Assembly (NCBI RefSeq): GCF_000377645.1 | Contig: NZ_KB898480.1 | Location: 1-64,000 of the forward strand | DNA length: 64,000 nt | Direction of reading: 5' to 3' | Source of the DNA: Thiomonas sp. FB-6 | GTDB lineage: Bacteria; Pseudomonadota; Gammaproteobacteria; Burkholderiales; Burkholderiaceae_C | Shown here: positions 1 through 64,000 of the stretch, piece after piece | How positions within the stretch are numbered: position 1 is the stretch's first letter | Layout of the letters: every line of letters begins with the position of its first letter | Translations under genes and position numbers: made by a program | The notes under the pieces: model-generated | What the model was told of the DNA's origin: nothing | The model's database searches: none | The model's input: the letters and a program-made list of their open reading frames with translations, nothing else

Positions 1-217
1 CCTCGCTCATCGCCGCCGTCGTGATCACGGCCTCAAGCCGGGCGCCCGCAGTCCAGGCCCGCCCTCGGGCGGGCCTGGACTGCGCATCCTCGCGCCACCG
101 CTCCAGCGTCCCCGCTCCAATGCCCACTTCCCGCGCCACCACGTCCAGCTCCGCGCTCTCCGGCGGCAGCAACCGCGCCACCGCTCTGTCCTTGAATGCT
201 TGTCCGTATCGAGCCAC
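1..217 (-). CDS. IS3-family transposase OrfA, N-terminal part (cut by window edge)
   Basis: Reads from a GTG at 217, behind a GGAG-containing leader, to the window edge: about 72 residues with no stop. The sequence (start MARYGQAFKDRAVARLLP, then VGIGAGTLERWRED) is the helix-turn-helix head of IS3-type OrfA proteins, which bind the IS ends and are fused to OrfB by programmed frameshifting. The stretch SRPARGRAWT is encoded by a 36-base palindrome. It is the only transposase reading here without a visible lesion, but whether the element is intact cannot be seen. An in-frame ATG 10 codons upstream does not exist in this frame, so the GTG start is preferred. Confidence 0.75.
   Translation of the reverse strand, partial: MARYGQAFKDRAVARLLPPESAELDVVAREVGIGAGTLERWREDAQSRPARGRAWTAGARLEAVITTAAMSE
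48..83. repeat. 36-bp near-perfect palindrome inside the transposase gene
   Basis: Arms of 17 bases (GCAGTCCAGGCCCGCCC and its complement) are separated by only two bases. A transcript would form a very stable hairpin within the first third of orfA. It may be a by-product of codon choice in the SRPARGRAWT segment, or it may influence OrfA/OrfB translation. Confidence 0.8.
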
Positions 218-277
218 GTTCGTCCTTCATCTCCGCCCCCAGGGTTGATCTATGAAGGCGACATCTATTCTGACGCA

Positions 278-583
278 GGGGGGTACTTTGCCAAGCAGTC
301 CGGGTGAGGTATGCGTTCATCAAGGCGCAGGAGCAGGCGCATTCGGTTCGGACGCTGTGCAGGATGATGCTGGTGCACCCCAGCGGCTACTACGCATGGC
401 GCAGCGAGCGTCGCAGCGCCCGTGCCGTCGAGGATCGGCGTCTGCTGGGGCGCATCAAGCAGTCCTGGCTGGAGAGCGGCGGCGTGTACGGGTATCGCAA
501 GGTCCACGACGACATGCGCGAGCTCGGCGAGCGCTGCGGCCATAGCCGGGTTGCACGCCTGATGCGTGCCGAAGGAAAGCCGG
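278..583 (+). pseudogene. Remnant of a second IS3-family element: OrfA tail and OrfB head
   Basis: The frame ending at the TGA at 305-307 reads GGYFAKQSG, resembling the usual YFAK-type end of IS3 OrfA proteins. OrfB begins with an overlapping GTG at 304 (MRYAFIKAQEQAHSVRTLC) and is recognisable through the GYYAW and GVYGYRKVHDD motifs to about RLMRAEG near 575. After that the frame stays open by chance into tpx, but the residues no longer resemble OrfB, so the integrase core with the catalytic DDE residues is missing. It is a dead fragment, apparently cut on its left by the opposite-strand element and on its right by fusion to chromosomal DNA. Confidence 0.7.
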
Positions 584-712
584 CCCGTCAGGCGGCCGCC
601 AAGGGCCGATATCCCACACAAAACGCAGGGAAATGGCGGCGAAGTAATCGCGGCGCATGCGAATCACTAGCATTCACGGCTTCACTTCCCCACGACCCCG
701 GAGACTCGAACC

Positions 713-1213
713 ATGGCCCAGATCACCCTGCGCGGCAACCCCGTCGAAGTGCGCGGCTCGCTGCCCAAGCGCGGCGACAAGGCGCCGGCGATGCGCCTGA
801 CCGACAAGAGCCTGGCCGAGGTGGGGCTGGACGCCTGGGCCGGCAAGCGCAAGGTGCTCAACATCGTGCCCTCGCTGGACACGCCGACCTGCGCGCAGTC
901 CACCCGGCATTTCAACCAGGACGCCTCGGCGCTGGACAACACCGTGGTGCTGGTGGTCTCCGCGGACCTGCCCTTCGGCGCCAGCCGTTTCTGCACCGTC
1001 GAGGGCCTGGGCAACGTGCTGACCCTGTCGACCTTCCGCAACCCGGAGTTCCTCGACGCCTGGGGCGTGAACATGGTCAGCGGCCCGCTGCGCGGCCTGA
1101 CGGCGCGCGCCGTGGTGGTGCTGGACGAGAAGGACCAGGTGCTGCACAGCGAACTGGTGCCGGAGATCGCGCAGGAACCCGACTACGCCGCCGCGCTGGC
1201 CGCATTGCGCTGA
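713..1213 (+). CDS. tpx: Thiol peroxidase (Tpx, atypical 2-Cys peroxiredoxin)
   Basis: 166 residues, the usual length. Reduces hydrogen and alkyl peroxides with electrons from thioredoxin. The peroxidatic cysteine is C60 in the PSLDTPTC motif and the resolving cysteine C94 in RFCTVEGL, the spacing typical of Tpx. The ATG at 713 lies 7 bases after GGAG (CCGGAGACTCGAACC), a good ribosome site. It follows IS debris, so its promoter must lie in 585-712, where I see no clear sigma-70 boxes. A hairpin at 1221-1248 closes the unit. Probably cytoplasmic in this form because no signal peptide is visible. Confidence 0.95.
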
Positions 1214-1220
1214 ACCGGGG

Positions 1221-1248
1221 CGTGAGCGCGCGCGCAGGCGCGCTCACG
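1221..1248. terminator. Hairpin after tpx, terminator-like but without a T-run
   Basis: Perfect 11-base arms (CGTGAGCGCGC / GCGCGCTCACG) enclose six bases. It starts 8 bases after the tpx stop and is followed at once by TACAGT (1250-1255), a possible -10 box for the kinase gene. With no U-tract it may act with Rho or as an mRNA 3' end protector. Confidence 0.5.
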
Positions 1249-1293
1249 CTACAGTGACGGCTGATTCCAGCCTTCATCAGCCTTCACGCGTCC

Positions 1294-2244
1294 ATGTCCA
1301 GCCTGATCTGCGGTTCGCTCGCCTTCGACACCATCGCCCTGTTCGAGGGTCGCTTCGCCGAGCACATCCTGCCCGACAAGGTGCACGTGCTCAACGTGGC
1401 CTTCCTGGTGCCCGAACTGCGGCGCGACTTCGGCGGCTGTGCCGGCAACATCGCCTACACCCTGCGCCTGCTGGGCGGGGAGCCGGTGGTGCTGGCCACG
1501 CTGGGCGAGGACGGCGGCACCTACGAGCAGCGTCTGGAAAGCCTGGGCATCGGCCGCGGCCACGTGCGCGTGGTGCCCAACACCCACACCGCGCAGGCGC
1601 ACATCGTCACCGACCGCGACGACAACCAGATCACCTCCTTCCACCCGGGGGCGATGCAGTTCGCGCACGGCCAGCCGGTGCCCGCGCTGCCCGGCCTGCG
1701 CCTGGGCATCGTGGCTCCCGACGGGCGCCAGGCCATGGTCGAGCACGCCGCGCAGATGGCCGCGGCCGGCCTGCCCTTCGTGTTCGACCCGGGCCAGGGC
1801 CTGCCGATGTTCGACGGCGCCGCGCTGCGCGAATTCCTCGGCCAGGCCGCCTGGGCGGTGGTCAACGACTACGAGGCGGCGATGCTGGCCGAGCGCACCG
1901 GCTGGAGCCTGGAGCAGATCGCCGCGCAGCTGCGCGGCCTGGTGGTCACGCGCGGCGCCCAGGGCTGCGACGTGTTCGAGGCGGGGGCCTGCACCCGCGT
2001 GCCGGGCCTGGCCGCGCAGCGCGTGGTCGACCCCACCGGCTGCGGCGACGCCTTCCGCGGCGCGCTTCTGTGGGCCCTGGAGGCCGGCTGGGCGCTGGCC
2101 GACGCCTGCCGCCTGGGCAACGTGCTGGGCGCCTGCAAGGTGGCTTGCAGCGGCCCGCAGAACCATCGCACCGATCTGGAACAGGCCCTGCGGGATTTCC
2201 GCGCGGCCTACGGCGAGCCGCCGGCGGCGCGCCTGGCCGCCTGA
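1294..2244 (+). CDS. PfkB-family carbohydrate/nucleoside kinase (adenosine-kinase-like)
   Basis: 316 residues. N-terminal CGSLAFDTIALFEG and the GGCAGNIAYTLRLLG segment are PfkB substrate-binding features; the C-terminal signature DPTGCGDAF starts at residue 246, with D252 as the expected catalytic base and the GCGD anion hole. Sugar and nucleoside kinases of this fold transfer the ATP gamma-phosphate to a hydroxyl. The overall layout matches the 'adenosine kinase' type common in Burkholderiales, but the natural substrate cannot be fixed from sequence. A possible -10 (TACAGT, 1250-1255) supports transcription separate from tpx. Confidence 0.85.
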   Translation: MSSLICGSLAFDTIALFEGRFAEHILPDKVHVLNVAFLVPELRRDFGGCAGNIAYTLRLLGGEPVVLATLGEDGGTYEQRLESLGIGRGHVRVVPNTHTAQAHIVTDRDDNQITSFHPGAMQFAHGQPVPALPGLRLGIVAPDGRQAMVEHAAQMAAAGLPFVFDPGQGLPMFDGAALREFLGQAAWAVVNDYEAAMLAERTGWSLEQIAAQLRGLVVTRGAQGCDVFEAGACTRVPGLAAQRVVDPTGCGDAFRGALLWALEAGWALADACRLGNVLGACKVACSGPQNHRTDLEQALRDFRAAYGEPPAARLAA

Positions 2245-2356
2245 GCCCCCGCGGGACGGGCTCGCCGGGCAGGAAAACCCTGATCGGCGTAAAGTGGTTA
2301 CTTTGCGCCGCCCGCGGCGCAAAGCTTCCCGAATCTCCCTTCCGCCCGTCCCCAGC

Positions 2357-3595
2357 ATGTCCTCGTCCGACGCCGCCGCCGGCGCCTCGCAACGCACGCA
2401 TTTCCCCGTGCTCGGCGCCATCAGCCTGTCCCACCTGCTCAACGACATGATGCAGTCGTTGATGCTGGCCATCTACCCGCTGCTCAAGGGCAACCTGCAC
2501 CTGAGCTTCGCCCAGATCGGCCTGATCACCCTGACCTACCAGATCACGGCCTCGATCCTGCAGCCGCTGGTGGGCCTGTTCGCCGACCGCAAGCCGCGCC
2601 CGTATTCCCTTTCAGTAGGAATGGGCTTTACCTTCGTAGGGCTGCTGCTGCTGTCGCGCGCCGACAGTTTCCCGCACGTGCTCATGGCCGCGGCCTGCGT
2701 GGGCATGGGCTCGTCGATCTTCCACCCCGAATCCTCGCGCGTGGCGCGCATGGCCTCGGGCGGACAGCACGGCCTGGCGCAGTCGATCTTCCAGGTCGGC
2801 GGCAACGCCGGCAGCGCGCTGGGGCCGCTGCTGGCCGCGGCGATCATCGTCAGCCACGGTCAGCGTTCCATCGCCTGGTTCTCGGCCGCCGCGCTGCTGG
2901 GCATGGTGGTTCTGGCGCTGGTGGGCCGCTGGGCGCGGCATCACCTGAGCCTGGTGCGCAAGCGCGCCGCGGCGAAACCGGTGCAGGCGCCCGAGCCGGC
3001 CGTGGTGCGGCGGACCATGGCGGTCCTGCTGGCCCTGGTGTTCTCGAAGTTCTTCTACCTCGCCTCGATCAACACCTACCTGATCTTTTTCCTGCAAAAG
3101 CGCTTCGACGTCAGCGTGCGCGACGCGCAGCTGCACCTGTTCGTGTTCCTGGCCGCGGTGGCCGCGGGCACGCTGCTGGGCGGGCCCATCGGCGACCGCA
3201 TCGGTCGCAAGCGGGTGATCTGGGTGTCCATCCTCGGCGTGGCGCCCTTCACCCTGGCGCTGCCCTACGTGGGCCTGGGCACCTCGGCGGTGCTGACCGC
3301 GATCATCGGCTTCGTGCTGGCCTCGGCCTTCCCCGCCATGGTGGTCTACGCGCAGGAGCTGATGCCCGGGCGCGTGGGCGCGGTCTCGGGGCTGTTCTTC
3401 GGCCTGGCCTTCGGGCTCGGCGGCATCGGCGCCGCGGCGCTGGGCCAGCTGGCCGACCTGATCGGCATCGTCGGCGTCTACAAGGTCTGCTCCTTCCTGC
3501 CCCTGATCGGCCTGCTGGCCGCGCTGCTGCCGGACCTGCACCAGGCCAAGGCGAGCCCGCGCGGCGCCGCGGCGGCGGGGGCTGGAGCGGCCTGA
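2357..3595 (+). CDS. fsr: MFS exporter of the fosmidomycin-resistance (Fsr) type
   Basis: 412 residues, about 12 hydrophobic segments. The opening SLSHLLNDMMQSLMLAIYPLL is the hallmark of Fsr-like transporters, and the second half carries the conserved IGDRIGRKRV loop. The ATG at 2357 is chosen because the frame upstream is arginine/proline-rich shadow of the kinase gene. A GGCGTAAAGTGG stretch precedes it with no strong ribosome site. The family exports fosmidomycin and related compounds in E. coli; physiological substrate here unknown. It ends 81 bases from the convergent SIMPL gene. Confidence 0.85.
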   Translation: MSSSDAAAGASQRTHFPVLGAISLSHLLNDMMQSLMLAIYPLLKGNLHLSFAQIGLITLTYQITASILQPLVGLFADRKPRPYSLSVGMGFTFVGLLLLSRADSFPHVLMAAACVGMGSSIFHPESSRVARMASGGQHGLAQSIFQVGGNAGSALGPLLAAAIIVSHGQRSIAWFSAAALLGMVVLALVGRWARHHLSLVRKRAAAKPVQAPEPAVVRRTMAVLLALVFSKFFYLASINTYLIFFLQKRFDVSVRDAQLHLFVFLAAVAAGTLLGGPIGDRIGRKRVIWVSILGVAPFTLALPYVGLGTSAVLTAIIGFVLASAFPAMVVYAQELMPGRVGAVSGLFFGLAFGLGGIGAAALGQLADLIGIVGVYKVCSFLPLIGLLAALLPDLHQAKASPRGAAAAGAGAA

Positions 3596-3676
3596 GACCG
3601 ACCCGCACCGAGCCGCTGCGCCCTTTGCGCGGCAGCGCGGCCGCGGCAGCTCCGTGCAGCGGCCCAGTGCGGCAGC

Positions 3677-4417
3677 TCAGTGCAGCAACTGCACGCTGCC
3701 GCTGACACTGACACTGAGCTCGCGCCGGCCCGGCTCCACCGCCAGGCCCGGCTGCGCGGCGCGCGCCGCCAGCCCCTGCTGCAGCATCATCGGGCGCGGC
3801 TGCGGCTCGGCCCCCTGCAGGTCGCCGAGCTGCACTTCGCGCAGCGTGTAGCCGGCATAGCCGAAGTCGCGCGCGGCGGCCTGAGCGCGCGCGCGAAACG
3901 CGGCGATGGCACGCGCGCCCAGGCCGTCGAGTTCGCGCTGGCGCTGCGCGGCGGACATCTCGCCGCGCACCGAGCGCAGTTGCAGGGTCTTGCCCAGCTC
4001 GCCCAGCAGCGCGCCGAGCTGCTTCGGATCGGCCGCGCGCAGGGTCAGCACCGCACTGACGGTCCAGCCGTCCTGGCGCGTGGCGCCGCCGGTTTCGCGA
4101 TACCGGGGCTGGGTGGAAACCTCGCCGGTGCTGGCCTGCACGCCCCGCACCGCCTGCGCGCTGCGTAGCGCGGCGTCCAGAGCCTGCGCCACCTCGGCGT
4201 TCAGCGCGGCCAGATCGTCGCCCTGCGCCACCGCGGCCAGGCTGGCCACGCTGCGGTCGGGCACCACCTCGGCGCTGGCCTGCGCCTGCAACTGCAACAC
4301 GCCCGAAGGCTGGGGCTGGTCGGCCCAGGCCGGGCCGGCCAGGGCGCCGAGCGCCATCGCGCAGCAGGCGGCGCCTCGGCGCAGGACGGAGGGAACGGCG
4401 GGCGGGCGCAGGGGCAT
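3677..4417 (-). CDS. Periplasmic SIMPL-domain (DUF541) protein
   Basis: 246 residues from the ATG at 4417, which sits behind GAGGAGTCTCACG, a strong ribosome site; a longer frame to 4477 lacks one. Residues 1-31 form a signal peptide (hydrophobic AMALGALAGPAWA, cleavage before DQ). The rest matches the SIMPL/oxidative-stress-defence family, including the GVQASTGEVSTQPRY and DGWTVSAVLTL strands and the DFGYAGYTLREVQL segment. Members are exported proteins with poorly defined roles in stress. Transcribed divergently from the DegQ-type protease at 4639, suggesting a shared envelope-stress control region. Confidence 0.8.
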   Translation of the reverse strand: MPLRPPAVPSVLRRGAACCAMALGALAGPAWADQPQPSGVLQLQAQASAEVVPDRSVASLAAVAQGDDLAALNAEVAQALDAALRSAQAVRGVQASTGEVSTQPRYRETGGATRQDGWTVSAVLTLRAADPKQLGALLGELGKTLQLRSVRGEMSAAQRQRELDGLGARAIAAFRARAQAAARDFGYAGYTLREVQLGDLQGAEPQPRPMMLQQGLAARAAQPGLAVEPGRRELSVSVSGSVQLLH

Positions 4418-4638
4418 CGTGAGACTCCTCGGATCGGGAAGGGGCTGGAACAGCGGGGCACCAAGCATCGCGCACAACCCTACGCCTTGGCGCGGCCGGG
4501 CTTCAAGCCTTCACCCAGACTCCGTGGGGTCGTCGGCTCGGGCCCGGCACAGCTTAAGCCCCCCCTAAGCCCCGGGGAGCACCATGGCATCGTGTCGGAT
4601 CGAATTCACCTGGATTGCACATCAGGAGCCACGCCCCC

Positions 4639-6117
4639 ATGAAAAACACCAAACTCCTCGCCGCGATCGCGGCTTCCGCCGCCGTCGCTCTCGGCGGCCT
4701 CGCCGTCTGGCAGACCAGCTACGCCGGCAACCCGCCGCCGGTGAAGCTCAATCACCAGAGCCTGCCGCTGTTCAACAATCCGCCGGCGGCCTCGCCGCAG
4801 GCGGCACCGGTGGGCGGCCCCAACTTCTCCTCCATCGTCAAGCGCTTCGGCCCCACGGTGGTGCACATCAACGTGCGCGGCGAAACGACCACCACCGGCG
4901 GCGCGGACATGTCGCAGGTGCCGCCGCAGCTGCGCAACTCGCCCTTCTTCCAGTTCTTCCAGCAGTTCCAGAACCAGAGCCCGCATGAAGTGCCGACCGA
5001 AGGGCTGGGCTCGGGCTTCATCATCAGCTCCGATGGCCTGGTGCTGACCAACGCCCACGTGGTCAAGGGCGCCAAGTCGGTCACCGTCACGCTGACCGAC
5101 CAGCGCAGCTACAAGGCCAAGGTGCTGGGCACCGACGCCAAGACCGACATCGCGGTGCTGAAGATCGCCGCGACCGGACTGCCCACGGTGCGCATCGGCG
5201 ATCCGTCCAAGCTGGAGCCGGGCGACTGGGTGCTGGCCATCGGCTCCCCCTACGGCTTCTACAACACCGTCACTGCCGGCATCGTCAGCGCCAAGAGCCG
5301 CGCGCTGCCGGATGACAGCATGGTGCCCTTCATCCAGACCGACGTCGCGGTGAACCCCGGCAACTCCGGCGGCCCGCTGTTCAACACCCAGGGCGACGTG
5401 GTGGGCATCAATTCGCAGATCTTCACCCAGACCGGCGCCTTCGAGGGCCTGTCCTTCGCCATTCCCATCAACGTGGCCGAGGCCGTGGCGCGCCAGATCA
5501 TCGAGCACGGCCAGGTGCAGCACGGCAAGCTGGGCATCGCGGTGCAGACGGTCACGCAGCAGCTGGCCAACTCCTTCGGACTGCAGAATCCGCGCGGCGC
5601 GCTGGTGGCGCAGGTCACCGACGGAAGCCCGGCGGCCAAGGCCGGGCTGAAGGCGGGCGACATCATCCTCAGCGTCGACGGGCAGCCGGTGAACGATTCC
5701 ACCGACCTGCCGATGATGATCGGGATGATGCAGCCCGGGCAGAAGGTCAAGCTGGGCGTATGGAGCAACCACCGCCAGTCCACGCTGGAAGCCACGCTGG
5801 GCAGCTTCAGCGACGGCACCCTGGTGGCCGACGCCGGCAGCACCGCCAGCGGCCACGGCCTGGGCCTGCAGGTGCGCCCGCTGAACACCGCGGAACAGGC
5901 GCAGGCGCAGGTGCACAACGGACTGCTGGTGCAGGGCGTCTCCGGCCCCGCCGAGCAGGCCGGAGTGCAGCCCGGCGACATCCTGCTGGCCATCGACGGC
6001 AAGCCGGTGAGCGACGTGGCGCAGGTGCGCTCGATCCTCAAGGGCGCCGGCAACACCGTGGCGCTGCTGATCCAGCGCGGCCACGCCCGCATCTTCGTGC
6101 CGGTGGACCTGGGTTGA
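4639..6117 (+). CDS. degQ: Do/DegQ-family periplasmic serine endoprotease with two PDZ domains
   Basis: 492 residues from the ATG at 4639 (AGGAG 11-15 bases upstream); an in-frame ATG at 4615 is less likely. Residues 1-32 are a signal peptide (hydrophobic AAIAASAAVALGGLAV). The trypsin-like triad is H140 (TNAHVVKG), D170 (KTDIAVLK) and S243 (GNSGGPLF). Two PDZ domains follow at about 280-375 and 395-490 (each with an AGLKAGD/AGVQPGD-type motif). The family degrades or refolds damaged envelope proteins. The two-PDZ layout fits DegP, DegQ or MucD equally; DegQ is a convenience name. A perfect terminator follows. Confidence 0.93.
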   Translation: MKNTKLLAAIAASAAVALGGLAVWQTSYAGNPPPVKLNHQSLPLFNNPPAASPQAAPVGGPNFSSIVKRFGPTVVHINVRGETTTTGGADMSQVPPQLRNSPFFQFFQQFQNQSPHEVPTEGLGSGFIISSDGLVLTNAHVVKGAKSVTVTLTDQRSYKAKVLGTDAKTDIAVLKIAATGLPTVRIGDPSKLEPGDWVLAIGSPYGFYNTVTAGIVSAKSRALPDDSMVPFIQTDVAVNPGNSGGPLFNTQGDVVGINSQIFTQTGAFEGLSFAIPINVAEAVARQIIEHGQVQHGKLGIAVQTVTQQLANSFGLQNPRGALVAQVTDGSPAAKAGLKAGDIILSVDGQPVNDSTDLPMMIGMMQPGQKVKLGVWSNHRQSTLEATLGSFSDGTLVADAGSTASGHGLGLQVRPLNTAEQAQAQVHNGLLVQGVSGPAEQAGVQPGDILLAIDGKPVSDVAQVRSILKGAGNTVALLIQRGHARIFVPVDLG

Positions 6118-6239
6118 TCCAGGCCCCGCGGCGCATCCCCGCCTCGGCGGGATCCGAATTCCGGCCGGCGCCGCAGGCGCCGGCCGGGACCTCCTGACCG
6201 GGTGGCACCGGCCAGGCCTCAAGCGAGCGGCAAGCGATT

Positions 6240-6269
6240 GCGGCGGGGCGAGTCCCCGCCGCCTTTTTT
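6240..6269 (+). terminator. Intrinsic terminator after the DegQ-type protease
   Basis: Stem GCGGCGGGG / CCCCGCCGC (9 bp) with a 5-base loop followed by C and six T. It is preceded at 6161-6187 by another perfect hairpin with 12-base arms and a 3-base loop but no T-run. Together they fill most of the 197-base gap before the acetyltransferase gene. Confidence 0.85.
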
Positions 6270-6314
6270 CGGGGCGGCCGCGCACTACCATGGAGGCCTG
6301 CCACCGCCTCCCGG

Positions 6315-6902
6315 ATGCCTCGCGTGCCCCTGCTCGAATTCGACCCCGCCACGCGCCGCATGCGCACCCAGCGCATGCTGCTGCGTCCGCTGGAAGCCAC
6401 CGACGCGGCGGGGCTGCTGGGCATCTACAGCCAGCCCGAGGTGACGCGCTACTACGAGCTGGACACGCTGAGCGACCTGCTGCAGGCGCAGCGCGTGCTG
6501 GACTTTTTCCTCAAGCACCACGACCGCTTCGCCATGCTCGAGCCGGGCAGCCTGCGCATGTTCGGCACCTGCGGGCTGTTCTTCTGGGACAAGACCACCA
6601 ACATGGCCTCCTTCGGCTATGACATGGCCAGCCAGTTCTGGGGCCGCGGCCTGATGCGCGAGGCCGCCGGCGCGGTGCTGGCCTACGGTTTCGCCACCAT
6701 GGGGCTGAACCGGGTGAACGCGCTCACCGCGCTGGACAACCGGGCCTCGATCAAGGTACTCGAAGCGCTGGGCTTCGAGCAGGAGGCGGTGCTGCGCCAG
6801 TTCGCCTACTGGAAAGGCGCCTACCACGACATGCGCATGTTCGCGCTGCTGCGCGAGCAGCTCGGCGAAGGCCCGATCGCGCAGGCGATGGCTGCGTTCT
6901 GA
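6315..6902 (+). CDS. GNAT-family N-acetyltransferase (RimJ/RimL type)
   Basis: 195 residues. The opening MRTQRMLLRPLEATDA, the FGYDMASQFWGRGLMREA segment (acetyl-CoA pyrophosphate loop, GRGLM for the usual Q/RxxGxG/A) and the LDNRASIKVLEALGFEQE end are typical of the RimJ/RimL subfamily, which acetylates alpha-amino groups of proteins or small molecules. Substrate not predictable. The gene stands alone after the terminator at 6269 and 122 bases before ettA. Confidence 0.85.
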   Translation: MPRVPLLEFDPATRRMRTQRMLLRPLEATDAAGLLGIYSQPEVTRYYELDTLSDLLQAQRVLDFFLKHHDRFAMLEPGSLRMFGTCGLFFWDKTTNMASFGYDMASQFWGRGLMREAAGAVLAYGFATMGLNRVNALTALDNRASIKVLEALGFEQEAVLRQFAYWKGAYHDMRMFALLREQLGEGPIAQAMAAF

Positions 6903-7024
6903 ATCCCCTCGGGGCGCAGCCCTGCCAGGCCCGCCCCCCGCGCTGCTTGCGCTACAGTGGCCGCATGGCGGCCGGCCCGGCACGCCCCCCCTTTTTCCAT
7001 CCCCGCTTTTCCCCAACGAAATCC

Positions 7025-8689
<1,665 letters not shown>

Positions 8690-8693
8690 AGGC

Positions 8694-9110
8694 GTGAGCG
8701 CATCGGCCATGCACCCGGCGGCCACCCCCGAGGCGCCGCAGGGCGACTGGATCGTCGCCTGCCTGTGCGCGCAGTGGTGCGGCATCTGCCGCGGCTGGCA
8801 CGAGGCTTTCCGCGAGCTGGCGCGCGAATCGGCCGCGCTGCTGCCGGGCGCGCGCTGGCTGTGGGTGGATGTGGAATCCCAGGCCGACGCGCTGGGCGAC
8901 TTCGAGCCGGAGAACTTTCCCGTGCTGGCGGTGCAACAGGGCGCGCGCCTGCTGTACTGCGCCGCGCTGCCTCAGCAGGCCGGCAACTGGCGCCGCATGG
9001 TGCAGTCCCTGGGCGCGCTCGACGAGCCGCAGGCCCGGCGCTGGGCGGAGCCATTGCGGGACCTGGGCCTGGACCTGCGCCGCCTGCGCGACGAGGCGCA
9101 GCAGGCCTGA
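8694..9110 (+). CDS. Thioredoxin-like protein
   Basis: 138 residues from a GTG 4 bases after the ettA stop (alternative ATG at 8709 removes five residues; neither has a clear ribosome site). The motif CAQWCGICRGW carries a WCxxC redox pair, and ENFPVLAVQQG matches the cis-proline strand of the thioredoxin fold. No signal peptide, so cytoplasmic. The partner is unknown. The tight spacing suggests translation coupling to ettA. Confidence 0.75.
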   Translation: MSASAMHPAATPEAPQGDWIVACLCAQWCGICRGWHEAFRELARESAALLPGARWLWVDVESQADALGDFEPENFPVLAVQQGARLLYCAALPQQAGNWRRMVQSLGALDEPQARRWAEPLRDLGLDLRRLRDEAQQA

Positions 9111-9122
9111 GGCGCTTCGCAA

Positions 9123-9848
9123 CTAAGGCGGCGCGCGCCTGGCTCGCTCGCCGAACAGCGCGCTGCCCACGCGCACGATGGTGGCGCCCTCGAGCACCGC
9201 GGCTTCGAGGTCGGCGCTCATGCCCATGGACAGCGTGTCCAGCGCCAGCCCCTGCCGCGCGACCAGTTGGTCGCGCAGCTCGCGCAGGCGTGCGAAGGGC
9301 GCGCGCTGCGCCGCCGGGTCGGTCTCGGGCGCCGGGATGCCCATGAGCCCGCGCAGGCGCAAGCCGGGCAGGCGCGCGACCTCGCGGGCCAGTTCCGGCA
9401 GTTGCTCCGGGTGCACGCCGCTCTTGCTCGCCTCGCCGCTCACGTTGACCTGCAGGCACAACTGCAGCGGCCCCGGCAGGCCACCCTCGCCGGGCGGCGG
9501 GCGCTGCGCCGACAGGCGCTGCGCCACCGACAGCCGGTCGACGCTGTGCACCCAGTCGAAGCCGGCAGCGACCTCGCGGGTCTTGTTGCTCTGCAGGGGG
9601 CCGATGAAATGCCAGCACAGCGCGGGCCACTGCTGGCGCAGCGCGGCGATTTTCGCCACCCCTTCCTGCACGTAGTTCTCGCCGAATTCGGCCTGGCCGC
9701 AGCGCGCCATCGCGGCCACCGCCTCGGCGCCGAAGGTCTTGGACACCGCCAGCAGTCGCACCTCGGCGGCGTCGCGCCCGGCCGCTTGCGCGGCTCGCTC
9801 GATGCGCAGGCGCACCTGCCGCAGCCGCTCGGCGGGGCCGCCGGCCAT
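9123..9848 (-). CDS. yggS: YggS/PLPBP-family pyridoxal-phosphate homeostasis protein
   Basis: 241 residues from the ATG at 9848; the open frame extends to 9941 but that part is unlike the family. The pyridoxal phosphate lysine is K37 in LLAVSKTFG; FGENYVQE, WHFIGPLQSNK and the phosphate-binding end SMGMSADLEAAVLEGATIVRVGSALFG-like segments are all present. The family binds PLP without known catalysis and maintains vitamin B6 and amino-acid pools. It is divergent from pilT, the usual betaproteobacterial arrangement. No convincing ribosome site decides the start. Confidence 0.93.
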   Translation of the reverse strand: MAGGPAERLRQVRLRIERAAQAAGRDAAEVRLLAVSKTFGAEAVAAMARCGQAEFGENYVQEGVAKIAALRQQWPALCWHFIGPLQSNKTREVAAGFDWVHSVDRLSVAQRLSAQRPPPGEGGLPGPLQLCLQVNVSGEASKSGVHPEQLPELAREVARLPGLRLRGLMGIPAPETDPAAQRAPFARLRELRDQLVARQGLALDTLSMGMSADLEAAVLEGATIVRVGSALFGERARRAPP

Positions 9849-10035
9849 GTCGTCGGGATCTGGAATCACGGACAGAATCTGCGAAAACCCGGTCGGGCCG
9901 CCGAGGGCGACGCCGGCCGAGACGTATGGACGAAACAACAAGGCTCAGGCATGCTTGTCCCAAAAAGCGGCGGCCCGACGCCCTGCCCGTACTATAGAGT
10001 GTGTTTCGGCTCGCCAGAATATCAGGGGGATTGCA

Positions 10036-11082
10036 GTGGATATCACGCAATTGTTGGCGTTCAGCGTGAAGAACAACGCTTCGGATCTTCACCTGTCGGC
10101 CGGACTTCCGCCGATGATCCGGGTGCACGGAGATGTGCGCCGGATCAACGTCGAGCCGCTGGACCACAAGATGGTGCATGCGATGGTCTACGACATCATG
10201 AGCGATGTCCAGCGCAAGCACTACGAGGAATATTTCGAAGTCGACTTCTCCTTCGAGATCAACGGCCTGGCGCGCTTCCGGGTCAACGCCTTCAACCAGC
10301 AGCGCGGCGCCAGCGCGGTATTCCGCACCATCCCGAGCAAGATTCTCTCGCTCGACGACCTCAACGCCCCGAAGATCTTCGGGGAGCTCGCGCTCAAGCC
10401 GCGCGGCCTGGTACTCGTGACCGGCCCCACCGGCTCGGGCAAGTCGACCACCCTGGCGGCGATGGTCAACCACCTGAACGAAAACGAATACGGCCACATC
10501 CTCACCATCGAGGATCCGATCGAATTCGTGCACGAATCCAAGAAGTGCCTGATCAACCAGCGGGAGGTCGGGCCGCATACCCTGAGTTTCTCCAATGCCC
10601 TGCGTTCGGCGCTGCGCGAGGACCCGGATTCCATCCTGGTGGGCGAGATGCGCGACCTAGAGACCATCCGCCTGGCGCTGACGGCCTCCGAGACCGGCCA
10701 CCTGGTGTTCGCCACGCTGCACACCTCGTCGGCGCCCAAGACCATCGACCGCATCATCGACGTGTTCCCCGCCGCGGAGAAGGACATGGTGCGGGCCATG
10801 CTGTCGGAGGCCCTGATCGCCGTGGTCTCGCAGACCCTGTGCAAGCTCAAGGACGGCAGCGGGCGCGTGGCGGCGCACGAGATCATGATCGGCACCCCGG
10901 CGATCCGCAACCTGATCCGCGAGAACAAGGTCGCGCAGATGTACTCGATGATCCAGACGAGCCAGGCCCACGGCATGCAGACCCTGGACCAGAACCTGTC
11001 CGATCTGGTGCGCCGCAGCCTGATCTCCCCGGCCGAGGCGCGCAGCAAGGCCAAGCAACCGGAGAATTTCCCCGGCGGCTGA
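10036..11082 (+). CDS. pilT: Type IV pilus retraction ATPase PilT
   Basis: 348 residues from the GTG at 10036 (MDITQLLAFSVKNNASDLHL), preceded by AGGGGGA 6 bases upstream. Walker A GPTGSGKST at 130-138, Asp box with HILTIEDPIEFVHE, Walker B VGEMRD, His box ATLHTSSAPKT, and the PilT-specific AIRNLIRENK motif near the end. PilT depolymerises the pilus for twitching motility and DNA uptake. A -10-like TACTAT at 9990-9995 may serve it. First gene of a pilT-cNMP protein-pilU cluster. Confidence 0.97.
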   Translation: MDITQLLAFSVKNNASDLHLSAGLPPMIRVHGDVRRINVEPLDHKMVHAMVYDIMSDVQRKHYEEYFEVDFSFEINGLARFRVNAFNQQRGASAVFRTIPSKILSLDDLNAPKIFGELALKPRGLVLVTGPTGSGKSTTLAAMVNHLNENEYGHILTIEDPIEFVHESKKCLINQREVGPHTLSFSNALRSALREDPDSILVGEMRDLETIRLALTASETGHLVFATLHTSSAPKTIDRIIDVFPAAEKDMVRAMLSEALIAVVSQTLCKLKDGSGRVAAHEIMIGTPAIRNLIRENKVAQMYSMIQTSQAHGMQTLDQNLSDLVRRSLISPAEARSKAKQPENFPGG

Positions 11083-11152
11083 CCCCCGCGCCCCGCCGGG
11101 CCGCGCCGCGGCCTTCCCGCCACCGATGCTTCCATCGACACCATCGGATGCC

Positions 11153-11797
11153 ATGAAAAGAGTCCTGGATTTCCTGCGCAACGGACGCCCCGGAAACGAT
11201 GCCGAGGCCGAGCGCGAGGGCTTTCCCGAATCCCAGTTCTTCTCCACCGGCTTCCACGACGCCTCAGCCAGCCCGGGCGGCCTGCTCGAATGGGGTGAGC
11301 GCGCGCGTGCGCTGGGCGCGCGGCGCCTTCCACACGAGCCGGGCGCGCGGCGCCTGCGCGAACTGTGGACCCAGGACCGCTTCATGGCCGGGCTGTCGGG
11401 TGCCGAGCTGGAAAAGTGCGCCCGGCACTTCCAGTTCTGGGCAGTGGACGCGGACCGCGACATCATCGAGCAGAACGAACACGGAAGCTTCATGCTCATC
11501 GTGCTGCACGGCGTGATCGCCGTGGACCGCCAGCAGCCCTGGGGCGAGCGCGTACGCCTGACCGAGTCGCGCGCCGGCAGCGTGCTGGGCGAGATGTCGC
11601 TGCTCGACGCCGGCCCGCGCGCTTCCTACTGCACCACGCTGCGCCCCTCGGAGATCGCGGTGCTGGAGGCGCGCATGCTCGACGAGCTCATCGAGCGCGA
11701 TCCGGCCTCCGCGGTGCGTATCGTCGGCTCGCTGGCGCGGCGCCTGTCGCTGCGCCTGCGCAAGCTCGGTGCCCCCACGGTGGGCACTTCCGCGTGA
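11153..11797 (+). CDS. Cyclic-nucleotide-binding-domain protein between pilT and pilU
   Basis: 214 residues from the ATG at 11153 (MKRVLDFLRNGR); an ATG nine codons upstream is in frame but less likely. Residues about 95-205 form a cNMP-binding beta-barrel: IIEQNEHGSFMLIVLHGVIAV-like strands, then the phosphate cassette region SVLGEMSLLDAGPRASYCTT. There is no DNA-binding domain, so it is not a Crp-type regulator. Its place inside the retraction-motor cluster suggests it tunes PilT/PilU in response to a cyclic nucleotide or by localisation; that is inference. Which nucleotide, if any, is bound is unknown. Confidence 0.85.
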   Translation: MKRVLDFLRNGRPGNDAEAEREGFPESQFFSTGFHDASASPGGLLEWGERARALGARRLPHEPGARRLRELWTQDRFMAGLSGAELEKCARHFQFWAVDADRDIIEQNEHGSFMLIVLHGVIAVDRQQPWGERVRLTESRAGSVLGEMSLLDAGPRASYCTTLRPSEIAVLEARMLDELIERDPASAVRIVGSLARRLSLRLRKLGAPTVGTSA

Positions 11798-11819
11798 ACC
11801 GCAACCGGGGAATTCGTCC

Positions 11820-12953
11820 ATGGAACGCGACCAGGCCTCCCGATTCGTCCAGGACCTGCTGCGCAGCCTGGTGCAGCGCGGCGGCTCGGACCTTTTCCTG
11901 ACCGCCGACTTCCCGCCGGCGATGAAAATCGACGGCGAGGTGCACCGCGTGTCGGCGCAGTCGCTGAGCGCGCAGCACACGCAGGCGCTGGCGCGTGCGC
12001 TGATGAGTGAACGCCAGGCGGCCGAGTTCGAGCGCAGCAAGGAATGCAATTTCGCCATCGCCCCTCCGGGCCTCGGGCGCTTCCGGGTCAACGCCTTCGT
12101 GCAGCAGGGGCGCATCGGCCTGGTGCTGCGGGTGATTCCGCAGGAGCTTCCGAGCATCGAGGCGCTGGGCCTGCCGCGCGTGCTGCAGGATCTGGCCATG
12201 AGCAAGCGCGGCCTGATGGTGCTGGTGGGGGCCACGGGCAGCGGCAAGAGCACTTCCATGGCGGCGCTGCTGGACTGGCGCAACGAGCACAGCCGCGGGC
12301 ACATCGTGACCATCGAGGACCCGATCGAGTTCGTGCACGCGCACAAGAACTGCATCGTCACCCAGCGCGAGGTCGGACTGGACACCGAGAGCTGGGAAGC
12401 GGCGCTGAAGAACAGCATGCGCCAGGCGCCCGACGTGATCCTGATGGGCGAGATCCGCGACCGCGAGAGCATGGACCACGCGGTGGCCTTCGCCGAGACC
12501 GGGCACCTGGTGCTGGCCACGCTGCATGCGAACAGCGCCAACCAGGCGCTGGACCGCATGATCAACTTCTTCCCCGAGGAGCGCCGCGCGCAGCTGCTGA
12601 TGGACCTGTCGCTGAACCTGCGCGCGATGGTCTCGCAGCGCCTGGTGCCGCGCCAGGACGGGCGCGGGCGCGTGGCGGCGGTGGAAGTGATGATCAACTC
12701 CCCGCTGATCGCCGATCACATCTTCAAGGGCGAGGTCGGCGAGATCAAGGAGGTCATGCGGCGCTCGCGCGAGCTGGGCATGCAGACCTTCGACCAGGCG
12801 CTGTTCGACCTGCACGAACAGGGCACCATCAGCTACGAGGATGCCCTGCGCAACGCCGATTCGGTCAACGACCTGCGCCTGCGCATCAAGCTCGACAGCC
12901 AGCGCGAGCAGGCCGACCCCGCCAGCGGGACCGAGTACCTGGCCATCGTCTGA
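11820..12953 (+). CDS. pilU: Type IV pilus retraction ATPase PilU
   Basis: 377 residues from ATG at 11820 (GGGGAA 8-13 bases upstream). Same fold as PilT: N-terminal SDLFLTADFPPAMKIDGEV, Walker A GATGSGKST at 137-145, Asp box IVTIEDPIEFVHAHK, Walker B LMGEIRD, His box ATLHANSANQA. It lacks the AIRNLIRE motif, having VMINSPLIADHIFKGE, which marks PilU. PilU works with PilT to raise retraction force. It ends 13 bases from the convergent SpmAB-like gene. Confidence 0.96.
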   Translation: MERDQASRFVQDLLRSLVQRGGSDLFLTADFPPAMKIDGEVHRVSAQSLSAQHTQALARALMSERQAAEFERSKECNFAIAPPGLGRFRVNAFVQQGRIGLVLRVIPQELPSIEALGLPRVLQDLAMSKRGLMVLVGATGSGKSTSMAALLDWRNEHSRGHIVTIEDPIEFVHAHKNCIVTQREVGLDTESWEAALKNSMRQAPDVILMGEIRDRESMDHAVAFAETGHLVLATLHANSANQALDRMINFFPEERRAQLLMDLSLNLRAMVSQRLVPRQDGRGRVAAVEVMINSPLIADHIFKGEVGEIKEVMRRSRELGMQTFDQALFDLHEQGTISYEDALRNADSVNDLRLRIKLDSQREQADPASGTEYLAIV

Positions 12954-12966
12954 ACCAGCCGGCGGC

Positions 12967-14202
12967 TCAGCGCGCGCCGAAGAACCAGTAGCACACGGCG
13001 ATCGAAGCCAGCACCCCGGCCAGGTCGGCCAGCAGCGCGCAGCCCACCGCGTGGCGCACGCGCCGTATGCCCACCGCCCCGAAATACACCGCCAGCACGT
13101 AGAAGGTGGTCTCGGTGCTGCCCTGCATGGTGGCGGCGGTCAGCGCCGGGAAGCTGTCGACCCCGTCGTGGCGCATGGTCTCGATCAGCATGGCGCGCGC
13201 CGCGCTGCCGGAGAAGGGCTTGACCAGCGCGGTCGGCAGCGCGTCGACGAAGCGCGTGTCCAGCCCCGCGTGCTGCACCGCCCAGCGCACGGCCTGCAGC
13301 GCCATGTCCAGCGCGCCGGACGCGCGCAGCACGCCCACCGCGCACAGCATGGCCACCAGGTAGGGCAGCAGATCGCGCGCCACCTCGAAGCCCTGGCGCG
13401 CGCCGTCGATGAAGGCTTCGTACACGGGCACGCGGCGCCAGGCGCCCGCCAGCAGGAAGGCCACGATCACTCCGAAGAGCATGAGGTTGCCGGCCAGGTC
13501 GGACACGCGCGCCAGCGCCGCCGCCGACAGCGAGGCCAGGCCGGCCAGCGCCGCCGCGTACAGCAGCAATCCCGCGGCCATCCAGCCCAGCGCGCGCGCA
13601 TCGCGCAGCGGCAGGCGCTGCACCAGCGCCACGCTCAGCAGGCCCACCAGCGTGGATGCGCTGGTGGCCAGCAGGATGGGCAGGAACACCAGCGTCGGGT
13701 CGCTGGCGCCCTGCTGCGCGCGGTACATGAAGATACTCACCGGCAGCAGGGTCAGCGAGGAGGCGTTGAGCACCAGGAACAGAATCTGCGCGTTGCTCGC
13801 GGTATCGGCGCTGGGGTTGAGGCTCTGCAGCTCGCGCATGGCCTTCAAGCCGATGGGCGTGGCGGCATTGTCCAGCCCGAGCATGTTGGCGGCCATGTTC
13901 AGGGTGATCAGGCCCAGCGCAGGATGGCCGCGCGGCACCTCGGGCATCAGGCGCGCGAACAGCGGGGCGAGCAGCCGCGCCATGCCCTGCACCAGCTGCG
14001 CGCGCTCGGCGATGGCCAGCAGGCCCAGCCACAGCGTGAGGGTGCCGAACAGCAGCACCATCACGTCCACCGAAAGCCGCGCCATCGCGAACAGGCTGGC
14101 CACGATGGCGGCGAACACCCCGACGTCCCCGCCGATCAGCCAGCGCCCCGCGGCCGCCGCCGCTGCGACCAGGAACAGGCCGAGCCACAGGCGGTTGAGC
14201 AT
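12967..14202 (-). CDS. SpmA-SpmB fused nucleoside-recognition (Gate) domain membrane protein
   Basis: 411 residues, about 10 hydrophobic segments. The first half (LGLITLNMAANMLGLDNAATP) is the SpmA Gate domain and the second (ALVKPFSGSAARAMLIE, AATMQGSTETTFYVLAVYFG) the SpmB Gate domain; both are one protein here, as in many Gram-negative bacteria. Gate-domain proteins are thought to be transporters; the 'spore maturation' name comes from Bacillus and has no bearing on a non-sporulating cell. It begins 18 bases downstream of the helicase stop and probably shares its transcript. Confidence 0.85.
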   Translation of the reverse strand: MLNRLWLGLFLVAAAAAAGRWLIGGDVGVFAAIVASLFAMARLSVDVMVLLFGTLTLWLGLLAIAERAQLVQGMARLLAPLFARLMPEVPRGHPALGLITLNMAANMLGLDNAATPIGLKAMRELQSLNPSADTASNAQILFLVLNASSLTLLPVSIFMYRAQQGASDPTLVFLPILLATSASTLVGLLSVALVQRLPLRDARALGWMAAGLLLYAAALAGLASLSAAALARVSDLAGNLMLFGVIVAFLLAGAWRRVPVYEAFIDGARQGFEVARDLLPYLVAMLCAVGVLRASGALDMALQAVRWAVQHAGLDTRFVDALPTALVKPFSGSAARAMLIETMRHDGVDSFPALTAATMQGSTETTFYVLAVYFGAVGIRRVRHAVGCALLADLAGVLASIAVCYWFFGAR

Positions 14203-14220
14203 GCTGCCGGCGCGGGCGCT

Positions 14221-16197
14221 TCAGCGTTCGTGCTTGCGCCGCGGTGCGGCGGCCTTGGCGCGCGGCGCGGCGCTGCGCGCGGGCGGCCGGGAAGCTCCCG
14301 CGCGGGGCGAATCCTTGTACGACGCGGATTCCTTGCGCGACGGGCGCGGCTCCGCGGCGGCGCTCTCCTCGGCCGGCGCCAGTTGCAGCGGCCGCCCCAG
14401 CACGCGCAGGCGTTGCAGCATGCGCAGCACGTCGCGCGGCATGTCGGCCGGCAGTTCCACCAGGCTGTAGTCGCGGCGAATCGCGATGTTGCCGATGCGG
14501 CTGTTGTCCATGCCCGTCTCGTTGGCGATGGCGCCCACCAGGTTGCGCACTTCCACGCCGTGTTCGCGCCCGATCTCCACGCGGTAGGTCTGCAGCGCGC
14601 CCGCCGGCGCACGCCGGCGCCGCGGCCCCTCGCCGTCGCCCTCATCCTGCGCCGCGCGCGAATGCTCGAAGTCCGCCAGCGCCTGCGCGGCCAGTTGCTC
14701 CAGGCTGCGCGGCGTGCCGGCCGGCGCGGGCCGGGCCGGGCGCGGCGCGGGCTCCTCGCCAGCAGCGCGGGTCTCGCGCACGGCGCGGCTTTCGTAGGGC
14801 TCGCGCATCGCGCGAGGGCGCGCGGCGGCCTCCTCGGCCCCCAGCAGCAGCGGCTTGCCGCCCTGCACCATGCTGGCCAGCGCGGCGGCGATCTCCACCG
14901 CCGGCACGTTGTGCTCGCGCTCGTAGCGCTCCACCAGGGCCAGGTAGGGGCGCAGCGCCTCGTCCTGCTCGCGCGTCTCGCTGATGCGCTCGAAAAAGCG
15001 CGCGGTGCGGCGGTCGTTCACCGCCTCCACGCTGGGCAGTTGCATCGGCTCGATGCGCTGGCGCGTGGCGCGTTCGATGGACTGCAGCAGGTAGCGCTCG
15101 CGCGGCGTGACGAACAGGATGGCCTGGCCGCTTCGCCCGGCACGCCCGGTGCGCCCGATGCGGTGCACGTAGGACTCGGTGTCGGTGGGAATGTCGTAGT
15201 TCACCACGTGGCTGATGCGATCGACGTCCAGGCCCCGCGCGGCCACGTCGGTGGCGACCAGGATGTCCACCTGCCCGTCCTTCAGCCGCTGCACCGTGCG
15301 CTCGCGCTGCGCCTGCTGGATGTCGCCGTTCAGCGCGGCGGTGGCGAAGCCGCGGGCCGCCAGCTTTTCCGCCAGTTCCTCGGTGGCCACCTTGGTGCGC
15401 GCGAACACGATCATGGCCTCGAAGGTCTCGACCTCGAGGATGCGGGTCAGCGCGTCGAGCTTGTGCATGCCGCTGACCATCCAGTAGCGCTGCTGCACGC
15501 CCGAGGCGGTACGCGTGCGCGCCTTGATGGTGATCTGCGCCGGCTCGCGCAGGTGGCGCTGCGCGATGGCGCGGATGGCGCTGGGCATGGTGGCCGAGAA
15601 CAGCGCAACCTGGCGCTGCGGCGGCGTGCTGGCGAGGATGCGCTCGACGTCGTCGATGAATCCCATGCGCAGCATCTCGTCGGCCTCGTCGAGCACCAGA
15701 TGGCGCAGCGAATCGAGCTTGAGGGTGCCGCGATCGAGGTGGTCGATGATGCGCCCGGGCGTGCCCACGACCACCTGGGCGCCGCGGCGCAGCGCCGCCA
15801 GCTGCGGCGTGTAGCTCTGCCCGCCGTAGACCGGAAGCACGTGGAAGCCGGGCAGATGCGAGGCGTAGCGCGAGAAGGCCTCGGCCACCTGGATCGCCAG
15901 TTCGCGCGTGGGCGCCAGCACCAGCGCCTGGGTTTCGCGCCGCGCCGCGTCCACGCGCGCCAGGATGGGCAGCGCGAAGGCGGCGGTCTTGCCGGTTCCG
16001 GTCTGCGCCTGGCCCAGCACGTCGCGCCCCTCCAGCAAGGGCGGGATGGTTGCTGCCTGGATGGGCGAGGGGCTTTCGTAGCCCACGTCGCGCAGCGCGC
16101 GCAGCAAGGCCTCGGGAAGGCCGAGATCGGCGAAGCCGATGACGGGCTCGGAGGGCGGGCCGTCGGAGACGGGGGACTGGGATTCGACGTCGGACAT
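14221..16197 (-). CDS. deaD: DEAD-box ATP-dependent RNA helicase (DeaD/CsdA-like)
   Basis: 658 residues from the ATG at 16197. Q motif with PIQAATIP, Walker A AQTGTGKT at 64-71, DEAD at 170-173, SAT at 201-203, and HRIGRTGRAGR in the second RecA domain. After about 470 comes a spacer, then a DbpA-type RNA-binding fold (VEVRNLVGAIANETGMDNSRIGNI) and a Lys/Arg-rich tail ending KHER. DeaD-like proteins unwind structured RNA in ribosome assembly and cold adaptation. The frame extends upstream to 16839, but that part is noncoding; the terminator at 16274-16300 lies between. Confidence 0.93.
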   Translation of the reverse strand: MSDVESQSPVSDGPPSEPVIGFADLGLPEALLRALRDVGYESPSPIQAATIPPLLEGRDVLGQAQTGTGKTAAFALPILARVDAARRETQALVLAPTRELAIQVAEAFSRYASHLPGFHVLPVYGGQSYTPQLAALRRGAQVVVGTPGRIIDHLDRGTLKLDSLRHLVLDEADEMLRMGFIDDVERILASTPPQRQVALFSATMPSAIRAIAQRHLREPAQITIKARTRTASGVQQRYWMVSGMHKLDALTRILEVETFEAMIVFARTKVATEELAEKLAARGFATAALNGDIQQAQRERTVQRLKDGQVDILVATDVAARGLDVDRISHVVNYDIPTDTESYVHRIGRTGRAGRSGQAILFVTPRERYLLQSIERATRQRIEPMQLPSVEAVNDRRTARFFERISETREQDEALRPYLALVERYEREHNVPAVEIAAALASMVQGGKPLLLGAEEAAARPRAMREPYESRAVRETRAAGEEPAPRPARPAPAGTPRSLEQLAAQALADFEHSRAAQDEGDGEGPRRRRAPAGALQTYRVEIGREHGVEVRNLVGAIANETGMDNSRIGNIAIRRDYSLVELPADMPRDVLRMLQRLRVLGRPLQLAPAEESAAAEPRPSRKESASYKDSPRAGASRPPARSAAPRAKAAAPRRKHER

Positions 16198-16273
16198 GAG
16201 TGCGAGGCTGGGGCTTGGCCCGACATTGTGCGCCACGCGCACCGGCCATGGGATGCGCACGCGCGCGGCGGGC

Positions 16274-16300
16274 AAAAAAATGCCAAGCACGCGGCTTGGC
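16274..16300 (-). terminator. Strong intrinsic terminator behind the small exported protein gene
   Basis: On the minus strand, GCCAAGC-CGCGT-GCTTGGC (7-bp stem, 5-base loop) is followed by A and seven T. It lies 62 bases past the stop at 16362 and upstream of deaD, so it ends the transcript that starts at the sigma-54 promoter. Confidence 0.9.
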
Positions 16301-16361
16301 CAAGGGGGGATCGGAAGCCCCGCGATGCCTTCGGGCACCGTCGGGCAATGGGGGGGCGGGA

Positions 16362-16607
16362 TCAGTGCATGCCTTCGCCCGCGGCCGGCGCGCCCTGCGC
16401 CGGAGAACCGGAGGCCGCACCGCGCTCCTGCTGCGCGGACACGCCATGCGCCTCGGCGCCGGCCTGGGCCGGCGCGGCGGCCGACTGCGACTCGGCCTGA
16501 GCGGCCGCAGGCGCCTGTTCCGGGGGCATGCCCGCCGCCCACGCGCCCGCCCATGCACAGCAGCCTGCCAGTGCGAGGGTCAAGGTCCTGGAGCGAAACG
16601 CAATCAT
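16362..16607 (-). CDS. Small exported Ala/Gln-rich protein, candidate GlrR/sigma-54 target
   Basis: 81 residues. The ATG at 16607 sits behind AGGGAGTTCCGACC, a strong ribosome site. Residues 1-25 are a classical signal peptide: RSR, then a hydrophobic TLALAGCCAWAGAWAA core, with cleavage after AWA or WAA. The mature part is short, low in complexity, without cysteines, and rich in Ala, Gln, Glu, Gly and Pro; it ends GEGMH. No family is recognised. It is flanked by a consensus sigma-54 promoter (16675-16692), three GlrR-like boxes and its own terminator, so it forms a single-gene transcript of about 390 nt next to its presumed activator gene glrR. It might alternatively be a small RNA with a short ORF, but the signal peptide and ribosome site argue for a protein. 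Confidence 0.7.
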   Translation of the reverse strand: MIAFRSRTLTLALAGCCAWAGAWAAGMPPEQAPAAAQAESQSAAAPAQAGAEAHGVSAQQERGAASGSPAQGAPAAGEGMH

Positions 16608-16674
16608 GGTCGGAACTCCCTGCGGTCGCGGACCTTGCCGCGGCACATGCCGGAGCGGGTCTGCACCCACCATG

Positions 16675-16692
16675 AAGCAACCGCCGTGCCAG
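16675..16692 (-). promoter_or_regulatory. Sigma-54 (RpoN) promoter, -24/-12 elements
   Basis: The minus strand reads CTGGCACG-GCGG-TTGCTT, an exact match to the sigma-54 consensus YTGGCACG-N4-TTGCW. The GG falls at 16690-16689 (-25/-24) and the GC at 16678-16677 (-13/-12), predicting transcription from about 16665 and a 57-base leader to the ATG at 16607. Sigma-54 promoters need an AAA+ activator bound upstream; GlrR is encoded immediately upstream. Confidence 0.88.
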
Positions 16693-16710
16693 GCTGATTT
16701 TCCCCAGATA

Positions 16711-16728
16711 TATCGGCAACTTGGGACA
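16711..16728. promoter_or_regulatory. GlrR-box-like site 1, overlapping an IHF-like site
   Basis: TATC-N10-GACA, one mismatch from the enterobacterial GlrR (QseF) consensus TGTC-N10-GACA; centre about -54 relative to the predicted start. The same bases, TATCGGCAACTTG, match the IHF consensus WATCARNNNNTTR with one mismatch, so this may be an IHF bend site instead. Confidence 0.5.
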
Positions 16729-16786
16729 CTTCGGCCGCAAGGCGGCCGGATCCGGGGCGGAATTCGGGGGGCCGGCGGGCCCGTTT

Positions 16787-16804
16787 TGTCGCCGGGAGCC
16801 GACG
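16787..16804. promoter_or_regulatory. GlrR-box-like site 2
   Basis: TGTC-N10-GACG, one mismatch from TGTC-N10-GACA, centred near -130. It shares TTTTGTCGCCG with site 3, giving an 11-base direct repeat 63 bases apart. Confidence 0.6.
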
Positions 16805-16849
16805 CTTTGGGGCCCCGTGGGGCAAATCTGCGCCGCCAAAGGCCTTTTT

Positions 16850-16867
16850 TGTCGCCGTGGGACGACA
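16850..16867. promoter_or_regulatory. GlrR box, perfect site 3
   Basis: TGTC-N10-GACA, an exact match to the GlrR consensus, centred near -193 and 13 bases past the glrR stop codon. Confidence 0.72.
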
Positions 16868-16880
16868 GCGCCCCAGGGAC

Positions 16881-18226
<1,346 letters not shown>

Positions 18227-18230
<4 letters not shown>

Positions 18231-18964
18231 CGCGCCGGCCCCTTCGGCGGCGGCGGCTTCGGGGCGTGTTCCTGGCTACGGTTCTGCAATTGCACCTCCA
18301 GGTTCTTGATCTGGCCGATCTTGTCCTCCAGATCGGCGGCCTTGCGATTGGCTTTCACGAGGTCGGCGCGAGCCTGGGAAAGTTCCACGGTCTGACGGCT
18401 CAGGCGCTGCAGAACGCGGATGAACTGGCGGCTGGCGCGATCCTCGGTCAGGAAGTCCAGACCTCCAAGCAATTCGTGTGCCTGCGCGGCCTCTTCGATG
18501 GTGGGCGCGGCCCGCGCGATCAGCAGGTAGGCCAGTTCCAGGCGCTGCTCCGGGCGGCGGCGCGCGCCCAGCGCCTGCAGTTGCTGCTGGCGCTGGTTGG
18601 CGGAAGCCTGGCTCATCGCGGAGATCTGGCGCAGCAGCTGCGCGATGGCCGGCATGCCCAGCGGAGCGCTCGCGGCGCCCGATTCGACGCCTCCAGGCGA
18701 CAGCTCCGCCGCCTCGGATGCGGTCTCGGATGCGGTCTCGGATGCGGACTCGGATGCGGCCCCGGATGCGGCCGCTGCCGCGAAGGGCGCGCCGCCGGGC
18801 CGCGAAACGCCCGCGCGCGGCGCGCTGGCCCCGGGCGCGGCCGGCGCACCGGGGGTTGCCGGCGGCACCGCGCAGGCGCCGAGCCCGGCGGCCAGCGCCA
18901 GGGGCAGCGCGCGCAGGACCAGGCGCGGGGAGCGCGGAACGAACACTGGGAGGGTCATGGTCAC
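18227..18964 (-). CDS. qseG: QseG-like (YfhG) outer-membrane lipoprotein of the QseEGF system
   Basis: 245 residues. Signal peptide ending in the lipobox LGAC (lipidated C31), then a low-complexity Ala/Pro/Ser linker that includes a SETASETASE repeat, then a helical domain (about 100-230) with heptad-like ELAYLLIARAAPTIEEA and a C-terminal coiled coil (KANRKAADLEDKIGQIKNLE). Size, lipoprotein signal, helical character and position between kinase and regulator match QseG, which in enterobacteria holds and controls the kinase QseE from the outer membrane. Overlaps neighbours by 4 bases on both sides. Confidence 0.85.
18714..18773 (-). repeat. Five 12-bp tandem repeats coding a Ser/Glu/Thr/Ala linker in qseG
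   Basis: Units of TCGGATGCGGTC type, four near-identical and a fifth diverged (CCGGATGCGGCC). Twelve bases keep the frame, so copy-number change would lengthen or shorten the lipoprotein linker by four residues without breaking the gene. Confidence 0.85.
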
Positions 18965-20463
18965 GTGGGCGTGGGGTTCCGGGCCGGCGCCGCGAAGGCG
19001 GGCGGGACGTGGTCGTGCAGGTGCGGAAGGCGCACGGTAAAGCAGGCCCCGCCGCCCTCGGATGATTCACCAAGCTGGATGCGTCCGCCGTGAAGCGTGG
19101 CGTATTCCTGCGCGATGGCCAGGCCCAGCCCGTTGCCCGGGGCGGCGCCCGCCGGCTGGCGCATGCCCTGGAAAAAAGGCTCGAACAGGTGTTCCCGGTC
19201 CTGCTCGGCCACCCCGGGCCCCTGGTCGCAGACGCTGACCGTGACGGCCTCCTCGTCGTCGCGCATCTGGATGCGCACCACGCCCCCCGCGGGGCTGAAA
19301 CGCATGGCGTTGATCAGCAGGTTCTCGAACAGGGTGTCGAGCTTGCCCTGGTCGGCCTGCAGCGCCGCGGCCTCGCCGTCGATGCGCACGGCCACGTGCT
19401 TGGCCCGCAGCGCCAGTTCGTTGCGCCGTACCAGCGAGGCCAGCAGTTCGTTCAGGTTCACGCCGGCCGACACCAGCGGGTCCAGCCGGCGCTGCGCGCG
19501 GCTGTAGTCGATCAGGTTCTCGATGCGCTGCTGCAGGTCGCGCGCGTTGCCGCGCATGATGGTGCCGATCTCGCGCTGCTGCGCGCTCAGCGGCCCCGCC
19601 ACGCCGTCGAGCAGCAGTTCCACCCCCTCGCGCAGCGAGGCCAGCGGAGTCTTGAGTTCATGCGACACGTGGCGCAGGAAGCGCTGCTTCTGCTCGTCGG
19701 TCTCGCGCAGGCGCCGGCGCAGCCAGTCCAGCTGATGGCCCAGTTGCACCAGGTCGCGCGGGCCGCGCACCTGCGGCTGCGGCTGCAGGTCGCCGGCGCC
19801 GAGCTTGCGGATCGACTGGTCGATCTGGCGCAGCGGGCGCGTGAGCACCCACGACAGCAAAGCCGCGATGAGCACCGACAGCAGCAAGGCCGCCCCGGCC
19901 TGCAGCAGCAGCGCTGCGCGCAGGGTGCGCGACTGCCGGCCCAGATCGCTGACCTGGCGGTCGACCAGCAGGTTTCCCGCGCTCAGGATGCGGTCGATGC
20001 TCGAGGCCAGTTCCGCGAAGCGCGGCGCGAAGGCGTCGAAGCGCGGCAGGTCGGCCGGCCCCGCGCCGCCGAGTTCTTCGTACAAGGCGGCCTCGCGGGT
20101 GGCGATGCGCTGCAGCCTGGCCTGTTCCTGCGCGCCGAAAGGCATGGCCTGCAAGGTGCGCAGCTCGGCCTGCAGCGCCCGGTGCGCATCGCGCATGCCC
20201 ACGCGCAGCTGCGGGTCCTGCAGCACGTAGTACTGCCCGGCCGAGCGCTGCAGCGCCGACAGGTCCTCGGACATCTGGCGCGTGGTGCGGGTGACGTCGA
20301 CGGTGATGCGGATGGCCTGGCGGGTCTGCAGCGCCAGGCGCTGCTGCGCATAGGCCGTGTAGAGCATGCCCACGACCAGCGGCAGCATGACCAACGCGAA
20401 GGCGGCCAGCAGCAGCGCATGGAAGGAGCGCGGATACGGTGGGGTCGGGGACTTCAGCGGCAT
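18961..20463 (-). CDS. glrK: Sensor histidine kinase GlrK (QseE)
   Basis: 500 residues from the ATG at 20463; the frame upstream is not protein-like. First membrane helix about 13-37, periplasmic helical domain 38-185, second helix about 184-206, HAMP linker, phospho-acceptor H268 in HVSHELKTPLASL, then the ATPase domain with N-box ENLLINAMRFSP, GPGVAEQD and GNGLGLAIAQEY. The long helical sensor domain and the qseG-glrR neighbours identify GlrK/QseE, which responds to envelope conditions. 73 bases separate it from rlmJ upstream on the same strand. Confidence 0.9.
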   Translation of the reverse strand: MPLKSPTPPYPRSFHALLLAAFALVMLPLVVGMLYTAYAQQRLALQTRQAIRITVDVTRTTRQMSEDLSALQRSAGQYYVLQDPQLRVGMRDAHRALQAELRTLQAMPFGAQEQARLQRIATREAALYEELGGAGPADLPRFDAFAPRFAELASSIDRILSAGNLLVDRQVSDLGRQSRTLRAALLLQAGAALLLSVLIAALLSWVLTRPLRQIDQSIRKLGAGDLQPQPQVRGPRDLVQLGHQLDWLRRRLRETDEQKQRFLRHVSHELKTPLASLREGVELLLDGVAGPLSAQQREIGTIMRGNARDLQQRIENLIDYSRAQRRLDPLVSAGVNLNELLASLVRRNELALRAKHVAVRIDGEAAALQADQGKLDTLFENLLINAMRFSPAGGVVRIQMRDDEEAVTVSVCDQGPGVAEQDREHLFEPFFQGMRQPAGAAPGNGLGLAIAQEYATLHGGRIQLGESSEGGGACFTVRLPHLHDHVPPAFAAPARNPTPT

Positions 20464-20536
20464 GGGCGGCGGCGGACCGGGCGCGGCGCGCCCCTTCGCG
20501 GGCTGTCGGGGGCGCTCGGGCCCATTATCCCCGGCT

Positions 20537-21415
20537 TCAGGGCGTATGCGCGTCCTGCACGAATCGCCCCGCCCCGTCACGACCCAGGGCCTTGGCCAGC
20601 CAGGGGCCGGCCTCGCGCAGCGCCTGCGGCAGCCCGAACGGCGGATTCAGGACGAACATGCCGCTGCCCATCAATCCGTAGCCGTCCGCGCGCGCCGGCG
20701 CGGTCCACAATTGCGCGTCCATCCAGGCGCCCGGGGCCAGCGCCCGCAGGCGCTTGGAAATGCGCTGGGATTCCAGGCTCTGCAACAAGGGATACCAGAC
20801 CAGGTACACGCCGGTGGCGAAACGCTCCAGCGCGTCGCGCAAGGCGACCAGCAGGCGCGTGTAGTCGGCGTCGAGTTCGTAGGAGGGGTCGATCAGCACC
20901 AGCCCGCGGCGCGAAGGCGGCGGCAGCACGGACTTGAGCTCGGCGAAGCCGTCGGCCTGGCGCACCGTGGTCTGGCGCCGCCGGGCGAAGGTCGACTGCA
21001 GCGCGCGGAAGTCCGCGGGATGCAGCTCGAACAGACGCATCGGATCGTCCGCGCGCAGCACGCCGGCAGCCAGCAGCGGCGAGCCGGGCGCGACGCGCAG
21101 GGCGCCGTCCGGGTTGAGGCCCAGCACGGCGCGCAGGTAGTCCAGCACCGCCTCGGGCAGTTTCCCGGGCGAGCCGTCCACCAGGGCGTGCTGCACGTCC
21201 TCGCGCTGCCACAGGCTACCCACGCCCTCCATGTACTCGCCCAGGCGCTGGCTCATGCGTTCGGCGAGCTGGTAGCTGCCGGCGCCGGCGTGGGTGTCCA
21301 CGTAGCTCAGCGCCTTGGGCTTGGCCGCCAGCAGGTGCAGCGCACGCAGGAGCACCACGTGTTTGAGCACGTCGGCGGGATTGCCGGCATGGAAGGCGTG
21401 GCGGTAGGCGAGCAT
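20537..21415 (-). CDS. rlmJ: 23S rRNA (adenine-2030-N6)-methyltransferase RlmJ
   Basis: 292 residues from the ATG at 21415 (MLAYRHAFHAGNPADVLKH, the family's canonical start). SAM-binding motif YVDTHAGAGSY, catalytic-type motif LIDPSYELDADY, and the C-terminal MFVLNPPFGL. The methylase tetrapeptide is DPSY where D/NPPY is usual for N6-adenine enzymes; other residues of the loop are kept, so I take the enzyme as active. Acts on A2030 of 23S rRNA in the cytoplasm. Confidence 0.93.
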   Translation of the reverse strand: MLAYRHAFHAGNPADVLKHVVLLRALHLLAAKPKALSYVDTHAGAGSYQLAERMSQRLGEYMEGVGSLWQREDVQHALVDGSPGKLPEAVLDYLRAVLGLNPDGALRVAPGSPLLAAGVLRADDPMRLFELHPADFRALQSTFARRRQTTVRQADGFAELKSVLPPPSRRGLVLIDPSYELDADYTRLLVALRDALERFATGVYLVWYPLLQSLESQRISKRLRALAPGAWMDAQLWTAPARADGYGLMGSGMFVLNPPFGLPQALREAGPWLAKALGRDGAGRFVQDAHTP

Positions 21416-21493
21416 CGGATGGGGATTCGGCGGACAAGGCGCAACTGTAGCGCCGCCGGGATTGTCCCCCGACGGACGCACCCGTGCACGGGG

Positions 21494-21653
21494 CCCGCAG
21501 CCGGCGCCGGGCCGCCCCAAGGCGGCTGCGACCCCCTCGGGGGGCAGCGAGCGTCAGCGAGCGTGGGGGCCGTCCCGCAGCCGGCGCCGGGCCGCCCCAA
21601 GGCGGCTGCGACCCCCTCGGGGGGCAGCGAGCGTCAGCGAGCGTGGGGGCTGT
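21494..21653. repeat. 80-bp intergenic repeat in two tandem copies
   Basis: Copies at 21494-21573 and 21574-21653 are almost identical. Each contains a GCCGCC-CCAA-GGCGGC hairpin, a CCCCC-TC-GGGGG hairpin and the AGCGAGCGTCAGCGAGCGTGGGGG tail in shortened form. It fills the gap between the small membrane protein gene and rlmJ, both on the minus strand. Similar modules occur at 24341-24405 and 55075-55146. Probably a mobile or amplified 3'-end/terminator element of Burkholderiales type. Confidence 0.85.
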
Positions 21654-21656
21654 CCA

Positions 21657-21875
21657 CTACTTGGCGGGGGCCAGGGAGCAGTGGCCGGCGTCGGCGGCGG
21701 GGCCGTTGCCCAACGCCAGCGGCATCGGCTCGGCGAAGCGGCGGTGCGGCGTGCTGGCGTGCCAGTCCAGCGCCAGCAGCACCAGCACCACGGCCCACAG
21801 CAGCCAGGCGCGCCAGGCGGCGAGCAGCCTGCGCCATGGGGCGCGGGAATCCGCGGATCGGGGATCGTGCCTCAT
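21657..21875 (-). CDS. Small single-pass membrane protein downstream of YeeE
   Basis: 72 residues from the ATG at 21875, 5 bases after the YeeE stop. A basic N-terminus (RHDPRSADSRAPWRR) precedes one hydrophobic helix (about 18-41, LLAAWRAWLLWAVVLVLLAL); the rest, about 30 residues with one cysteine near the end (GHCSLAPAK), should face the periplasm. No family recognised. The tight spacing argues that it belongs to the sulfur-transport operon, possibly as an accessory subunit. Confidence 0.6.
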   Translation of the reverse strand: MRHDPRSADSRAPWRRLLAAWRAWLLWAVVLVLLALDWHASTPHRRFAEPMPLALGNGPAADAGHCSLAPAK

Positions 21876-21880
21876 GACGT

Positions 21881-23032
21881 TCAGCCCCCCACGCCCAGGC
21901 GCTTGCGCAGGCGCACGCCGAGCAGACTGCCCGCGAAAGCGCAGGCGAACCAGATCCACCCGTGCAAGGAGCCGGTGGCGATACCGGAGAAGTAGGCCCC
22001 CACGTTGCAGCCGAAGGCCAGGCGCGAGCTGTAGCCCATCAGCAGCCCGGCCACCACCGAGGCCACCCAGGCGCGCGCGGGCAGGCGCAGCTTCGGGCAC
22101 AGCTTGCCGCCGCGCTGCGCGGCCAGCAAGGCGCCGAACAACATGCCCAGGTCGGTGATGCTGGTGTTGTCGGCCAGCACGCTGGCGTGCAGCTGGGCCT
22201 GCTGCACCGGCAGACCGTAGAAGGCGTTGTGCGAAAGGTCGACGCCGAAGGCCTGCACGATCTTGGCGCCCCACAGGCCCAGCCCGTAGACGATGCCCCA
22301 GGGCTGGCCGCCCACCACCAGGTTGAGCGCGCCCAGCACGCCCAGCGCGGCCGCGGCGATCCACACCGCGGAGCCCTTCCAGCGCCGCGGGGCCTCGGGC
22401 CGGCGCAGGCGCCACGCCAGCGCCGCCAGCACCGCCAGCACGCCCAGTTGCAGCACCAGCGTGCCGGCGGCACCCAGGCGCTGCACCAGGGACACCGGCG
22501 GCAGCGCGCCCAGGCTCAACCAGGCCGGAAGTTGCGCCGAGCCGGCGAAGCTTCCGAACACGAAGGCCGGCAGCACGGCCAGGCTCACCGGGTGGCCGAG
22601 CCCGGCCTTGTACAGCGTGCCGGAGCCGCAGCCGTCGGCGATCTGCATGCTGGCGCCGAACACGAAGGAGCCGATCAGCAGGCTCCACGACAGCGGCCCG
22701 TCGGCCCCCTGCAGCTCGGGATGCGCGGCCAGCAGCGGCACGCTCAGCACCATGCACACGGCGATGGCGAAAAACTGGGCCAGCAGCCCCGTGGGGTCGC
22801 GATGGGTGATCCACACGCGCCAGCCGGTGGTGAAGCCGAAGCTGCCGGCCGCCAGCGCCACGCCCAGCCCGACGCCGATGCACCACAACAAGCCCTGGCG
22901 CCAGCCCACCAGCCACGTGGTGGCGGCGAAGCCGGCGAATGCCAGCGCGAGCAGCAGGGCCTGGGTGGAGCGCGCCCCCCGCGGGCGCGCCGGGTTCAGT
23001 GTGAATGCCAGGTCTGCTTGAGTTGCGCCCAT
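21881..23032 (-). CDS. YeeE/YedE-family sulfur-compound channel (TsuA-like)
   Basis: 383 residues from ATG at 23032, overlapping the rhodanese gene by 37 bases. Many hydrophobic segments; two family motifs with conserved cysteines: C135 in IADGCGSGTLYKAGLGHP and C342 in LAFGCNVGAYFSG, the positions of the thiosulfate-relay cysteines in TsuA-type proteins. This family imports thiosulfate or other sulfane-sulfur compounds. Coupling with an exported rhodanese suggests sulfur is processed in the periplasm before import. Substrate not proven. Confidence 0.88.
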   Translation of the reverse strand: MGATQADLAFTLNPARPRGARSTQALLLALAFAGFAATTWLVGWRQGLLWCIGVGLGVALAAGSFGFTTGWRVWITHRDPTGLLAQFFAIAVCMVLSVPLLAAHPELQGADGPLSWSLLIGSFVFGASMQIADGCGSGTLYKAGLGHPVSLAVLPAFVFGSFAGSAQLPAWLSLGALPPVSLVQRLGAAGTLVLQLGVLAVLAALAWRLRRPEAPRRWKGSAVWIAAAALGVLGALNLVVGGQPWGIVYGLGLWGAKIVQAFGVDLSHNAFYGLPVQQAQLHASVLADNTSITDLGMLFGALLAAQRGGKLCPKLRLPARAWVASVVAGLLMGYSSRLAFGCNVGAYFSGIATGSLHGWIWFACAFAGSLLGVRLRKRLGVGG

Positions 23033-24036
23033 AGTTGATCGCTGCGGGAAGGAACGTGGGTCATCGGCTCGTCGTGACGCGACCAGTCGACCATGGAACC
23101 GGGGTACAGGCGCACCCCCGGGCGGTGCAGCAGTTCGGACAGCACGAACCAGTTGGTCGCCGCCCAGTGCCCGGTGTTGCAGAAGGAGATGGTCTGGCGC
23201 GCCTGGGCTTCCTGCGCCGGCAGCCCGGCCGCGAGGGTGCGCAGCACCGCCGGGGCCGGCAGCGCCCCGCCGCCCTGCGGGAACCAGCGCAGGTTGTTGA
23301 AGTCCACCGATCCGCCGATGGTCCCGGGGGCCACCGCGGCCGGGGCCTTGGCCTTGCCTTCCCAGAAGGCGGGCGGGCGCGCGTCCAGCAGCACGCGCGA
23401 GGCCTGCGGGGCCTGCACGGCCTGCAGCACCTCGGCGCGCGTGGCCAGCAGCGCGGGGTCGGGGCGCGCGACGAAATCCGAAGGCGTCACGCTGGGGACG
23501 GCCGTCTGCAGTCCGCCCAGCCCGGCGTCCTTCCAGGCCTGCATGCCGCCGTTGAGGATCGACAGGTGGCGCATGCCCAGCCACTTCAGGGTCCAGTACA
23601 CACGCGCCGGCGCGCCGAAGTCGCTGGGGTCGCCGCCGGCCGAGACCAGCACGACCTGCTCCGAGGCGTGCAGCCCGAGGCTGCGCACCAGATGCACGAA
23701 GCTGTCCACCGGCAGCAGCTTGCCGGGGTTGTCGGCGCCGCCGCGCCAGCGCCCGTAGGGCGCGTTCACCGCGCCGGGCAGGTGCCCCGCCGCATAGTCG
23801 TCGGCGTCGCGCAGGTCGACGATGCGCAGGTCGGCCAGGCGCTCCTGCAAGGCCGCCTGCAGCTGCGCCGGCTGCACCAGCGGCCCCAGGGAGCCGGCCG
23901 CCGCGGCGCCGGCCTGCGTCGCCCCCGCGGGCTGGCTCAAGGCCCAGGCCGCCAGCGTCAGCCCCAGCCCGAGCCCGCGCAGCAGACGCCGCCAGAAACC
24001 GCCCCTGGGCGCGGCAACATCAGCATGAGTTTTCAT
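22996..24036 (-). CDS. Exported two-domain rhodanese-like sulfurtransferase
   Basis: 346 residues from ATG at 24036. N-terminal signal: basic RGGFWRRLLRG then hydrophobic LGLGLTLAAWAL, cleavage near PAGA. First rhodanese domain about 52-180 (IVDLRDADDYAAGHLPGA) lacks a catalytic cysteine (VLVSAGGDPSD); the second, 190-335, has C286 in the loop FCNTGHWAATNW, matching the CxxGxxA active-site pattern. It transfers sulfane sulfur between a donor such as thiosulfate and an acceptor. The gene overlaps the YeeE-type channel gene, so they are co-translated. Confidence 0.9.
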   Translation of the reverse strand: MKTHADVAAPRGGFWRRLLRGLGLGLTLAAWALSQPAGATQAGAAAAGSLGPLVQPAQLQAALQERLADLRIVDLRDADDYAAGHLPGAVNAPYGRWRGGADNPGKLLPVDSFVHLVRSLGLHASEQVVLVSAGGDPSDFGAPARVYWTLKWLGMRHLSILNGGMQAWKDAGLGGLQTAVPSVTPSDFVARPDPALLATRAEVLQAVQAPQASRVLLDARPPAFWEGKAKAPAAVAPGTIGGSVDFNNLRWFPQGGGALPAPAVLRTLAAGLPAQEAQARQTISFCNTGHWAATNWFVLSELLHRPGVRLYPGSMVDWSRHDEPMTHVPSRSDQLWAQLKQTWHSH

Positions 24037-24071
24037 GCCGACATTTTCCGCCCCGCCCCTCATCCGAAAAA

Positions 24072-24092
24072 ATACCCTTTTCGCATACCCTT
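24072..24092. promoter_or_regulatory. Two ATACCCTT direct repeats upstream of the rhodanese-YeeE operon
   Basis: ATACCCTT occurs at 24072-24079 and 24085-24092, 13 bases apart, in the only AT-rich patch (24065-24110) of this region and 36-57 bases upstream of the rhodanese ATG. Position and repetition suggest an operator or promoter element. No clear -35/-10 pair could be placed with normal spacing. Confidence 0.4.
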
Positions 24093-24173
24093 AGAACCCA
24101 AGGAAATAAGCGAACACTCCCCGCACGCCATGCGCTATCGCCGCGCCGCCAACGGCGGCAGCGGCCCGCTACC

Positions 24174-24405
24174 GAGCCCGCCTGAAAACCTCCCGCAAAC
24201 GCGCAACTCCCCCAATGCCAGGAAACCTCCTGCCGCCGGGCCGCCTCAGGCGCCTCTGGAGCCTCTGGAGCCCGCCTGAAAACCTCCCCCAAACGCGCAA
24301 CTCCCCCAATGCCAGGAAACCTCCTGCCGCCGGGCCGCCCCAAGGCAGGGGTTGTCCCCCACGGGGGGACGGAGCCGGGCTCGCGCCCGGCGACGGAGGG
24401 GGCCG
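24174..24405. repeat. Dispersed intergenic repeat, two core copies with a 2-copy 9-bp tandem block
   Basis: A 72-base core (starting GAGCCCGCCTGAAAACCTCC and ending GGGCCGCC) occurs at 24174-24245 and again at 24268-24339; between them is CTCAGGC and two copies of GCCTCTGGA (24252-24269). The second copy is followed by a module AAGGCAGGG...GGGGGGACGGAGCCGGG...GGCGACGGAGGGG. The same elements occur at 54857-55146. This explains the 369-base gap between the rhodanese and clsB genes; no gene is seen in it. Confidence 0.85.
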
Positions 24406-25791
24406 TCAATACCTCCCCGTACCCCCCGCCAGCGCGATGAACAGGCGCGCCGCGAAGCCGACCAGCGGCCGCGTCCACCAGGCCACGCGCTGGCGCAGGC
24501 GGGCTTGGTCGATGGGCAGCGCCCAATGCAGCTGCTCGCGCACGTGGCGCGCCAGGTCCCCGGCGAAGCCGGCATCGCGCACCACCACGTTGGCTTCGCG
24601 ATTGACCAGCAGGGACAGCGGGTCGATGTTGGAACTGCCCACGGTGGCCCAGGCCTCGTCGACCACGGCCACCTTGCCGTGCAGGTAGGCCCGCTGGTAT
24701 TCGTGGATGCTCACGCCGGCGTCGATCAGCTCGCGGTACAGCGCCTGCGCGGCCCAGGCCGCGGCGCGGTAGTCCGCGCGCCCCTGCAGCAGCAGGCTGA
24801 CGCGCACGCCGCGCAGCGCGGCCGCCTTCAGGCTGTCGCGGAAAGCCTGCCCGGGATAGAAGTAGGGGCAGACCAGCAGCACCGATTCGCGCGCCTCGTC
24901 GATGGCCTGGATGTAGCAGTGTTCGATGGACCGCCGGCGCAGCAGGTTGTCGCGCAGCACCAGCGCGGCGCGCTGCGGCGCGGCGCCGCCGGCGCAGGCG
25001 GCCGCGGCGGGCGCCGAGACCGCCGCGACGCGGGCGGCACGCAGCCCGCGCGAACCCGGCAGCACGCCGGCGGCGCGCAGTTCCTCCACGTAGCGCCTGC
25101 GCTGCTCCTGCGAGCCCAGCAGGCGCGGGCCGGGCGCGCGGCGCAGCCCGCGCTGCACGCTGCCGGTGGCCACCGTGCGCAGCCACAGCCGGCGCATGCT
25201 GCGCAGCACCTGCGCCACCACCGGCCCCTGCACGCTCACCGCGTAGTCCAGGCGCGGCTGCTCGCTCCAGCCATGGTGGATGTCGTAGCAGTCGTCGATC
25301 AGGTTGATGCCGCCGACGAAGGCCACGCGGGCGTCGACCACGCACATCTTGCGATGCAGGCGGCGCCAGTGCCCGCGCTGCAGCAGGTCGATCCAGCGCC
25401 GCCAGGGCCGGTACACCATGAATTCCACGCCCTCCGCTTCGAAACGATGGCGCAGCGTGGGAATCGACCGGTTCGACCCCAGCCCGTCCACCAGGACCCG
25501 CACCTGCACGCCGCGGCGCGCCGCGGCGATCAGCGCCTCGGCCAGTTCCAGGCCGGTGGCGTCGTCGTGGAAGATGTAGGTTTCCACCCAGATGCTGCTG
25601 CGCGCCTCGCCCCAGGCCCGCAGCAGCGCCGGGAACAGGCTCTGCCCCAGCGGCAGCAGCTCGACGCAGTTGCCGTCGCGCCAGGAGGTGCGCAGCGGCG
25701 CGCGTTCGCTGCCGCTGCCCTCGCGCAGCGCGCGCAGGTTGCGCCGCCACCACGCGCGCAGGCGCCTGCGCCGCGGGCTGCTGCTAGCCAT
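24406..25791 (-). CDS. clsB: Cardiolipin synthase B (phospholipase D superfamily)
   Basis: 461 residues. Two HKD motifs: HRKMCVVD with GGINL, and HGKVAVVD with GSSNID. The YIFHDDATGLELAEALIAAARRGV-type strand and the HHGW segment fit the ClsB group, which makes cardiolipin from phosphatidylglycerol (and phosphatidylethanolamine) at the inner membrane. No N-terminal membrane helices, unlike ClsA. An Ala-rich insert (AAVSAPAAAACAGGAAPQ) precedes the second half. It overlaps the ybhP-like gene by 8 bases; ybhP-clsB is also the E. coli order. Confidence 0.92.
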   Translation of the reverse strand: MASSSPRRRRLRAWWRRNLRALREGSGSERAPLRTSWRDGNCVELLPLGQSLFPALLRAWGEARSSIWVETYIFHDDATGLELAEALIAAARRGVQVRVLVDGLGSNRSIPTLRHRFEAEGVEFMVYRPWRRWIDLLQRGHWRRLHRKMCVVDARVAFVGGINLIDDCYDIHHGWSEQPRLDYAVSVQGPVVAQVLRSMRRLWLRTVATGSVQRGLRRAPGPRLLGSQEQRRRYVEELRAAGVLPGSRGLRAARVAAVSAPAAAACAGGAAPQRAALVLRDNLLRRRSIEHCYIQAIDEARESVLLVCPYFYPGQAFRDSLKAAALRGVRVSLLLQGRADYRAAAWAAQALYRELIDAGVSIHEYQRAYLHGKVAVVDEAWATVGSSNIDPLSLLVNREANVVVRDAGFAGDLARHVREQLHWALPIDQARLRQRVAWWTRPLVGFAARLFIALAGGTGRY

Positions 25792-26671
25792 GGGCCTCGC
25801 GCCGCGCCGCGCCCCGGCCCAGCACCCGCGGCGCCCCCTCGGGCAGCGCGGTCAGGTCGACCAGCAGCGGGGCATGGTCGGAAAGGCGCGCCCAGTCGGC
25901 GCCCCAGCCCAGGCCCAGGCCGTGGGGGGCGAAGCCGCGCACATAGATGCGGTCCAGCGGCATCAGGGGCAGCCAGGCCGGGAAGGTGCGCGTGCGGTGG
26001 TGCCAGCGCGGATGGCGCGGGTCGACGCTGGCCGCGGCGCGCGCCGACACGTCCAGCAGGCCCGAGACGGCGAGCTCGGCGCCGAGTTCGCCGCGCCAGT
26101 CGTTGAAGTCGCCGCCGACGATCACCGGCTCCTGCGCCGGAACCTGGCGCGCCAGGTACTCCGCCAGGCGCTCGATCTGGCGCTTGCGCCCGCCGCGGAA
26201 CAGTCCGAAGTGCACCACCACGCAATGCAGCACCTGCGCCGGCGCGCCGCCCGCGCTGCCCTGGGGCAGGGCCAGGCGCACGTGCAGCAGCCCGCGCTGC
26301 TCGAAGCGGTGGTCCGAGACGTCCTCGTGCGAGACGCCCAGGATCGGAAAGCGCGACAGCAGCGCGTTGCCGTGCTCGCCGTGGCGGGTGCGCGCGTTGG
26401 TGTGATAGGCGGCGAACATGCCCAGGCCCTGGCCCAGCAGTTCGTGCTGCGGCTGCTCGGGCCATCCGGCCAGGCGCAGCGCGTGGCGCCGGTGCTCGAA
26501 CTGCACCTCCTGCAGCAGCACCACGTCCGCGTCCAGCCTGCGCAGGCCTTCCTGCAGCGCGTGGATGCGCAGGCGCTTGGCCGGCCCCATGCCCAGCACG
26601 CCCTTGTGGATGTTGTACGAGGCCACGCGCAGCGCATGCGGCCAGTCGCGTGCCGGCGTGCGCGGGTGCAT
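25784..26671 (-). CDS. ybhP: Endonuclease/exonuclease/phosphatase-family protein (YbhP-like)
   Basis: 295 residues. EEP-fold motifs: VASYNIHKG (metal-binding N), LLQEVQFEH (catalytic E), VVVHFGLF, VIVGGDFNDW (catalytic D/N) and LSDHAPLLVDL (catalytic DH). The family hydrolyses phosphodiester or phosphomonoester bonds. Linkage to clsB, conserved from E. coli, hints at a lipid-phosphate substrate; that is inference. Its ATG overlaps the nudB stop (TGATG). Confidence 0.88.
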   Translation of the reverse strand: MHPRTPARDWPHALRVASYNIHKGVLGMGPAKRLRIHALQEGLRRLDADVVLLQEVQFEHRRHALRLAGWPEQPQHELLGQGLGMFAAYHTNARTRHGEHGNALLSRFPILGVSHEDVSDHRFEQRGLLHVRLALPQGSAGGAPAQVLHCVVVHFGLFRGGRKRQIERLAEYLARQVPAQEPVIVGGDFNDWRGELGAELAVSGLLDVSARAAASVDPRHPRWHHRTRTFPAWLPLMPLDRIYVRGFAPHGLGLGWGADWARLSDHAPLLVDLTALPEGAPRVLGRGAARREAHG

Positions 26672-27129
26672 CAGGCCCCCTCGCAGCGGCCCAGGCGCCG
26701 CGGCAACTGTTCGATGGCCTGGGCGTTGGACGCGGAAAAGCACTTCGCGGCCGCGTCGCGCCACGGCAGCCATTGCCAGGCGCGGTGTTCGCGCTCGGCC
26801 AGGCGCACCGGCGTGGCCTCGGGCACTTCCAGGCTGAACACGTGCTCGACGTTTTTCCACACGCCGGGCGCGTAGCGATGGCGCCAGCGCGGGTAGATCT
26901 CGTATTCGTTGGCCAGGCGCCAGTCGCACAGCGCGCCGCCGGCCACGATGCCGGTCTCCTCGGCCACCTCGCGCGCGGCCGCCGCGGCCAGCGGCTCGTC
27001 CACGGCGTCGAGGCTGCCGGTGACGCTTTGCCAGAATCCGGGCTGCGCCGCGCGCTCGATCAGCAGCACGTGCAGCCGCGGGTCGTGGATCACCACGAGC
27101 ACGGACACCGGCAGCTTGGGCGCCGGCAC
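26671..27129 (-). CDS. nudB: Dihydroneopterin triphosphate diphosphatase NudB (Nudix)
   Basis: 152 residues from the GTG at 27129, which lies 4 bases after the aroG stop and behind GGAGGGGGC; the longer frame to 27216 would overlap aroG. Nudix box GSLDAVDEPLAAAAAREV-AEETGI is complete (Gx5Ex7REUxEExGU). KNVEHVFSLEVP and HRAWQWLPWRDAA match NudB, which removes pyrophosphate from dihydroneopterin triphosphate in folate synthesis. folB and a folM-like gene lie 6 kb away. Confidence 0.9.
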   Translation of the reverse strand: MPAPKLPVSVLVVIHDPRLHVLLIERAAQPGFWQSVTGSLDAVDEPLAAAAAREVAEETGIVAGGALCDWRLANEYEIYPRWRHRYAPGVWKNVEHVFSLEVPEATPVRLAEREHRAWQWLPWRDAAAKCFSASNAQAIEQLPRRLGRCEGA

Positions 27130-27133
27130 GGCC

Positions 27134-28252
27134 TCAGCCCCCTCCCCGCCGCGCGCGCACGCCGGCGGCCAGGTCGTGCAGCAGCGCCAGGGTGTCTTCC
27201 CAGCCCAGGCAGGCATCGGTGATCGACACCCCCTCGCGCAGCGGCTGGCCGGGGCACAGGTCCTGCCGGCCTTCGTGCAGATGGCTCTCGACCATGACGC
27301 CGGCGATGCGACGCTCGCCGGCCGCGATGCGCCGCCCGATGTCGGCGGCCACCTCGATCTGGCGCCGCGGCTGCTTGGAGGAATTGGCGTGCGAGCAGTC
27401 GATCATCACCTGCTCGCGCAGCCCGGCACGGCGCAGCACCTGGCAGGCACCGTCGACCGCCGCGGCGTCGTAGTTGGGCTGGCGCCCGCCGCGCAGGATG
27501 ACGTGGCAGTCGGCATTTCCGCGGGTCTCGAAGATCGCGGCCACGCCCATCTTGGTCATGCCCATGAAGGCATGCGGCGCCCCGGCGGCCACCACCGCGT
27601 CGGCGGCCACCTGCACGCCGCCGTCGGTGCCGTTCTTGAAGCCCACCGGGCACGAAAGCCCCGAGGCCAGTTGCCGGTGGCTCTGGCTCTCCGTGGTGCG
27701 CGCTCCGATGGCGCCCCAGGCGATGAGGTCGCTGAAATACTGCGGCGACAGCAGGTCGAGGAATTCGGTGCCGGCCGGCACCCCCATGCCGCCGATCTGC
27801 AGCAGCAGTTCGCGCGCCCGGCGCAGGCCTTCGTTGATGCGAAAGCTGCCGTCCAGGCGAGGGTCGTTGATGAAGCCCTTCCAGCCCACCGTGGTGCGCG
27901 GCTTCTCGAAGTACACCCGCATCACCGGCAGCAGCGCGTCGCCCAGCGCGGGGCCTGCGTCGCGCAGGCGCGAGGCGTACTCCAGCGCCTGCGCGGCGTC
28001 GTGGATGGAACAGGGCCCGACGACCACGATCAGCCGGTCGTCGTCGCCACGCAGCACGCGCGCGATGTCCGCGCGCGCCTGCTCCACCAGTTGCTCCACC
28101 GCCGGCGTCACCGCCAGTTCCTCCAACAGCACCGCCGGCGACACCAGCGCGCGCACCGCGGCGATGCGCGTGTCGTCGATGCGCGTGGTGTCCAGCGTGG
28201 CCTCGGCCCGGCCGGCCTCGCTGTCGTGCCGGGGGTCGTCGATGCGGGTCAT
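27134..28252 (-). CDS. aroG: DAHP synthase, class I (first step of the shikimate pathway)
   Basis: 372 residues. Condenses phosphoenolpyruvate and erythrose 4-phosphate. Diagnostic segments: VVGPCSIHDAAQALEYA (metal-ligand cysteine), MRVYFEKPRTTVGWKG, GFKNGTDGG, MIDCSHANSSK and GVMVESHLHEGRQD. Belongs to the AroF/G/H type, which has an N-terminal allosteric region; whether Phe, Tyr or Trp inhibits cannot be told here. It is inserted between aspS and nudB, which are adjacent in many relatives. Confidence 0.95.
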   Translation of the reverse strand: MTRIDDPRHDSEAGRAEATLDTTRIDDTRIAAVRALVSPAVLLEELAVTPAVEQLVEQARADIARVLRGDDDRLIVVVGPCSIHDAAQALEYASRLRDAGPALGDALLPVMRVYFEKPRTTVGWKGFINDPRLDGSFRINEGLRRARELLLQIGGMGVPAGTEFLDLLSPQYFSDLIAWGAIGARTTESQSHRQLASGLSCPVGFKNGTDGGVQVAADAVVAAGAPHAFMGMTKMGVAAIFETRGNADCHVILRGGRQPNYDAAAVDGACQVLRRAGLREQVMIDCSHANSSKQPRRQIEVAADIGRRIAAGERRIAGVMVESHLHEGRQDLCPGQPLREGVSITDACLGWEDTLALLHDLAAGVRARRGGG

Positions 28253-28268
28253 GGCGGGGGCGGCCGGT

Positions 28269-30065
28269 TCAGGTGGGGGTGTCCTGGCGCAGGCGGATGT
28301 GCAGTTCGCGCAACTGGCGCTCGTCGACCGCGCTCGGGGCGTCGGTGAGCAGGCATTGCGCGCGCTGGGTCTTGGGGAAGGCGATGACGTCGCGGATACT
28401 GGCCGCGCCGGTCATCATGGTGACGATGCGGTCCAGCCCGAAGGCGATGCCGCCGTGCGGCGGCGCGCCGTATTGCAGCGCGTCGAGCAGGAAGCCGAAC
28501 TTGGCCCGCGCCTCCTCCTCGCCGATGCCCAGCGCGGTGAACACCTTGCGCTGCATGTCGGCACGGTGGATGCGCACCGAGCCGCCGCCGATCTCCCAGC
28601 CGTTGAGCACCATGTCGTAGGCCTTCGCCAGGCAGCGCCCGGGGTCGCTGGCCAGGTAGTCGACGTGCTCGTCCTTGGGCGCGGTGAAGGGATGGTGGCA
28701 GGCCACCCAGCGCTGCTCGTCGTCGTCGAACTCGAACATCGGGAAGTCCACCACCCACAGCGGCTTCCAGGCGTCCTCGAACAGGCCGGCGGCGCGGCCG
28801 AACTCGCTGTGGCCGATCTTCACGCGCAGCGCGCCCAGCGCGGCGTTGACCACCTTGGCGCGGTCGGCGCCGAACAGCAGCAGGTCGCCGTCGCGGGCTC
28901 CGCTGCGCTCGAGCAGCGCGGCGATGGCCGCGTCGTGCAGGTTCTTGACGATCGGCGACTGCAGGCCGTCGCGCCCGCGGGCGACCTCGTTGACCTTGAT
29001 CCACGCCAGGCCCTTGGCGCCGTAGATCTTGACGAAATCGGTGTAGGCGTCGATCTCGCTGCGGCTGATCTGGCCGCCGCCGGGAACGCGCAGCGCCACC
29101 ACGCGCCCGTCGTCCAGCGCGGCCGCGGCGCTGAACACCTTGAATTCCACCTCGCGCATGACATCGGTCAGCTCGGTGAACTCCATGCGCACGCGCAGGT
29201 CGGGCTTGTCCGAGCCGAAGCGCGCCATCGCCTCGGAATAGGGCATCACCGGGAAGGGTTCGGCCAGGCGCACGCCCAGCACCTCGGCGAACACGCCGCG
29301 GATCATCGGCTCGAACAGCCCGCGGATCTCGGTCTCGTCGAGGAAAGAGGTCTCGCAGTCGATCTGCGTGAACTCGGGCTGGCGGTCGGCGCGCAGGTCC
29401 TCGTCGCGGAAACACTTGGTGATCTGGTAGTAGCGGTCGAAGCCCGAGACCATCAGCATCTGCTTGAACAGCTGCGGCGACTGCGGCAGCGCGAAGAACT
29501 GCCCGGCGTTGACCCGGCTGGGCACCAGGTAGTCGCGCGCGCCTTCCGGCGTGCTCTTGGTGAGCATGGGCGTCTCGATGTCGATGAAGCCCTGGGCGTC
29601 CAGGTAGCGGCGCACGGCCATCGACACCCGATAGCGCAGCTTCAGGTTGTGCTGCATCTGCGGGCGCCGCAGGTCCAGCACCCGGTGGGTCAGGCGCGTG
29701 GTCTCCGACAGGTTGTCGTCGTCCAGCTGGAAGGGCAGCGCGGCCGAGGCGTTGAGCACCTGCAGCTCATGGCACAGCAGTTCGACCTTGCCCGAGCCCA
29801 GCGATGCGTTCTCGGTGCCCTGCGGGCGGGCGCGCACCAGGCCGCGCACCTGCACGCAGTATTCGTTGCGCACCCCCTCGGCCACCGCGAACATGGCGGC
29901 GCGGTCGGGGTCGCACACCACCTGCACCAGGCCCTCGCGGTCGCGCAGGTCGATGAAAATCACCCCGCCATGGTCGCGGCGCCGCTGCACCCAGCCGCAC
30001 AGGCTGATGGTTTGTCCGAGCAGGGCTTCGGTGACGGCGCCCAGGGTATGGCTGCGTAGGGTCAT
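28269..30065 (-). CDS. aspS: Aspartyl-tRNA synthetase
   Basis: 598 residues from ATG at 30065 ([17 protein letters not shown]); an in-frame TTG at 30077 adds four residues. N-terminal OB anticodon-binding fold ([22 protein letters not shown]), class II motif 2 ([21 protein letters not shown] in part), the bacterial GAD insertion, and motif 3 ([10 protein letters not shown]). Whether it is the discriminating enzyme or also charges tRNA-Asn cannot be judged reliably. Part of the fmdB-DUF502-aspS operon. Confidence 0.97.
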
Positions 30066-30147
30066 GATCGAGAGCAAATGAGGCTTTGGCGTTGCCGAAA
30101 GGAGTTTCGGGAGACTTGCGGCGCGAGGCGGCGCCGCGACGGCGGGG

Positions 30148-30789
30148 TCAGCGCGACGGAGCCTGCGCGGATGGCGGCAGCGGCGCGACCACTCCCATCG
30201 AGATCACGTATTTGAGCGCCTCGTCGACGCTCATCGAAAGTTCCACCACTTCGGCCCTGGGCACCATGAGGAAAAAGCCCGAGGTCGGGTTCGGCGTCGT
30301 GGGCACGTACACGCTGATGTGCTCGCCCGGCAGGTGCCGCGCCACCTCGCCCCCGGGCTGTCCGGTGACGAAGGCGATGGTCCAGCTCCCCGAGCGCGGG
30401 TACTGCACCATCACCGCCTGGCGGAAGGCGTTGCCGTTGCTGGAGAACAGCGTGTCGGAGACCTGCTTGACGCTGCTGTAGATGCTCTTGACGATGGGGA
30501 TGCGGGCGATCACCGAATCCCACTGACGCAGCCACCATTGGCCGACGAAGTTGGCCACCAGCAGCCCGGTCAGCAGGATGGCCGCGACCACCACGACCAC
30601 GCCCAGCCCGGGCGTGCGCGCCAGGTTGTCCAGCAGCGGCTGCAGCGAAGGCGCGACGGCATCCAGCGCGCCGATCACGGCGCGGAAAATGCCGTCGAAC
30701 ACCGACAGCAGCTGCCACAGCACCCAGATGGTGATGGTCAGCGGCAGCCAGACCAGCAATCCGGCGACGAACAGGTTTTTCAGGCGCAT
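30148..30789 (-). CDS. DUF502-family inner-membrane protein
   Basis: 213 residues from ATG at 30789. Two strong membrane helices (about 7-27, [20 protein letters not shown], and 62-82, [20 protein letters not shown]) are followed by a soluble domain with the conserved [19 protein letters not shown] and [17 protein letters not shown] segments. The function is unknown; plant homologues associate with Golgi membranes. Its fixed position between fmdB and aspS in betaproteobacteria is seen here too. Confidence 0.88.
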
Positions 30790-30851
30790 GCGCAGCTTTC
30801 GCGCGGCAACGTCGGTTGGGGGCGGCGGCGCGCGCCGATCGGGGGTGTTCT

Positions 30852-31166
30852 TCAGTGGCAGGCGCAGGACGCCCCGCAGGACGCCGCTGGCGCGGACTCG
30901 CCCGCCGTGGGCGTCGCCGCGGCCGTCGCCGCGGCGGGCGCGGCGGCCCCTGCGGCCGACTTGTCGGCGGTGGAGGCGCCCGAGCCGCCCTTGAAGTCGG
31001 TCGCGTACCAGCCCGAACCCTTGAGCTGGAAGCCCGCGGCGGTGACCTGCTTGTGCAGGGCGGCGGCGCCGCAGGCGGGGCAATCGCGCAACGGCGCGTC
31101 CGAAACCTTCTGCAGCGCGTCCAGGCTATGTCCGCAGGACTCGCAGCGGTATGCGTAGATGGGCAT
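30852..31166 (-). CDS. FmdB-family zinc-ribbon protein
   Basis: 104 residues. MPIYAYRCESCGHSLDALQKVSDAPLRDCPACG holds the two CxxC knuckles of the FmdB ribbon in pieces (CESC, CPAC). An Ala-rich linker leads to a cysteine-rich tail (SCGASCACH), which could add a metal site. The founding member was linked to control of formamidase and amidase genes; general role unknown. First gene of the operon through clsB. Confidence 0.9.
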   Translation of the reverse strand: MPIYAYRCESCGHSLDALQKVSDAPLRDCPACGAAALHKQVTAAGFQLKGSGWYATDFKGGSGASTADKSAAGAAAPAAATAAATPTAGESAPAASCGASCACH

Positions 31167-31308
31167 GACGAACTCCTGATGCGAAAACCGCTCGCCCGAC
31201 GACGTCGCGGGCTGGGGCCGACTTGTAGATGAAGGGAATGCGCACGGAATTCAAGGTCCGTGCCCGCACCCCCGGCGCCTGGGGCCCGGAGGTGCAAGAT
31301 TCGTGCCG

Positions 31309-31314
31309 ATTATA
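31309..31314 (-). promoter_or_regulatory. -10 box (TATAAT) for the fmdB operon
   Basis: Minus strand reads TATAAT, a perfect sigma-70 -10, about 143 bases upstream of the fmdB ATG. No good -35 is seen 17 bases further upstream, where the terminator stem of the neighbouring gene lies. Moderately supported. Confidence 0.45.
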
Positions 31315-31315
31315 G

Positions 31316-31341
31316 GGAAAACACCGCGGCGGGGGCCGCGG
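31316..31341 (-). terminator. Intrinsic terminator of the DUF4136 lipoprotein gene
   Basis: Minus strand: CCGCGGC-CCCC-GCCGCGG followed by TGTTTT. It lies 22 bases after the stop codon and immediately before the -10 of the fmdB operon, which insulates the two units. Confidence 0.75.
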
Positions 31342-31362
31342 GCGCCGACCCGTGAAACGCTC

Positions 31363-32013
31363 CTAGCGCGCCGGCTGCGGGTCGCGCACGAGGCGCCGGC
31401 CGCTGCCCTGCGGGAAATCCGCGAAGGCGGCCGCGGCGAGCTGCGCCGCCACCGGTCCGATACGCTGGTCGTAGCCGCCGATCACCGCGCTGCTGCGCCA
31501 CACCAACGCGCCGCTGGCCGCGTCGCGGATCTCCACCTCGAACACCCGTTCGTACCACGGCGGGGGCCACGACCAGCCGTGGTACCACCACGGATAGCCG
31601 TTGTAGATCCAGGCGCCGTCGGGCAGCAGGATCGGGGGCCCTGGAGGCGGCCAGGCGCTGGGGAAGCTGGCCTCGAAATCGACGTAGACGCGAAAGGCGT
31701 AGCGCGCGGTGTACGGAGCCGGGCTGCCCAGCAGCGGCACCATGCCGGCGCGGGTCATGGCGTCGAGCACGGCCGTGCGCAGCGCCTCGGCCTGCGGGCC
31801 CTCGGCATCGGCGGGGGCGGCCTGCAGTTGCACATGGGCGCCGACCAGCGCCTGCGGCGCGGGCTTGGGCGTGTCGACGTGGTAGGCGTTGACGTTCAGC
31901 GAGGCGCAACCGCCCAGCAGGCCGAGCAGCGCCAGCGCGCCGAGCAGCAGCAAGGCGCGCAGCGAGTACGCCGCGCCACGGGCAGGACCAGGAGTCGACA
32001 GCGAAGGATTCAT
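31363..32013 (-). CDS. DUF4136-family lipoprotein
   Basis: 216 residues. Signal peptide with a hydrophobic LLLLGALALLGLL core and lipobox LGGC (lipidated C36). The remainder fits DUF4136: RYAFRVYVDFEASFPS, a Trp/Pro/Tyr-rich loop (YPWWYHGWSWPPPWYER) and VEIRDAASGALVW. Probably outer-membrane attached; role unknown. Ends with its own terminator. Confidence 0.82.
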   Translation of the reverse strand: MNPSLSTPGPARGAAYSLRALLLLGALALLGLLGGCASLNVNAYHVDTPKPAPQALVGAHVQLQAAPADAEGPQAEALRTAVLDAMTRAGMVPLLGSPAPYTARYAFRVYVDFEASFPSAWPPPGPPILLPDGAWIYNGYPWWYHGWSWPPPWYERVFEVEIRDAASGALVWRSSAVIGGYDQRIGPVAAQLAAAAFADFPQGSGRRLVRDPQPAR

Positions 32014-32132
32014 GGGTCGGCACGCGCGGGACGGGAGCCCGCTGCGTCAGGAGCTACTGTACTCGCCCGGCGCGACCCTTGGCTTGCCACGGCCACGGCC
32101 TTCGGGGCCGGCGCGGGGCCCCGTGCCGCCTG

Positions 32133-33023
32133 TCAGCCCGCGCTGTCCAGCCAGGCCAGTGCCTGGCCTGCCGCGGGGGACGGCGCGCAGGGTTCGGGGT
32201 CGAAGGCCTTGTCGCCGTCCGGGTCGGGCAGGCCCTGCGCGCGCAGTCCGGCGAAGGGGTAGGCGCCGCGATCGAGCAGATGCGAAGGCACGACCCGCCC
32301 GAGCGCGCCGAACATGGACTCCAGGCGCCCGGGATATTGGCGCTCCCAGTCGCGCAGCAAGGCCGCCACCTGCTTGCGCTGCAGCTGTTCCTGGCTGCCG
32401 CACAGGGTGCAGGGGATGATGGGAAAGTTCCGGTGCGCGGCCCAGCGCGCCAGGTCGGCTTCCTCGACGTAGGCCAGCGGGCGGATGACCACGTGGCGCC
32501 CGTCGTCGCTGACCAGCTTGGGCGGCATGGCCTTGAGCTTGCCGCCGAAGAACAGGTTGAGCAGGAAGGTCTGCAGGATGTCGTCGCGGTGGTGGCCCAG
32601 CGCGATCTTGGTGGCGCCGAGTTCGCCGGCCACGCGGTACAGGATGCCGCGGCGCAGGCGCGAGCACAGGCTGCACATCGTGGCGCCCTCGGGAACCACG
32701 CGCTTGACCACCGAGTAGGTGTCCTGCTGCTCGATGTGGAAGGGTACGCCGCGGCCCTGCAGGTAGCGCGGCAGCACCTCTTCCGGAAAGCCCGGCTGTT
32801 TCTGGTCCAGGTTGACGGCGACGATGTCGAAGTCCACCGGCGCGCGCTCGCGCAGGCTGAGCAGCAGGTCGAGCAGCACGTGGCTGTCCTTGCCGCCGGA
32901 CATGCACACCATGACCTTGTCGCCGTCCTCGATCATGCCGAAGTCGCCGATGGCCTGCCCGACCAGGCGGTGCAGGCGCTTGGACAGCTTGTTCAACTCG
33001 TGCTCGTGCTTGCGCGGGTCCAT
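32133..33023 (-). CDS. ttcA: tRNA 2-thiocytidine-32 synthetase TtcA
   Basis: 296 residues from ATG at 33023. PP-loop [13 protein letters not shown], the [4Fe-4S] cysteine pair in [12 protein letters not shown] and the third cysteine in PCTLCGSQ, and [20 protein letters not shown], all typical of TtcA, which thiolates C32 of some tRNAs using ATP. Follows folB by 20 bases on the same strand. Confidence 0.96.
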
Positions 33024-33043
33024 CGCGTCGCTCCGGAACGCGC

Positions 33044-33406
33044 TCAGCGCGCGGGGCGGTCCTGGGCGACCTCGATGCCCACGCCGTCGCAATCCGGAAA
33101 GATGTTGGGCTTGTCCACGCGCACGCGCACGCGGCGCACGCCTTCGAGCCCCAGCACGCGCTGCGCGATGCGCCCGGCCAGGGTCTCCAGCATGTTCACG
33201 TGGCCGTGGCCGACCTCCTCCAGCGCGATCGAGCGCAACAGGCGGTAGTCCAGCACGTGGGCCACGTCGTCGGCGGCCGGCAGCGACGGGGCATCGGGCA
33301 GCTCGGCGGCGATCGACACCAGCAGTTGCTGGCGCGAACGCAGTTCGTGCTCGAGGATGCCCACGCTGGCCTGCACGCGCAGGCGTTCGAGATACAGGGT
33401 ACGCAT
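33044..33406 (-). CDS. folB: Dihydroneopterin aldolase
   Basis: 120 residues from ATG at 33406, 2 bases after the upstream SDR stop codon. [21 protein letters not shown] has the family's glutamate, DYRLLRSIA carries the pterin-binding Tyr/Leu, and [19 protein letters not shown] the C-terminal strand with the catalytic lysine. Splits dihydroneopterin to hydroxymethyl-dihydropterin and glycolaldehyde in folate synthesis. Confidence 0.92.
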
Positions 33407-33408
33407 GG

Positions 33409-34221
33409 TCAGAAGGCGAAATCGCGGGAGCGCGGTTGCAGGTGCTGGCCGGCGTCCACCAGCAGCTCGCAGCCGCTGATGGCGGGGTTGCGCAGCGCGA
33501 ACAGCACGGCGTCGGCGACGTCCTCGGCGCGCGGCCCCTCGCCCAGCGGGCCGGCGGCCTGCAGTTCGCGCAGCCGCGCCTCGTCGATCAGCTCGCTGCC
33601 CAGGGTCATGCCCGGGGCCACGCCCACCACGCGCACATGCGGCGCCAGCGCCTGCGCCAGCAGGGTGTTGGCCTCGCGCAGCGCCGCCTTGCTCAGCGTG
33701 TACGAAAGGTGGTCGGGGTTCGGGTTCCACAGCTTCTGGTCGAGCAGGTTGACCACGCAGCCGCGCGCCCCGCGCCTGGCCACGTCCTCGTGCAGCGCGC
33801 GTGCCAGCAGCACCGGCGCGACGGTGTTGACGCGGTAGTGGCGCAGCGCCGCCTCGGCGCCGAAGTCGGCCACTGCGTCGTACTCGAACAGCGAGGCGTT
33901 GTTGACCAGGGCATCGACCCGCCCGAGGGCGCCGGCCGCGCGCGGCACCAGCTCGCGGGCCTGGGCCTCGTCGCCCAGTTCGGCGCCGAAGCTCTCGGCG
34001 CGGGCGCCCAGCGCGCGCAGGCACGCGCCCAGCTGCTCGGCCTCGTCGCGCGAACCCCGGTAGTGCAGCGCCAAATCCCAGCCGGCCTCGGCCAGGCGCA
34101 CGGCCACCGCGCGGCCGATGCGCCGCGCCGCGCCGGTGACCAGCGCCACCGGCCGCTGCGCGGCGGGGTCGCCGGCCGCGCCGGCAGCGCCGGACGCGGG
34201 GCTGGATGGAGCTTCGGACAT
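33409..34221 (-). CDS. folM: SDR oxidoreductase, probable dihydromonapterin/dihydrofolate reductase (FolM-like)
   Basis: 270 residues from ATG at 34221. Rossmann motif [13 protein letters not shown] (the ARR after TGA, as in pteridine reductases), NNASLFEYD, catalytic YTLSKAAL and VVGVAPGM. The TGAxRRIG and NNASxF variants, plus tight coupling to folB, point to the pteridine reductase branch (FolM). An ordinary SDR role is not excluded. The Ala-rich residues 1-27 are not conserved in the fold. Divergent from the methyltransferase gene by 24 bases. Confidence 0.7.
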
Positions 34222-34232
34222 GGCGGCGAATC

Positions 34233-34238
34233 TACAAT
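34233..34238 (+). promoter_or_regulatory. -10 box (TACAAT) placing the start at or next to the midA ATG
   Basis: TCTACAATCG holds TACAAT 8 bases upstream of the ATG at 34246. Normal spacing puts the transcription start at about 34245-34246. A weak TTCGGA at 34213 is too close (14 bases) for a good -35. There is no ribosome site in the remaining bases, so the mRNA may be leaderless. Confidence 0.5.
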
Positions 34239-34245
34239 CGCGTCG

Positions 34246-35484
34246 ATGGAGCAAACGTGTAGTCTACCCCGCGAGCCGGCCGCCGCTCCGGCCGGCCAGG
34301 AGCAGCGCGCCGCCGGGCTGATGGAGCTGCTGCACCGCGAAATCGCCACGTCCGGCGGCTGGATCGGTTTCGACCGCTACATGCAGCTGGCGCTGTACCA
34401 GCCCGGGCTGGGCTATTACGCGGCCTCGCCCGGCGTGCTCGGCGCCTGGGGCGGCGCCAGCGACTTCATCACCGCCCCCGAGCTGTCGCCGTTGTTCGCG
34501 GCCACGCTGGCCCGCCAGCTGGGCGGGCTCGGCGCCTCGCTGGGCCTGCAACGCGTGGTGGAGTTCGGCGCCGGCAGCGCGGCGCTGGCCTGCGGCCTGC
34601 TGCGCGAACTGGCCGAGGCCGGGGCCTGGCTGCCCGAGGAATACGCCATCGTCGAAGTCTCCGCGGCGATGCGTGAGCGCCAGCAGGCGGCGGTGGCCGC
34701 GCTGCCGGCGGAACTGGCGCGGCGCGTGCGCTGGTGGGAAAGCCTTCCGCAGCGCTTCGACGCGCTGGTACTGGGCAACGAGGTGCTGGACGCGATGCCG
34801 GTGCGCCTGCTGCACCACACGCAGGCCGGCTGGGTGGAGCGAGGCGTGGGCCTGGACGCCGGCGGCGCTCTGGCCTGGAGCGAGCGCGAGCTGCCGCCGG
34901 GCTGCGAGCTGCGCCCCAGCCTGCGCCAGCTGCCGCCGGGCAGCGTCACCGAATGGCACGAGGCGGCCGAGGGCTTCATGCGCAGCCTGGGCGCGCACCT
35001 GGGCCGCGGCGTGGCGCTGCTGTTCGACTATGGCTTTCCGGCGCGCGAATACGACCATCCGCAGCGCACGGGCGGCACGCTGCGCTGCCACCGCGCCCAC
35101 CGTGCCCACGACGACCCGCTGTGGGAACCGGGGCTTTCGGACATCACCGCCCACGTCGACTTCAGCGCCATGGCGCGCGCCGCGCGCGAAGGCGGGCTGG
35201 ATCTGCTGGGCTACACCAGCCAGGCGCGCTTCCTGCTCAACGCCGGCCTGCTGGATCTGCTGGCCCCGCGCATGGCCGCCGGGGACGCAGCCTCGCTGCG
35301 CCTGGCCGCCGGCGTGCAGAAACTGCTGGGCGAGCACGAGATGGGCGAGCTGTTCAAGGTGCTGGCGGTCGGCCGAGGCGTGGACGCCCCGCTGGCCGGC
35401 TTCGCCCAGGGAGACCGCAGCGCCGCGCTGGACGACGCGCCCTCCCCGGACGCGCCGCCGCACGAGGCCGCGCCATGGGACTGA
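34246..35484 (+). CDS. SAM-dependent methyltransferase, MidA/NDUFAF7 (DUF185) family
   Basis: 412 residues. IGFDRYMQLALYQPGLGYYA, the FITAPELSPLFAATLARQL segment, VVEFGAGSAALACGLL (SAM motif I) and ALVLGNEVLDAMPVRL are the family signature. The mitochondrial member methylates an arginine of complex I; bacterial substrates are unknown. The C-terminal 25 residues are low complexity (DAPSPDAPPHEAAP). It overlaps the next gene by 10 bases, so they are coupled. Confidence 0.9.
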   Translation: MEQTCSLPREPAAAPAGQEQRAAGLMELLHREIATSGGWIGFDRYMQLALYQPGLGYYAASPGVLGAWGGASDFITAPELSPLFAATLARQLGGLGASLGLQRVVEFGAGSAALACGLLRELAEAGAWLPEEYAIVEVSAAMRERQQAAVAALPAELARRVRWWESLPQRFDALVLGNEVLDAMPVRLLHHTQAGWVERGVGLDAGGALAWSERELPPGCELRPSLRQLPPGSVTEWHEAAEGFMRSLGAHLGRGVALLFDYGFPAREYDHPQRTGGTLRCHRAHRAHDDPLWEPGLSDITAHVDFSAMARAAREGGLDLLGYTSQARFLLNAGLLDLLAPRMAAGDAASLRLAAGVQKLLGEHEMGELFKVLAVGRGVDAPLAGFAQGDRSAALDDAPSPDAPPHEAAPWD

Positions 35485-35666
35485 TCGGCTTCCTGCTCGG
35501 CAGCCTGGTGCTCAGCGCCCTGCTGCCCTGGCTGAGCAAGTTCGGCTTCGGCCGCATGCCCCTGGACCTGCGCTGGCGCATGTTCGGCAAGCCCTGGCTG
35601 CTGCCGCTGGGCTCGCTAAGCCTGCTGTGGCTGGGGCTGTGGCTGGTGGACCGCCTGCTGCGCTGA
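35475..35666 (+). CDS. DUF2905-like small membrane protein
   Basis: 63 residues with two hydrophobic helices (about 3-19 and 43-61) and between them LSKFGFGRMPLDLRW, which fits the 'SKLxLGRLPGDI' signature of DUF2905. The function is unknown. Its last 51 bases overlap the 3' end of the convergent MFS gene, so the second helix is encoded opposite that protein's tail. Confidence 0.75.
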   Translation: MGLIGFLLGSLVLSALLPWLSKFGFGRMPLDLRWRMFGKPWLLPLGSLSLLWLGLWLVDRLLR

Positions 35667-36890
35667 TTCCGCGCGCGCCGGCCAGATGCGCAGCGCCGCC
35701 ACGGCAATCAGCAGTTGCACCAGGATGACCAGGGCCACGCAGCCGGGCCAGCCGGCGTGCAGCCACACCACGCTGGGGGCGAAGGCCCCCACGCTGCCCC
35801 CGATGTAGTAGCACATCACGTACAGCCCCACCGCGCTGGAACGCGCCTGGCGCGCGAACACCGGAACCTGCGAGGTCGCCATGCTTTGCGCGATGAAGAC
35901 CCCGACCGAACTCAGGGTCAGGCCGATCACGATCAGCACCAGGCTCGACGCCAGGGTCAGCGCGATGCCCAGCACCGAACAGGCCACCGCGGCGAAGAAC
36001 ACCCGGCGCTGGCCGAAGCGCCAGGCCAGGCGCCCGGCCGGCGGCGTGACCAGCATGCCCACCAGGTACACGGTGAACAGCAGGCTGAGCTGGCGCAGGT
36101 CCAGCCCGTAGGGGGCGGCCGCCAGGTGGAAGCTGACGTAGGTGAAGCTGCACACCTGGGAGAACAGGATGCCGAATCCGATGGCGTAGCTGCCCAGCAG
36201 CAGCGGATTGCGCAGGTGCAGCGGCAGCCCGGCGAGGGATTCGCGCAGGCTGGTGGACGGACGAAAACGCGTCGAGGCGGGCAGCCACGCGGCGATCACC
36301 ACGGCGATGCCGGCATTGATCAGGCCCAGCAGCACGAAGGCGGACTGCCAGTCCCAGCGAGCGGTGGCCAGCCCGGCGATGAAACGCCCCAGGAAGCCCC
36401 CGGCGACCGAGCCGGAGATGTACAGCGCCGTCACCGACGGGATCTGCCCCGGCGGCCATTCCTCGCCGATGTACGCCACGGTGGCGGTGAAGATGCCGGG
36501 AATGCACAGCCCCTGCAGCAGGCGCCACAGCAGCAGGCCGTGCAGGGAGTGCGCGGTGGCCGCCAGCAGCGTGGTCAGGGCCAGCGCGCCCACCGACAAC
36601 AGCAGCACGCGGCGCCGCCCGAAGCGGTCCGAGACGCTGCCGGAGAAGGGAGCGGCCAGCGCCACCGCCAGGGTGGTGAAGGTGATGGTCAGGCTGAGTT
36701 CGGCGACGCCGGCGTGGAACACGCTTTGCAGCGAGGGCAGCAGGCCCTGCGTCACGTACATGGTGAAAAAGGCGCTCATGCCGGCGGCGACCACGGCGAC
36801 ACGGGCCCGCCACGACGGCGTGGCCGCGGGTGGGCGCATCAGCACCGCGGGCGGCGCAACGGAGGGCGAGACGGTGGGTGTGGCGGGCAT
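35616..36890 (-). CDS. MFS transporter (YnfM/arabinose-efflux type)
   Basis: 424 residues, 12 hydrophobic segments; SVSDRFGRRRVLLLS is the loop 2-3 signature, and QGLCIPGIFTATVAYIGEEW resembles YnfM-type permeases. The C-terminal tail (AESAQQAVHQPQPQPQQ) is hydrophilic and is the part overlapping the DUF2905 gene. Divergent from a LysR regulator, the usual arrangement for a regulated efflux pump. Substrate unknown. Confidence 0.9.
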   Translation of the reverse strand: MPATPTVSPSVAPPAVLMRPPAATPSWRARVAVVAAGMSAFFTMYVTQGLLPSLQSVFHAGVAELSLTITFTTLAVALAAPFSGSVSDRFGRRRVLLLSVGALALTTLLAATAHSLHGLLLWRLLQGLCIPGIFTATVAYIGEEWPPGQIPSVTALYISGSVAGGFLGRFIAGLATARWDWQSAFVLLGLINAGIAVVIAAWLPASTRFRPSTSLRESLAGLPLHLRNPLLLGSYAIGFGILFSQVCSFTYVSFHLAAAPYGLDLRQLSLLFTVYLVGMLVTPPAGRLAWRFGQRRVFFAAVACSVLGIALTLASSLVLIVIGLTLSSVGVFIAQSMATSQVPVFARQARSSAVGLYVMCYYIGGSVGAFAPSVVWLHAGWPGCVALVILVQLLIAVAALRIWPARAESAQQAVHQPQPQPQQA

Positions 36891-36960
36891 GCGCGACGCC
36901 GGCGCGCCGGGGCGCGCGGCGGAAATTCAGGCTGGGATGACCAGCATAGTCCCCGGCATT

Positions 36961-37009
36961 CCATATGGAAAATCGGTTTTCCGTCTGCTTTGATATGATT
37001 TTCATATGG
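36961..37009. promoter_or_regulatory. Inverted repeats in the MFS/LysR intergenic region (probable LysR operator)
   Basis: CCATATGGAAAAT (36961-36973) pairs with ATTTTCATATGG (36998-37009), and inside the left arm is a second palindrome GGAAAA-TCGG-TTTTCC (36967-36982). A TATGAT -10 lies at 36994-36999, so transcription of lysR would begin near its ATG at 37006, and bound regulator would cover it. Divergent LysR-type regulators usually bind such sites. Confidence 0.6.
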
Positions 37010-37920
37010 ACATGCAGGATCTGCGGGCCTTCCTGGCGGTCGCCGAGGAACGTCATTTCTCCCGCGCGGCGCAGCGGCTGCACATTTCCCAGCCGCCGTT
37101 GTCCCAGCGCATCGGCGGGCTGGAGCGCAAGCTCGGCGTGCGCCTGTTCGAGCGCGGGCGCGGCGGCGTGTCGCTGACCGCGGCCGGCGCGGCCCTGCTG
37201 CCGCAGGCACGCGTGGTGCTGCAGCAACTGGCCCGTGCGCAGGAACTCGCGCAGCGCGCCGGGCGCGGGCAAAGCGGCCAGTTGTCCATCGGCTTCGCCG
37301 GCTCCATGCCCTTTTCCGAGCTGCTGCCCAGGCTGCTCAGCGAGTTCCGCAGGGCCTGGCCCGCCGTGCAGTTGCAACTGCGCCAGCTCTCGTCCAACGA
37401 GCAATTGCGCCAGTTGCAGGAACACGGGCTGGACCTGGCCTTCATCCGCAGCACCAGCGGGGCGGACGATACGGCCTTGCGTCTGCGCGTACTGCAGCGC
37501 GAACCGCTGTACGCCGCGGTGCACTCCGGACACGCGCTGGCCGGCCTCGGGCGCGTGTCCCTGAGCCGCCTGCGCGACGACCCCTTCATCCTGTACAGCC
37601 GCGAATTCGGCTCCGGGCTGCGCGAGCAGATCCTCGCGCTGTGCCAGCAGGCCGGGTTCAGCCCTCAGGTGGTGCAGGACGTGCACGAGATGCCCACGCT
37701 GATCAGCCTGGTCTCGGCAGGCATCGGCGTGGGTCTGGTCGCCGCGTCGATGCAACGCGCCTCGGTGCCCCAAGTGCGCTACCTGGAACTGTCCGACCCC
37801 GGCGCCAGCACCGACGTGGTGCTCGCCTGGCGCCGCGGCGACGCCTCCCCGGTGCTGCGCAATTTCCTCGACCTGGCTTTCGGCCCGGAGCCCGGCTCCG
37901 GCGCGGGCGCGGGCGCCTGA
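37006..37920 (+). CDS. LysR-family transcriptional regulator
   Basis: 304 residues. N-terminal winged helix-turn-helix (LRAFLAVAEERHFSRAAQ, then HISQPPLSQRIGGLERKLG) and effector-binding domain from about 92 (LSIGFAGSMPFSELLPRLL). It most resembles the BenM/CatR-like subgroup by HISQPPLS, but the effector is unknown. It probably controls the divergent MFS gene and itself through the palindromes between them. Confidence 0.92.
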   Translation: MDMQDLRAFLAVAEERHFSRAAQRLHISQPPLSQRIGGLERKLGVRLFERGRGGVSLTAAGAALLPQARVVLQQLARAQELAQRAGRGQSGQLSIGFAGSMPFSELLPRLLSEFRRAWPAVQLQLRQLSSNEQLRQLQEHGLDLAFIRSTSGADDTALRLRVLQREPLYAAVHSGHALAGLGRVSLSRLRDDPFILYSREFGSGLREQILALCQQAGFSPQVVQDVHEMPTLISLVSAGIGVGLVAASMQRASVPQVRYLELSDPGASTDVVLAWRRGDASPVLRNFLDLAFGPEPGSGAGAGA

Positions 37921-38000
37921 ACGGCGCGCGCGCCGGCACGCGGCGGCGGGCAGCTCGTCGCCGACCATGATCGGGGCCCGGCCGCCGCTGGCCCGCAAGA

Positions 38001-39263
38001 TCAGACCGGGCCCGCCTCGCCCAGCGCGCGTTCGATGGCCTGCTCGCGAGCGCGTGCCACCGCCTGCGCGATGGCCTGCGTGCCGGCGCCGCGCGCCACG
38101 GCCTCGCGCGCCGCCGCGCCGGCATCCACCGCCAGCGCGGCGCGCTGCGCGGCCAGCAGGCGGGGCTCCTGCGGATAGGGGCGCTCGGGCCAGTCGCCGC
38201 CGCGCCCCAGATGGTCGGCGCGGCAGGCCTGCAGCGCCAGCTCGAAACGCGCCGGGCGGCGCAGCGCGTCGCAACGCTGCAGCAGGCGCAGCGTGGCGGC
38301 CGCGCCCAGTTCCAGGCTGCGGTGCACGTTGCCATGCTCGGCGGCGACCACCGCCGCCAGCTCGGCGCATTCGGCCGGAACCCGCAGCCGGGCGGCCACG
38401 GCGGCGGCCAGACGCACGCTGCGCGCTTCGTGGCCGATGTGGCGCGGCAGCACGTCCGCCGGGGTCAGCGCCTTGCCCAGGTCGTGCATCAGGCAGGCCC
38501 AGCGCACCGGCAGCGGCGCGCCCCCGGCGGCGGCCGCCTGCAGCACCAGCATCTGGTGCTCCCCGCAGTCGACTTCCGGATGGGCGTCGGCGCGCTGCGG
38601 CACGCCCCACAGGGCATCGAGCTCGGGCAGCACCCGCGCCAGCGCGCCGCACTCACGCAGCACCTCGAACATGCGCCGCGGCGCCTGCTCCATCAGGCCG
38701 CGCGCCAGCTCCTGCCACACCCGCTCGGGCACCAGCGTGTCGGCCTCGCCGGCCGCGACCATGCCGCGCATCAGCTCCAGCGTGTCCGGGTGCAGGCGGA
38801 ACTGCGGCAGCCGCGCCGCGAAGCGTGCCACGCGCAGGATGCGCACCGGGTCCTCGGCGAAGGCGGGCCCCACGTGGCGCAGCAGGCGCTGCTCGAGGTC
38901 GCGCCGACCGCCCCAGGGGTCGACGATGCGCCCCTGCCCGTCCTGCGCCATCGCGTTGATGGTGAGGTCGCGGCGCTGCAGGTCCTGCTCCAGGGTCACC
39001 GAGGGATCGGCGTGCACGGCGAAGCCGCGGTAGCCCGCACCGGTCTTGCGCTCGGTGCGCGCCAGCGCGTACTCGGCACCGCTGAGCGGGTGCAGGAACA
39101 CGGGGAAGTCCCGCCCCACCGGGCGGAAGCCGGCGTCGATCATCTGCTGCGCGGTGGCGCCCACCACCACCCAGTCGCGGTCGTGCACCGGCCGGCCCAG
39201 CAGCGCATCGCGCACGGCGCCGCCGACGACGTAGGCGCGCCCGGGGATCGGCGGCTGGGTCAT
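38001..39263 (-). CDS. cca: Multifunctional CCA-adding tRNA nucleotidyltransferase with HD domain
   Basis: 420 residues from ATG at 39263. [22 protein letters not shown]-type head in pieces (GGAVRD, DRDWV), [27 protein letters not shown] (tRNA-binding) and the HD phosphohydrolase ([12 protein letters not shown]). The enzyme adds or repairs 3'-CCA, with phosphatase and 2',3'-cyclic phosphodiesterase activity from the HD domain as in E. coli. 19 bases after fadD on the same strand. Confidence 0.95.
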
Positions 39264-39282
39264 GGGGCCTGGCGCGAGCGCC

Positions 39283-40980
39283 TCAGGGACGCGCACCCTG
39301 GCGCTGCGCCATCTGCTCGCGCAGCGAGCGCCGCAGGATCTTGCCCACCGAGGTCTTGGGCAACTCGTCGCGGAATTCGATGCGCCGCGGGCGCTTGTAG
39401 CCGGTCAGGCGCTCGGCCATCCAGGCGCGCAGGCCGGCCTCGTCCAGCGTGGGGTCGGAGCGCACCACGAACAGCAGCACGGATTCGCCCGAATCGGGGT
39501 CGGGCACGCCCACCGCGGCGGCCTCCAGCACCCCGGGGTGCGACACCGCCACGTCCTCGATCTCGTTGGGATAGACGTTGAAGCCGGACACCAGGATCAT
39601 GTCCTTCTTGCGGTCGACGATGCGCACGTAGCCCTGCGCGTCGATGATGCCCACGTCGCCGGTCTTGAAATAGCCGTCGGAGGTGAAGGCCTTCGCGGTG
39701 TCCTCCGGGCGCCCCCAGTAGCCCTGCATGACCTGCGGGCCGCGCACGGCCACCTCGCCGCGCTCGCCGGCCGGCAGCACGCGGCCATCGTCGTCGACCA
39801 CCACCATGTCCGTGGACGGCAGCGGCAGCCCGATGGTGCCGCTGAAGTGATCGGTGTCGGTCGGGTTGCAGCACACCGACGGCGAGGTCTCCGACAGGCC
39901 GTAGCCCTCGCAGATGGGGCAGCCGGTGCGCTCCAGCCATTGCCGGGCCACCGCTTCCTGCACCGCCATGCCCCCGCCCACCGAAAGCATCAGCTTGCTG
40001 GTGTTCAGGCGCCCGAAGTCCGGATGGTGCAGCAGCGCGTTGAACAGGGTGTTGACCGCCGGGAAGCAGTGCAGCTCGTAGTGGCTGAGCTCGTCGATGG
40101 TGGCCTTCAGGTCGCGCGGGTTGGGAATCAGCACGATCATCCCGCCTTGGTAGGCCGCCAGGAACATGACCACCGTGAAGGCGAAGATGTGATAAAGGGG
40201 GAGCGCGCACACCGTGTTCATCTGCGCCAGCTCGGGGTGGCGGCGCAGGGCCGGCTGGTTCCAGGCGTCGCTTTGCAGCACGTTGGCGATCAGGTTGCGG
40301 TGGCTCAGCGCCGCCCCCTTGGACACTCCGGTGGTGCCGCCCGTGTACTGCAGCACCGCGACGTCCTCGGAACGCGCCTCGACCGGCGTGAAGCGCAGGC
40401 CGCGGCCGCGGGCCAGCGCACGCGGGAAGCGGTGGTGGCCGGGCAGCGAGAACCTGGGCACCAGGTGCTTGAGGTGGCGCACCACGAGGTTGACCAGCGT
40501 GCCCTTGACGCCGCCGAGCGTGTCGCCCATGCTGGCCACCAGCACCACGCGCAGACCCGCGCGCCCGCCCACCTGCTCCAGCGTATGGGCGAAGTTCTCC
40601 AGGATGATGATCGCGCTGGCGCCGCTGTCGAGCAGCTGGTGCTCGAGCTCGCGCGCGGTGTACAGCGGATTCACGTTGACCACCACCAGCCCGGCGCGCA
40701 GCGCCGCGGCCACCGCGATCGGGTACTGCGGCACGTTGGGCATCATCAGGGCGATGCGCTCGCCCGCGCGCAGGCCCTGGGCCTGCAGCCACGCCGCCAG
40801 GGCGGCCGAATCGCGCTCCCACTGCGCATAGCTGGTGCGCTTGCCCATGAACGCGAAGGCCGGGCGCTCGGCGAACTGCTCGAAGCTGCGCTGCAGCAGC
40901 TTCGGCAGGGAGCTGAAGGCGCCGGGGTCGATGTCGGCGGGCACCCCTTGCGGGTATTGCGCGAGCCAGGGTCGGTCCAT
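39283..40980 (-). CDS. fadD: Long-chain fatty-acid-CoA ligase
   Basis: 565 residues from ATG at 40980, preceded by AAGGAGGAGAACCCG, a near-perfect ribosome site; the longer frame to 41055 runs through the operator. AMP-binding P-loop [31 protein letters not shown] and C-terminal [10 protein letters not shown]. Activates fatty acids to acyl-CoA at the inner membrane. A TetR-type palindrome lies 55-70 bases upstream. Confidence 0.95.
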
Positions 40981-41034
40981 CGGGTTCTCCTCCTTGGGAA
41001 ACCGCCCTTCTGCGGGGCGGAAAAACGAACGACC

Positions 41035-41050
41035 GTTCGTATCTCCGCGA
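41035..41050. promoter_or_regulatory. TetR-type operator upstream of fadD
   Basis: ACGAACG-AC-CGTTCGT: perfect 7-base arms with a 2-base spacer. Fatty-acid degradation genes of betaproteobacteria are commonly controlled by TetR-family repressors (FadP/PsrA types); the geometry fits that class. No such repressor gene is in this window. Confidence 0.65.
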
Positions 41051-41131
41051 AGCATAACCCGCGGTATCCGGCTTGCCCAGATCTCCCTTACGCAACGCGG
41101 GGATCCGGCGCCGCGGGGCCGGCGCCCGAGT

Positions 41132-42232
41132 TCAGGTCTCCACCACCTTGATGCTGGGAAAGCGCGCGGAATAGTCGCGCGCGCGCTGCGCCACGCGCGC
41201 GCCCAGGCGCCGCGCGATGGCCAGGTATTCCAGCGCCGCCGGCCCCTGCGGCTCGGCCGCCACGCTGGGGGTTCCGCTGTCGGCCTGCTCGCGGATGCGC
41301 AGGTCCAGCGGCAGCGAGCCCAGCAGTTCGACGCCGTAGTCCTCGGCCATGCGCCGGCCTCCGCCGCTGCCGAAGATGGCCTCCACGTGGCCGCAGTTGG
41401 AACAGACGTGGGTGGCCATGTTCTCCACGATGCCCAGCACCGGCACCTGCACCTTCTCGAACATCTTCAGGCCCTTGCGTGCGTCCAGCAGCGCGATGTC
41501 CTGGGGCGTCGTGACGATCACCGCGCCGGTCAGCGGCACGCGCTGGCTCAGCGTGAGCTGGATGTCGCCGGTGCCGGGGGGCATGTCGACGATCAGGTAG
41601 TCCAGGTCCTGCCAGTGGGTCTGGTGCAGCAGTTGCTCCAGCGCCTGCGTGGCCATCGGGCCGCGCCAGATCATCGGCGTGTCGGCGTCCATCAGCACGC
41701 CGATGGACATGACCTGCAGGCCGTGGCTGAGCATGGGCTCCATGGTCTTGCCGTCGCTGCTCTGCGGGCGGCCCTGCAGGCCCAGCATCATCTGCTGCGA
41801 GGGGCCGTAGATGTCGGCGTCGAGCAGCCCGACCTTGGCCCCTTCGGCGGCCAGCGCCAGCGCCAGGTTGGCGGCCGTGGTGCTCTTGCCCACGCCGCCC
41901 TTGCCCGAGGCCACCGCGATCACGTTGCGCACGCCCTCGATGGTGCGCACGCCGCGCTGCACCGAGTGCGCCTCGATGCGCGTGGCGATGTCCACCTGCA
42001 CCTCGGCCGCGGCGGCGCCGGGCAGCGCGCGCACGGCCGCGCGCACCGCCTCGCTCACGGCCTCGTGCTGGCTGCGCGCCGGGTAGCCGAACTGCAGCTG
42101 CACGCGCACGCCGGAGCCGGAGGGCTCCACCTTGCGCAGCACGCGCGCGGCGCGCAGCCCCTGGCCGCTGCCGGGGTCGGCAACGGCGTCGAGGGCTTGT
42201 TCGATCTGTTCCTGGGTCGGCAACGGGGGCAT
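41132..42232 (-). CDS. apbC: Iron-sulfur cluster carrier protein ApbC/Mrp
   Basis: 366 residues from ATG at 42232. N-terminal DUF59 (MIP18-like) domain 1-85; deviant Walker [10 protein letters not shown] at 110-118; [19 protein letters not shown]; and the cluster-ligating CSNC in [12 protein letters not shown]. Carries Fe-S clusters to apo-proteins. Divergent from metG with a TAGACT -10-like box at 42295-42300, a common proteobacterial arrangement (apbC/metG). Confidence 0.95.
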
Positions 42233-42334
42233 GGCGGGGCTGGACGGAGTGACAAGTTGCGGCAGGTGCCCGGGCGGGCGTGCCGGGGTCTGCAAGTCTA
42301 GCCCCGCCCGCCACAAGGCTGCGCGGCGCCTGCC

Positions 42335-42340
42335 TACAAT
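42335..42340 (+). promoter_or_regulatory. -10 box (TACAAT) for metG
   Basis: CTACAATGG in the 208-base apbC-metG gap; predicts a leader of about 95 bases rich in GCCGG repeats (42361-42420) that can form several hairpins. No -35 of quality is seen. Confidence 0.4.
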
Positions 42341-42440
42341 GGCGCATTCGGCGCGCCGAGCGCCGCCTTGCCGGCCAGCGCCGGCTCCAGCCGCCTCCCC
42401 CCGCGCCGGCCCCCGCCGGCCGGCACGCCTTCGACCGCGC

Positions 42441-44615
42441 ATGACCTCGCCGACGCCCTCCCCTTCCAGCAGCCCGCTCGCCGACAAGCGGCGCCTGTTC
42501 GTCACCACGGCCCTGCCCTACGCCAACGGCGCCTTCCACATCGGCCACATGATGGAGTACATCCAGGCCGACATCTGGGTGCGCCTGCAGCGCATGCTGG
42601 GGCACGAGGTGCACTTCGTCTGCGCCGACGACGCGCACGGCGCACCGATCATGATCGCCGCCGAGAAGGCCGGCCAGACGCCTCAGCAGTTCGTCGCCGG
42701 CATCGCGGCCGGCCGCCAGGCCTACCTGGACGGCTTCCTGATCCGCTTCGACAACTGGCACAGCACCGACGGGCCCGAGAACCACCGGCTGGCGCAGGAC
42801 ATCTACCGCGCGCTGCGCAAGGCGGGGCTGATCTACGCCCGCTCGATCGAGCAGTTCTACGACCCGGTCAAGGGCATGTTCCTGCCCGACCGCTACATCA
42901 AGGGCCACTGCCCGAAGTGCGACGCCGCCGACCAGTACGGCGATTCCTGCGAGGTCTGCGGCGCGGTCTACGGCCCGACGGAGCTGCGCCAGCCCTATTC
43001 GGTGCTGTCCGGGGCCACGCCGGAACTGCGCAGCAGCGAGCACTATTTCTTCCAGCTGTCCTCTCCGCGCTGCGCCGAGTTCCTGCGCGACTGGACCCAG
43101 GGCAACGGCGCCCACGGGGTGCCGCGCCTGCAGGCCGAGATGCTCAACAAGGTGCGCGAGTGGTTCGCCGTCGACGAGCACGGCCACGGCGGGCTGGCCG
43201 ACTGGGACATCTCGCGCGACGCGCCCTACTTCGGCATCGAGATCCCCGACGCGCCGGGCAAGTACTTCTACGTCTGGCTGGATGCGCCCATCGGCTACCT
43301 GGCCAGCCTGAAGAACCACTTCGACAAGGGCCAGGCGGCCGCGCACTGGCACGAGGCCTCGCGCACGCAGCAGAGCTTCGACGAATTCATCGCCGACCCG
43401 GCGGTGGAGCAGGTGCATTTCATCGGCAAGGACATCGTGTACTTCCACACCCTGTTCTGGCCCGCGATGCTGCACTACTCCGGGCGCAAGACGCCGAGCC
43501 AGATCAACGTGCACGGCCACGTGACCGTCGGCGGCGAGAAGATGAGCAAGAGCCGCGGCACCGGCATCTCGCCGCTGCGCTACCTGGAGCTCAAGCTCGA
43601 TCCCGAATGGCTGCGCTACTACCTGGCGGCCAAGCTGTCGGCGCGCGTGGACGACCTGGACTTCGGGCCCGAGGATTTCGTCGCCCGCGTGAACAGCGAC
43701 CTGATCGGCAAGTACGTGAACATCGCCAGCCGCGCGAGCCGCTTCATCGCCCAGCATTTCGAGGGCCGCCTGGACTACGTGGGCGCCACCGACCCGCTGC
43801 GCGAGGCCGCCGCGGCCCTGGCGCACGACGTGCGCGCGGCGCTGGACGGGCGCGAATACGCCCGCGCGCTGCGCGAGATCATGGCCCACGCCGACCGCAT
43901 CAACGCCGCCTTCGACAGCGCGCAGCCCTGGGTGCTGGCCAAGGACCCGGCGCGCCGCGCCGAGTTGCAGGACGTGTGCTCGCGCGCGCTGGCGGGCTTC
44001 TGGACCCTGTCGGTGCTGCTGGCGCCGGTGCTGCCGGCGACCGCTTCGCGGGTGGCGCGCGAACTGTTCGGGCTGGAGCGCGATTTCCTCTGGGGCGACT
44101 GCACCGAACTGCCGCGCCGCGTGGCGCCCTACAGGCACCTGATGCAGCGGGTCGATCCCGCCGCGCTGCAGCGCCTGCTGGAGCCCGAAGCCGCCCCCGC
44201 CGCGCCGGCCGCCCCCGCCACGTCCGCGGCGGCCGCGCCGCGCGCCGAGGCCGCCGCGCCGCAGACCATCGGCATCGACGACTTCGCCCGCGTGGACCTG
44301 CGCATCGCGCGCATCCACGACGCGCAGGCCGTGGAAGGCTCGACCAAGCTGCTGCGCCTGAGCCTGGACCTCGGCGAACACGACGACGCGGGCCAGCCGC
44401 GCCTGCGCAACGTGTTCTCGGGCATCGCCTCGGCCTACGACCCGGCCGCGCTGGTGGGCAAGCTCACCGTGGTGGTGGCCAACCTGGCGCCGCGCAAGAT
44501 GAAATTCGGACTCAGCGAAGGCATGGTGTTGGCCGCCTCCGGCGACGACGGCACGCCGGGCATCTTCCTGCTGTCTCCCGACACGGGCGCGAGGCCCGGC
44601 ATGCGGGTGAGCTGA
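42441..44615 (+). CDS. metG: Methionyl-tRNA synthetase
   Basis: 724 residues. HIGH at 33-36, zinc knuckle CPKC...CEVC, KMSKS at 367-371, anticodon-binding helices, then an Ala-rich hinge (about 578-610) to a C-terminal tRNA-binding OB domain of the Trbp111 type ([31 protein letters not shown]) used for dimerisation. First gene of a possible unit with kdoO and waaC (24-base gap, then overlap). Confidence 0.97.
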
Positions 44616-44639
44616 GCCGCTTCGTCCGAAGGAATCGCG

Positions 44640-45575
44640 ATGTCAGGCCCGATGACCCTGCCCCAGGGGCGCCCGCCGGAGCAACCGCTGCCGCAGCAGG
44701 CGCTGCGCGATTTCGACGACACCGCCTACGAGCAGGGGCCGAGCCGGCACCTGGAGCACCTGGTGGAGGGCGGCTGCGTGCTGCGCTTCCCGCACATGCC
44801 CTTCGTGCTGCGCGAGGGCGAGGCGCGCTTCCTGGACCCGCGCTGGAGCAACGGCAACGCCAAGAACATCAGCCTGCGCGGCTCCGGCGAACTGCGCGGC
44901 GCGCAGGGCGAGGCGGCCGATCTGCAGGCGCTGCGCGCGTTGATCGAGCGCTTCGCGCTGCAATCGGCGCAACTGGTGGATCGCCTGTTCCCCCAGTACC
45001 GCGGCAAGCTGCGCCCCGGCAACGCCTCGCTGCGCCCCTTCGAGGTGGAGACCCGCAACCGCTCCTGGCGCCAGGACGACACCCGGCTGCACGTGGACGC
45101 CTTCCCCTCCAACCCGATGCGCGGCGTGCGCCTGCTGCGGGTGTTCACCAACGTGCACCCCGGCGCGCGAGCGCGCCAGTGGCGGGTCGGCGAGGCCTTC
45201 GGCGACTTCGCCCTGCGCTTCGCGCCGCGCCTGCGCCCGCCCCTGCCCGGCTCGGCGCGCCTGCTGCGCCTGCTGCGCGTGACCAAGGCGGTGCGCACAC
45301 CCTACGACCATGCCATGCTGCAACTGCACGACCTGGCCAAGGCCGACCTGGACTACCAGCGCGACGCCCCGCAGGCCGCGGTGGACTTCGCGCCCGGCAG
45401 CACCTGGGTGGTGTTCTCCGACCAGGTGCTGCACGCCGTCATGGGCGGGCAGCACATGATGGAACAGACCTTCTACCTGCACCCCGACGACCAGCTGGTG
45501 CCGTCCACCGCGCCGCTGCGCGTGCTCGAGCGCCTGCTCGGGCATGAGCTCGGCGTGCCGGCGCGACACCCGTGA
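44640..45575 (+). CDS. kdoO: Kdo 3-hydroxylase KdoO (Fe(II)/2-oxoglutarate oxygenase)
   Basis: 311 residues from ATG at 44640 behind GAAGGAATCGCG. RNRSWRQDDTRLHVDAFPSN in part gives the iron ligands H151 and D153 (LHVDAFPS), with a distal H265 or H272 in VLHAVMGGQHMMEQTFYLH. The sequence fits KdoO of Burkholderia and Yersinia, which turns Kdo of lipid A-inner core into Ko. Translationally coupled to a heptosyltransferase gene (GTGA overlap), which supports an LPS role. Confidence 0.9.
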   Translation: MSGPMTLPQGRPPEQPLPQQALRDFDDTAYEQGPSRHLEHLVEGGCVLRFPHMPFVLREGEARFLDPRWSNGNAKNISLRGSGELRGAQGEAADLQALRALIERFALQSAQLVDRLFPQYRGKLRPGNASLRPFEVETRNRSWRQDDTRLHVDAFPSNPMRGVRLLRVFTNVHPGARARQWRVGEAFGDFALRFAPRLRPPLPGSARLLRLLRVTKAVRTPYDHAMLQLHDLAKADLDYQRDAPQAAVDFAPGSTWVVFSDQVLHAVMGGQHMMEQTFYLHPDDQLVPSTAPLRVLERLLGHELGVPARHP

Positions 45576-46651
45576 GCGCCGTGCCGCCGCCGGGCGCGGC
45601 GCCGCGCCCGCAGCCGCTGTGGGCCGGGCCGCGCGGCGACGCGCCCGCCCGCGTGCTGCTGGTGCAGCTGTCGGCCATGGGCGACCAGGTGCAGACCCTG
45701 CCCGCCGTCTCGGACATCCTGGCGCGCTGGCCGGCGCTGCGCCTGCACTGGGCGGTGGACCGGCGATTCGCCGAGATTCCGCGCCTGCACCCGGGGGTGC
45801 ACCGCGTGCATGCCCTGGCGCTCAAGGAGGTGCAGCAAGGCCGCGCCGGCGCGCTGCCCGCGCTGCTGCGGGAACTGCGCGGCCTGCGCGAGCAGCGCTT
45901 CGACATCGTCTGGGACCCGCAAAGCGTGCTCAAGAGCGCGCTGGTGGCGCGCCTGGCGCGCCTGCGGCCCGGCGGCCTGCGCGTGGGCTACCGCGCCGCC
46001 GACTGCGGCGGCGAGCCTCTGGCCGCGCGCCTGTTCGACCGCCACTACGCGCGTCCGCCGGGGGTGCACGGCACCCTCGGCCGGCGCCTGTTCGCGCAGG
46101 CCGTGTTCGGCACCGAGCCGTCGGGCCCGCCGCGCTACGGCATTCGCCAGGCTTTCGCCGAAGCGGCGTCCGGCGCGGGCCCGGACGGGGCCTACGCGGT
46201 GTTCGCGCACGGTGCGTCCAAGCCCGAGAAACTCTGGCCGCGGGAGCACTGGCTCGCCCTGGGCGAGTGCCTGCTCGGCCGCGGCCTGCGCCTGGTGCTG
46301 CCCTGGGGCAGCGACGAGGAGCGCGAGCGCGCGCTGGCGTTGATCGCCGCCTGGCCGGCCGGCGGCGCCAGCCTGGCGCCGCGCGGGAGCCTGAGCGACA
46401 TGGCCCGGCTGCTCGCCGGCGCGCGCCTGGTGGTGGGCGTGGACAGCGGCTTCAGCCACCTGGCTGCCGCGCTGGCGCGCCCGCTGCTCATGCTGTTCAC
46501 GAGCACCGGCCCGGAACTGTTCAGCCCCGAGGCGGAGCAGCTCAGCCGCACCCTCGGGGGCTATGGGCAGGTGCCGACGTCCGGGGCGGCCTGCGAAGCG
46601 GCACGGGCCCTGCTGGACGCCGGCCCGGACCCGGACTCGCAAACCGCCTAA
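45572..46651 (+). CDS. waaC: Glycosyltransferase family 9, heptosyltransferase I (WaaC-like)
   Basis: 359 residues from a GTG that overlaps the kdoO stop. VLLVQLSAMGDQVQTLPAV at the N-terminus, KPEKLWPREHWLALGE and VVGVDSGFSHLAAAL with FTSTGPELFSP are GT9 motifs. Adds L-glycero-D-manno-heptose to Kdo in the inner core. WaaC rather than WaaF is favoured by the KxWP motif and by its kdoO neighbour. Confidence 0.85.
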   Translation: MSAVPPPGAAPRPQPLWAGPRGDAPARVLLVQLSAMGDQVQTLPAVSDILARWPALRLHWAVDRRFAEIPRLHPGVHRVHALALKEVQQGRAGALPALLRELRGLREQRFDIVWDPQSVLKSALVARLARLRPGGLRVGYRAADCGGEPLAARLFDRHYARPPGVHGTLGRRLFAQAVFGTEPSGPPRYGIRQAFAEAASGAGPDGAYAVFAHGASKPEKLWPREHWLALGECLLGRGLRLVLPWGSDEERERALALIAAWPAGGASLAPRGSLSDMARLLAGARLVVGVDSGFSHLAAALARPLLMLFTSTGPELFSPEAEQLSRTLGGYGQVPTSGAACEAARALLDAGPDPDSQTA

Positions 46652-46701
46652 GATTGCACATTCCCTGAATTGCCGACCCCTCCTTCCCCGGAACGACGCC
46701 C

Positions 46702-46899
46702 ATGCCCTTCGCCGTCAAACCCTACGTGTCCGAAGCCACGCGTTTCCTGCAGGAACTGAAGTCGCAGCGTCCCGAGCTCGAGTCCGAGCAGAAGGCCGGG
46801 CGCGCGATGCTGTGGGATCGTCCGCAGGACTCCCAGCTGCGTGCCGGATTCGACGCCGCCCGCGTGCGCCAGAAGGCCTACGTGTACGGCATCGACTGA
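46702..46899 (+). CDS. DUF3460-family small protein
   Basis: 65 residues: YVSEATRFLQELKSQRPELE and GRAMLWDRPQD...RQKAYVYGID match this betaproteobacterial family of unknown function. No membrane segment; acidic-basic mixed helix. A -10-like TAAGAT occurs at 46649-46654. Lies directly before scpA, its usual neighbour. Confidence 0.9.
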   Translation: MPFAVKPYVSEATRFLQELKSQRPELESEQKAGRAMLWDRPQDSQLRAGFDAARVRQKAYVYGID

Positions 46900-46915
46900 G
46901 CCGCGGAGCCCTGCG

Positions 46916-47776
46916 TTGTCCAGCGCGATCTCCGGTGCCGGCGGCCCCGAGCAGGCGCTCGCCGTGGCCGCGGACTCGCTGCCGCAGACCGTCGACGGCC
47001 TGGCGGTGGCCCGGCTGTACGGGCAGCCGCTGTTCGCGTTGCCGCAGGACCTGTACATCCCCCCCGATGCGCTGGAGGTCTTTCTCGAGGCCTTCGAGGG
47101 GCCGCTGGACCTGCTGCTCTACCTGATCCGGCGCCAGGACTTCAACATCCTGGACATCCCGCTGGCCCAGGTCACGCACCAGTACCTCGAGTACGTGGAG
47201 CAGATCCGGCGCACCAACCTGGAGCTGGCCGCCGAGTACCTGCTGATGGCGGCCATGCTCATCGAGATCAAGTCGCGCATGCTGCTGCCGCGCCCGCCGG
47301 CGCCCGACGGCGGCGAACCCGAGGATCCGCGCGCCGAACTGGTGCGCCGGCTGCTCGAGTACGAGCGCATGAAACTGGCGGCCCAGCAGCTCGACGCGCT
47401 ACCGCAGGCCGGACGCGATTTCTGGCGCGTGCAGGTGGCGGTGGAGCGCACGCCCCGCTCGCTGCTGCCCGAGCTCGGCGTGGACGAGCTGCGCAGCGCC
47501 TGGGCCGACGTACTGCGCCGCGCGCGCCTGAACGCGCACCACACCATCGGGCGCGAGCAGATCTCCATGCGCGAAGTCATGAGCGGCGTGCTGCGGCGCC
47601 TGCAGGACCGCCGCTGGGCCGAGTTCACCGATCTCTTCGAGCCGACGCAGGGCGTGCTTCACGCGGTGGTCACCTTCGTGGCGCTGCTGGAGCTGGCGCG
47701 CGAGGGCCTGGTGCAGATCACCCAGGCCGAGGCCTTCGCGCCGTTGTACCTGCGCCTGGCCTACACCCCTTCCTGA
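46916..47776 (+). CDS. scpA: Segregation and condensation protein A
   Basis: 286 residues if started at TTG 46916, which has GGAG 8 bases upstream; no ATG exists before the core. The kleisin core begins near residue 44: [19 protein letters not shown], then [17 protein letters not shown] and a C-terminal winged helix ([17 protein letters not shown]). Works with SMC and ScpB in chromosome organisation. No scpB is adjacent. panB starts 2 bases after its stop. Confidence 0.92.
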
Positions 47777-47778
47777 CC

Positions 47779-48642
47779 ATGTCCGAATCCCCTTCCCAGG
47801 GTAGCGCGCCCTACGGCGGCGCGGCCGCCGCCGCCAGCCGCAAGCCCATGACCCTGCACCGCCTGCGCTCGATGCACGAGGCGGGCGAGAAGATCGCCAT
47901 GCTCACCGCCTACGACGCCGCCAGCGCGGCGCTGCTGGAGGACTGCGGCGTGGACTGCCTGCTGGTGGGCGATTCGCTGGGCATGGTCATGCAGGGCCAC
48001 GCCTCCACGCTGCCCGTGAGCCTGGAACAGATGAGCTACCACGTGGGCTGCGTGGCGCGCGGCGCGCCGCGCTCCTGGGTGCTGGCCGACCTGCCCTTCG
48101 GCAGCTACCAGGCCGACGTGGCGCAGGCGGTGCGCAGCGCCGCGGCGCTGATGCAGGCGGGCGCGCAGATGGTCAAGCTCGAAGGCGGCGGCTGGACACC
48201 GCCGGTGGTGGCCGCGCTGGTGGAGCGCGGCATCCCGGTGTGCGCGCATCTGGGGCTGACGCCGCAAAGCGTGCACGCGCTCGGCGGCTACCGCATCCAG
48301 GGACGCGACGAACAGGGCGCACGAACCCTGCTGCGCCAGGCGCGCGAACTCGGCCAGGCCGGCGCGGCGATGCTGGTGCTCGAACTCGTGCCCTCGGATC
48401 TGGCCGCCCAGCTCAGCGTCGAGTTCCCCGGCATGACCATCGGCATCGGCGCCGGCGCGCGCACCCACGGCCAGGTGCTGGTGCTGCACGACATGCTGGA
48501 CATCACGCTGGGCCCCAAGCCGCGCTTCGTGCGCAATTTCATGCTCGGCGCGGGCAGCATGCGCGCGGCCGTGCTGGCCTACGTACGCGACGTCAAGTCC
48601 GGCGCCTTCCCCGACGAGGCGCTGCACGGCTACGCCGCCTGA
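47779..48642 (+). CDS. panB: Ketopantoate hydroxymethyltransferase
   Basis: 287 residues. [30 protein letters not shown], split by family motifs, includes the Mg-binding aspartate; [19 protein letters not shown] and [20 protein letters not shown] are complete. The first 22 residues are an Ala/Ser-rich extension. Uses methylene-tetrahydrofolate to form ketopantoate in pantothenate synthesis; panC follows 12 bases later. Confidence 0.95.
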
Positions 48643-48654
48643 GGAATCCGTCCG

Positions 48655-49503
48655 ATGCGCATGCTGCACAGCCGCGCCGCGCTGCGCGAGGCGCTGTCCC
48701 CCGGGCCCCGGCCCGTGCTGGTGCCCACGATGGGCAACCTGCATGCCGGCCACCTGGCGCTGGTGGCGCGGGCGCGCGAACTCGGCGCGCCGGTGATCGC
48801 CAGCGTGTTCGTCAACCGCCTGCAGTTCGGCCCCGGCGAGGACTTCGACCGCTACCCCCGCACGCTGCAGCGCGACGCGCAACTGCTCGAGCAGGCGGGC
48901 TGCGACCTGCTGTTCGCGCCCGACGAGGCCGAGATGTACCCGGCGCCGCAGACCTTCCACGTGCGCCCGGACCCGAGCCTGGCTGGCGAACTCGAGGGCG
49001 CGTCGCGCCCCGGGCATTTCGAGGGCGTCACCACCGTCGTGCTCAAGTTGCTGCAACTGGTGCAGCCGGCCGCCGCGGTGTTCGGCAAGAAGGACTACCA
49101 GCAGCTCATGCTGATCCGCGCCATGGTCGAGCAGTTCGCGCTGCCGGTGCGCATCGAGGGCCTGGACACGGTGCGCGAGCAGGACGGGCTGGCCCTGTCC
49201 TCGCGCAACGGCTACCTCGGCCCGGACGAGCGCGTACGGGCGCCGCAGCTGGCGCGCGCGCTGCGCGAGCTGGCGGCGCGCGCGCGCGCCTGCGCCGACC
49301 TGGGGCAGCTGCGCCAGGCGCAGGCCGAGGCCGGGCAGGGTCTGCGCGAGCTGGGCTGGGAGCCCGATTACCTCAGCGTGCGCAGGCGCGCCGACCTGCA
49401 GGCGCCGCAGCGGCCCGAGGAGCTGCGCCTGGCCGCCCACCTGGTGGTGCTGGGGGCCGCCCGCCTGGGGCGCACGCGCCTGATCGACAACCTGGAATTC
49501 TGA
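48655..49503 (+). CDS. panC: Pantothenate synthetase
   Basis: 282 residues. VPTMGNLHAGHLALV carries the HxGH nucleotide motif, FVNRLQFGPGEDFDRYPR the pantoate site, FGKKDYQQLMLI the KMSKS-like lysine region, and LALSSRNGYL the second half. Joins pantoate and beta-alanine with ATP. Second pantothenate gene in the cluster; panD and panE are not here. Confidence 0.96.
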   Translation: MRMLHSRAALREALSPGPRPVLVPTMGNLHAGHLALVARARELGAPVIASVFVNRLQFGPGEDFDRYPRTLQRDAQLLEQAGCDLLFAPDEAEMYPAPQTFHVRPDPSLAGELEGASRPGHFEGVTTVVLKLLQLVQPAAAVFGKKDYQQLMLIRAMVEQFALPVRIEGLDTVREQDGLALSSRNGYLGPDERVRAPQLARALRELAARARACADLGQLRQAQAEAGQGLRELGWEPDYLSVRRRADLQAPQRPEELRLAAHLVVLGAARLGRTRLIDNLEF

Positions 49504-49510
49504 GCGAGCC

Positions 49511-51112
49511 ATGGCCGCAAGCGATTCTTTCTCCGACGGCGTGCTGATCATCGGCGGCGGCCTGGCCGGAATCAGCGCCGCGCTGCAGCTGGCCGACCGC
49601 ATGCCCGTGACCCTGCTGGCCAAGCGCGAGCTGGAAATCTCCTCCAGCCAGTGGGCGCAGGGCGGCATCGCGGCGGTGCTGGGCAGCGGCGACAGCTTCG
49701 AGTCCCACGTGCACGACACGCTGGTGGCCGGCGCCATGCTCAACGACCTGCCGGCCACGCGCTTCGTCATCGAGCAGGGACCCCGGGCCATCGAATGGCT
49801 GCGCGCGCAGGGCGTGCCCTTCGATACCGAGCAGGGCCAGCTGCACCTGACCCGCGAGGGCGGCCACAGCCAGCGGCGCATCGCGCACGTGGCCGACGCC
49901 ACCGGCGCGGCCATCCAGCGCACGCTGCTGGCGCGCGCGCGCGCCCACCCGCGCATCCGCCTGCTGGAGAACCACGTGGCGGTGGACCTGATCACCGGGC
50001 GCCACGTCGAGGACGGGCACCAGGACCGCTGCTGGGGCGCCTACGCGCTGGACCTGGACAGCGGACGCGTGGACGTATTCGGCGCAGCGCACACCATCCT
50101 GGCCACCGGCGGCGCCGGCAAGGTCTACCGCTACACCACCAACCCGGACACGGCCAGCGGCGACGGCGTGGCCATGGCCTGGCGCGCGGGCTGTCGGGTG
50201 GCGAACATGGAATTCATCCAGTTCCATCCCACCTGCCTGTACCACCCGAAGGCCAAGAGCTTCCTCATCTCCGAGGCGGTGCGCGGCGAGGGCGGCGTGC
50301 TGCGCCTGCCCGACGGCACGCGCTTCATGCCGGCGCACGACGAGCGCGCCGAGCTGGCGCCGCGCGACGTCGTCGCGCGCGCCATCGATTTCGAGATGAA
50401 GCGCCACGGCATCGACTGCGTGTACCTGGATATCACCGCGCGCGGCGAGGAGTTCATCCGGCACCATTTCCCGACCATCCACCAGCGCTGCCTGGAACTG
50501 GGCATCGACATCGCGCGCGAGCCCATTCCGGTGGTGCCGGCGGTGCACTTCACCTGCGGCGGCGTGCTCACCGACCTGGCCGGGCGCACCGATCTGCCGG
50601 GGCTGCACGCCATCGGCGAGGTGGCCTACACCGGGCTGCACGGCGCCAACCGCCTGGCGAGCAACTCCCTGCTGGAATGCGTGGTGTTCGGCACGGCGGC
50701 GGCGCAGGCCATCGCGCAGGAGGCACCCGCGCGGGTGCCGAGCCTGCGCGACTGGGACGAGAGCCGGGTCAGCGACGCCGACGAACTGGTGGTGATCAGC
50801 CACAACTGGGACGAACTGCGGCGCATGATGTGGAACTACGTGGGCATCGTGCGCACCGACAAGCGCCTGGAGCGCGCCGCCCACCGCATCGCGCTGCTGC
50901 AGGCCGAGGTGCAGGAGTTCTACGCCAATTTCCGCGTCACCCGCGACCTGCTCGAGCTGCGCAACCTGCTGCAGGTGGCCGAGCTGATCGTGCGCTCGGC
51001 GCGCCTGCGCCACGAAAGCCGCGGCCTGCACTTCAGCGCCGACTGGCCGCGCACCGCGGCGCCGGCGGCACCCACCATCCTGGTGCCGGGAGCACCGGCG
51101 GGCGAGTCCTGA
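49511..51112 (+). CDS. nadB: L-aspartate oxidase
   Basis: 533 residues. Dinucleotide motif GGGLAGISAALQLA, SSQWAQGGIAAV (NadB signature), REGGHSQRRIAHVAD, HPTCLYHP and GEVAYTGLHGANRLASNSLLE. FAD enzyme that oxidises aspartate to iminoaspartate in NAD synthesis. Seven bases after panC, so pantothenate and NAD genes appear to share a transcript. Confidence 0.97.
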   Translation: MAASDSFSDGVLIIGGGLAGISAALQLADRMPVTLLAKRELEISSSQWAQGGIAAVLGSGDSFESHVHDTLVAGAMLNDLPATRFVIEQGPRAIEWLRAQGVPFDTEQGQLHLTREGGHSQRRIAHVADATGAAIQRTLLARARAHPRIRLLENHVAVDLITGRHVEDGHQDRCWGAYALDLDSGRVDVFGAAHTILATGGAGKVYRYTTNPDTASGDGVAMAWRAGCRVANMEFIQFHPTCLYHPKAKSFLISEAVRGEGGVLRLPDGTRFMPAHDERAELAPRDVVARAIDFEMKRHGIDCVYLDITARGEEFIRHHFPTIHQRCLELGIDIAREPIPVVPAVHFTCGGVLTDLAGRTDLPGLHAIGEVAYTGLHGANRLASNSLLECVVFGTAAAQAIAQEAPARVPSLRDWDESRVSDADELVVISHNWDELRRMMWNYVGIVRTDKRLERAAHRIALLQAEVQEFYANFRVTRDLLELRNLLQVAELIVRSARLRHESRGLHFSADWPRTAAPAAPTILVPGAPAGES

Positions 51113-51155
51113 GCCCGGACCCCGCAACGACGCCCCGCCGCGCGAGAATCGCACC

Positions 51156-51986
51156 ATGCCCCGACACCTGCCCCGCCCCGACGACCTGGACGCCCTCGGC
51201 GCGCTGCTGCGCGAGGCGGCCCGCGAACACATCCTGCCCCGCGCGGCCGAGCCGCGGGCCCGCCTGAAGGACGACGGCAGCTGGGTCACCGACGCCGACC
51301 TGGGCATGCAGCGCCACCTGCAGGCGCGCCTGGCCGAAGGCTGGCCCGCGGTGCCGCTGCTGGGCGAGGAAATGAGCCCGGAGCAGCAAAGCAGCCTGAT
51401 GGCCGCCGAGGCCGGCGCGCCCGACGGCCCCGGCCTGTGGGTGCTCGATCCCTTGGACGGGACCAGCAACTTCACCGCCGGCCTCCCCGCCTTCGGCCCC
51501 TCGCTGGCCTGGGTGCAGGCCGGGCGCGTGCGCCTCGGGCTGGTGCTCGACGTCATGCGCGACGAACTCTTCGACGCCGCGCTGGGCCACGGCGCGCGCC
51601 TGCAGGGGCAGGCCCTGCGCTGCCCGCCGGCGCCGCGCATGCAGCGCGCCATCGCCTGCGTGGACTTCAAGCGCCTGGGCGCGCCGCTGGCCGCCAGCCT
51701 GGCCACCCGCCCGCCCTACGCCTCGCAGCGCTCGCTCGGCTCGGTGGCGCTGGACTGGTGCTGGGTGGCCGCCGGACGCTTCCACCTGTACGTGCACGGG
51801 GCGCAGGGCCTGTGGGACTACGCCGCCGGTTGCCTGATCCTCGCCGAGGCCGGAGGCGCCTCGCAGACCCTGCAGGGCGAGGCGGTGTTCGAAAACTCGC
51901 TGCGCAAGCGCTCGGCGCTGGCCGCGGTGGATCCCTCGCTGCTGCGCGACTGGGCCGACTGGGTGGCCGGCGCCGGACAGGGCTGA
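51156..51986 (+). CDS. Inositol-monophosphatase-family phosphatase
   Basis: 276 residues. DGSWVTDADLGMQ, LGEEM, LDPLDGTSNFTAGLPAFGPSLAW (metal site) and LWDYAAGCLILAEAGG are the IMPase motifs in order. Candidate substrates include inositol phosphate, histidinol phosphate and PAP; the sequence does not decide. TSNF in place of the commoner TxNF/TTNF is within family range. Follows nadB after 43 bases. Confidence 0.88.
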   Translation: MPRHLPRPDDLDALGALLREAAREHILPRAAEPRARLKDDGSWVTDADLGMQRHLQARLAEGWPAVPLLGEEMSPEQQSSLMAAEAGAPDGPGLWVLDPLDGTSNFTAGLPAFGPSLAWVQAGRVRLGLVLDVMRDELFDAALGHGARLQGQALRCPPAPRMQRAIACVDFKRLGAPLAASLATRPPYASQRSLGSVALDWCWVAAGRFHLYVHGAQGLWDYAAGCLILAEAGGASQTLQGEAVFENSLRKRSALAAVDPSLLRDWADWVAGAGQG

Positions 51987-52008
51987 GCTCCGTCGCCCGG
52001 CAGCCCGC

Positions 52009-53133
52009 TCAATGTGCCGGCGCCGTCTTCGGCCGGTCGCAGACCAGCTTGTTGATGCGGGTGTCCAGACTCACCGTGCTGCGCGGCGCGCAAGTGGCCT
52101 GGTAGTCCAGCAGCTGGGCGGGCAGCGGCACGAAGGTCCTGCAGTCGGCCCTCAGCACGCCGTCGTCGTAGCGCGGGTCGTGGCATTGATCACGATAGGA
52201 CCCGGCGGGCATGAATGCCTGGTCGCAAACCATCTGCCCCTGCCGGTTGGATAGCGGGCTGCCCGGCGCGCAGCGGTAGTAGACCTCCAGGCTGCTCGGC
52301 TGCTCGGCACCTCGCGCATCGGAGCACATTGCCTGCAGCAGTCCCTCGGCCGCGTCGAAGCCGAAAGGCCTGCAGGTGTCCAGGTAGCTGCCGCGCGGCA
52401 CCGCCTGCGCGAGCTGGTCGCAGCGCAGCGAACCCTGGTCGTTGGACACCGTCGAGCCGGGCTCGCACAGACTGCCGTAGTCCAGCCACGTGTCCAGGTG
52501 CGTGTTCCGGAACGCATCCATGCAGTCGGCCGTCAGCCGCCCGGATGCCCCGTCCTGGCTGCCCAGACAGCTCTGGCGCCAACTGCCGGGTGGCAGCGGG
52601 GCGCCGTCGCGCGCGAAGATCACCCAGGCGGCCACGGTGTCGTAGTAGCCCGCGCCGGTGAACCGGATTTGCGTGTCCATGCGCGCATCGCTGGTCCCGA
52701 TGGCGATATAGGGCGGGATCGAGATCGCCTTGTCGCTGTGCGCGACTTTCACGTTGCGCCGTACCGCCACGTGGTACGACTCCTGGTTGTCGGTCCACAG
52801 CCTGGCCACCGCCCCGTCGTATTCCCCGCCGCTGACTTCCACGCTGAAGTCCGAATCCACGCAGCCGATGCGCTCCATGTAGACCAGGATCGCGCTGTCG
52901 GCCGGAACCCGCGTGCCGTCGGGAAAGGTGGATGAATCCCAGCAGCCGTGGGAGTCGGAGGGCTGCGGATGCAGAACCACGTCCTCGGAACTGTTGTTGA
53001 TGAAATTCCAGTAGATTCCGGTGCCGGCGAAGGCGCAAGGGGCGAGCAGCCCGCCCCACAGCGCCGTCACCAGCAGTGCGCGCCAGTGCGCGCGGGTGGC
53101 GCGGATGGAGTTCCACGACAGGATGGCTCGCAT
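52009..53133 (-). CDS. Exported protein with three cyanovirin-N-like repeats
   Basis: 374 residues from ATG at 53133 (AGGAG 8-12 bases upstream; TATACC -10-like at 53172-53177). Signal peptide 1-36 (LLVTALWGGLLAPCAFA). Residues 37-175 form an unassigned beta-rich domain (YWNFINNSSEDVVLHPQPS, one disulfide candidate C64/C91) reminiscent of aegerolysin-type folds, weakly. Then three repeats at about 181-243, 244-307 and 308-370, each with GS(W/Y)xxxC, LxAxC, a C-(A/E)-P-x-S turn and LxCD: cysteines 189/204/223/238, 254/270/288/303, 317/331/348/365. This is the CVNH (cyanovirin) half-domain pattern, a carbohydrate-binding lectin fold. Sugar binding outside the cell is inferred. Confidence 0.75.
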   Translation of the reverse strand: MRAILSWNSIRATRAHWRALLVTALWGGLLAPCAFAGTGIYWNFINNSSEDVVLHPQPSDSHGCWDSSTFPDGTRVPADSAILVYMERIGCVDSDFSVEVSGGEYDGAVARLWTDNQESYHVAVRRNVKVAHSDKAISIPPYIAIGTSDARMDTQIRFTGAGYYDTVAAWVIFARDGAPLPPGSWRQSCLGSQDGASGRLTADCMDAFRNTHLDTWLDYGSLCEPGSTVSNDQGSLRCDQLAQAVPRGSYLDTCRPFGFDAAEGLLQAMCSDARGAEQPSSLEVYYRCAPGSPLSNRQGQMVCDQAFMPAGSYRDQCHDPRYDDGVLRADCRTFVPLPAQLLDYQATCAPRSTVSLDTRINKLVCDRPKTAPAH

Positions 53134-53222
53134 GCTCGGCTCCTCGTGCGCGACGGCGACTCGCTGAGGTATAGCCGATGCGCGCGAAGCCGCGGGCGGG
53201 CTTGCGCGCGATCAACGCGGAG

Positions 53223-54818
53223 CTACTGGAAAGCTACCTCGTCGAAGCTGCGCAGCTTGCGGCTGTGCAGGCGTTCCATGCGCTGGCCGCGCAGGATCTC
53301 CAGCGCGCGCAGGCCGATGCGCAGGTGCTGGCCCACACGTTCGCGGTAGAAGCGGTCGGCCATGCCGGGCAATTTCAGGTCGCCGTGCAGCGGCTTGTCG
53401 CTGACGCACAGCAGCGTGCCGTAGGGAACGCGCAGGCGGAAACCGTTGGCGGCGATGGTGGCGCTTTCCATGTCCAGCGCAATCGCACGGCTCTGGGAAA
53501 AGCGCAGGCGCGGCGTGCTCAGCGGCCCGCCGAAGGGCTGCAGTTCCCAGTGGCGGTTGTCGGTGGTGGCCACCGTGCCGGTGCGCATCACCCGCTTGAG
53601 TTCCAGCCCCTGCAGGCGCGTGACCTCGGCCACCGCCTGCTGCAGCGCCACCTGCACCTCGGCCAGCGCCGGAATGGGCACCCACGGCGGAAGGTCTTCG
53701 TCCAGCACGTGGTCCTCGCGCACGTAGCCGTGGGCCAGCACGTAGTCGCCCAGTTGCTGGCTGCTGCGCAGCCCCGCGCAATGCCCCAGCATCAGCCAGG
53801 TGTGGGGGCGCAGCACGGCCACGTGGTCGGTGATGGTGCGCGCGTTGGAGGGGCCCACGCCGATGTTCACCAGCGTGATGCCCGAGCGGTCCCCGCGCAC
53901 CAGGTGGTAGGCGGGCATCTGCGGCATGCGCGCCGGGGGCTGGCCGGCGTCGCCGGGCAAGGGCGGGGTGCCGGCGCGGCGCGTGATGACGTTGCCCGGC
54001 TCGACCAGCGCCAGGTAGTCCTGCGCGTGTCCAGCCGGCTCGGCCATCATCTCGCGCGCCATGCGAACGAACTCGTCGACGTAGAAGCCGTAGTTCGTGA
54101 ACAGCACGAAATTCTGGAAATGCTCGGCCGAGCAGCCGGTGTAGTGGCGCAGGCGCTGCAGCGAATAGTCGACCCGCGGCGCATTGAACAGCGCCAGCGG
54201 ACGGGGCTGCCCGGGCGCCGGCGAGAAGGTGCCGTTGGCGATGCCGTCGTCCATGGCCGACAGGTCGGGCATGTCGAAGCGCGCCAGCAGTTCGCGGCGC
54301 GCCGCGGCGTCCAGCTCGGCCTCGAAACGCGTGTGTTCGTCGAAGGTGAAGGGCAGCGCGATGGGCACCTCGCTGGGGCCGACCTGCAACGGCGCGCCGT
54401 GGTTGCGCAGCAGCAGCTCGAACTGCTCGCGGTAGTAGTCGGCGAACAGGTCGGGCCGGGTCAGCGTGGCCTCGAACACCCCGGGGGCCGAGACGAAGCC
54501 GTAGCTGGGCAGGGAATCGGCCAGCGCCTCGGGGCTCGGATGCCCCTGCGCGACCAGGCGCACCCGCGGATAGAAGGCACGCACCCGCTGCGCCGGAGGC
54601 GCGCCGCGCACCGTGTCGCGCAGCGCCTCGTGCAGCCGCGCCACGCCGTCGGCGTACAGCGCCTGCACATGCGCCAGCGCCGACTCGGCGCTGACATGGC
54701 TGGACTGCGCCGCCTCGCCCGCCAGCGCGGGCCGCGCCACGCCGCCCAGCGGCACCGGCTCCGGCAAGGGCCCGGAACCCTCGTCGGGGACTCGCTCGTT
54801 CGAAACAGCTTCGCTCAT
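53223..54818 (-). CDS. amn: AMP nucleosidase
   Basis: 531 residues. N-terminal regulatory domain (to about 210: YYREQFELLLRNHGAPLQVG) and C-terminal nucleoside-phosphorylase-like domain: PQMPAYHLVRGDRSGITLVN in part, NIGVGPSNARTITDHVAVLRP, LDMESATIAANGFRLRVPYG and LCVSDKPLHG. Cleaves AMP to adenine and ribose 5-phosphate, adjusting adenylate pools. Near metK-ahcY but on a separate unit, separated by the repeat at 54857-55146. Confidence 0.95.
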   Translation of the reverse strand: MSEAVSNERVPDEGSGPLPEPVPLGGVARPALAGEAAQSSHVSAESALAHVQALYADGVARLHEALRDTVRGAPPAQRVRAFYPRVRLVAQGHPSPEALADSLPSYGFVSAPGVFEATLTRPDLFADYYREQFELLLRNHGAPLQVGPSEVPIALPFTFDEHTRFEAELDAAARRELLARFDMPDLSAMDDGIANGTFSPAPGQPRPLALFNAPRVDYSLQRLRHYTGCSAEHFQNFVLFTNYGFYVDEFVRMAREMMAEPAGHAQDYLALVEPGNVITRRAGTPPLPGDAGQPPARMPQMPAYHLVRGDRSGITLVNIGVGPSNARTITDHVAVLRPHTWLMLGHCAGLRSSQQLGDYVLAHGYVREDHVLDEDLPPWVPIPALAEVQVALQQAVAEVTRLQGLELKRVMRTGTVATTDNRHWELQPFGGPLSTPRLRFSQSRAIALDMESATIAANGFRLRVPYGTLLCVSDKPLHGDLKLPGMADRFYRERVGQHLRIGLRALEILRGQRMERLHSRKLRSFDEVAFQ

Positions 54819-54856
54819 GCGCCGAGCTTAGCAGCCCCCCCAATCCCCCCCACCCC

Positions 54857-55146
54857 CACCAGCCGCCTCAGGCGCCTCTGGAGCCTCTGGAGCCTCTGGA
54901 GCCTCTGGAGCCTCTGGAGCCCGCCTGAAAATCTCCCGCAAACGCGCAACTCCCCCAATGCCAGGAAACCTCCTGCCGCAGGGCCGCCCCAAGGCAGAGT
55001 GGCTTTCCCACCCCGCCCGACGCGGCCAGTTCCTGCACCACGCCCCGCTGCCGAGAGCACACCCGCCGCAGGGCCGCCCCAAGGCGGGGTGCGTCCCCCT
55101 CGGGGGGACGGAGCCGGGGCCGCCCCCGGCGACGAAGGGGGCACCC
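54857..55146. repeat. Dispersed intergenic repeat with five 9-bp tandem copies
   Basis: Contents in order: five exact GCCTCTGGA units (54874-54918), one 72-base core copy (54917-54989, GAGCCCGCCTGAAAATCTCC onward) closely matching those at 24174 and 24268, a unique stretch, then the module AAGGCGGGG...GGGGGGACGGAGCCGGGG (55081-55146). It occupies the whole amn-metF gap of 329 bases; I see no gene in it. Confidence 0.85.
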
Positions 55147-55147
55147 C

Positions 55148-55981
55148 TCACCCCGCCCTTACGCGTTCCAGGACTCCCAGGCTGGCCTCGGCCTGGTTCA
55201 GGGTGTACAGGTGCAGCCCCGGCGCACCGCCGGCCAGCAGCCGGCAACACAGCTCGGCCACCACGTCGCGCCCGAATTCCACGATGGAGGCACGGTCGTC
55301 GCCGAAGGACTGCAGGCGCAGCCGGATCCAGCGCGGCACCTCGGCGCCGCAGACCTCGGAGAAGCGCAGCATCTGGCTGGCGTTGGTCACCGGCATGATG
55401 CCCGGCACCACCGGCGCCTCGACACCCGCCTTGCGGACCTCGTCGGCGAAACGGAAATACGCGTCGGCGTTGAAAAAGTACTGGGTGATCGCGGAGTTCG
55501 CGCCAGCGCGCATCTTGGCCACGAAGTGCTTCAGGTCGTCGGCCGGGCTGCGCGCCTGCGGGTGCATCTCGGGATAGGCGGCGACCTCGATGTGGAACCA
55601 GTCCCCCGTGTGCTCGCGGATGAAGGCCACGAGGTCGGCGGCGTGGGCGAACTCGCCTCCCAGGCCGTAGCCCGAGGGCAGGTCGCCGCGCAGCGCCACG
55701 ATGCGCCGGATGCCCTCGTCGCGGTAGCGCTGCAGCAGCGCGCGCACGCTGTCGCGGCTGCCGCCGATGCACGACAGGTGCGGCGCCGCGCGCATGCCCT
55801 CCGCGGCGATCTCCAGCACCGTGCCCAGCGTGCCCTCCTGCGTGGAGCCGCCGGCGCCGAAGGTCACCGAACAGAACTCCGGCGCGCAGGCGTACAGGCG
55901 CCGGCGCACCGCGCGCAGCTTGTCGGCGCCCTCGGGGGTCTTGGGCGGGAAGAACTCGAAACTGAGGTGGGCGAGGTCCAT
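55148..55981 (-). CDS. metF: 5,10-Methylenetetrahydrofolate reductase
   Basis: 277 residues from ATG at 55981, 5 bases after the ahcY stop. SFEFFPPKTPEGADKL holds the catalytic glutamate; SVTFGAGGSTQEGT, ALRGDLP and ITQYFFNADAYFRF are FAD/folate motifs. Makes 5-methyltetrahydrofolate for methionine synthase. Co-transcribed with ahcY, hence under the SAH riboswitch. Confidence 0.96.
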   Translation of the reverse strand: MDLAHLSFEFFPPKTPEGADKLRAVRRRLYACAPEFCSVTFGAGGSTQEGTLGTVLEIAAEGMRAAPHLSCIGGSRDSVRALLQRYRDEGIRRIVALRGDLPSGYGLGGEFAHAADLVAFIREHTGDWFHIEVAAYPEMHPQARSPADDLKHFVAKMRAGANSAITQYFFNADAYFRFADEVRKAGVEAPVVPGIMPVTNASQMLRFSEVCGAEVPRWIRLRLQSFGDDRASIVEFGRDVVAELCCRLLAGGAPGLHLYTLNQAEASLGVLERVRAG

Positions 55982-55986
55982 GCTGC

Positions 55987-57405
<1,419 letters not shown>

Positions 57406-57473
57406 GTCGGAATCTCCGCGAAACGTGGGCCCGCCAGGGGATGCACACCGCATCGCCGTGACGGGCACGGGTA

Positions 57474-57613
57474 GGGTGAGCGCGGTTGCATGGGCGGCGC
57501 ACGCGCATCGCGGCGCCGCCGACGTCAACGGCCCCCGAGCCTGGCGACCCACGGCATGGGCGCGCGATCCACGCGCGCCCCGTGCTGCGGGCGTTGCAAC
57601 GCTCCTCGGGGTC
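57474..57613 (-). promoter_or_regulatory. SAH (S-adenosylhomocysteine) riboswitch
   Basis: On the minus strand the leader contains, in order, CCCCGAGGAGCGTTGCAAC, a variable hairpin, GCCAGGCTCGGGG, a GC-rich hairpin, and GCAACCGCGCTCACC. P1 pairs CCCCGAG with CTCGGGG; the GAGCG segment pairs with CGCTC to give the pseudoknot. These match the SAH riboswitch consensus, whose ligand binding turns ahcY on. The 3' end lies 68 bases before the ahcY ATG. Confidence 0.95.
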
Positions 57614-57625
57614 CGGGAATTGTAA

Positions 57626-58831
57626 TCAGGCCGCCGCCACCGGCACCTCCGGGCTGAGGCCGACGTCGGCGCGCAGGGCCGCCGCCTTGTCCACCGCCTC
57701 CCAGGTGAATTCCGGCTCGTCGCGCCCGAAATGCCCGTAGGCCGCGCTCTTGGCGTAGATCGGACGCTGCAGGTCGAGCATGCGGATGATGCCGCGCGGA
57801 CGCAGGTCGAAGTGCTGGCGCACCAGTTGCTCCAGGCGCGCATCGTCCACCACGCCGGTGCCCTGGGTGGTCACCATGATGCTGGTCGGCTGGGCCACGC
57901 CGATGGCGTAGGAAACCTGCACCAGGCAGCGCTTGGCCAGGCCCGCGGCCACGATGTTCTTGGCCACGTAGCGCGCGGCGTAGGCGGCCGAGCGGTCGAC
58001 CTTGCTCGGGTCCTTGCCGGAGAAGGCGCCGCCGCCGTGCGGGGCCGCGCCGCCGTAGGTGTCGACGATGATCTTGCGCCCGGTCAGGCCGCAGTCGCCC
58101 TGCGGGCCGCCGATCACGAAACGACCGGTCGGGTTGATCAGGTACTTCACCGGGTTGCGCATCCAGTGCGCGGGCAGCACCGGCTTGATGATCTCCTCGA
58201 TCACCGCCTCGCGCAGCTGCCCCATCTCGATGTCGGGCGCGTGCTGGGTGGACAGCACCACGGTGTCGATGCCCACCGGCAGCCCGCCCTCGTAGCGGAA
58301 GGTGATCTGGCTTTTCGCGTCGGGGCGCAGCCAGGGCAGGCGCCCGTCGCGGCGCAGCTGGCTCTGGCGTTCGACCAGACGGTGGGCGTAATAGATCGGC
58401 GCCGGCATCAGCTCCGGGGTCTCGTCGCAGGCGTAGCCGAACATCAGGCCCTGGTCGCCGGCGCCCTGGTCGAGGTCGTCGTCCTGCGCACGGTCCACAC
58501 CGCGCGCGATGTCGGGGCTCTGCTTGTCGTAGGCCACCAGCACCGCGCAGCTCTTGTGGTCGATGCCGAAATCGGCGTTGTCGTAGCCGATGCGCTGCAG
58601 GGTGTTGCGCGCGACCTGGATGTAGTCGACCACCGCGCGGGTGGTGATCTCGCCGGCCAGCACGATCAACCCGGTGTTGGCCAGGGTTTCGGCGGCCACG
58701 CGCGATTGCGGGTCCTGTTCGATGAGGGCGTCGAGGATCGCGTCGGAGATCTGGTCGGCCACCTTGTCGGGGTGACCCTCCGAGACCGACTCGGACGTGA
58801 ACAGGTGCGAGGAAGAAGGCAGAACGGCCAT
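57626..58831 (-). CDS. metK: S-adenosylmethionine synthetase
   Basis: 401 residues from ATG at 58831 (GGAG 9-12 bases upstream); an in-frame ATG at 58885 would add 18 residues outside the family core. [48 protein letters not shown] and [19 protein letters not shown] are diagnostic. Forms SAM from methionine and ATP. Lies 5' of ahcY-metF on the same strand; the riboswitch starts 13 bases after its stop. Confidence 0.98.
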
Positions 58832-58969
58832 GCGCGGGCTCCGGAAAGGTACTGCGGTGGTGGAACCGCCTCGGGCCTGCTGCATGCCGACGCTTTAGCG
58901 GTTCCCACGGCCGGTGGCTCAGGGCCTGCCGGCTTGTCGCCCCGCAAGTTGTCATTAACTCGGCGACAC
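58832..58969 (-). promoter_or_regulatory. Structured 5' leader of metK, unassigned
   Basis: The predicted leader (about 138 nt) carries three stem-loops: TGTCGCC/GGCGACA (58935-58941 with 58962-58968) at its very 5' end, GCCGG/CCGGC in the middle, and perfect GGAACCGC/GCGGTTCC arms (58898-58905 with 58862-58869) enclosing 28 bases. I could not match it to a known SAM riboswitch class. May be a regulatory RNA element; function unproven. Confidence 0.5.
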
Positions 58970-58974
58970 CGTGC

Positions 58975-58980
58975 ATTATA
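58975..58980 (-). promoter_or_regulatory. -10 box (TATAAT) for metK
   Basis: Minus strand TATAATGCACGG; predicts transcription from about 58968-58969, exactly where the first leader stem begins. The -35 region is GC-rich without a clear match. Confidence 0.6.
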
Positions 58981-59058
58981 GGCCGCTCGAGGCCGCGCGT
59001 GCCGGACGCCGCCGCATGGCCCTCGCTAACATGCACGGCTTGCCCGCCCCCTGCCCTG

Positions 59059-59934
59059 ATGCCGCCTTCCGCCATGCTGCGCCTGTTCCGCGTCCTGTCG
59101 CTGCTGCCGCTGGGCCTGCTGCAGGCCGGCGGCGGCGTGATCGGCCTGCTGGTGTACGCCGCCTCGCCGCGCTATCGCCGGGTGTTGCGCCACAACCTCG
59201 CGCAGGCAGGCTTCGCCTCGCGCGCGCTCGCGCTGAGGGCGGCGATGGAAGCCGGCCGCATGGCCGGCGAGCTGCCCTTCGTGTGGCTGCGCGACGGAGC
59301 CGGCGCCGCCGTGCGGCGCGTGCGGGTGAGCGGACGCGAGGCGGTCGAGCAGGCCTGGGCCGAGGGACGCGGCGTGCTCTACCTGACCCCGCACCTGGGT
59401 TGTTTCGAGGTCGCGGCCCAGGTGGCCGCGCAGTGGGGGCCGATCACCGTGCTGTACCGGCCGCCGCACAAGGCCTGGCTGAACCCCCTGGCCGGGGCGC
59501 GTCTGCGCCACAACCTGCGCACCGCGCCGGCCAGCGTGGCGGGCATGCGCCCGCTGTTGCGCGCGCTGCGCAACGGCGAGGCCGTGGGCATGCTGCCCGA
59601 CCAGGCGCCGTCGGCCGGGGACGGCGTGTGGGCGCCGTTCTTCGGCCGGCCCGCCTACACCATGACCCTGCCGGTGCGCCTGGCCCGGCTCACCGGCGCG
59701 CGCATCGTGTTCGCCGTGGCCGAGCGCCTGCCGCGCGGCGCGGGCTACCGGCTGAACTTGCGGGCGCTGCAGGGGCCGCTGCCCGAGGACCCGCGCCAGG
59801 CCGCGGCGCGGCTCAACCGCGAGATCGAGGAATTGGTGCGCACCTGCCCGCGCCAGTACCTGTGGGGCTACAACCGCTACAAGGTTCCGGCCGGAGCGCC
59901 GCTGCCGCCCGCCGGGCCGGAGGCCTCGCCATGA
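59059..59934 (+). CDS. LpxL/HtrB-type lipid A acyltransferase, first copy
   Basis: 291 residues from ATG 59059 (alternative ATG 59074 begins [13 protein letters not shown] and is equally plausible; neither has a ribosome site). An N-terminal membrane anchor is followed by the HX4E catalytic motif [18 protein letters not shown] and [20 protein letters not shown] in family order. Transfers an acyl chain to Kdo2-lipid A precursor at the inner membrane. Overlaps the second acyltransferase by 4 bases. Confidence 0.88.
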
Positions 59935-60824
59935 TGACTCGCCTGCTGCTGGCGCTGCTGTGGCTGCTGCACTGGCTGCCCTACCCGGTACAGGCCGCGC
60001 TGGGCTGGGCGCTGGGCAGGCTCCTGTGGCTGCTCGCGCGCAGGCGTCGGCGCATCGCGCTGCGCAACCTGGAGCTGTGTTTCCCGCAATGGGGCGCGCG
60101 CGAGCGCGAAGCCGTGGCGCGGGAACACTTCGTGTGCGTGGCGCGCGCGCTGCTCGACCGCGGCCTGCTGTGGTGGGGCGGCCCGCGGCGCCTGCGCCGC
60201 CTGCTGCACTTGCGCGGCCCGGTGGACGAGGCGCTGCACGGCGAGGGCGCGGTGCTGCTGGTGGGCCTGCACTTCGAGGGCATGGACGCCGCGTGGACCG
60301 CGCTGACCCTGGCCGCGCGCCGGCCGTTGTCGGGCATGTACACGCCGCAGAAGTCGCAGGCGCTGGACCGCTGGGTGCTCAGCGGGCGCAGCCGCTTCGC
60401 CACCGAGCGCATCGTCTCGCGCCACGAAGGCGCCACCGGCATGCTGCGGGCGCTGCGTCGGCACACGCCCTTCTACACCCTGCCGGACATGGATTTCGGG
60501 CCCAAGCATTCGCGCTTCGTGCCCTTTTTCGGGGTGCCCGCGGCCACGCTGGACGTGGTGCCTCGCCTGGCCGCCTCGGCCCGCGCCCGCGTGTACCCGG
60601 TGGTGGCTCGCATGCTGCCCGGCGCGCGCGGCTACGAGGTGACCATTCACCCCGCCTGGGAAGGCTACCCGGCCCTGCGCGACGGGCGCATCGCCGACAT
60701 CGACGCCGAACTGGCGCGCCTGAACCGTTTCATCGAGCAGCGTGTGCTGGAGATGCCCAGCCAATATCATTGGGTGCACAAGCGCTTCAAGACCCGCCCG
60801 CCGGGCGAGCCGCCGCTGTACTGA
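59931..60824 (+). CDS. LpxL/LpxM-type lipid A acyltransferase, second copy
   Basis: 297 residues. Hydrophobic N-terminus ([21 protein letters not shown]), catalytic HX4D motif in [46 protein letters not shown] and a C-terminal [12 protein letters not shown]. With the first copy it can supply both late acylations. The pair sits divergent from metK, as in many Burkholderiales. Confidence 0.9.
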
Positions 60825-60853
60825 CCGGGCCACGTACTCCCACCGCCTCCTCC

Positions 60854-61735
60854 ATGGTCCTGCATTTCGCCAAGATGCACGGCGCCGGCAATGACTTCGT
60901 GGTCATCGACGCCACCCGAGAGCCCTTCGCGCTGCGGCCGGAGCAGTTGCGCCTGCTCGCCGACCGGCATTTCGGCGTCGGCGCCGACCAGATCCTGGTG
61001 GTGGAGGCTCCCCCCGGGCCCGAGGTGGACTTCCGCTACCGCATCTTCAATTCCGACGGCGGCGAGGTCGAGCAATGCGGCAACGGCGCCCGCTGCTTCG
61101 TCGCCTTCGTGCGCCTGCGCGGGCTGACGACCAAGCGCACGGTGCGCGTGCTCACGCGCTCGGGCATCATCGAGCCGAGCATGGGCGAGGACGGCGAGGT
61201 GCGCGTGGACATGGGCCCGCCGCGTTTCGACCCCGCCGAGATTCCCTTCGACGCATCCGGCCTGCATTGCACGCCGGAGGGCGATCTGCCGCGCTGGGAT
61301 CTGCCGCTGGACGACGGCCTGCTGCGCCTGAGCGTGGTGTCCATGGGCAACCCGCATGCGGTGCAGCGGGTCGACGACGTCGACCGCGCGCCCGTGGGCC
61401 TCGTGGGCCCGCGCCTGGAGCGCCACCCGCGCTTCGCCCAGCGGGTCAACGCCGGATTCCTGCAGGTGCTGGATCCGCACCACGCGCGCCTGCGCGTGTG
61501 GGAACGCGGCGCCGGCGAGACCCTGGCCTGCGGCACCGGCGCCTGCGCGGCGGCGGTGGCGGGCATGCGCCACGGCTGGCTGAGCAGCCCCGTGCGCGTG
61601 CAGGCACGCGGAGGCGAGCTGGGCATCGCCTGGCAGGGCCCGGGCCATCCGGTGCTGATGAGCGGGCCCGCGGTGCACGTGTTCGACGCCAGCATCGACC
61701 TCGATGCGCTGGCCGCGCCGCCGGCGGCGGCCTGA
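60854..61735 (+). CDS. dapF: Diaminopimelate epimerase
   Basis: 293 residues. The two active-site cysteines are C75 ([10 protein letters not shown]) and C226 (LACGTGACA). [13 protein letters not shown] and VSMGNPHAV are also standard. Converts LL- to meso-diaminopimelate for lysine and peptidoglycan. dapF-DUF484-xerC is the order also seen around E. coli dapF. Confidence 0.97.
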
Positions 61736-61754
61736 ATCTTCTGGAAGGAACCCG

Positions 61755-62417
61755 ATGGAACTCAGCGAACAGGACCTCGCCGCCTACCTGGCCGAGCACC
61801 CCGACTTTTTCGAACGCCACGCCGAGCTGCTGGCGACGGTGCAACTGGCCAGCCCCCACGGCAACCGTGCGGTGTCGCTGCAGGAGCGCCAGATCGAGAT
61901 GCTGCGCGACAAGATGCGCGCGCTGGAGCACCGCCTGGCCGAGATGATGCGCAACGCCGCCGACAACGAGGCGCTGTCGGGCCGGCTGCTGGGCTGGGCG
62001 CGCGCGCTGCTGGAGCAGCCCGACGCCGCCGCGCTGCCGCGCAGCGCGGTGGAGCAGCTGCGCCAGCGCTTCGACATGCCGCTCGCGGCGCTGCGCCTGT
62101 GGGGCCTGAGCCCCGAGTTCTCCGCGCTGGCCGAGGCCGCCCCGGTGGGCGAGGACATTCCCGTGCTGGCCAGCAGCCTGAGCCAGCCCTTCTGCGGTGC
62201 CAATGCCGGATTCGAGGCCGCGCGCTGGCTGGACGCGCCGCCGCAGTCGCTGGCGCTGGTGGCGCTGCGCGCCGACCCGCAATCGGCCGCCTTCGGGCTG
62301 CTGGTCCTGGGCTCGCAGCAGTCGGATCGCTTCACCGCGGACATGGGCACCGAATTCCTCGCCCGCCTGGGCGAGGTCGCGTCTTCCGCGCTGCTGCGCC
62401 TGCTGCCGCGGGCCTGA
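61755..62417 (+). CDS. DUF484-family protein (GAF-like)
   Basis: 220 residues from ATG at 61755 (GGAAGGAAC 5-13 bases upstream). N-terminal YLAEHPDFFERHAELLA and SLQERQIEMLRDKMRALEHRL with a coiled coil at about 40-70, then a GAF-like domain to the end (FGLLVLGSQQSDRFTADMGTEFL in part). Function unknown, nearly always between dapF and xerC. Confidence 0.92.
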   Translation: MELSEQDLAAYLAEHPDFFERHAELLATVQLASPHGNRAVSLQERQIEMLRDKMRALEHRLAEMMRNAADNEALSGRLLGWARALLEQPDAAALPRSAVEQLRQRFDMPLAALRLWGLSPEFSALAEAAPVGEDIPVLASSLSQPFCGANAGFEAARWLDAPPQSLALVALRADPQSAAFGLLVLGSQQSDRFTADMGTEFLARLGEVASSALLRLLPRA

Positions 62418-62420
62418 GCC

Positions 62421-63431
62421 GTGCCGGCGCCGCGGCCTGCCGTTCCCGACGCCGCGGCCGCGGCGCCGCAGCTGGCGCAGGCCTGCGAGCGGCACCTGCA
62501 ACGCCTGGAACAAGTGCGGCGCCTGGCGCCGCGCACCCTGGTCAATTACCGGCGCGACCTGCGCGACCTGTGCCTGCGCGCCGCCCAGGCCGGCGTGGAC
62601 GCCGATGCGCTGCAGGCGCGCCACCTGCGTGCCTGGGCCGCCGCGCTGCACGCGCAGGGCATGAGCCCGCGCGCCATCGCCGCCCGCCTGTCGGCCTGGC
62701 GCGGCCTGCTGCGCTGGATGGGCACCGAGGGCCTGCTGCGCAGCGACCCGGCGCGTGAACTGCGCGCCCCGCGCGCGCAGCGCCCGCTGCCCAAGGCGCT
62801 GAGCGTGGAGCACGCGGTGGCGCTGGCCGCCGGCGCCCCGCCCTCCGACCCACCTGCCGCGCCTGCCGATGCGCGCGCCGACGCGCGCGCCCACGCGATG
62901 ACCGAGCTGCTCTATTCCAGCGGCCTGCGCGTGTCCGAGCTGGTGGGGCTGGACCTGCGCCCGGTGCGCGGCGCCGAGCATGTGTCGCTGGGCTGGATCG
63001 ACTGGGACGGCGCCGAGGCGCACGTGCTGGGCAAGGGCGGCAAGCGGCGCAGCGTGCCGGTGGGCCAGCAGGCCATGCAGGCCCTGCGCGAATGGCTGCG
63101 CCTGCGCGGCGAGCCGCCGCAAGGGGCGGCGGCGGGCGACCGCGCGGCGCTGTTCCTGGGCCCTCGCGGGCTGCGCATCAGCGCCCAGCGGGTGCGCGAG
63201 GAACTGCGCCGGCGCGCGCTGCAGGCCGGCCTGCCGGTCGCGGTGCACCCGCACATGCTGCGGCACTCCTTCGCCTCGCACCTGCTGCAGTCCAGCGGCG
63301 ACCTGCGCGGCGTGCAGGAGCTGCTGGGGCATTCGAGCATCGCCAGCACCCAGATCTACACCCGGCTGGACTTCCAGCATCTGGCCAAGGTCTACGACCA
63401 GGCCCATCCCCGCGCGCGCAAGCCGCGCTGA
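62421..63431 (+). CDS. xerC: Tyrosine recombinase XerC
   Basis: 336 residues from GTG 62421. SAM-like N-domain, then catalytic R170 (SSGLRVSEL), K205 (GKGGKRR), H278 and R281 (HMLRHSF), H304 (LLGHSS) and nucleophile Y313 (QIYTRLD). Resolves chromosome dimers at dif with XerD. An Ala/Asp-rich insert (PADARADARAHA) near 150 is unusual but outside the active site. Confidence 0.95.
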   Translation: MPAPRPAVPDAAAAAPQLAQACERHLQRLEQVRRLAPRTLVNYRRDLRDLCLRAAQAGVDADALQARHLRAWAAALHAQGMSPRAIAARLSAWRGLLRWMGTEGLLRSDPARELRAPRAQRPLPKALSVEHAVALAAGAPPSDPPAAPADARADARAHAMTELLYSSGLRVSELVGLDLRPVRGAEHVSLGWIDWDGAEAHVLGKGGKRRSVPVGQQAMQALREWLRLRGEPPQGAAAGDRAALFLGPRGLRISAQRVREELRRRALQAGLPVAVHPHMLRHSFASHLLQSSGDLRGVQELLGHSSIASTQIYTRLDFQHLAKVYDQAHPRARKPR

Positions 63432-63451
63432 AACCGCAACCCCGCATCCCC

Positions 63452-64000
63452 GTGAAAGTCATCCGCCTGCACCCCGGCAAAGAGCGCGCCGTGCTGCGCC
63501 GCCACCCCTGGATCTTCGCCGGCGCCATCGCGCGCGGCGGCGCCGACAGCGGCGAGACCGTGCGCGTGGAATCGCACGAGGGCCAACTGCTGGGCTGGGC
63601 CGCCTACAGCCCGGCCTCGCAGATCCGCCTGCGCATGTGGAGCTTCGACCCGGCGCAGCGCATCGACCGCGATTTCCTGCACGAGCGCCTGCGCGCGTCG
63701 ATCGCGCGGCGCCACGACCTGGGCATCGACCTGCGCGCCGCGCGCCTGGTGTGGGGCGAGGCCGACGGCCTGCCGGGTTTCGTGGTCGACCGCTACGCCG
63801 ACGTCGCCGTGGTGCAGTTGCTCAGCGCCGGCGCCGAGCGCTGGCGCGAGACCCTGCTGCAGGCGCTGCGCGACGAGTTGCCCGGGCTGCGCATCCACGA
63901 GCGCTCCGACGTGGGCGTGCGCGAGCGCGAGGGCCTGCCCGAGCGCAGCGGCTGGCTGCACGGCGACGGCTCCAGCCGCGTGGACATCGAGGAACACGGC
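63452..64000 (+). CDS. rlmI: 23S rRNA m5C1962 methyltransferase RlmI, N-terminal part (cut by window edge)
   Basis: 183 codons from GTG 63452 with no stop. PUA domain at 1-75 (VIRLHPGKERAVLRRHPWIF), then the EEHB-like second domain (VWGEADGLPGFVVDRYAD, a SAM methyltransferase family signature). The catalytic domain lies outside. The RlmI assignment rests on PUA plus this motif; sibling RlmI/RlmK-type enzymes look similar. Confidence 0.85.
   Translation, partial: MKVIRLHPGKERAVLRRHPWIFAGAIARGGADSGETVRVESHEGQLLGWAAYSPASQIRLRMWSFDPAQRIDRDFLHERLRASIARRHDLGIDLRAARLVWGEADGLPGFVVDRYADVAVVQLLSAGAERWRETLLQALRDELPGLRIHERSDVGVREREGLPERSGWLHGDGSSRVDIEEHG

Follow-up and report, generated by a model that had tools for sequence, protein, structure and literature searches.

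What does GlrR control from the interval directly behind its own gene? In enterobacteria, GlrR drives the small RNA GlmY and rpoE. In the window (the whole stretch of DNA analysed, 64,000 nt), glrR, a candidate transcription unit and deaD were all found on the minus strand, with the unit filling the glrR-deaD interval (Table 1). A preliminary description of the locus had proposed that the unit is a dedicated GlrR/sigma-54 output beside qseEGF and that its product is an exported protein. Overall, this description was confirmed in part: the promoter, boxes 1 and 2, the ORF and the terminator held up, while a third box did not. Conservation of the sequence, within the genus and beyond it, strongly supports a dedicated GlrR/sigma-54 output beside qseEGF, while an exported protein as that output is only half supported.

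Table 1. Coordinates of the unit and its neighbouring genes in the window
Feature	Position	Strand	Remark
deaD, next downstream gene	14221..16197	-	same strand as the unit
Terminator T-run	16274..16280	-	after the hairpin
Constant 3' element CCCCCC-TTG-GCCAAGC-CGCGT-GCTTGGC	16282..16309	-	C-rich part 16301-16309; hairpin 16282-16300
Small exported protein ORF, 81 codons	16362..16607	-	signal peptide by eye
Predicted transcription start	16665 (+/-2)	-	placed from the -12 element
Sigma-54 promoter TGGCACGGCGGTTGCT	16676..16691	-	sole exact match in the window
IHF-like site TATCGGCAACTTG	16711..16723	+	one mismatch to WATCARNNNNTTR
GlrR-type box 2	16787..16804		one mismatch; centre near -130
GlrR-type box 1, exact TGTC-N10-GACA	16850..16867		centre near -193; counterpart in 27/27 genus loci
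glrR (qseF), response regulator and sigma-54 activator	16881..18230	-	best NCBIfam model GlrR
qseG-like lipoprotein	18227..18964	-	position and LGAC lipobox by eye
glrK (qseE)-like sensor kinase	18961..20463	-	profile matches; start picked by eye

The predicted switch behind glrR

The glrR product scored 566 bits against the NCBIfam GlrR model, under the model cut-off of 763. For the qseG-like lipoprotein, family matches were absent in both Pfam and NCBIfam. The predicted ends of the unit agree with the transcript of about 390 nt estimated earlier, provided that transcription starts 12 bp after the GC of the -12 element.

The promoter reads TGGCACG-N4-TTGCT and had been called perfect; it was indeed the only zero-mismatch match in the window, where the sigma-54 pattern at up to two mismatches occurred 18 times vs. 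15.7 expected. Box 1 (exact) and box 2 (one mismatch) were likewise recovered by the pattern scan. Single boxes were rejected as evidence, their counts being near chance both in the window (19 at up to one mismatch vs. 13.8 +- 3.9 expected) and genome-wide (51 exact boxes forward vs. 47 in a backwards control), and the decision was left to a comparison with relatives.

GlrR matches at E up to 1e-120 were obtained in 27 of the 28 genus genomes. At all 27 loci, glrR was followed by a sigma-54 promoter at up to two mismatches and by two boxes with the core GTCG-N8-CGAC, 63 or 64 bp apart. When the full box at one mismatch was required, four loci (L128, L129, L131, and L132) showed a single box near the promoter, and two of these (L131 and L132) contained an additional distant match. 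G017 was the sole genus genome without the GlrR match, the box pair and the 3' element; because glrR and the unit adjoin, it may merely miss that contig. As a check, the preliminary description had named conservation of the boxes and the -24/-12 element in relatives, and these were kept in 27/27 genus loci and in 29/57 loci outside the genus. In this comparison of sequences, what stands out is the conserved box pair together with the promoter.

A third GlrR box, placed by the preliminary description at 16711-16728, was unsupported. At one mismatch, that position was empty in every other genus locus, and it overlaps the IHF-like site. L130 contained a third box match, located at another place than the equivalent of 16711-16728.

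The stretch between box 2 and the promoter was scanned at up to one mismatch for WATCARNNNNTTR, which we take to be the IHF consensus. With this assumed consensus, IHF-like sites were found in 25/27 genus loci vs. 5.3% in shuffles; L113 and L125 had none in the scanned stretch. Twenty loci contained the site 31-32 bp before the promoter in the window orientation, two (L123 and L124) contained it at 44 bp in that same orientation, and three (L120, L121, and L122) contained it elsewhere in the opposite orientation.

Small exported proteins in the genus

The 81-residue ORF was borne out, its start being signal-peptide-like by eye, with the signal peptide ending in AWA before AGMPPE. The mature product had been described as unlike any recognised family, and this ORF had no Pfam or NCBIfam match; the Pfam BON domain (PF04972) was matched neither by it nor by the L128 ORF. 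A longer in-frame ATG at 16673 was dropped, being upstream of the predicted transcription start.

Judged by eye, 21 of the 27 genus loci had, after the promoter, an ORF that contains AAGMP and begins like a signal peptide, and the cleavage-site motif of these ORFs was AAGMP[AP][ED]. Among listed ORFs of at least 35 codons, none of this kind was seen by eye in the other six loci (L118, L119, L123, L124, L125, and L137). On the GlrR tree, this distribution needs at least two changes; the ORF would have been lost at least twice if the common ancestor had it.

Codon-level constraint was a further check named in the preliminary description. The ORF alignment comprised 20 sequences selected by a script that required AAGMP, leaving out L120 (start unclear). 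AAGMP codons varied among them while the residues stayed, a pattern pointing to protein-level constraint. Using our own Nei-Gojobori script on these AAGMP-selected ORFs, mean pN/pS was 0.61 in the window's clade (seven sequences), 0.34 in a group of eight, 0.68 in a group of three, and 0.71 in one pair. The exported protein as output is only half supported, given pN/pS values of 0.34-0.71 and 6/27 loci in which the ORF was not seen, whereas the RNA's 3' end was constant in all 27; the value of 0.61 in the window's clade counts against the peptide. Clear relatives of the window ORF (E up to 1e-21) turned up in just 5 of the 40 other genomes; across clades, the peptides are therefore linked by their place, signal peptide, and AAGMP.

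Other units of this type also occur in the genus. The box-pair pattern is noisy, the backwards control exceeding the pattern in 21/28 genomes (11 vs. 3 in the window's genome), and attention was therefore confined to pairs with a promoter-like site and an ORF behind them, drawn from 14 fetched regions. A BON-type exported protein with the start M[NT]TNSRLGR was encoded in G011, G022, and G006 (loci L169, L170, and L178; Pfam was run on G011 only). Its short-ORF counterparts, of 63-88 aa and with similar starts (TNSR.GR or THSRLGR), were found in G012, G015, G010, G023, and G016 (two units), and partly in G000; these loci were L171-L174, L176, L177, and L167. Six of the seven end in QVPPT, the exception being L167 (partly read), and no BON domain was apparent by eye in these ORFs.

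An exported peptide of 47-49 aa (MTASRKIARV...) was found behind a GlrR-type box pair and a sigma-54-like promoter in G000, G002, G043, and G015 (L168, L175, L179, L180, and G000:C16:61383-61806), with matches in 11 of the 28 genus genomes. G000 contained two homologues, the second unit having the promoter TAGCACG-N4-TTGCT with a weaker -24. All of these further units are without the C6 element, which is single-copy. The window ORF thus seems not to be the sole exported-protein target, since other genus units with GlrR-type boxes seem to drive small exported proteins as well.

The same layout with other cargo outside the genus

The sample outside the genus comprised 57 loci: 29 named loci (L001-L028 and L040) and 28 family loci (L139-L166). 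The named loci were those at least 50% identical to GlrR out of 80 retained records, whose identity to GlrR was at most 65%. In the family search, 31 of 120 genomes had a GlrR match (E up to 1e-120), two being genus members; the G512 match and the second G462 match yielded no locus.

The layout was defined as two boxes 55-80 bp apart with a promoter 60-140 bp beyond. It was present in 29/57 loci vs. 0/2850 base-shuffled sequences, namely in 8 of the 29 named loci and 21 of the 28 family loci. Eight named sources were represented: Dechloromonas, a Methylophilaceae MAG, Herbaspirillum, Rubrivivax, Chitinimonas, Duganella, Janthinobacterium, and a Desulfobulbaceae MAG. Distances from box 2 to the promoter were 79-84 bp (5 loci), 91-93 bp (2), 103-105 bp (3), and 110-113 bp (19). 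These steps of about one helix turn match what would be expected for helical phasing. An IHF-like site was located 30-33 bp before the promoter in 28 of the 29 layout loci, L139 being the one locus in which the scan found none; the shuffle rate for any such site in the stretch was 12.9%.

Cargo was assigned by searching the next 1.8 kb downstream, on the same strand, with tblastn, the first genes being inspected only in part. By this measure, 19 of the 29 layout loci carried opgG/opgH: L005, L141-L147, L150, L151, L153, L154, L156, L157, L159-L162, and L166. Seven carried a BON-domain gene (six by tblastn, and L001 by Pfam), and L016, L139, and L164 carried neither within the downstream 1.8 kb searched by tblastn. 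Additionally, opgG/opgH followed glrR in five family loci that failed the layout test (L140, L148, L158, L163, and L165). Pfam confirmed MdoG and BON on single representatives. An MdoH fragment matched in NCBIfam at E 3e-76, yet under the whole-protein cut-off, and two MdoH fragments matched nothing in Pfam. The order box-box-IHF-promoter ahead of opgG/opgH suggests that GlrR may control periplasmic glucan synthesis in many genera.

Two further arrangements were seen in this sample. In L016 (the Desulfobulbaceae MAG), the same layout after glrR stands ahead of a lipoprotein-like ORF. In L001 (Dechloromonas) and L008 (Propionivibrio), exact box pairs about 65 bp apart occur some 2.1-2.4 kb ahead of glrR, near the presumed start of the kinase gene.

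The constant 3' end and the probable output of the unit

The strong terminator of the preliminary description was recovered as a hairpin and T-run (Table 1). In all 27 genus loci, the unit closed with CCCCCCTTGGCCAAGC, a loop of 4-5 bases, GCTTGGC, A (26 loci) or T (one locus), and a T-run, giving 30 constant columns. The nine bases before the hairpin, CCCCCCTTG, were constant in 27/27 loci. The exact 3' element occurred as one copy in each of 27 of the 28 genus genomes, G017 having none. In wider samples, it was present in only 1 of 399 order genomes and 1 of 369 class genomes, the window's own genome both times.

An unlikely reading, and the one that keeps the most weight beside ours, is that the exported peptide alone is functional and the 3' end is merely a well-kept terminator. 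The ORF's presence in 21/27 loci, each with AAGMP, and pN/pS values below 1 favour it, as do the other genus units that encode small exported proteins without this 3' end. A control terminator, that of degP, was also partly kept: across the 27 loci, CAAGCGATTGCGGCGGGG was exact in 12, including all seven of the window's clade, with the script taking the longest perfect hairpin and so possibly picking different hairpins among loci. Since the degP terminator is well kept in the window's clade, stem conservation alone is unremarkable. The degP stem and flank vary from clade to clade, however, whereas the nine constant bases of the unit are unneeded for termination, and boxes, promoter, and 3' element all remain in the six loci in which the ORF was not seen. 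Judging from these alignments, two things are remarkable: that the nine bases preceding the stem never change, and that this holds across all clades.

Predicted transcripts of the six ORF-less loci were calculated as the distance from promoter to terminator end, less the 26 bases that precede the expected start. Their lengths were about 132 nt (L118), 144 nt (L119), 102 nt (L137), 76 nt (L123 and L124), and 71 nt (L125).

It is very unlikely that the ORF is decaying, a BON- or opg-type gene on its way to nothing, with the RNA end kept by slow local evolution. The slot does carry BON or opgG/opgH genes outside the genus, and a further GlrR-type unit has a BON-type protein gene in three genomes but short ORFs elsewhere. 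Against this, just 5 of 126 four-fold sites were constant in the adjacent glrR of the same genomes, and pairwise four-fold identity was 0.52-0.75 in eight pairs; with its four-fold sites so diverged, the locus does not evolve slowly. Least probable of all is a 3' hairpin serving as an attenuator in the deaD leader, with the unit as a long regulated leader: deaD starts about 76 bp past the T-run on the same strand and lies beside the unit in 16/27 loci, but this reading is lowered by the 11/27 loci in which deaD was not found in the fetched flank and the element is unchanged.

The reading that we prefer, and hold to be rather probable, is a GlrR/IHF/sigma-54 unit with a small RNA as its constant product: its 3' end would act as a base-pairing small RNA, and its RNA would encode an exported peptide where the optional ORF is present. 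In single-strand folds, the mean unpaired probability was 0.63 for the first C of the C-run and 0.66-0.90 for the other eight bases of CCCCCCUUG. The C-run was partly paired in L123, L124, L126, L130, and L131, with a mixed picture in L115 and L136; pairing of the first C was also seen in some others, e.g., L112 and L114. The traits of CpxQ- and GlnZ-type RNAs (conserved 3' end, accessible seed, intrinsic terminator) were all found here, with accessibility poor or mixed in 7/27 folds. Exact matches to the 10-mer CAAGGGGGGA were sought as targets in eight genomes, and the 26 places among the matches listed, units included, showed no recurrence at a gene start, which counts against the preferred reading.

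Known RNA families were rejected, all Rfam matches being sub-threshold. With E values of up to 5 allowed, the window unit did not match the GlmY/GlmZ model, and none of 12 relatives matched it. SorX (RF02784) reached 20.8 bits vs. a threshold of 46.6 (E 0.012) and was not listed in the 12 relatives. Beyond the unit of one genus locus (L134:602-649), there was a sub-threshold match to the Pseudomonas sRNA P10 (28.5 vs. 37 bits).

Among sRNAs taken from the 3' end of an mRNA, cpxP/CpxQ is counted as the envelope example. A sigma-54 mRNA releasing an sRNA from its 3' end is described for glnA/GlnZ (PMC9731577, which also names cpxP/CpxQ). Like both of these, the unit would be a two-component-driven mRNA with a predicted protein and a 3'-end sRNA ending in the terminator; unlike them, it keeps its 3' end in some species that lack the ORF.

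QseF boxes read TGTC-N10-GACA, and in enterobacteria the QseF/sigma-54-driven sRNA glmY lies beside qseEGF (PMC6075780, PMC8745638), its sigma-54 promoter having putative IHF sites (PMC8745638). The unit resembles glmY in its regulator, TGTC-N10-GACA boxes, sigma-54 promoter, and predicted RNA output adjoining the regulator operon. It differs in standing after glrR rather than before the kinase gene and in having an ORF in most species, and it has no GlmY/GlmZ match in Rfam.

Bordetella pertussis S17 is released by cleavage of an RNA containing a small ORF and sits between a glycosyltransferase gene and coq7 under a sigma-A promoter (PMC11722255). Double-hairpin RNAs such as ncS27 are reported from Burkholderia cenocepacia (PMC5688073), and C/U-rich sRNAs of B. 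cenocepacia and B. pertussis have been proposed to cover G-rich ribosome-binding sites (PMC5688073, PMC11722255). The unit shares with S17 and ncS27 a C/U-rich stretch beside a terminator hairpin and its occurrence in Betaproteobacteria; unlike S17, it has a sigma-54 promoter and stands beside glrR. The unit had no RF02278 match. With the opgG/opgH and BON genes behind glrR elsewhere, it shares the box-box-IHF-promoter layout and the place, but the coding content is unrelated and the exact C6 element is absent from the 398 other order genomes.

The qseEGF operon occurs in Betaproteobacteria, and QseG is reported to activate QseE (PMC12691602); binding sites of sigma-54 activators, GlrR among them, have been predicted in Acidithiobacillia (PMC12194929). 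The unit, the layout after glrR, and GlrR control of opgGH were all undescribed in the excerpts of PMC11722255, PMC5688073, PMC6075780, PMC12194929, PMC8895600, PMC3162934, PMC12691602, PMC9731577, and PMC8745638. Known, then, are the QseF boxes, glmY beside qseEGF, and a sigma-54 mRNA releasing an sRNA. New would be a different RNA, on the other side of the operon and with an optional ORF, under a GlmY-like regulator and logic. Nor did the excerpts of the literature turned up mention a cargo-swapping slot in Betaproteobacteria.

The switch, the ORF, the constant 3' end, and the ORF-less versions are supported by the sequence, and the preferred reading would join them as follows. GlrK with QseG would sense an envelope signal, the unit being an output of the GlrK-QseG-GlrR system. 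Phosphorylated GlrR would bind the two upstream boxes, IHF, at its site some 32 bp ahead of the promoter, would bend the DNA, and the sigma-54 polymerase would be driven by GlrR. The resulting RNA of about 390 nt would encode a short exported (periplasmic) protein with the mature start AGMP[AP][ED]. Its C6-UUG and terminator hairpin end, either processed or within the RNA, could mask G-rich ribosome-binding sites of target RNAs by base-pairing, possibly in an Hfq-dependent manner and with an effect on the envelope. Where a species lacks the ORF, this promoter would directly make a short, apparently non-coding RNA. A bolder form, on which we are evenly divided, is that, in a genus of Burkholderiales, an sRNA with no sequence relation to GlmY is GlrR's private RNA output, its constant part being the C6-UUG terminator end, that the peptide ORF is an optional passenger, and that the cargo of the slot is swapped among glucan synthesis, BON proteins, peptides, and RNA.

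If this is true, GlrR outside the enterobacteria keeps one private, precisely spaced switch beside its own gene, and the cargo of that switch is exchanged among envelope functions, in one genus being an RNA with or without a peptide. GlrK/QseG sensing and control would become testable in Betaproteobacteria, and GlrR control of periplasmic glucan synthesis would be predicted for many of them. The natural peptide-free versions would help to separate the function of the RNA from that of the peptide.
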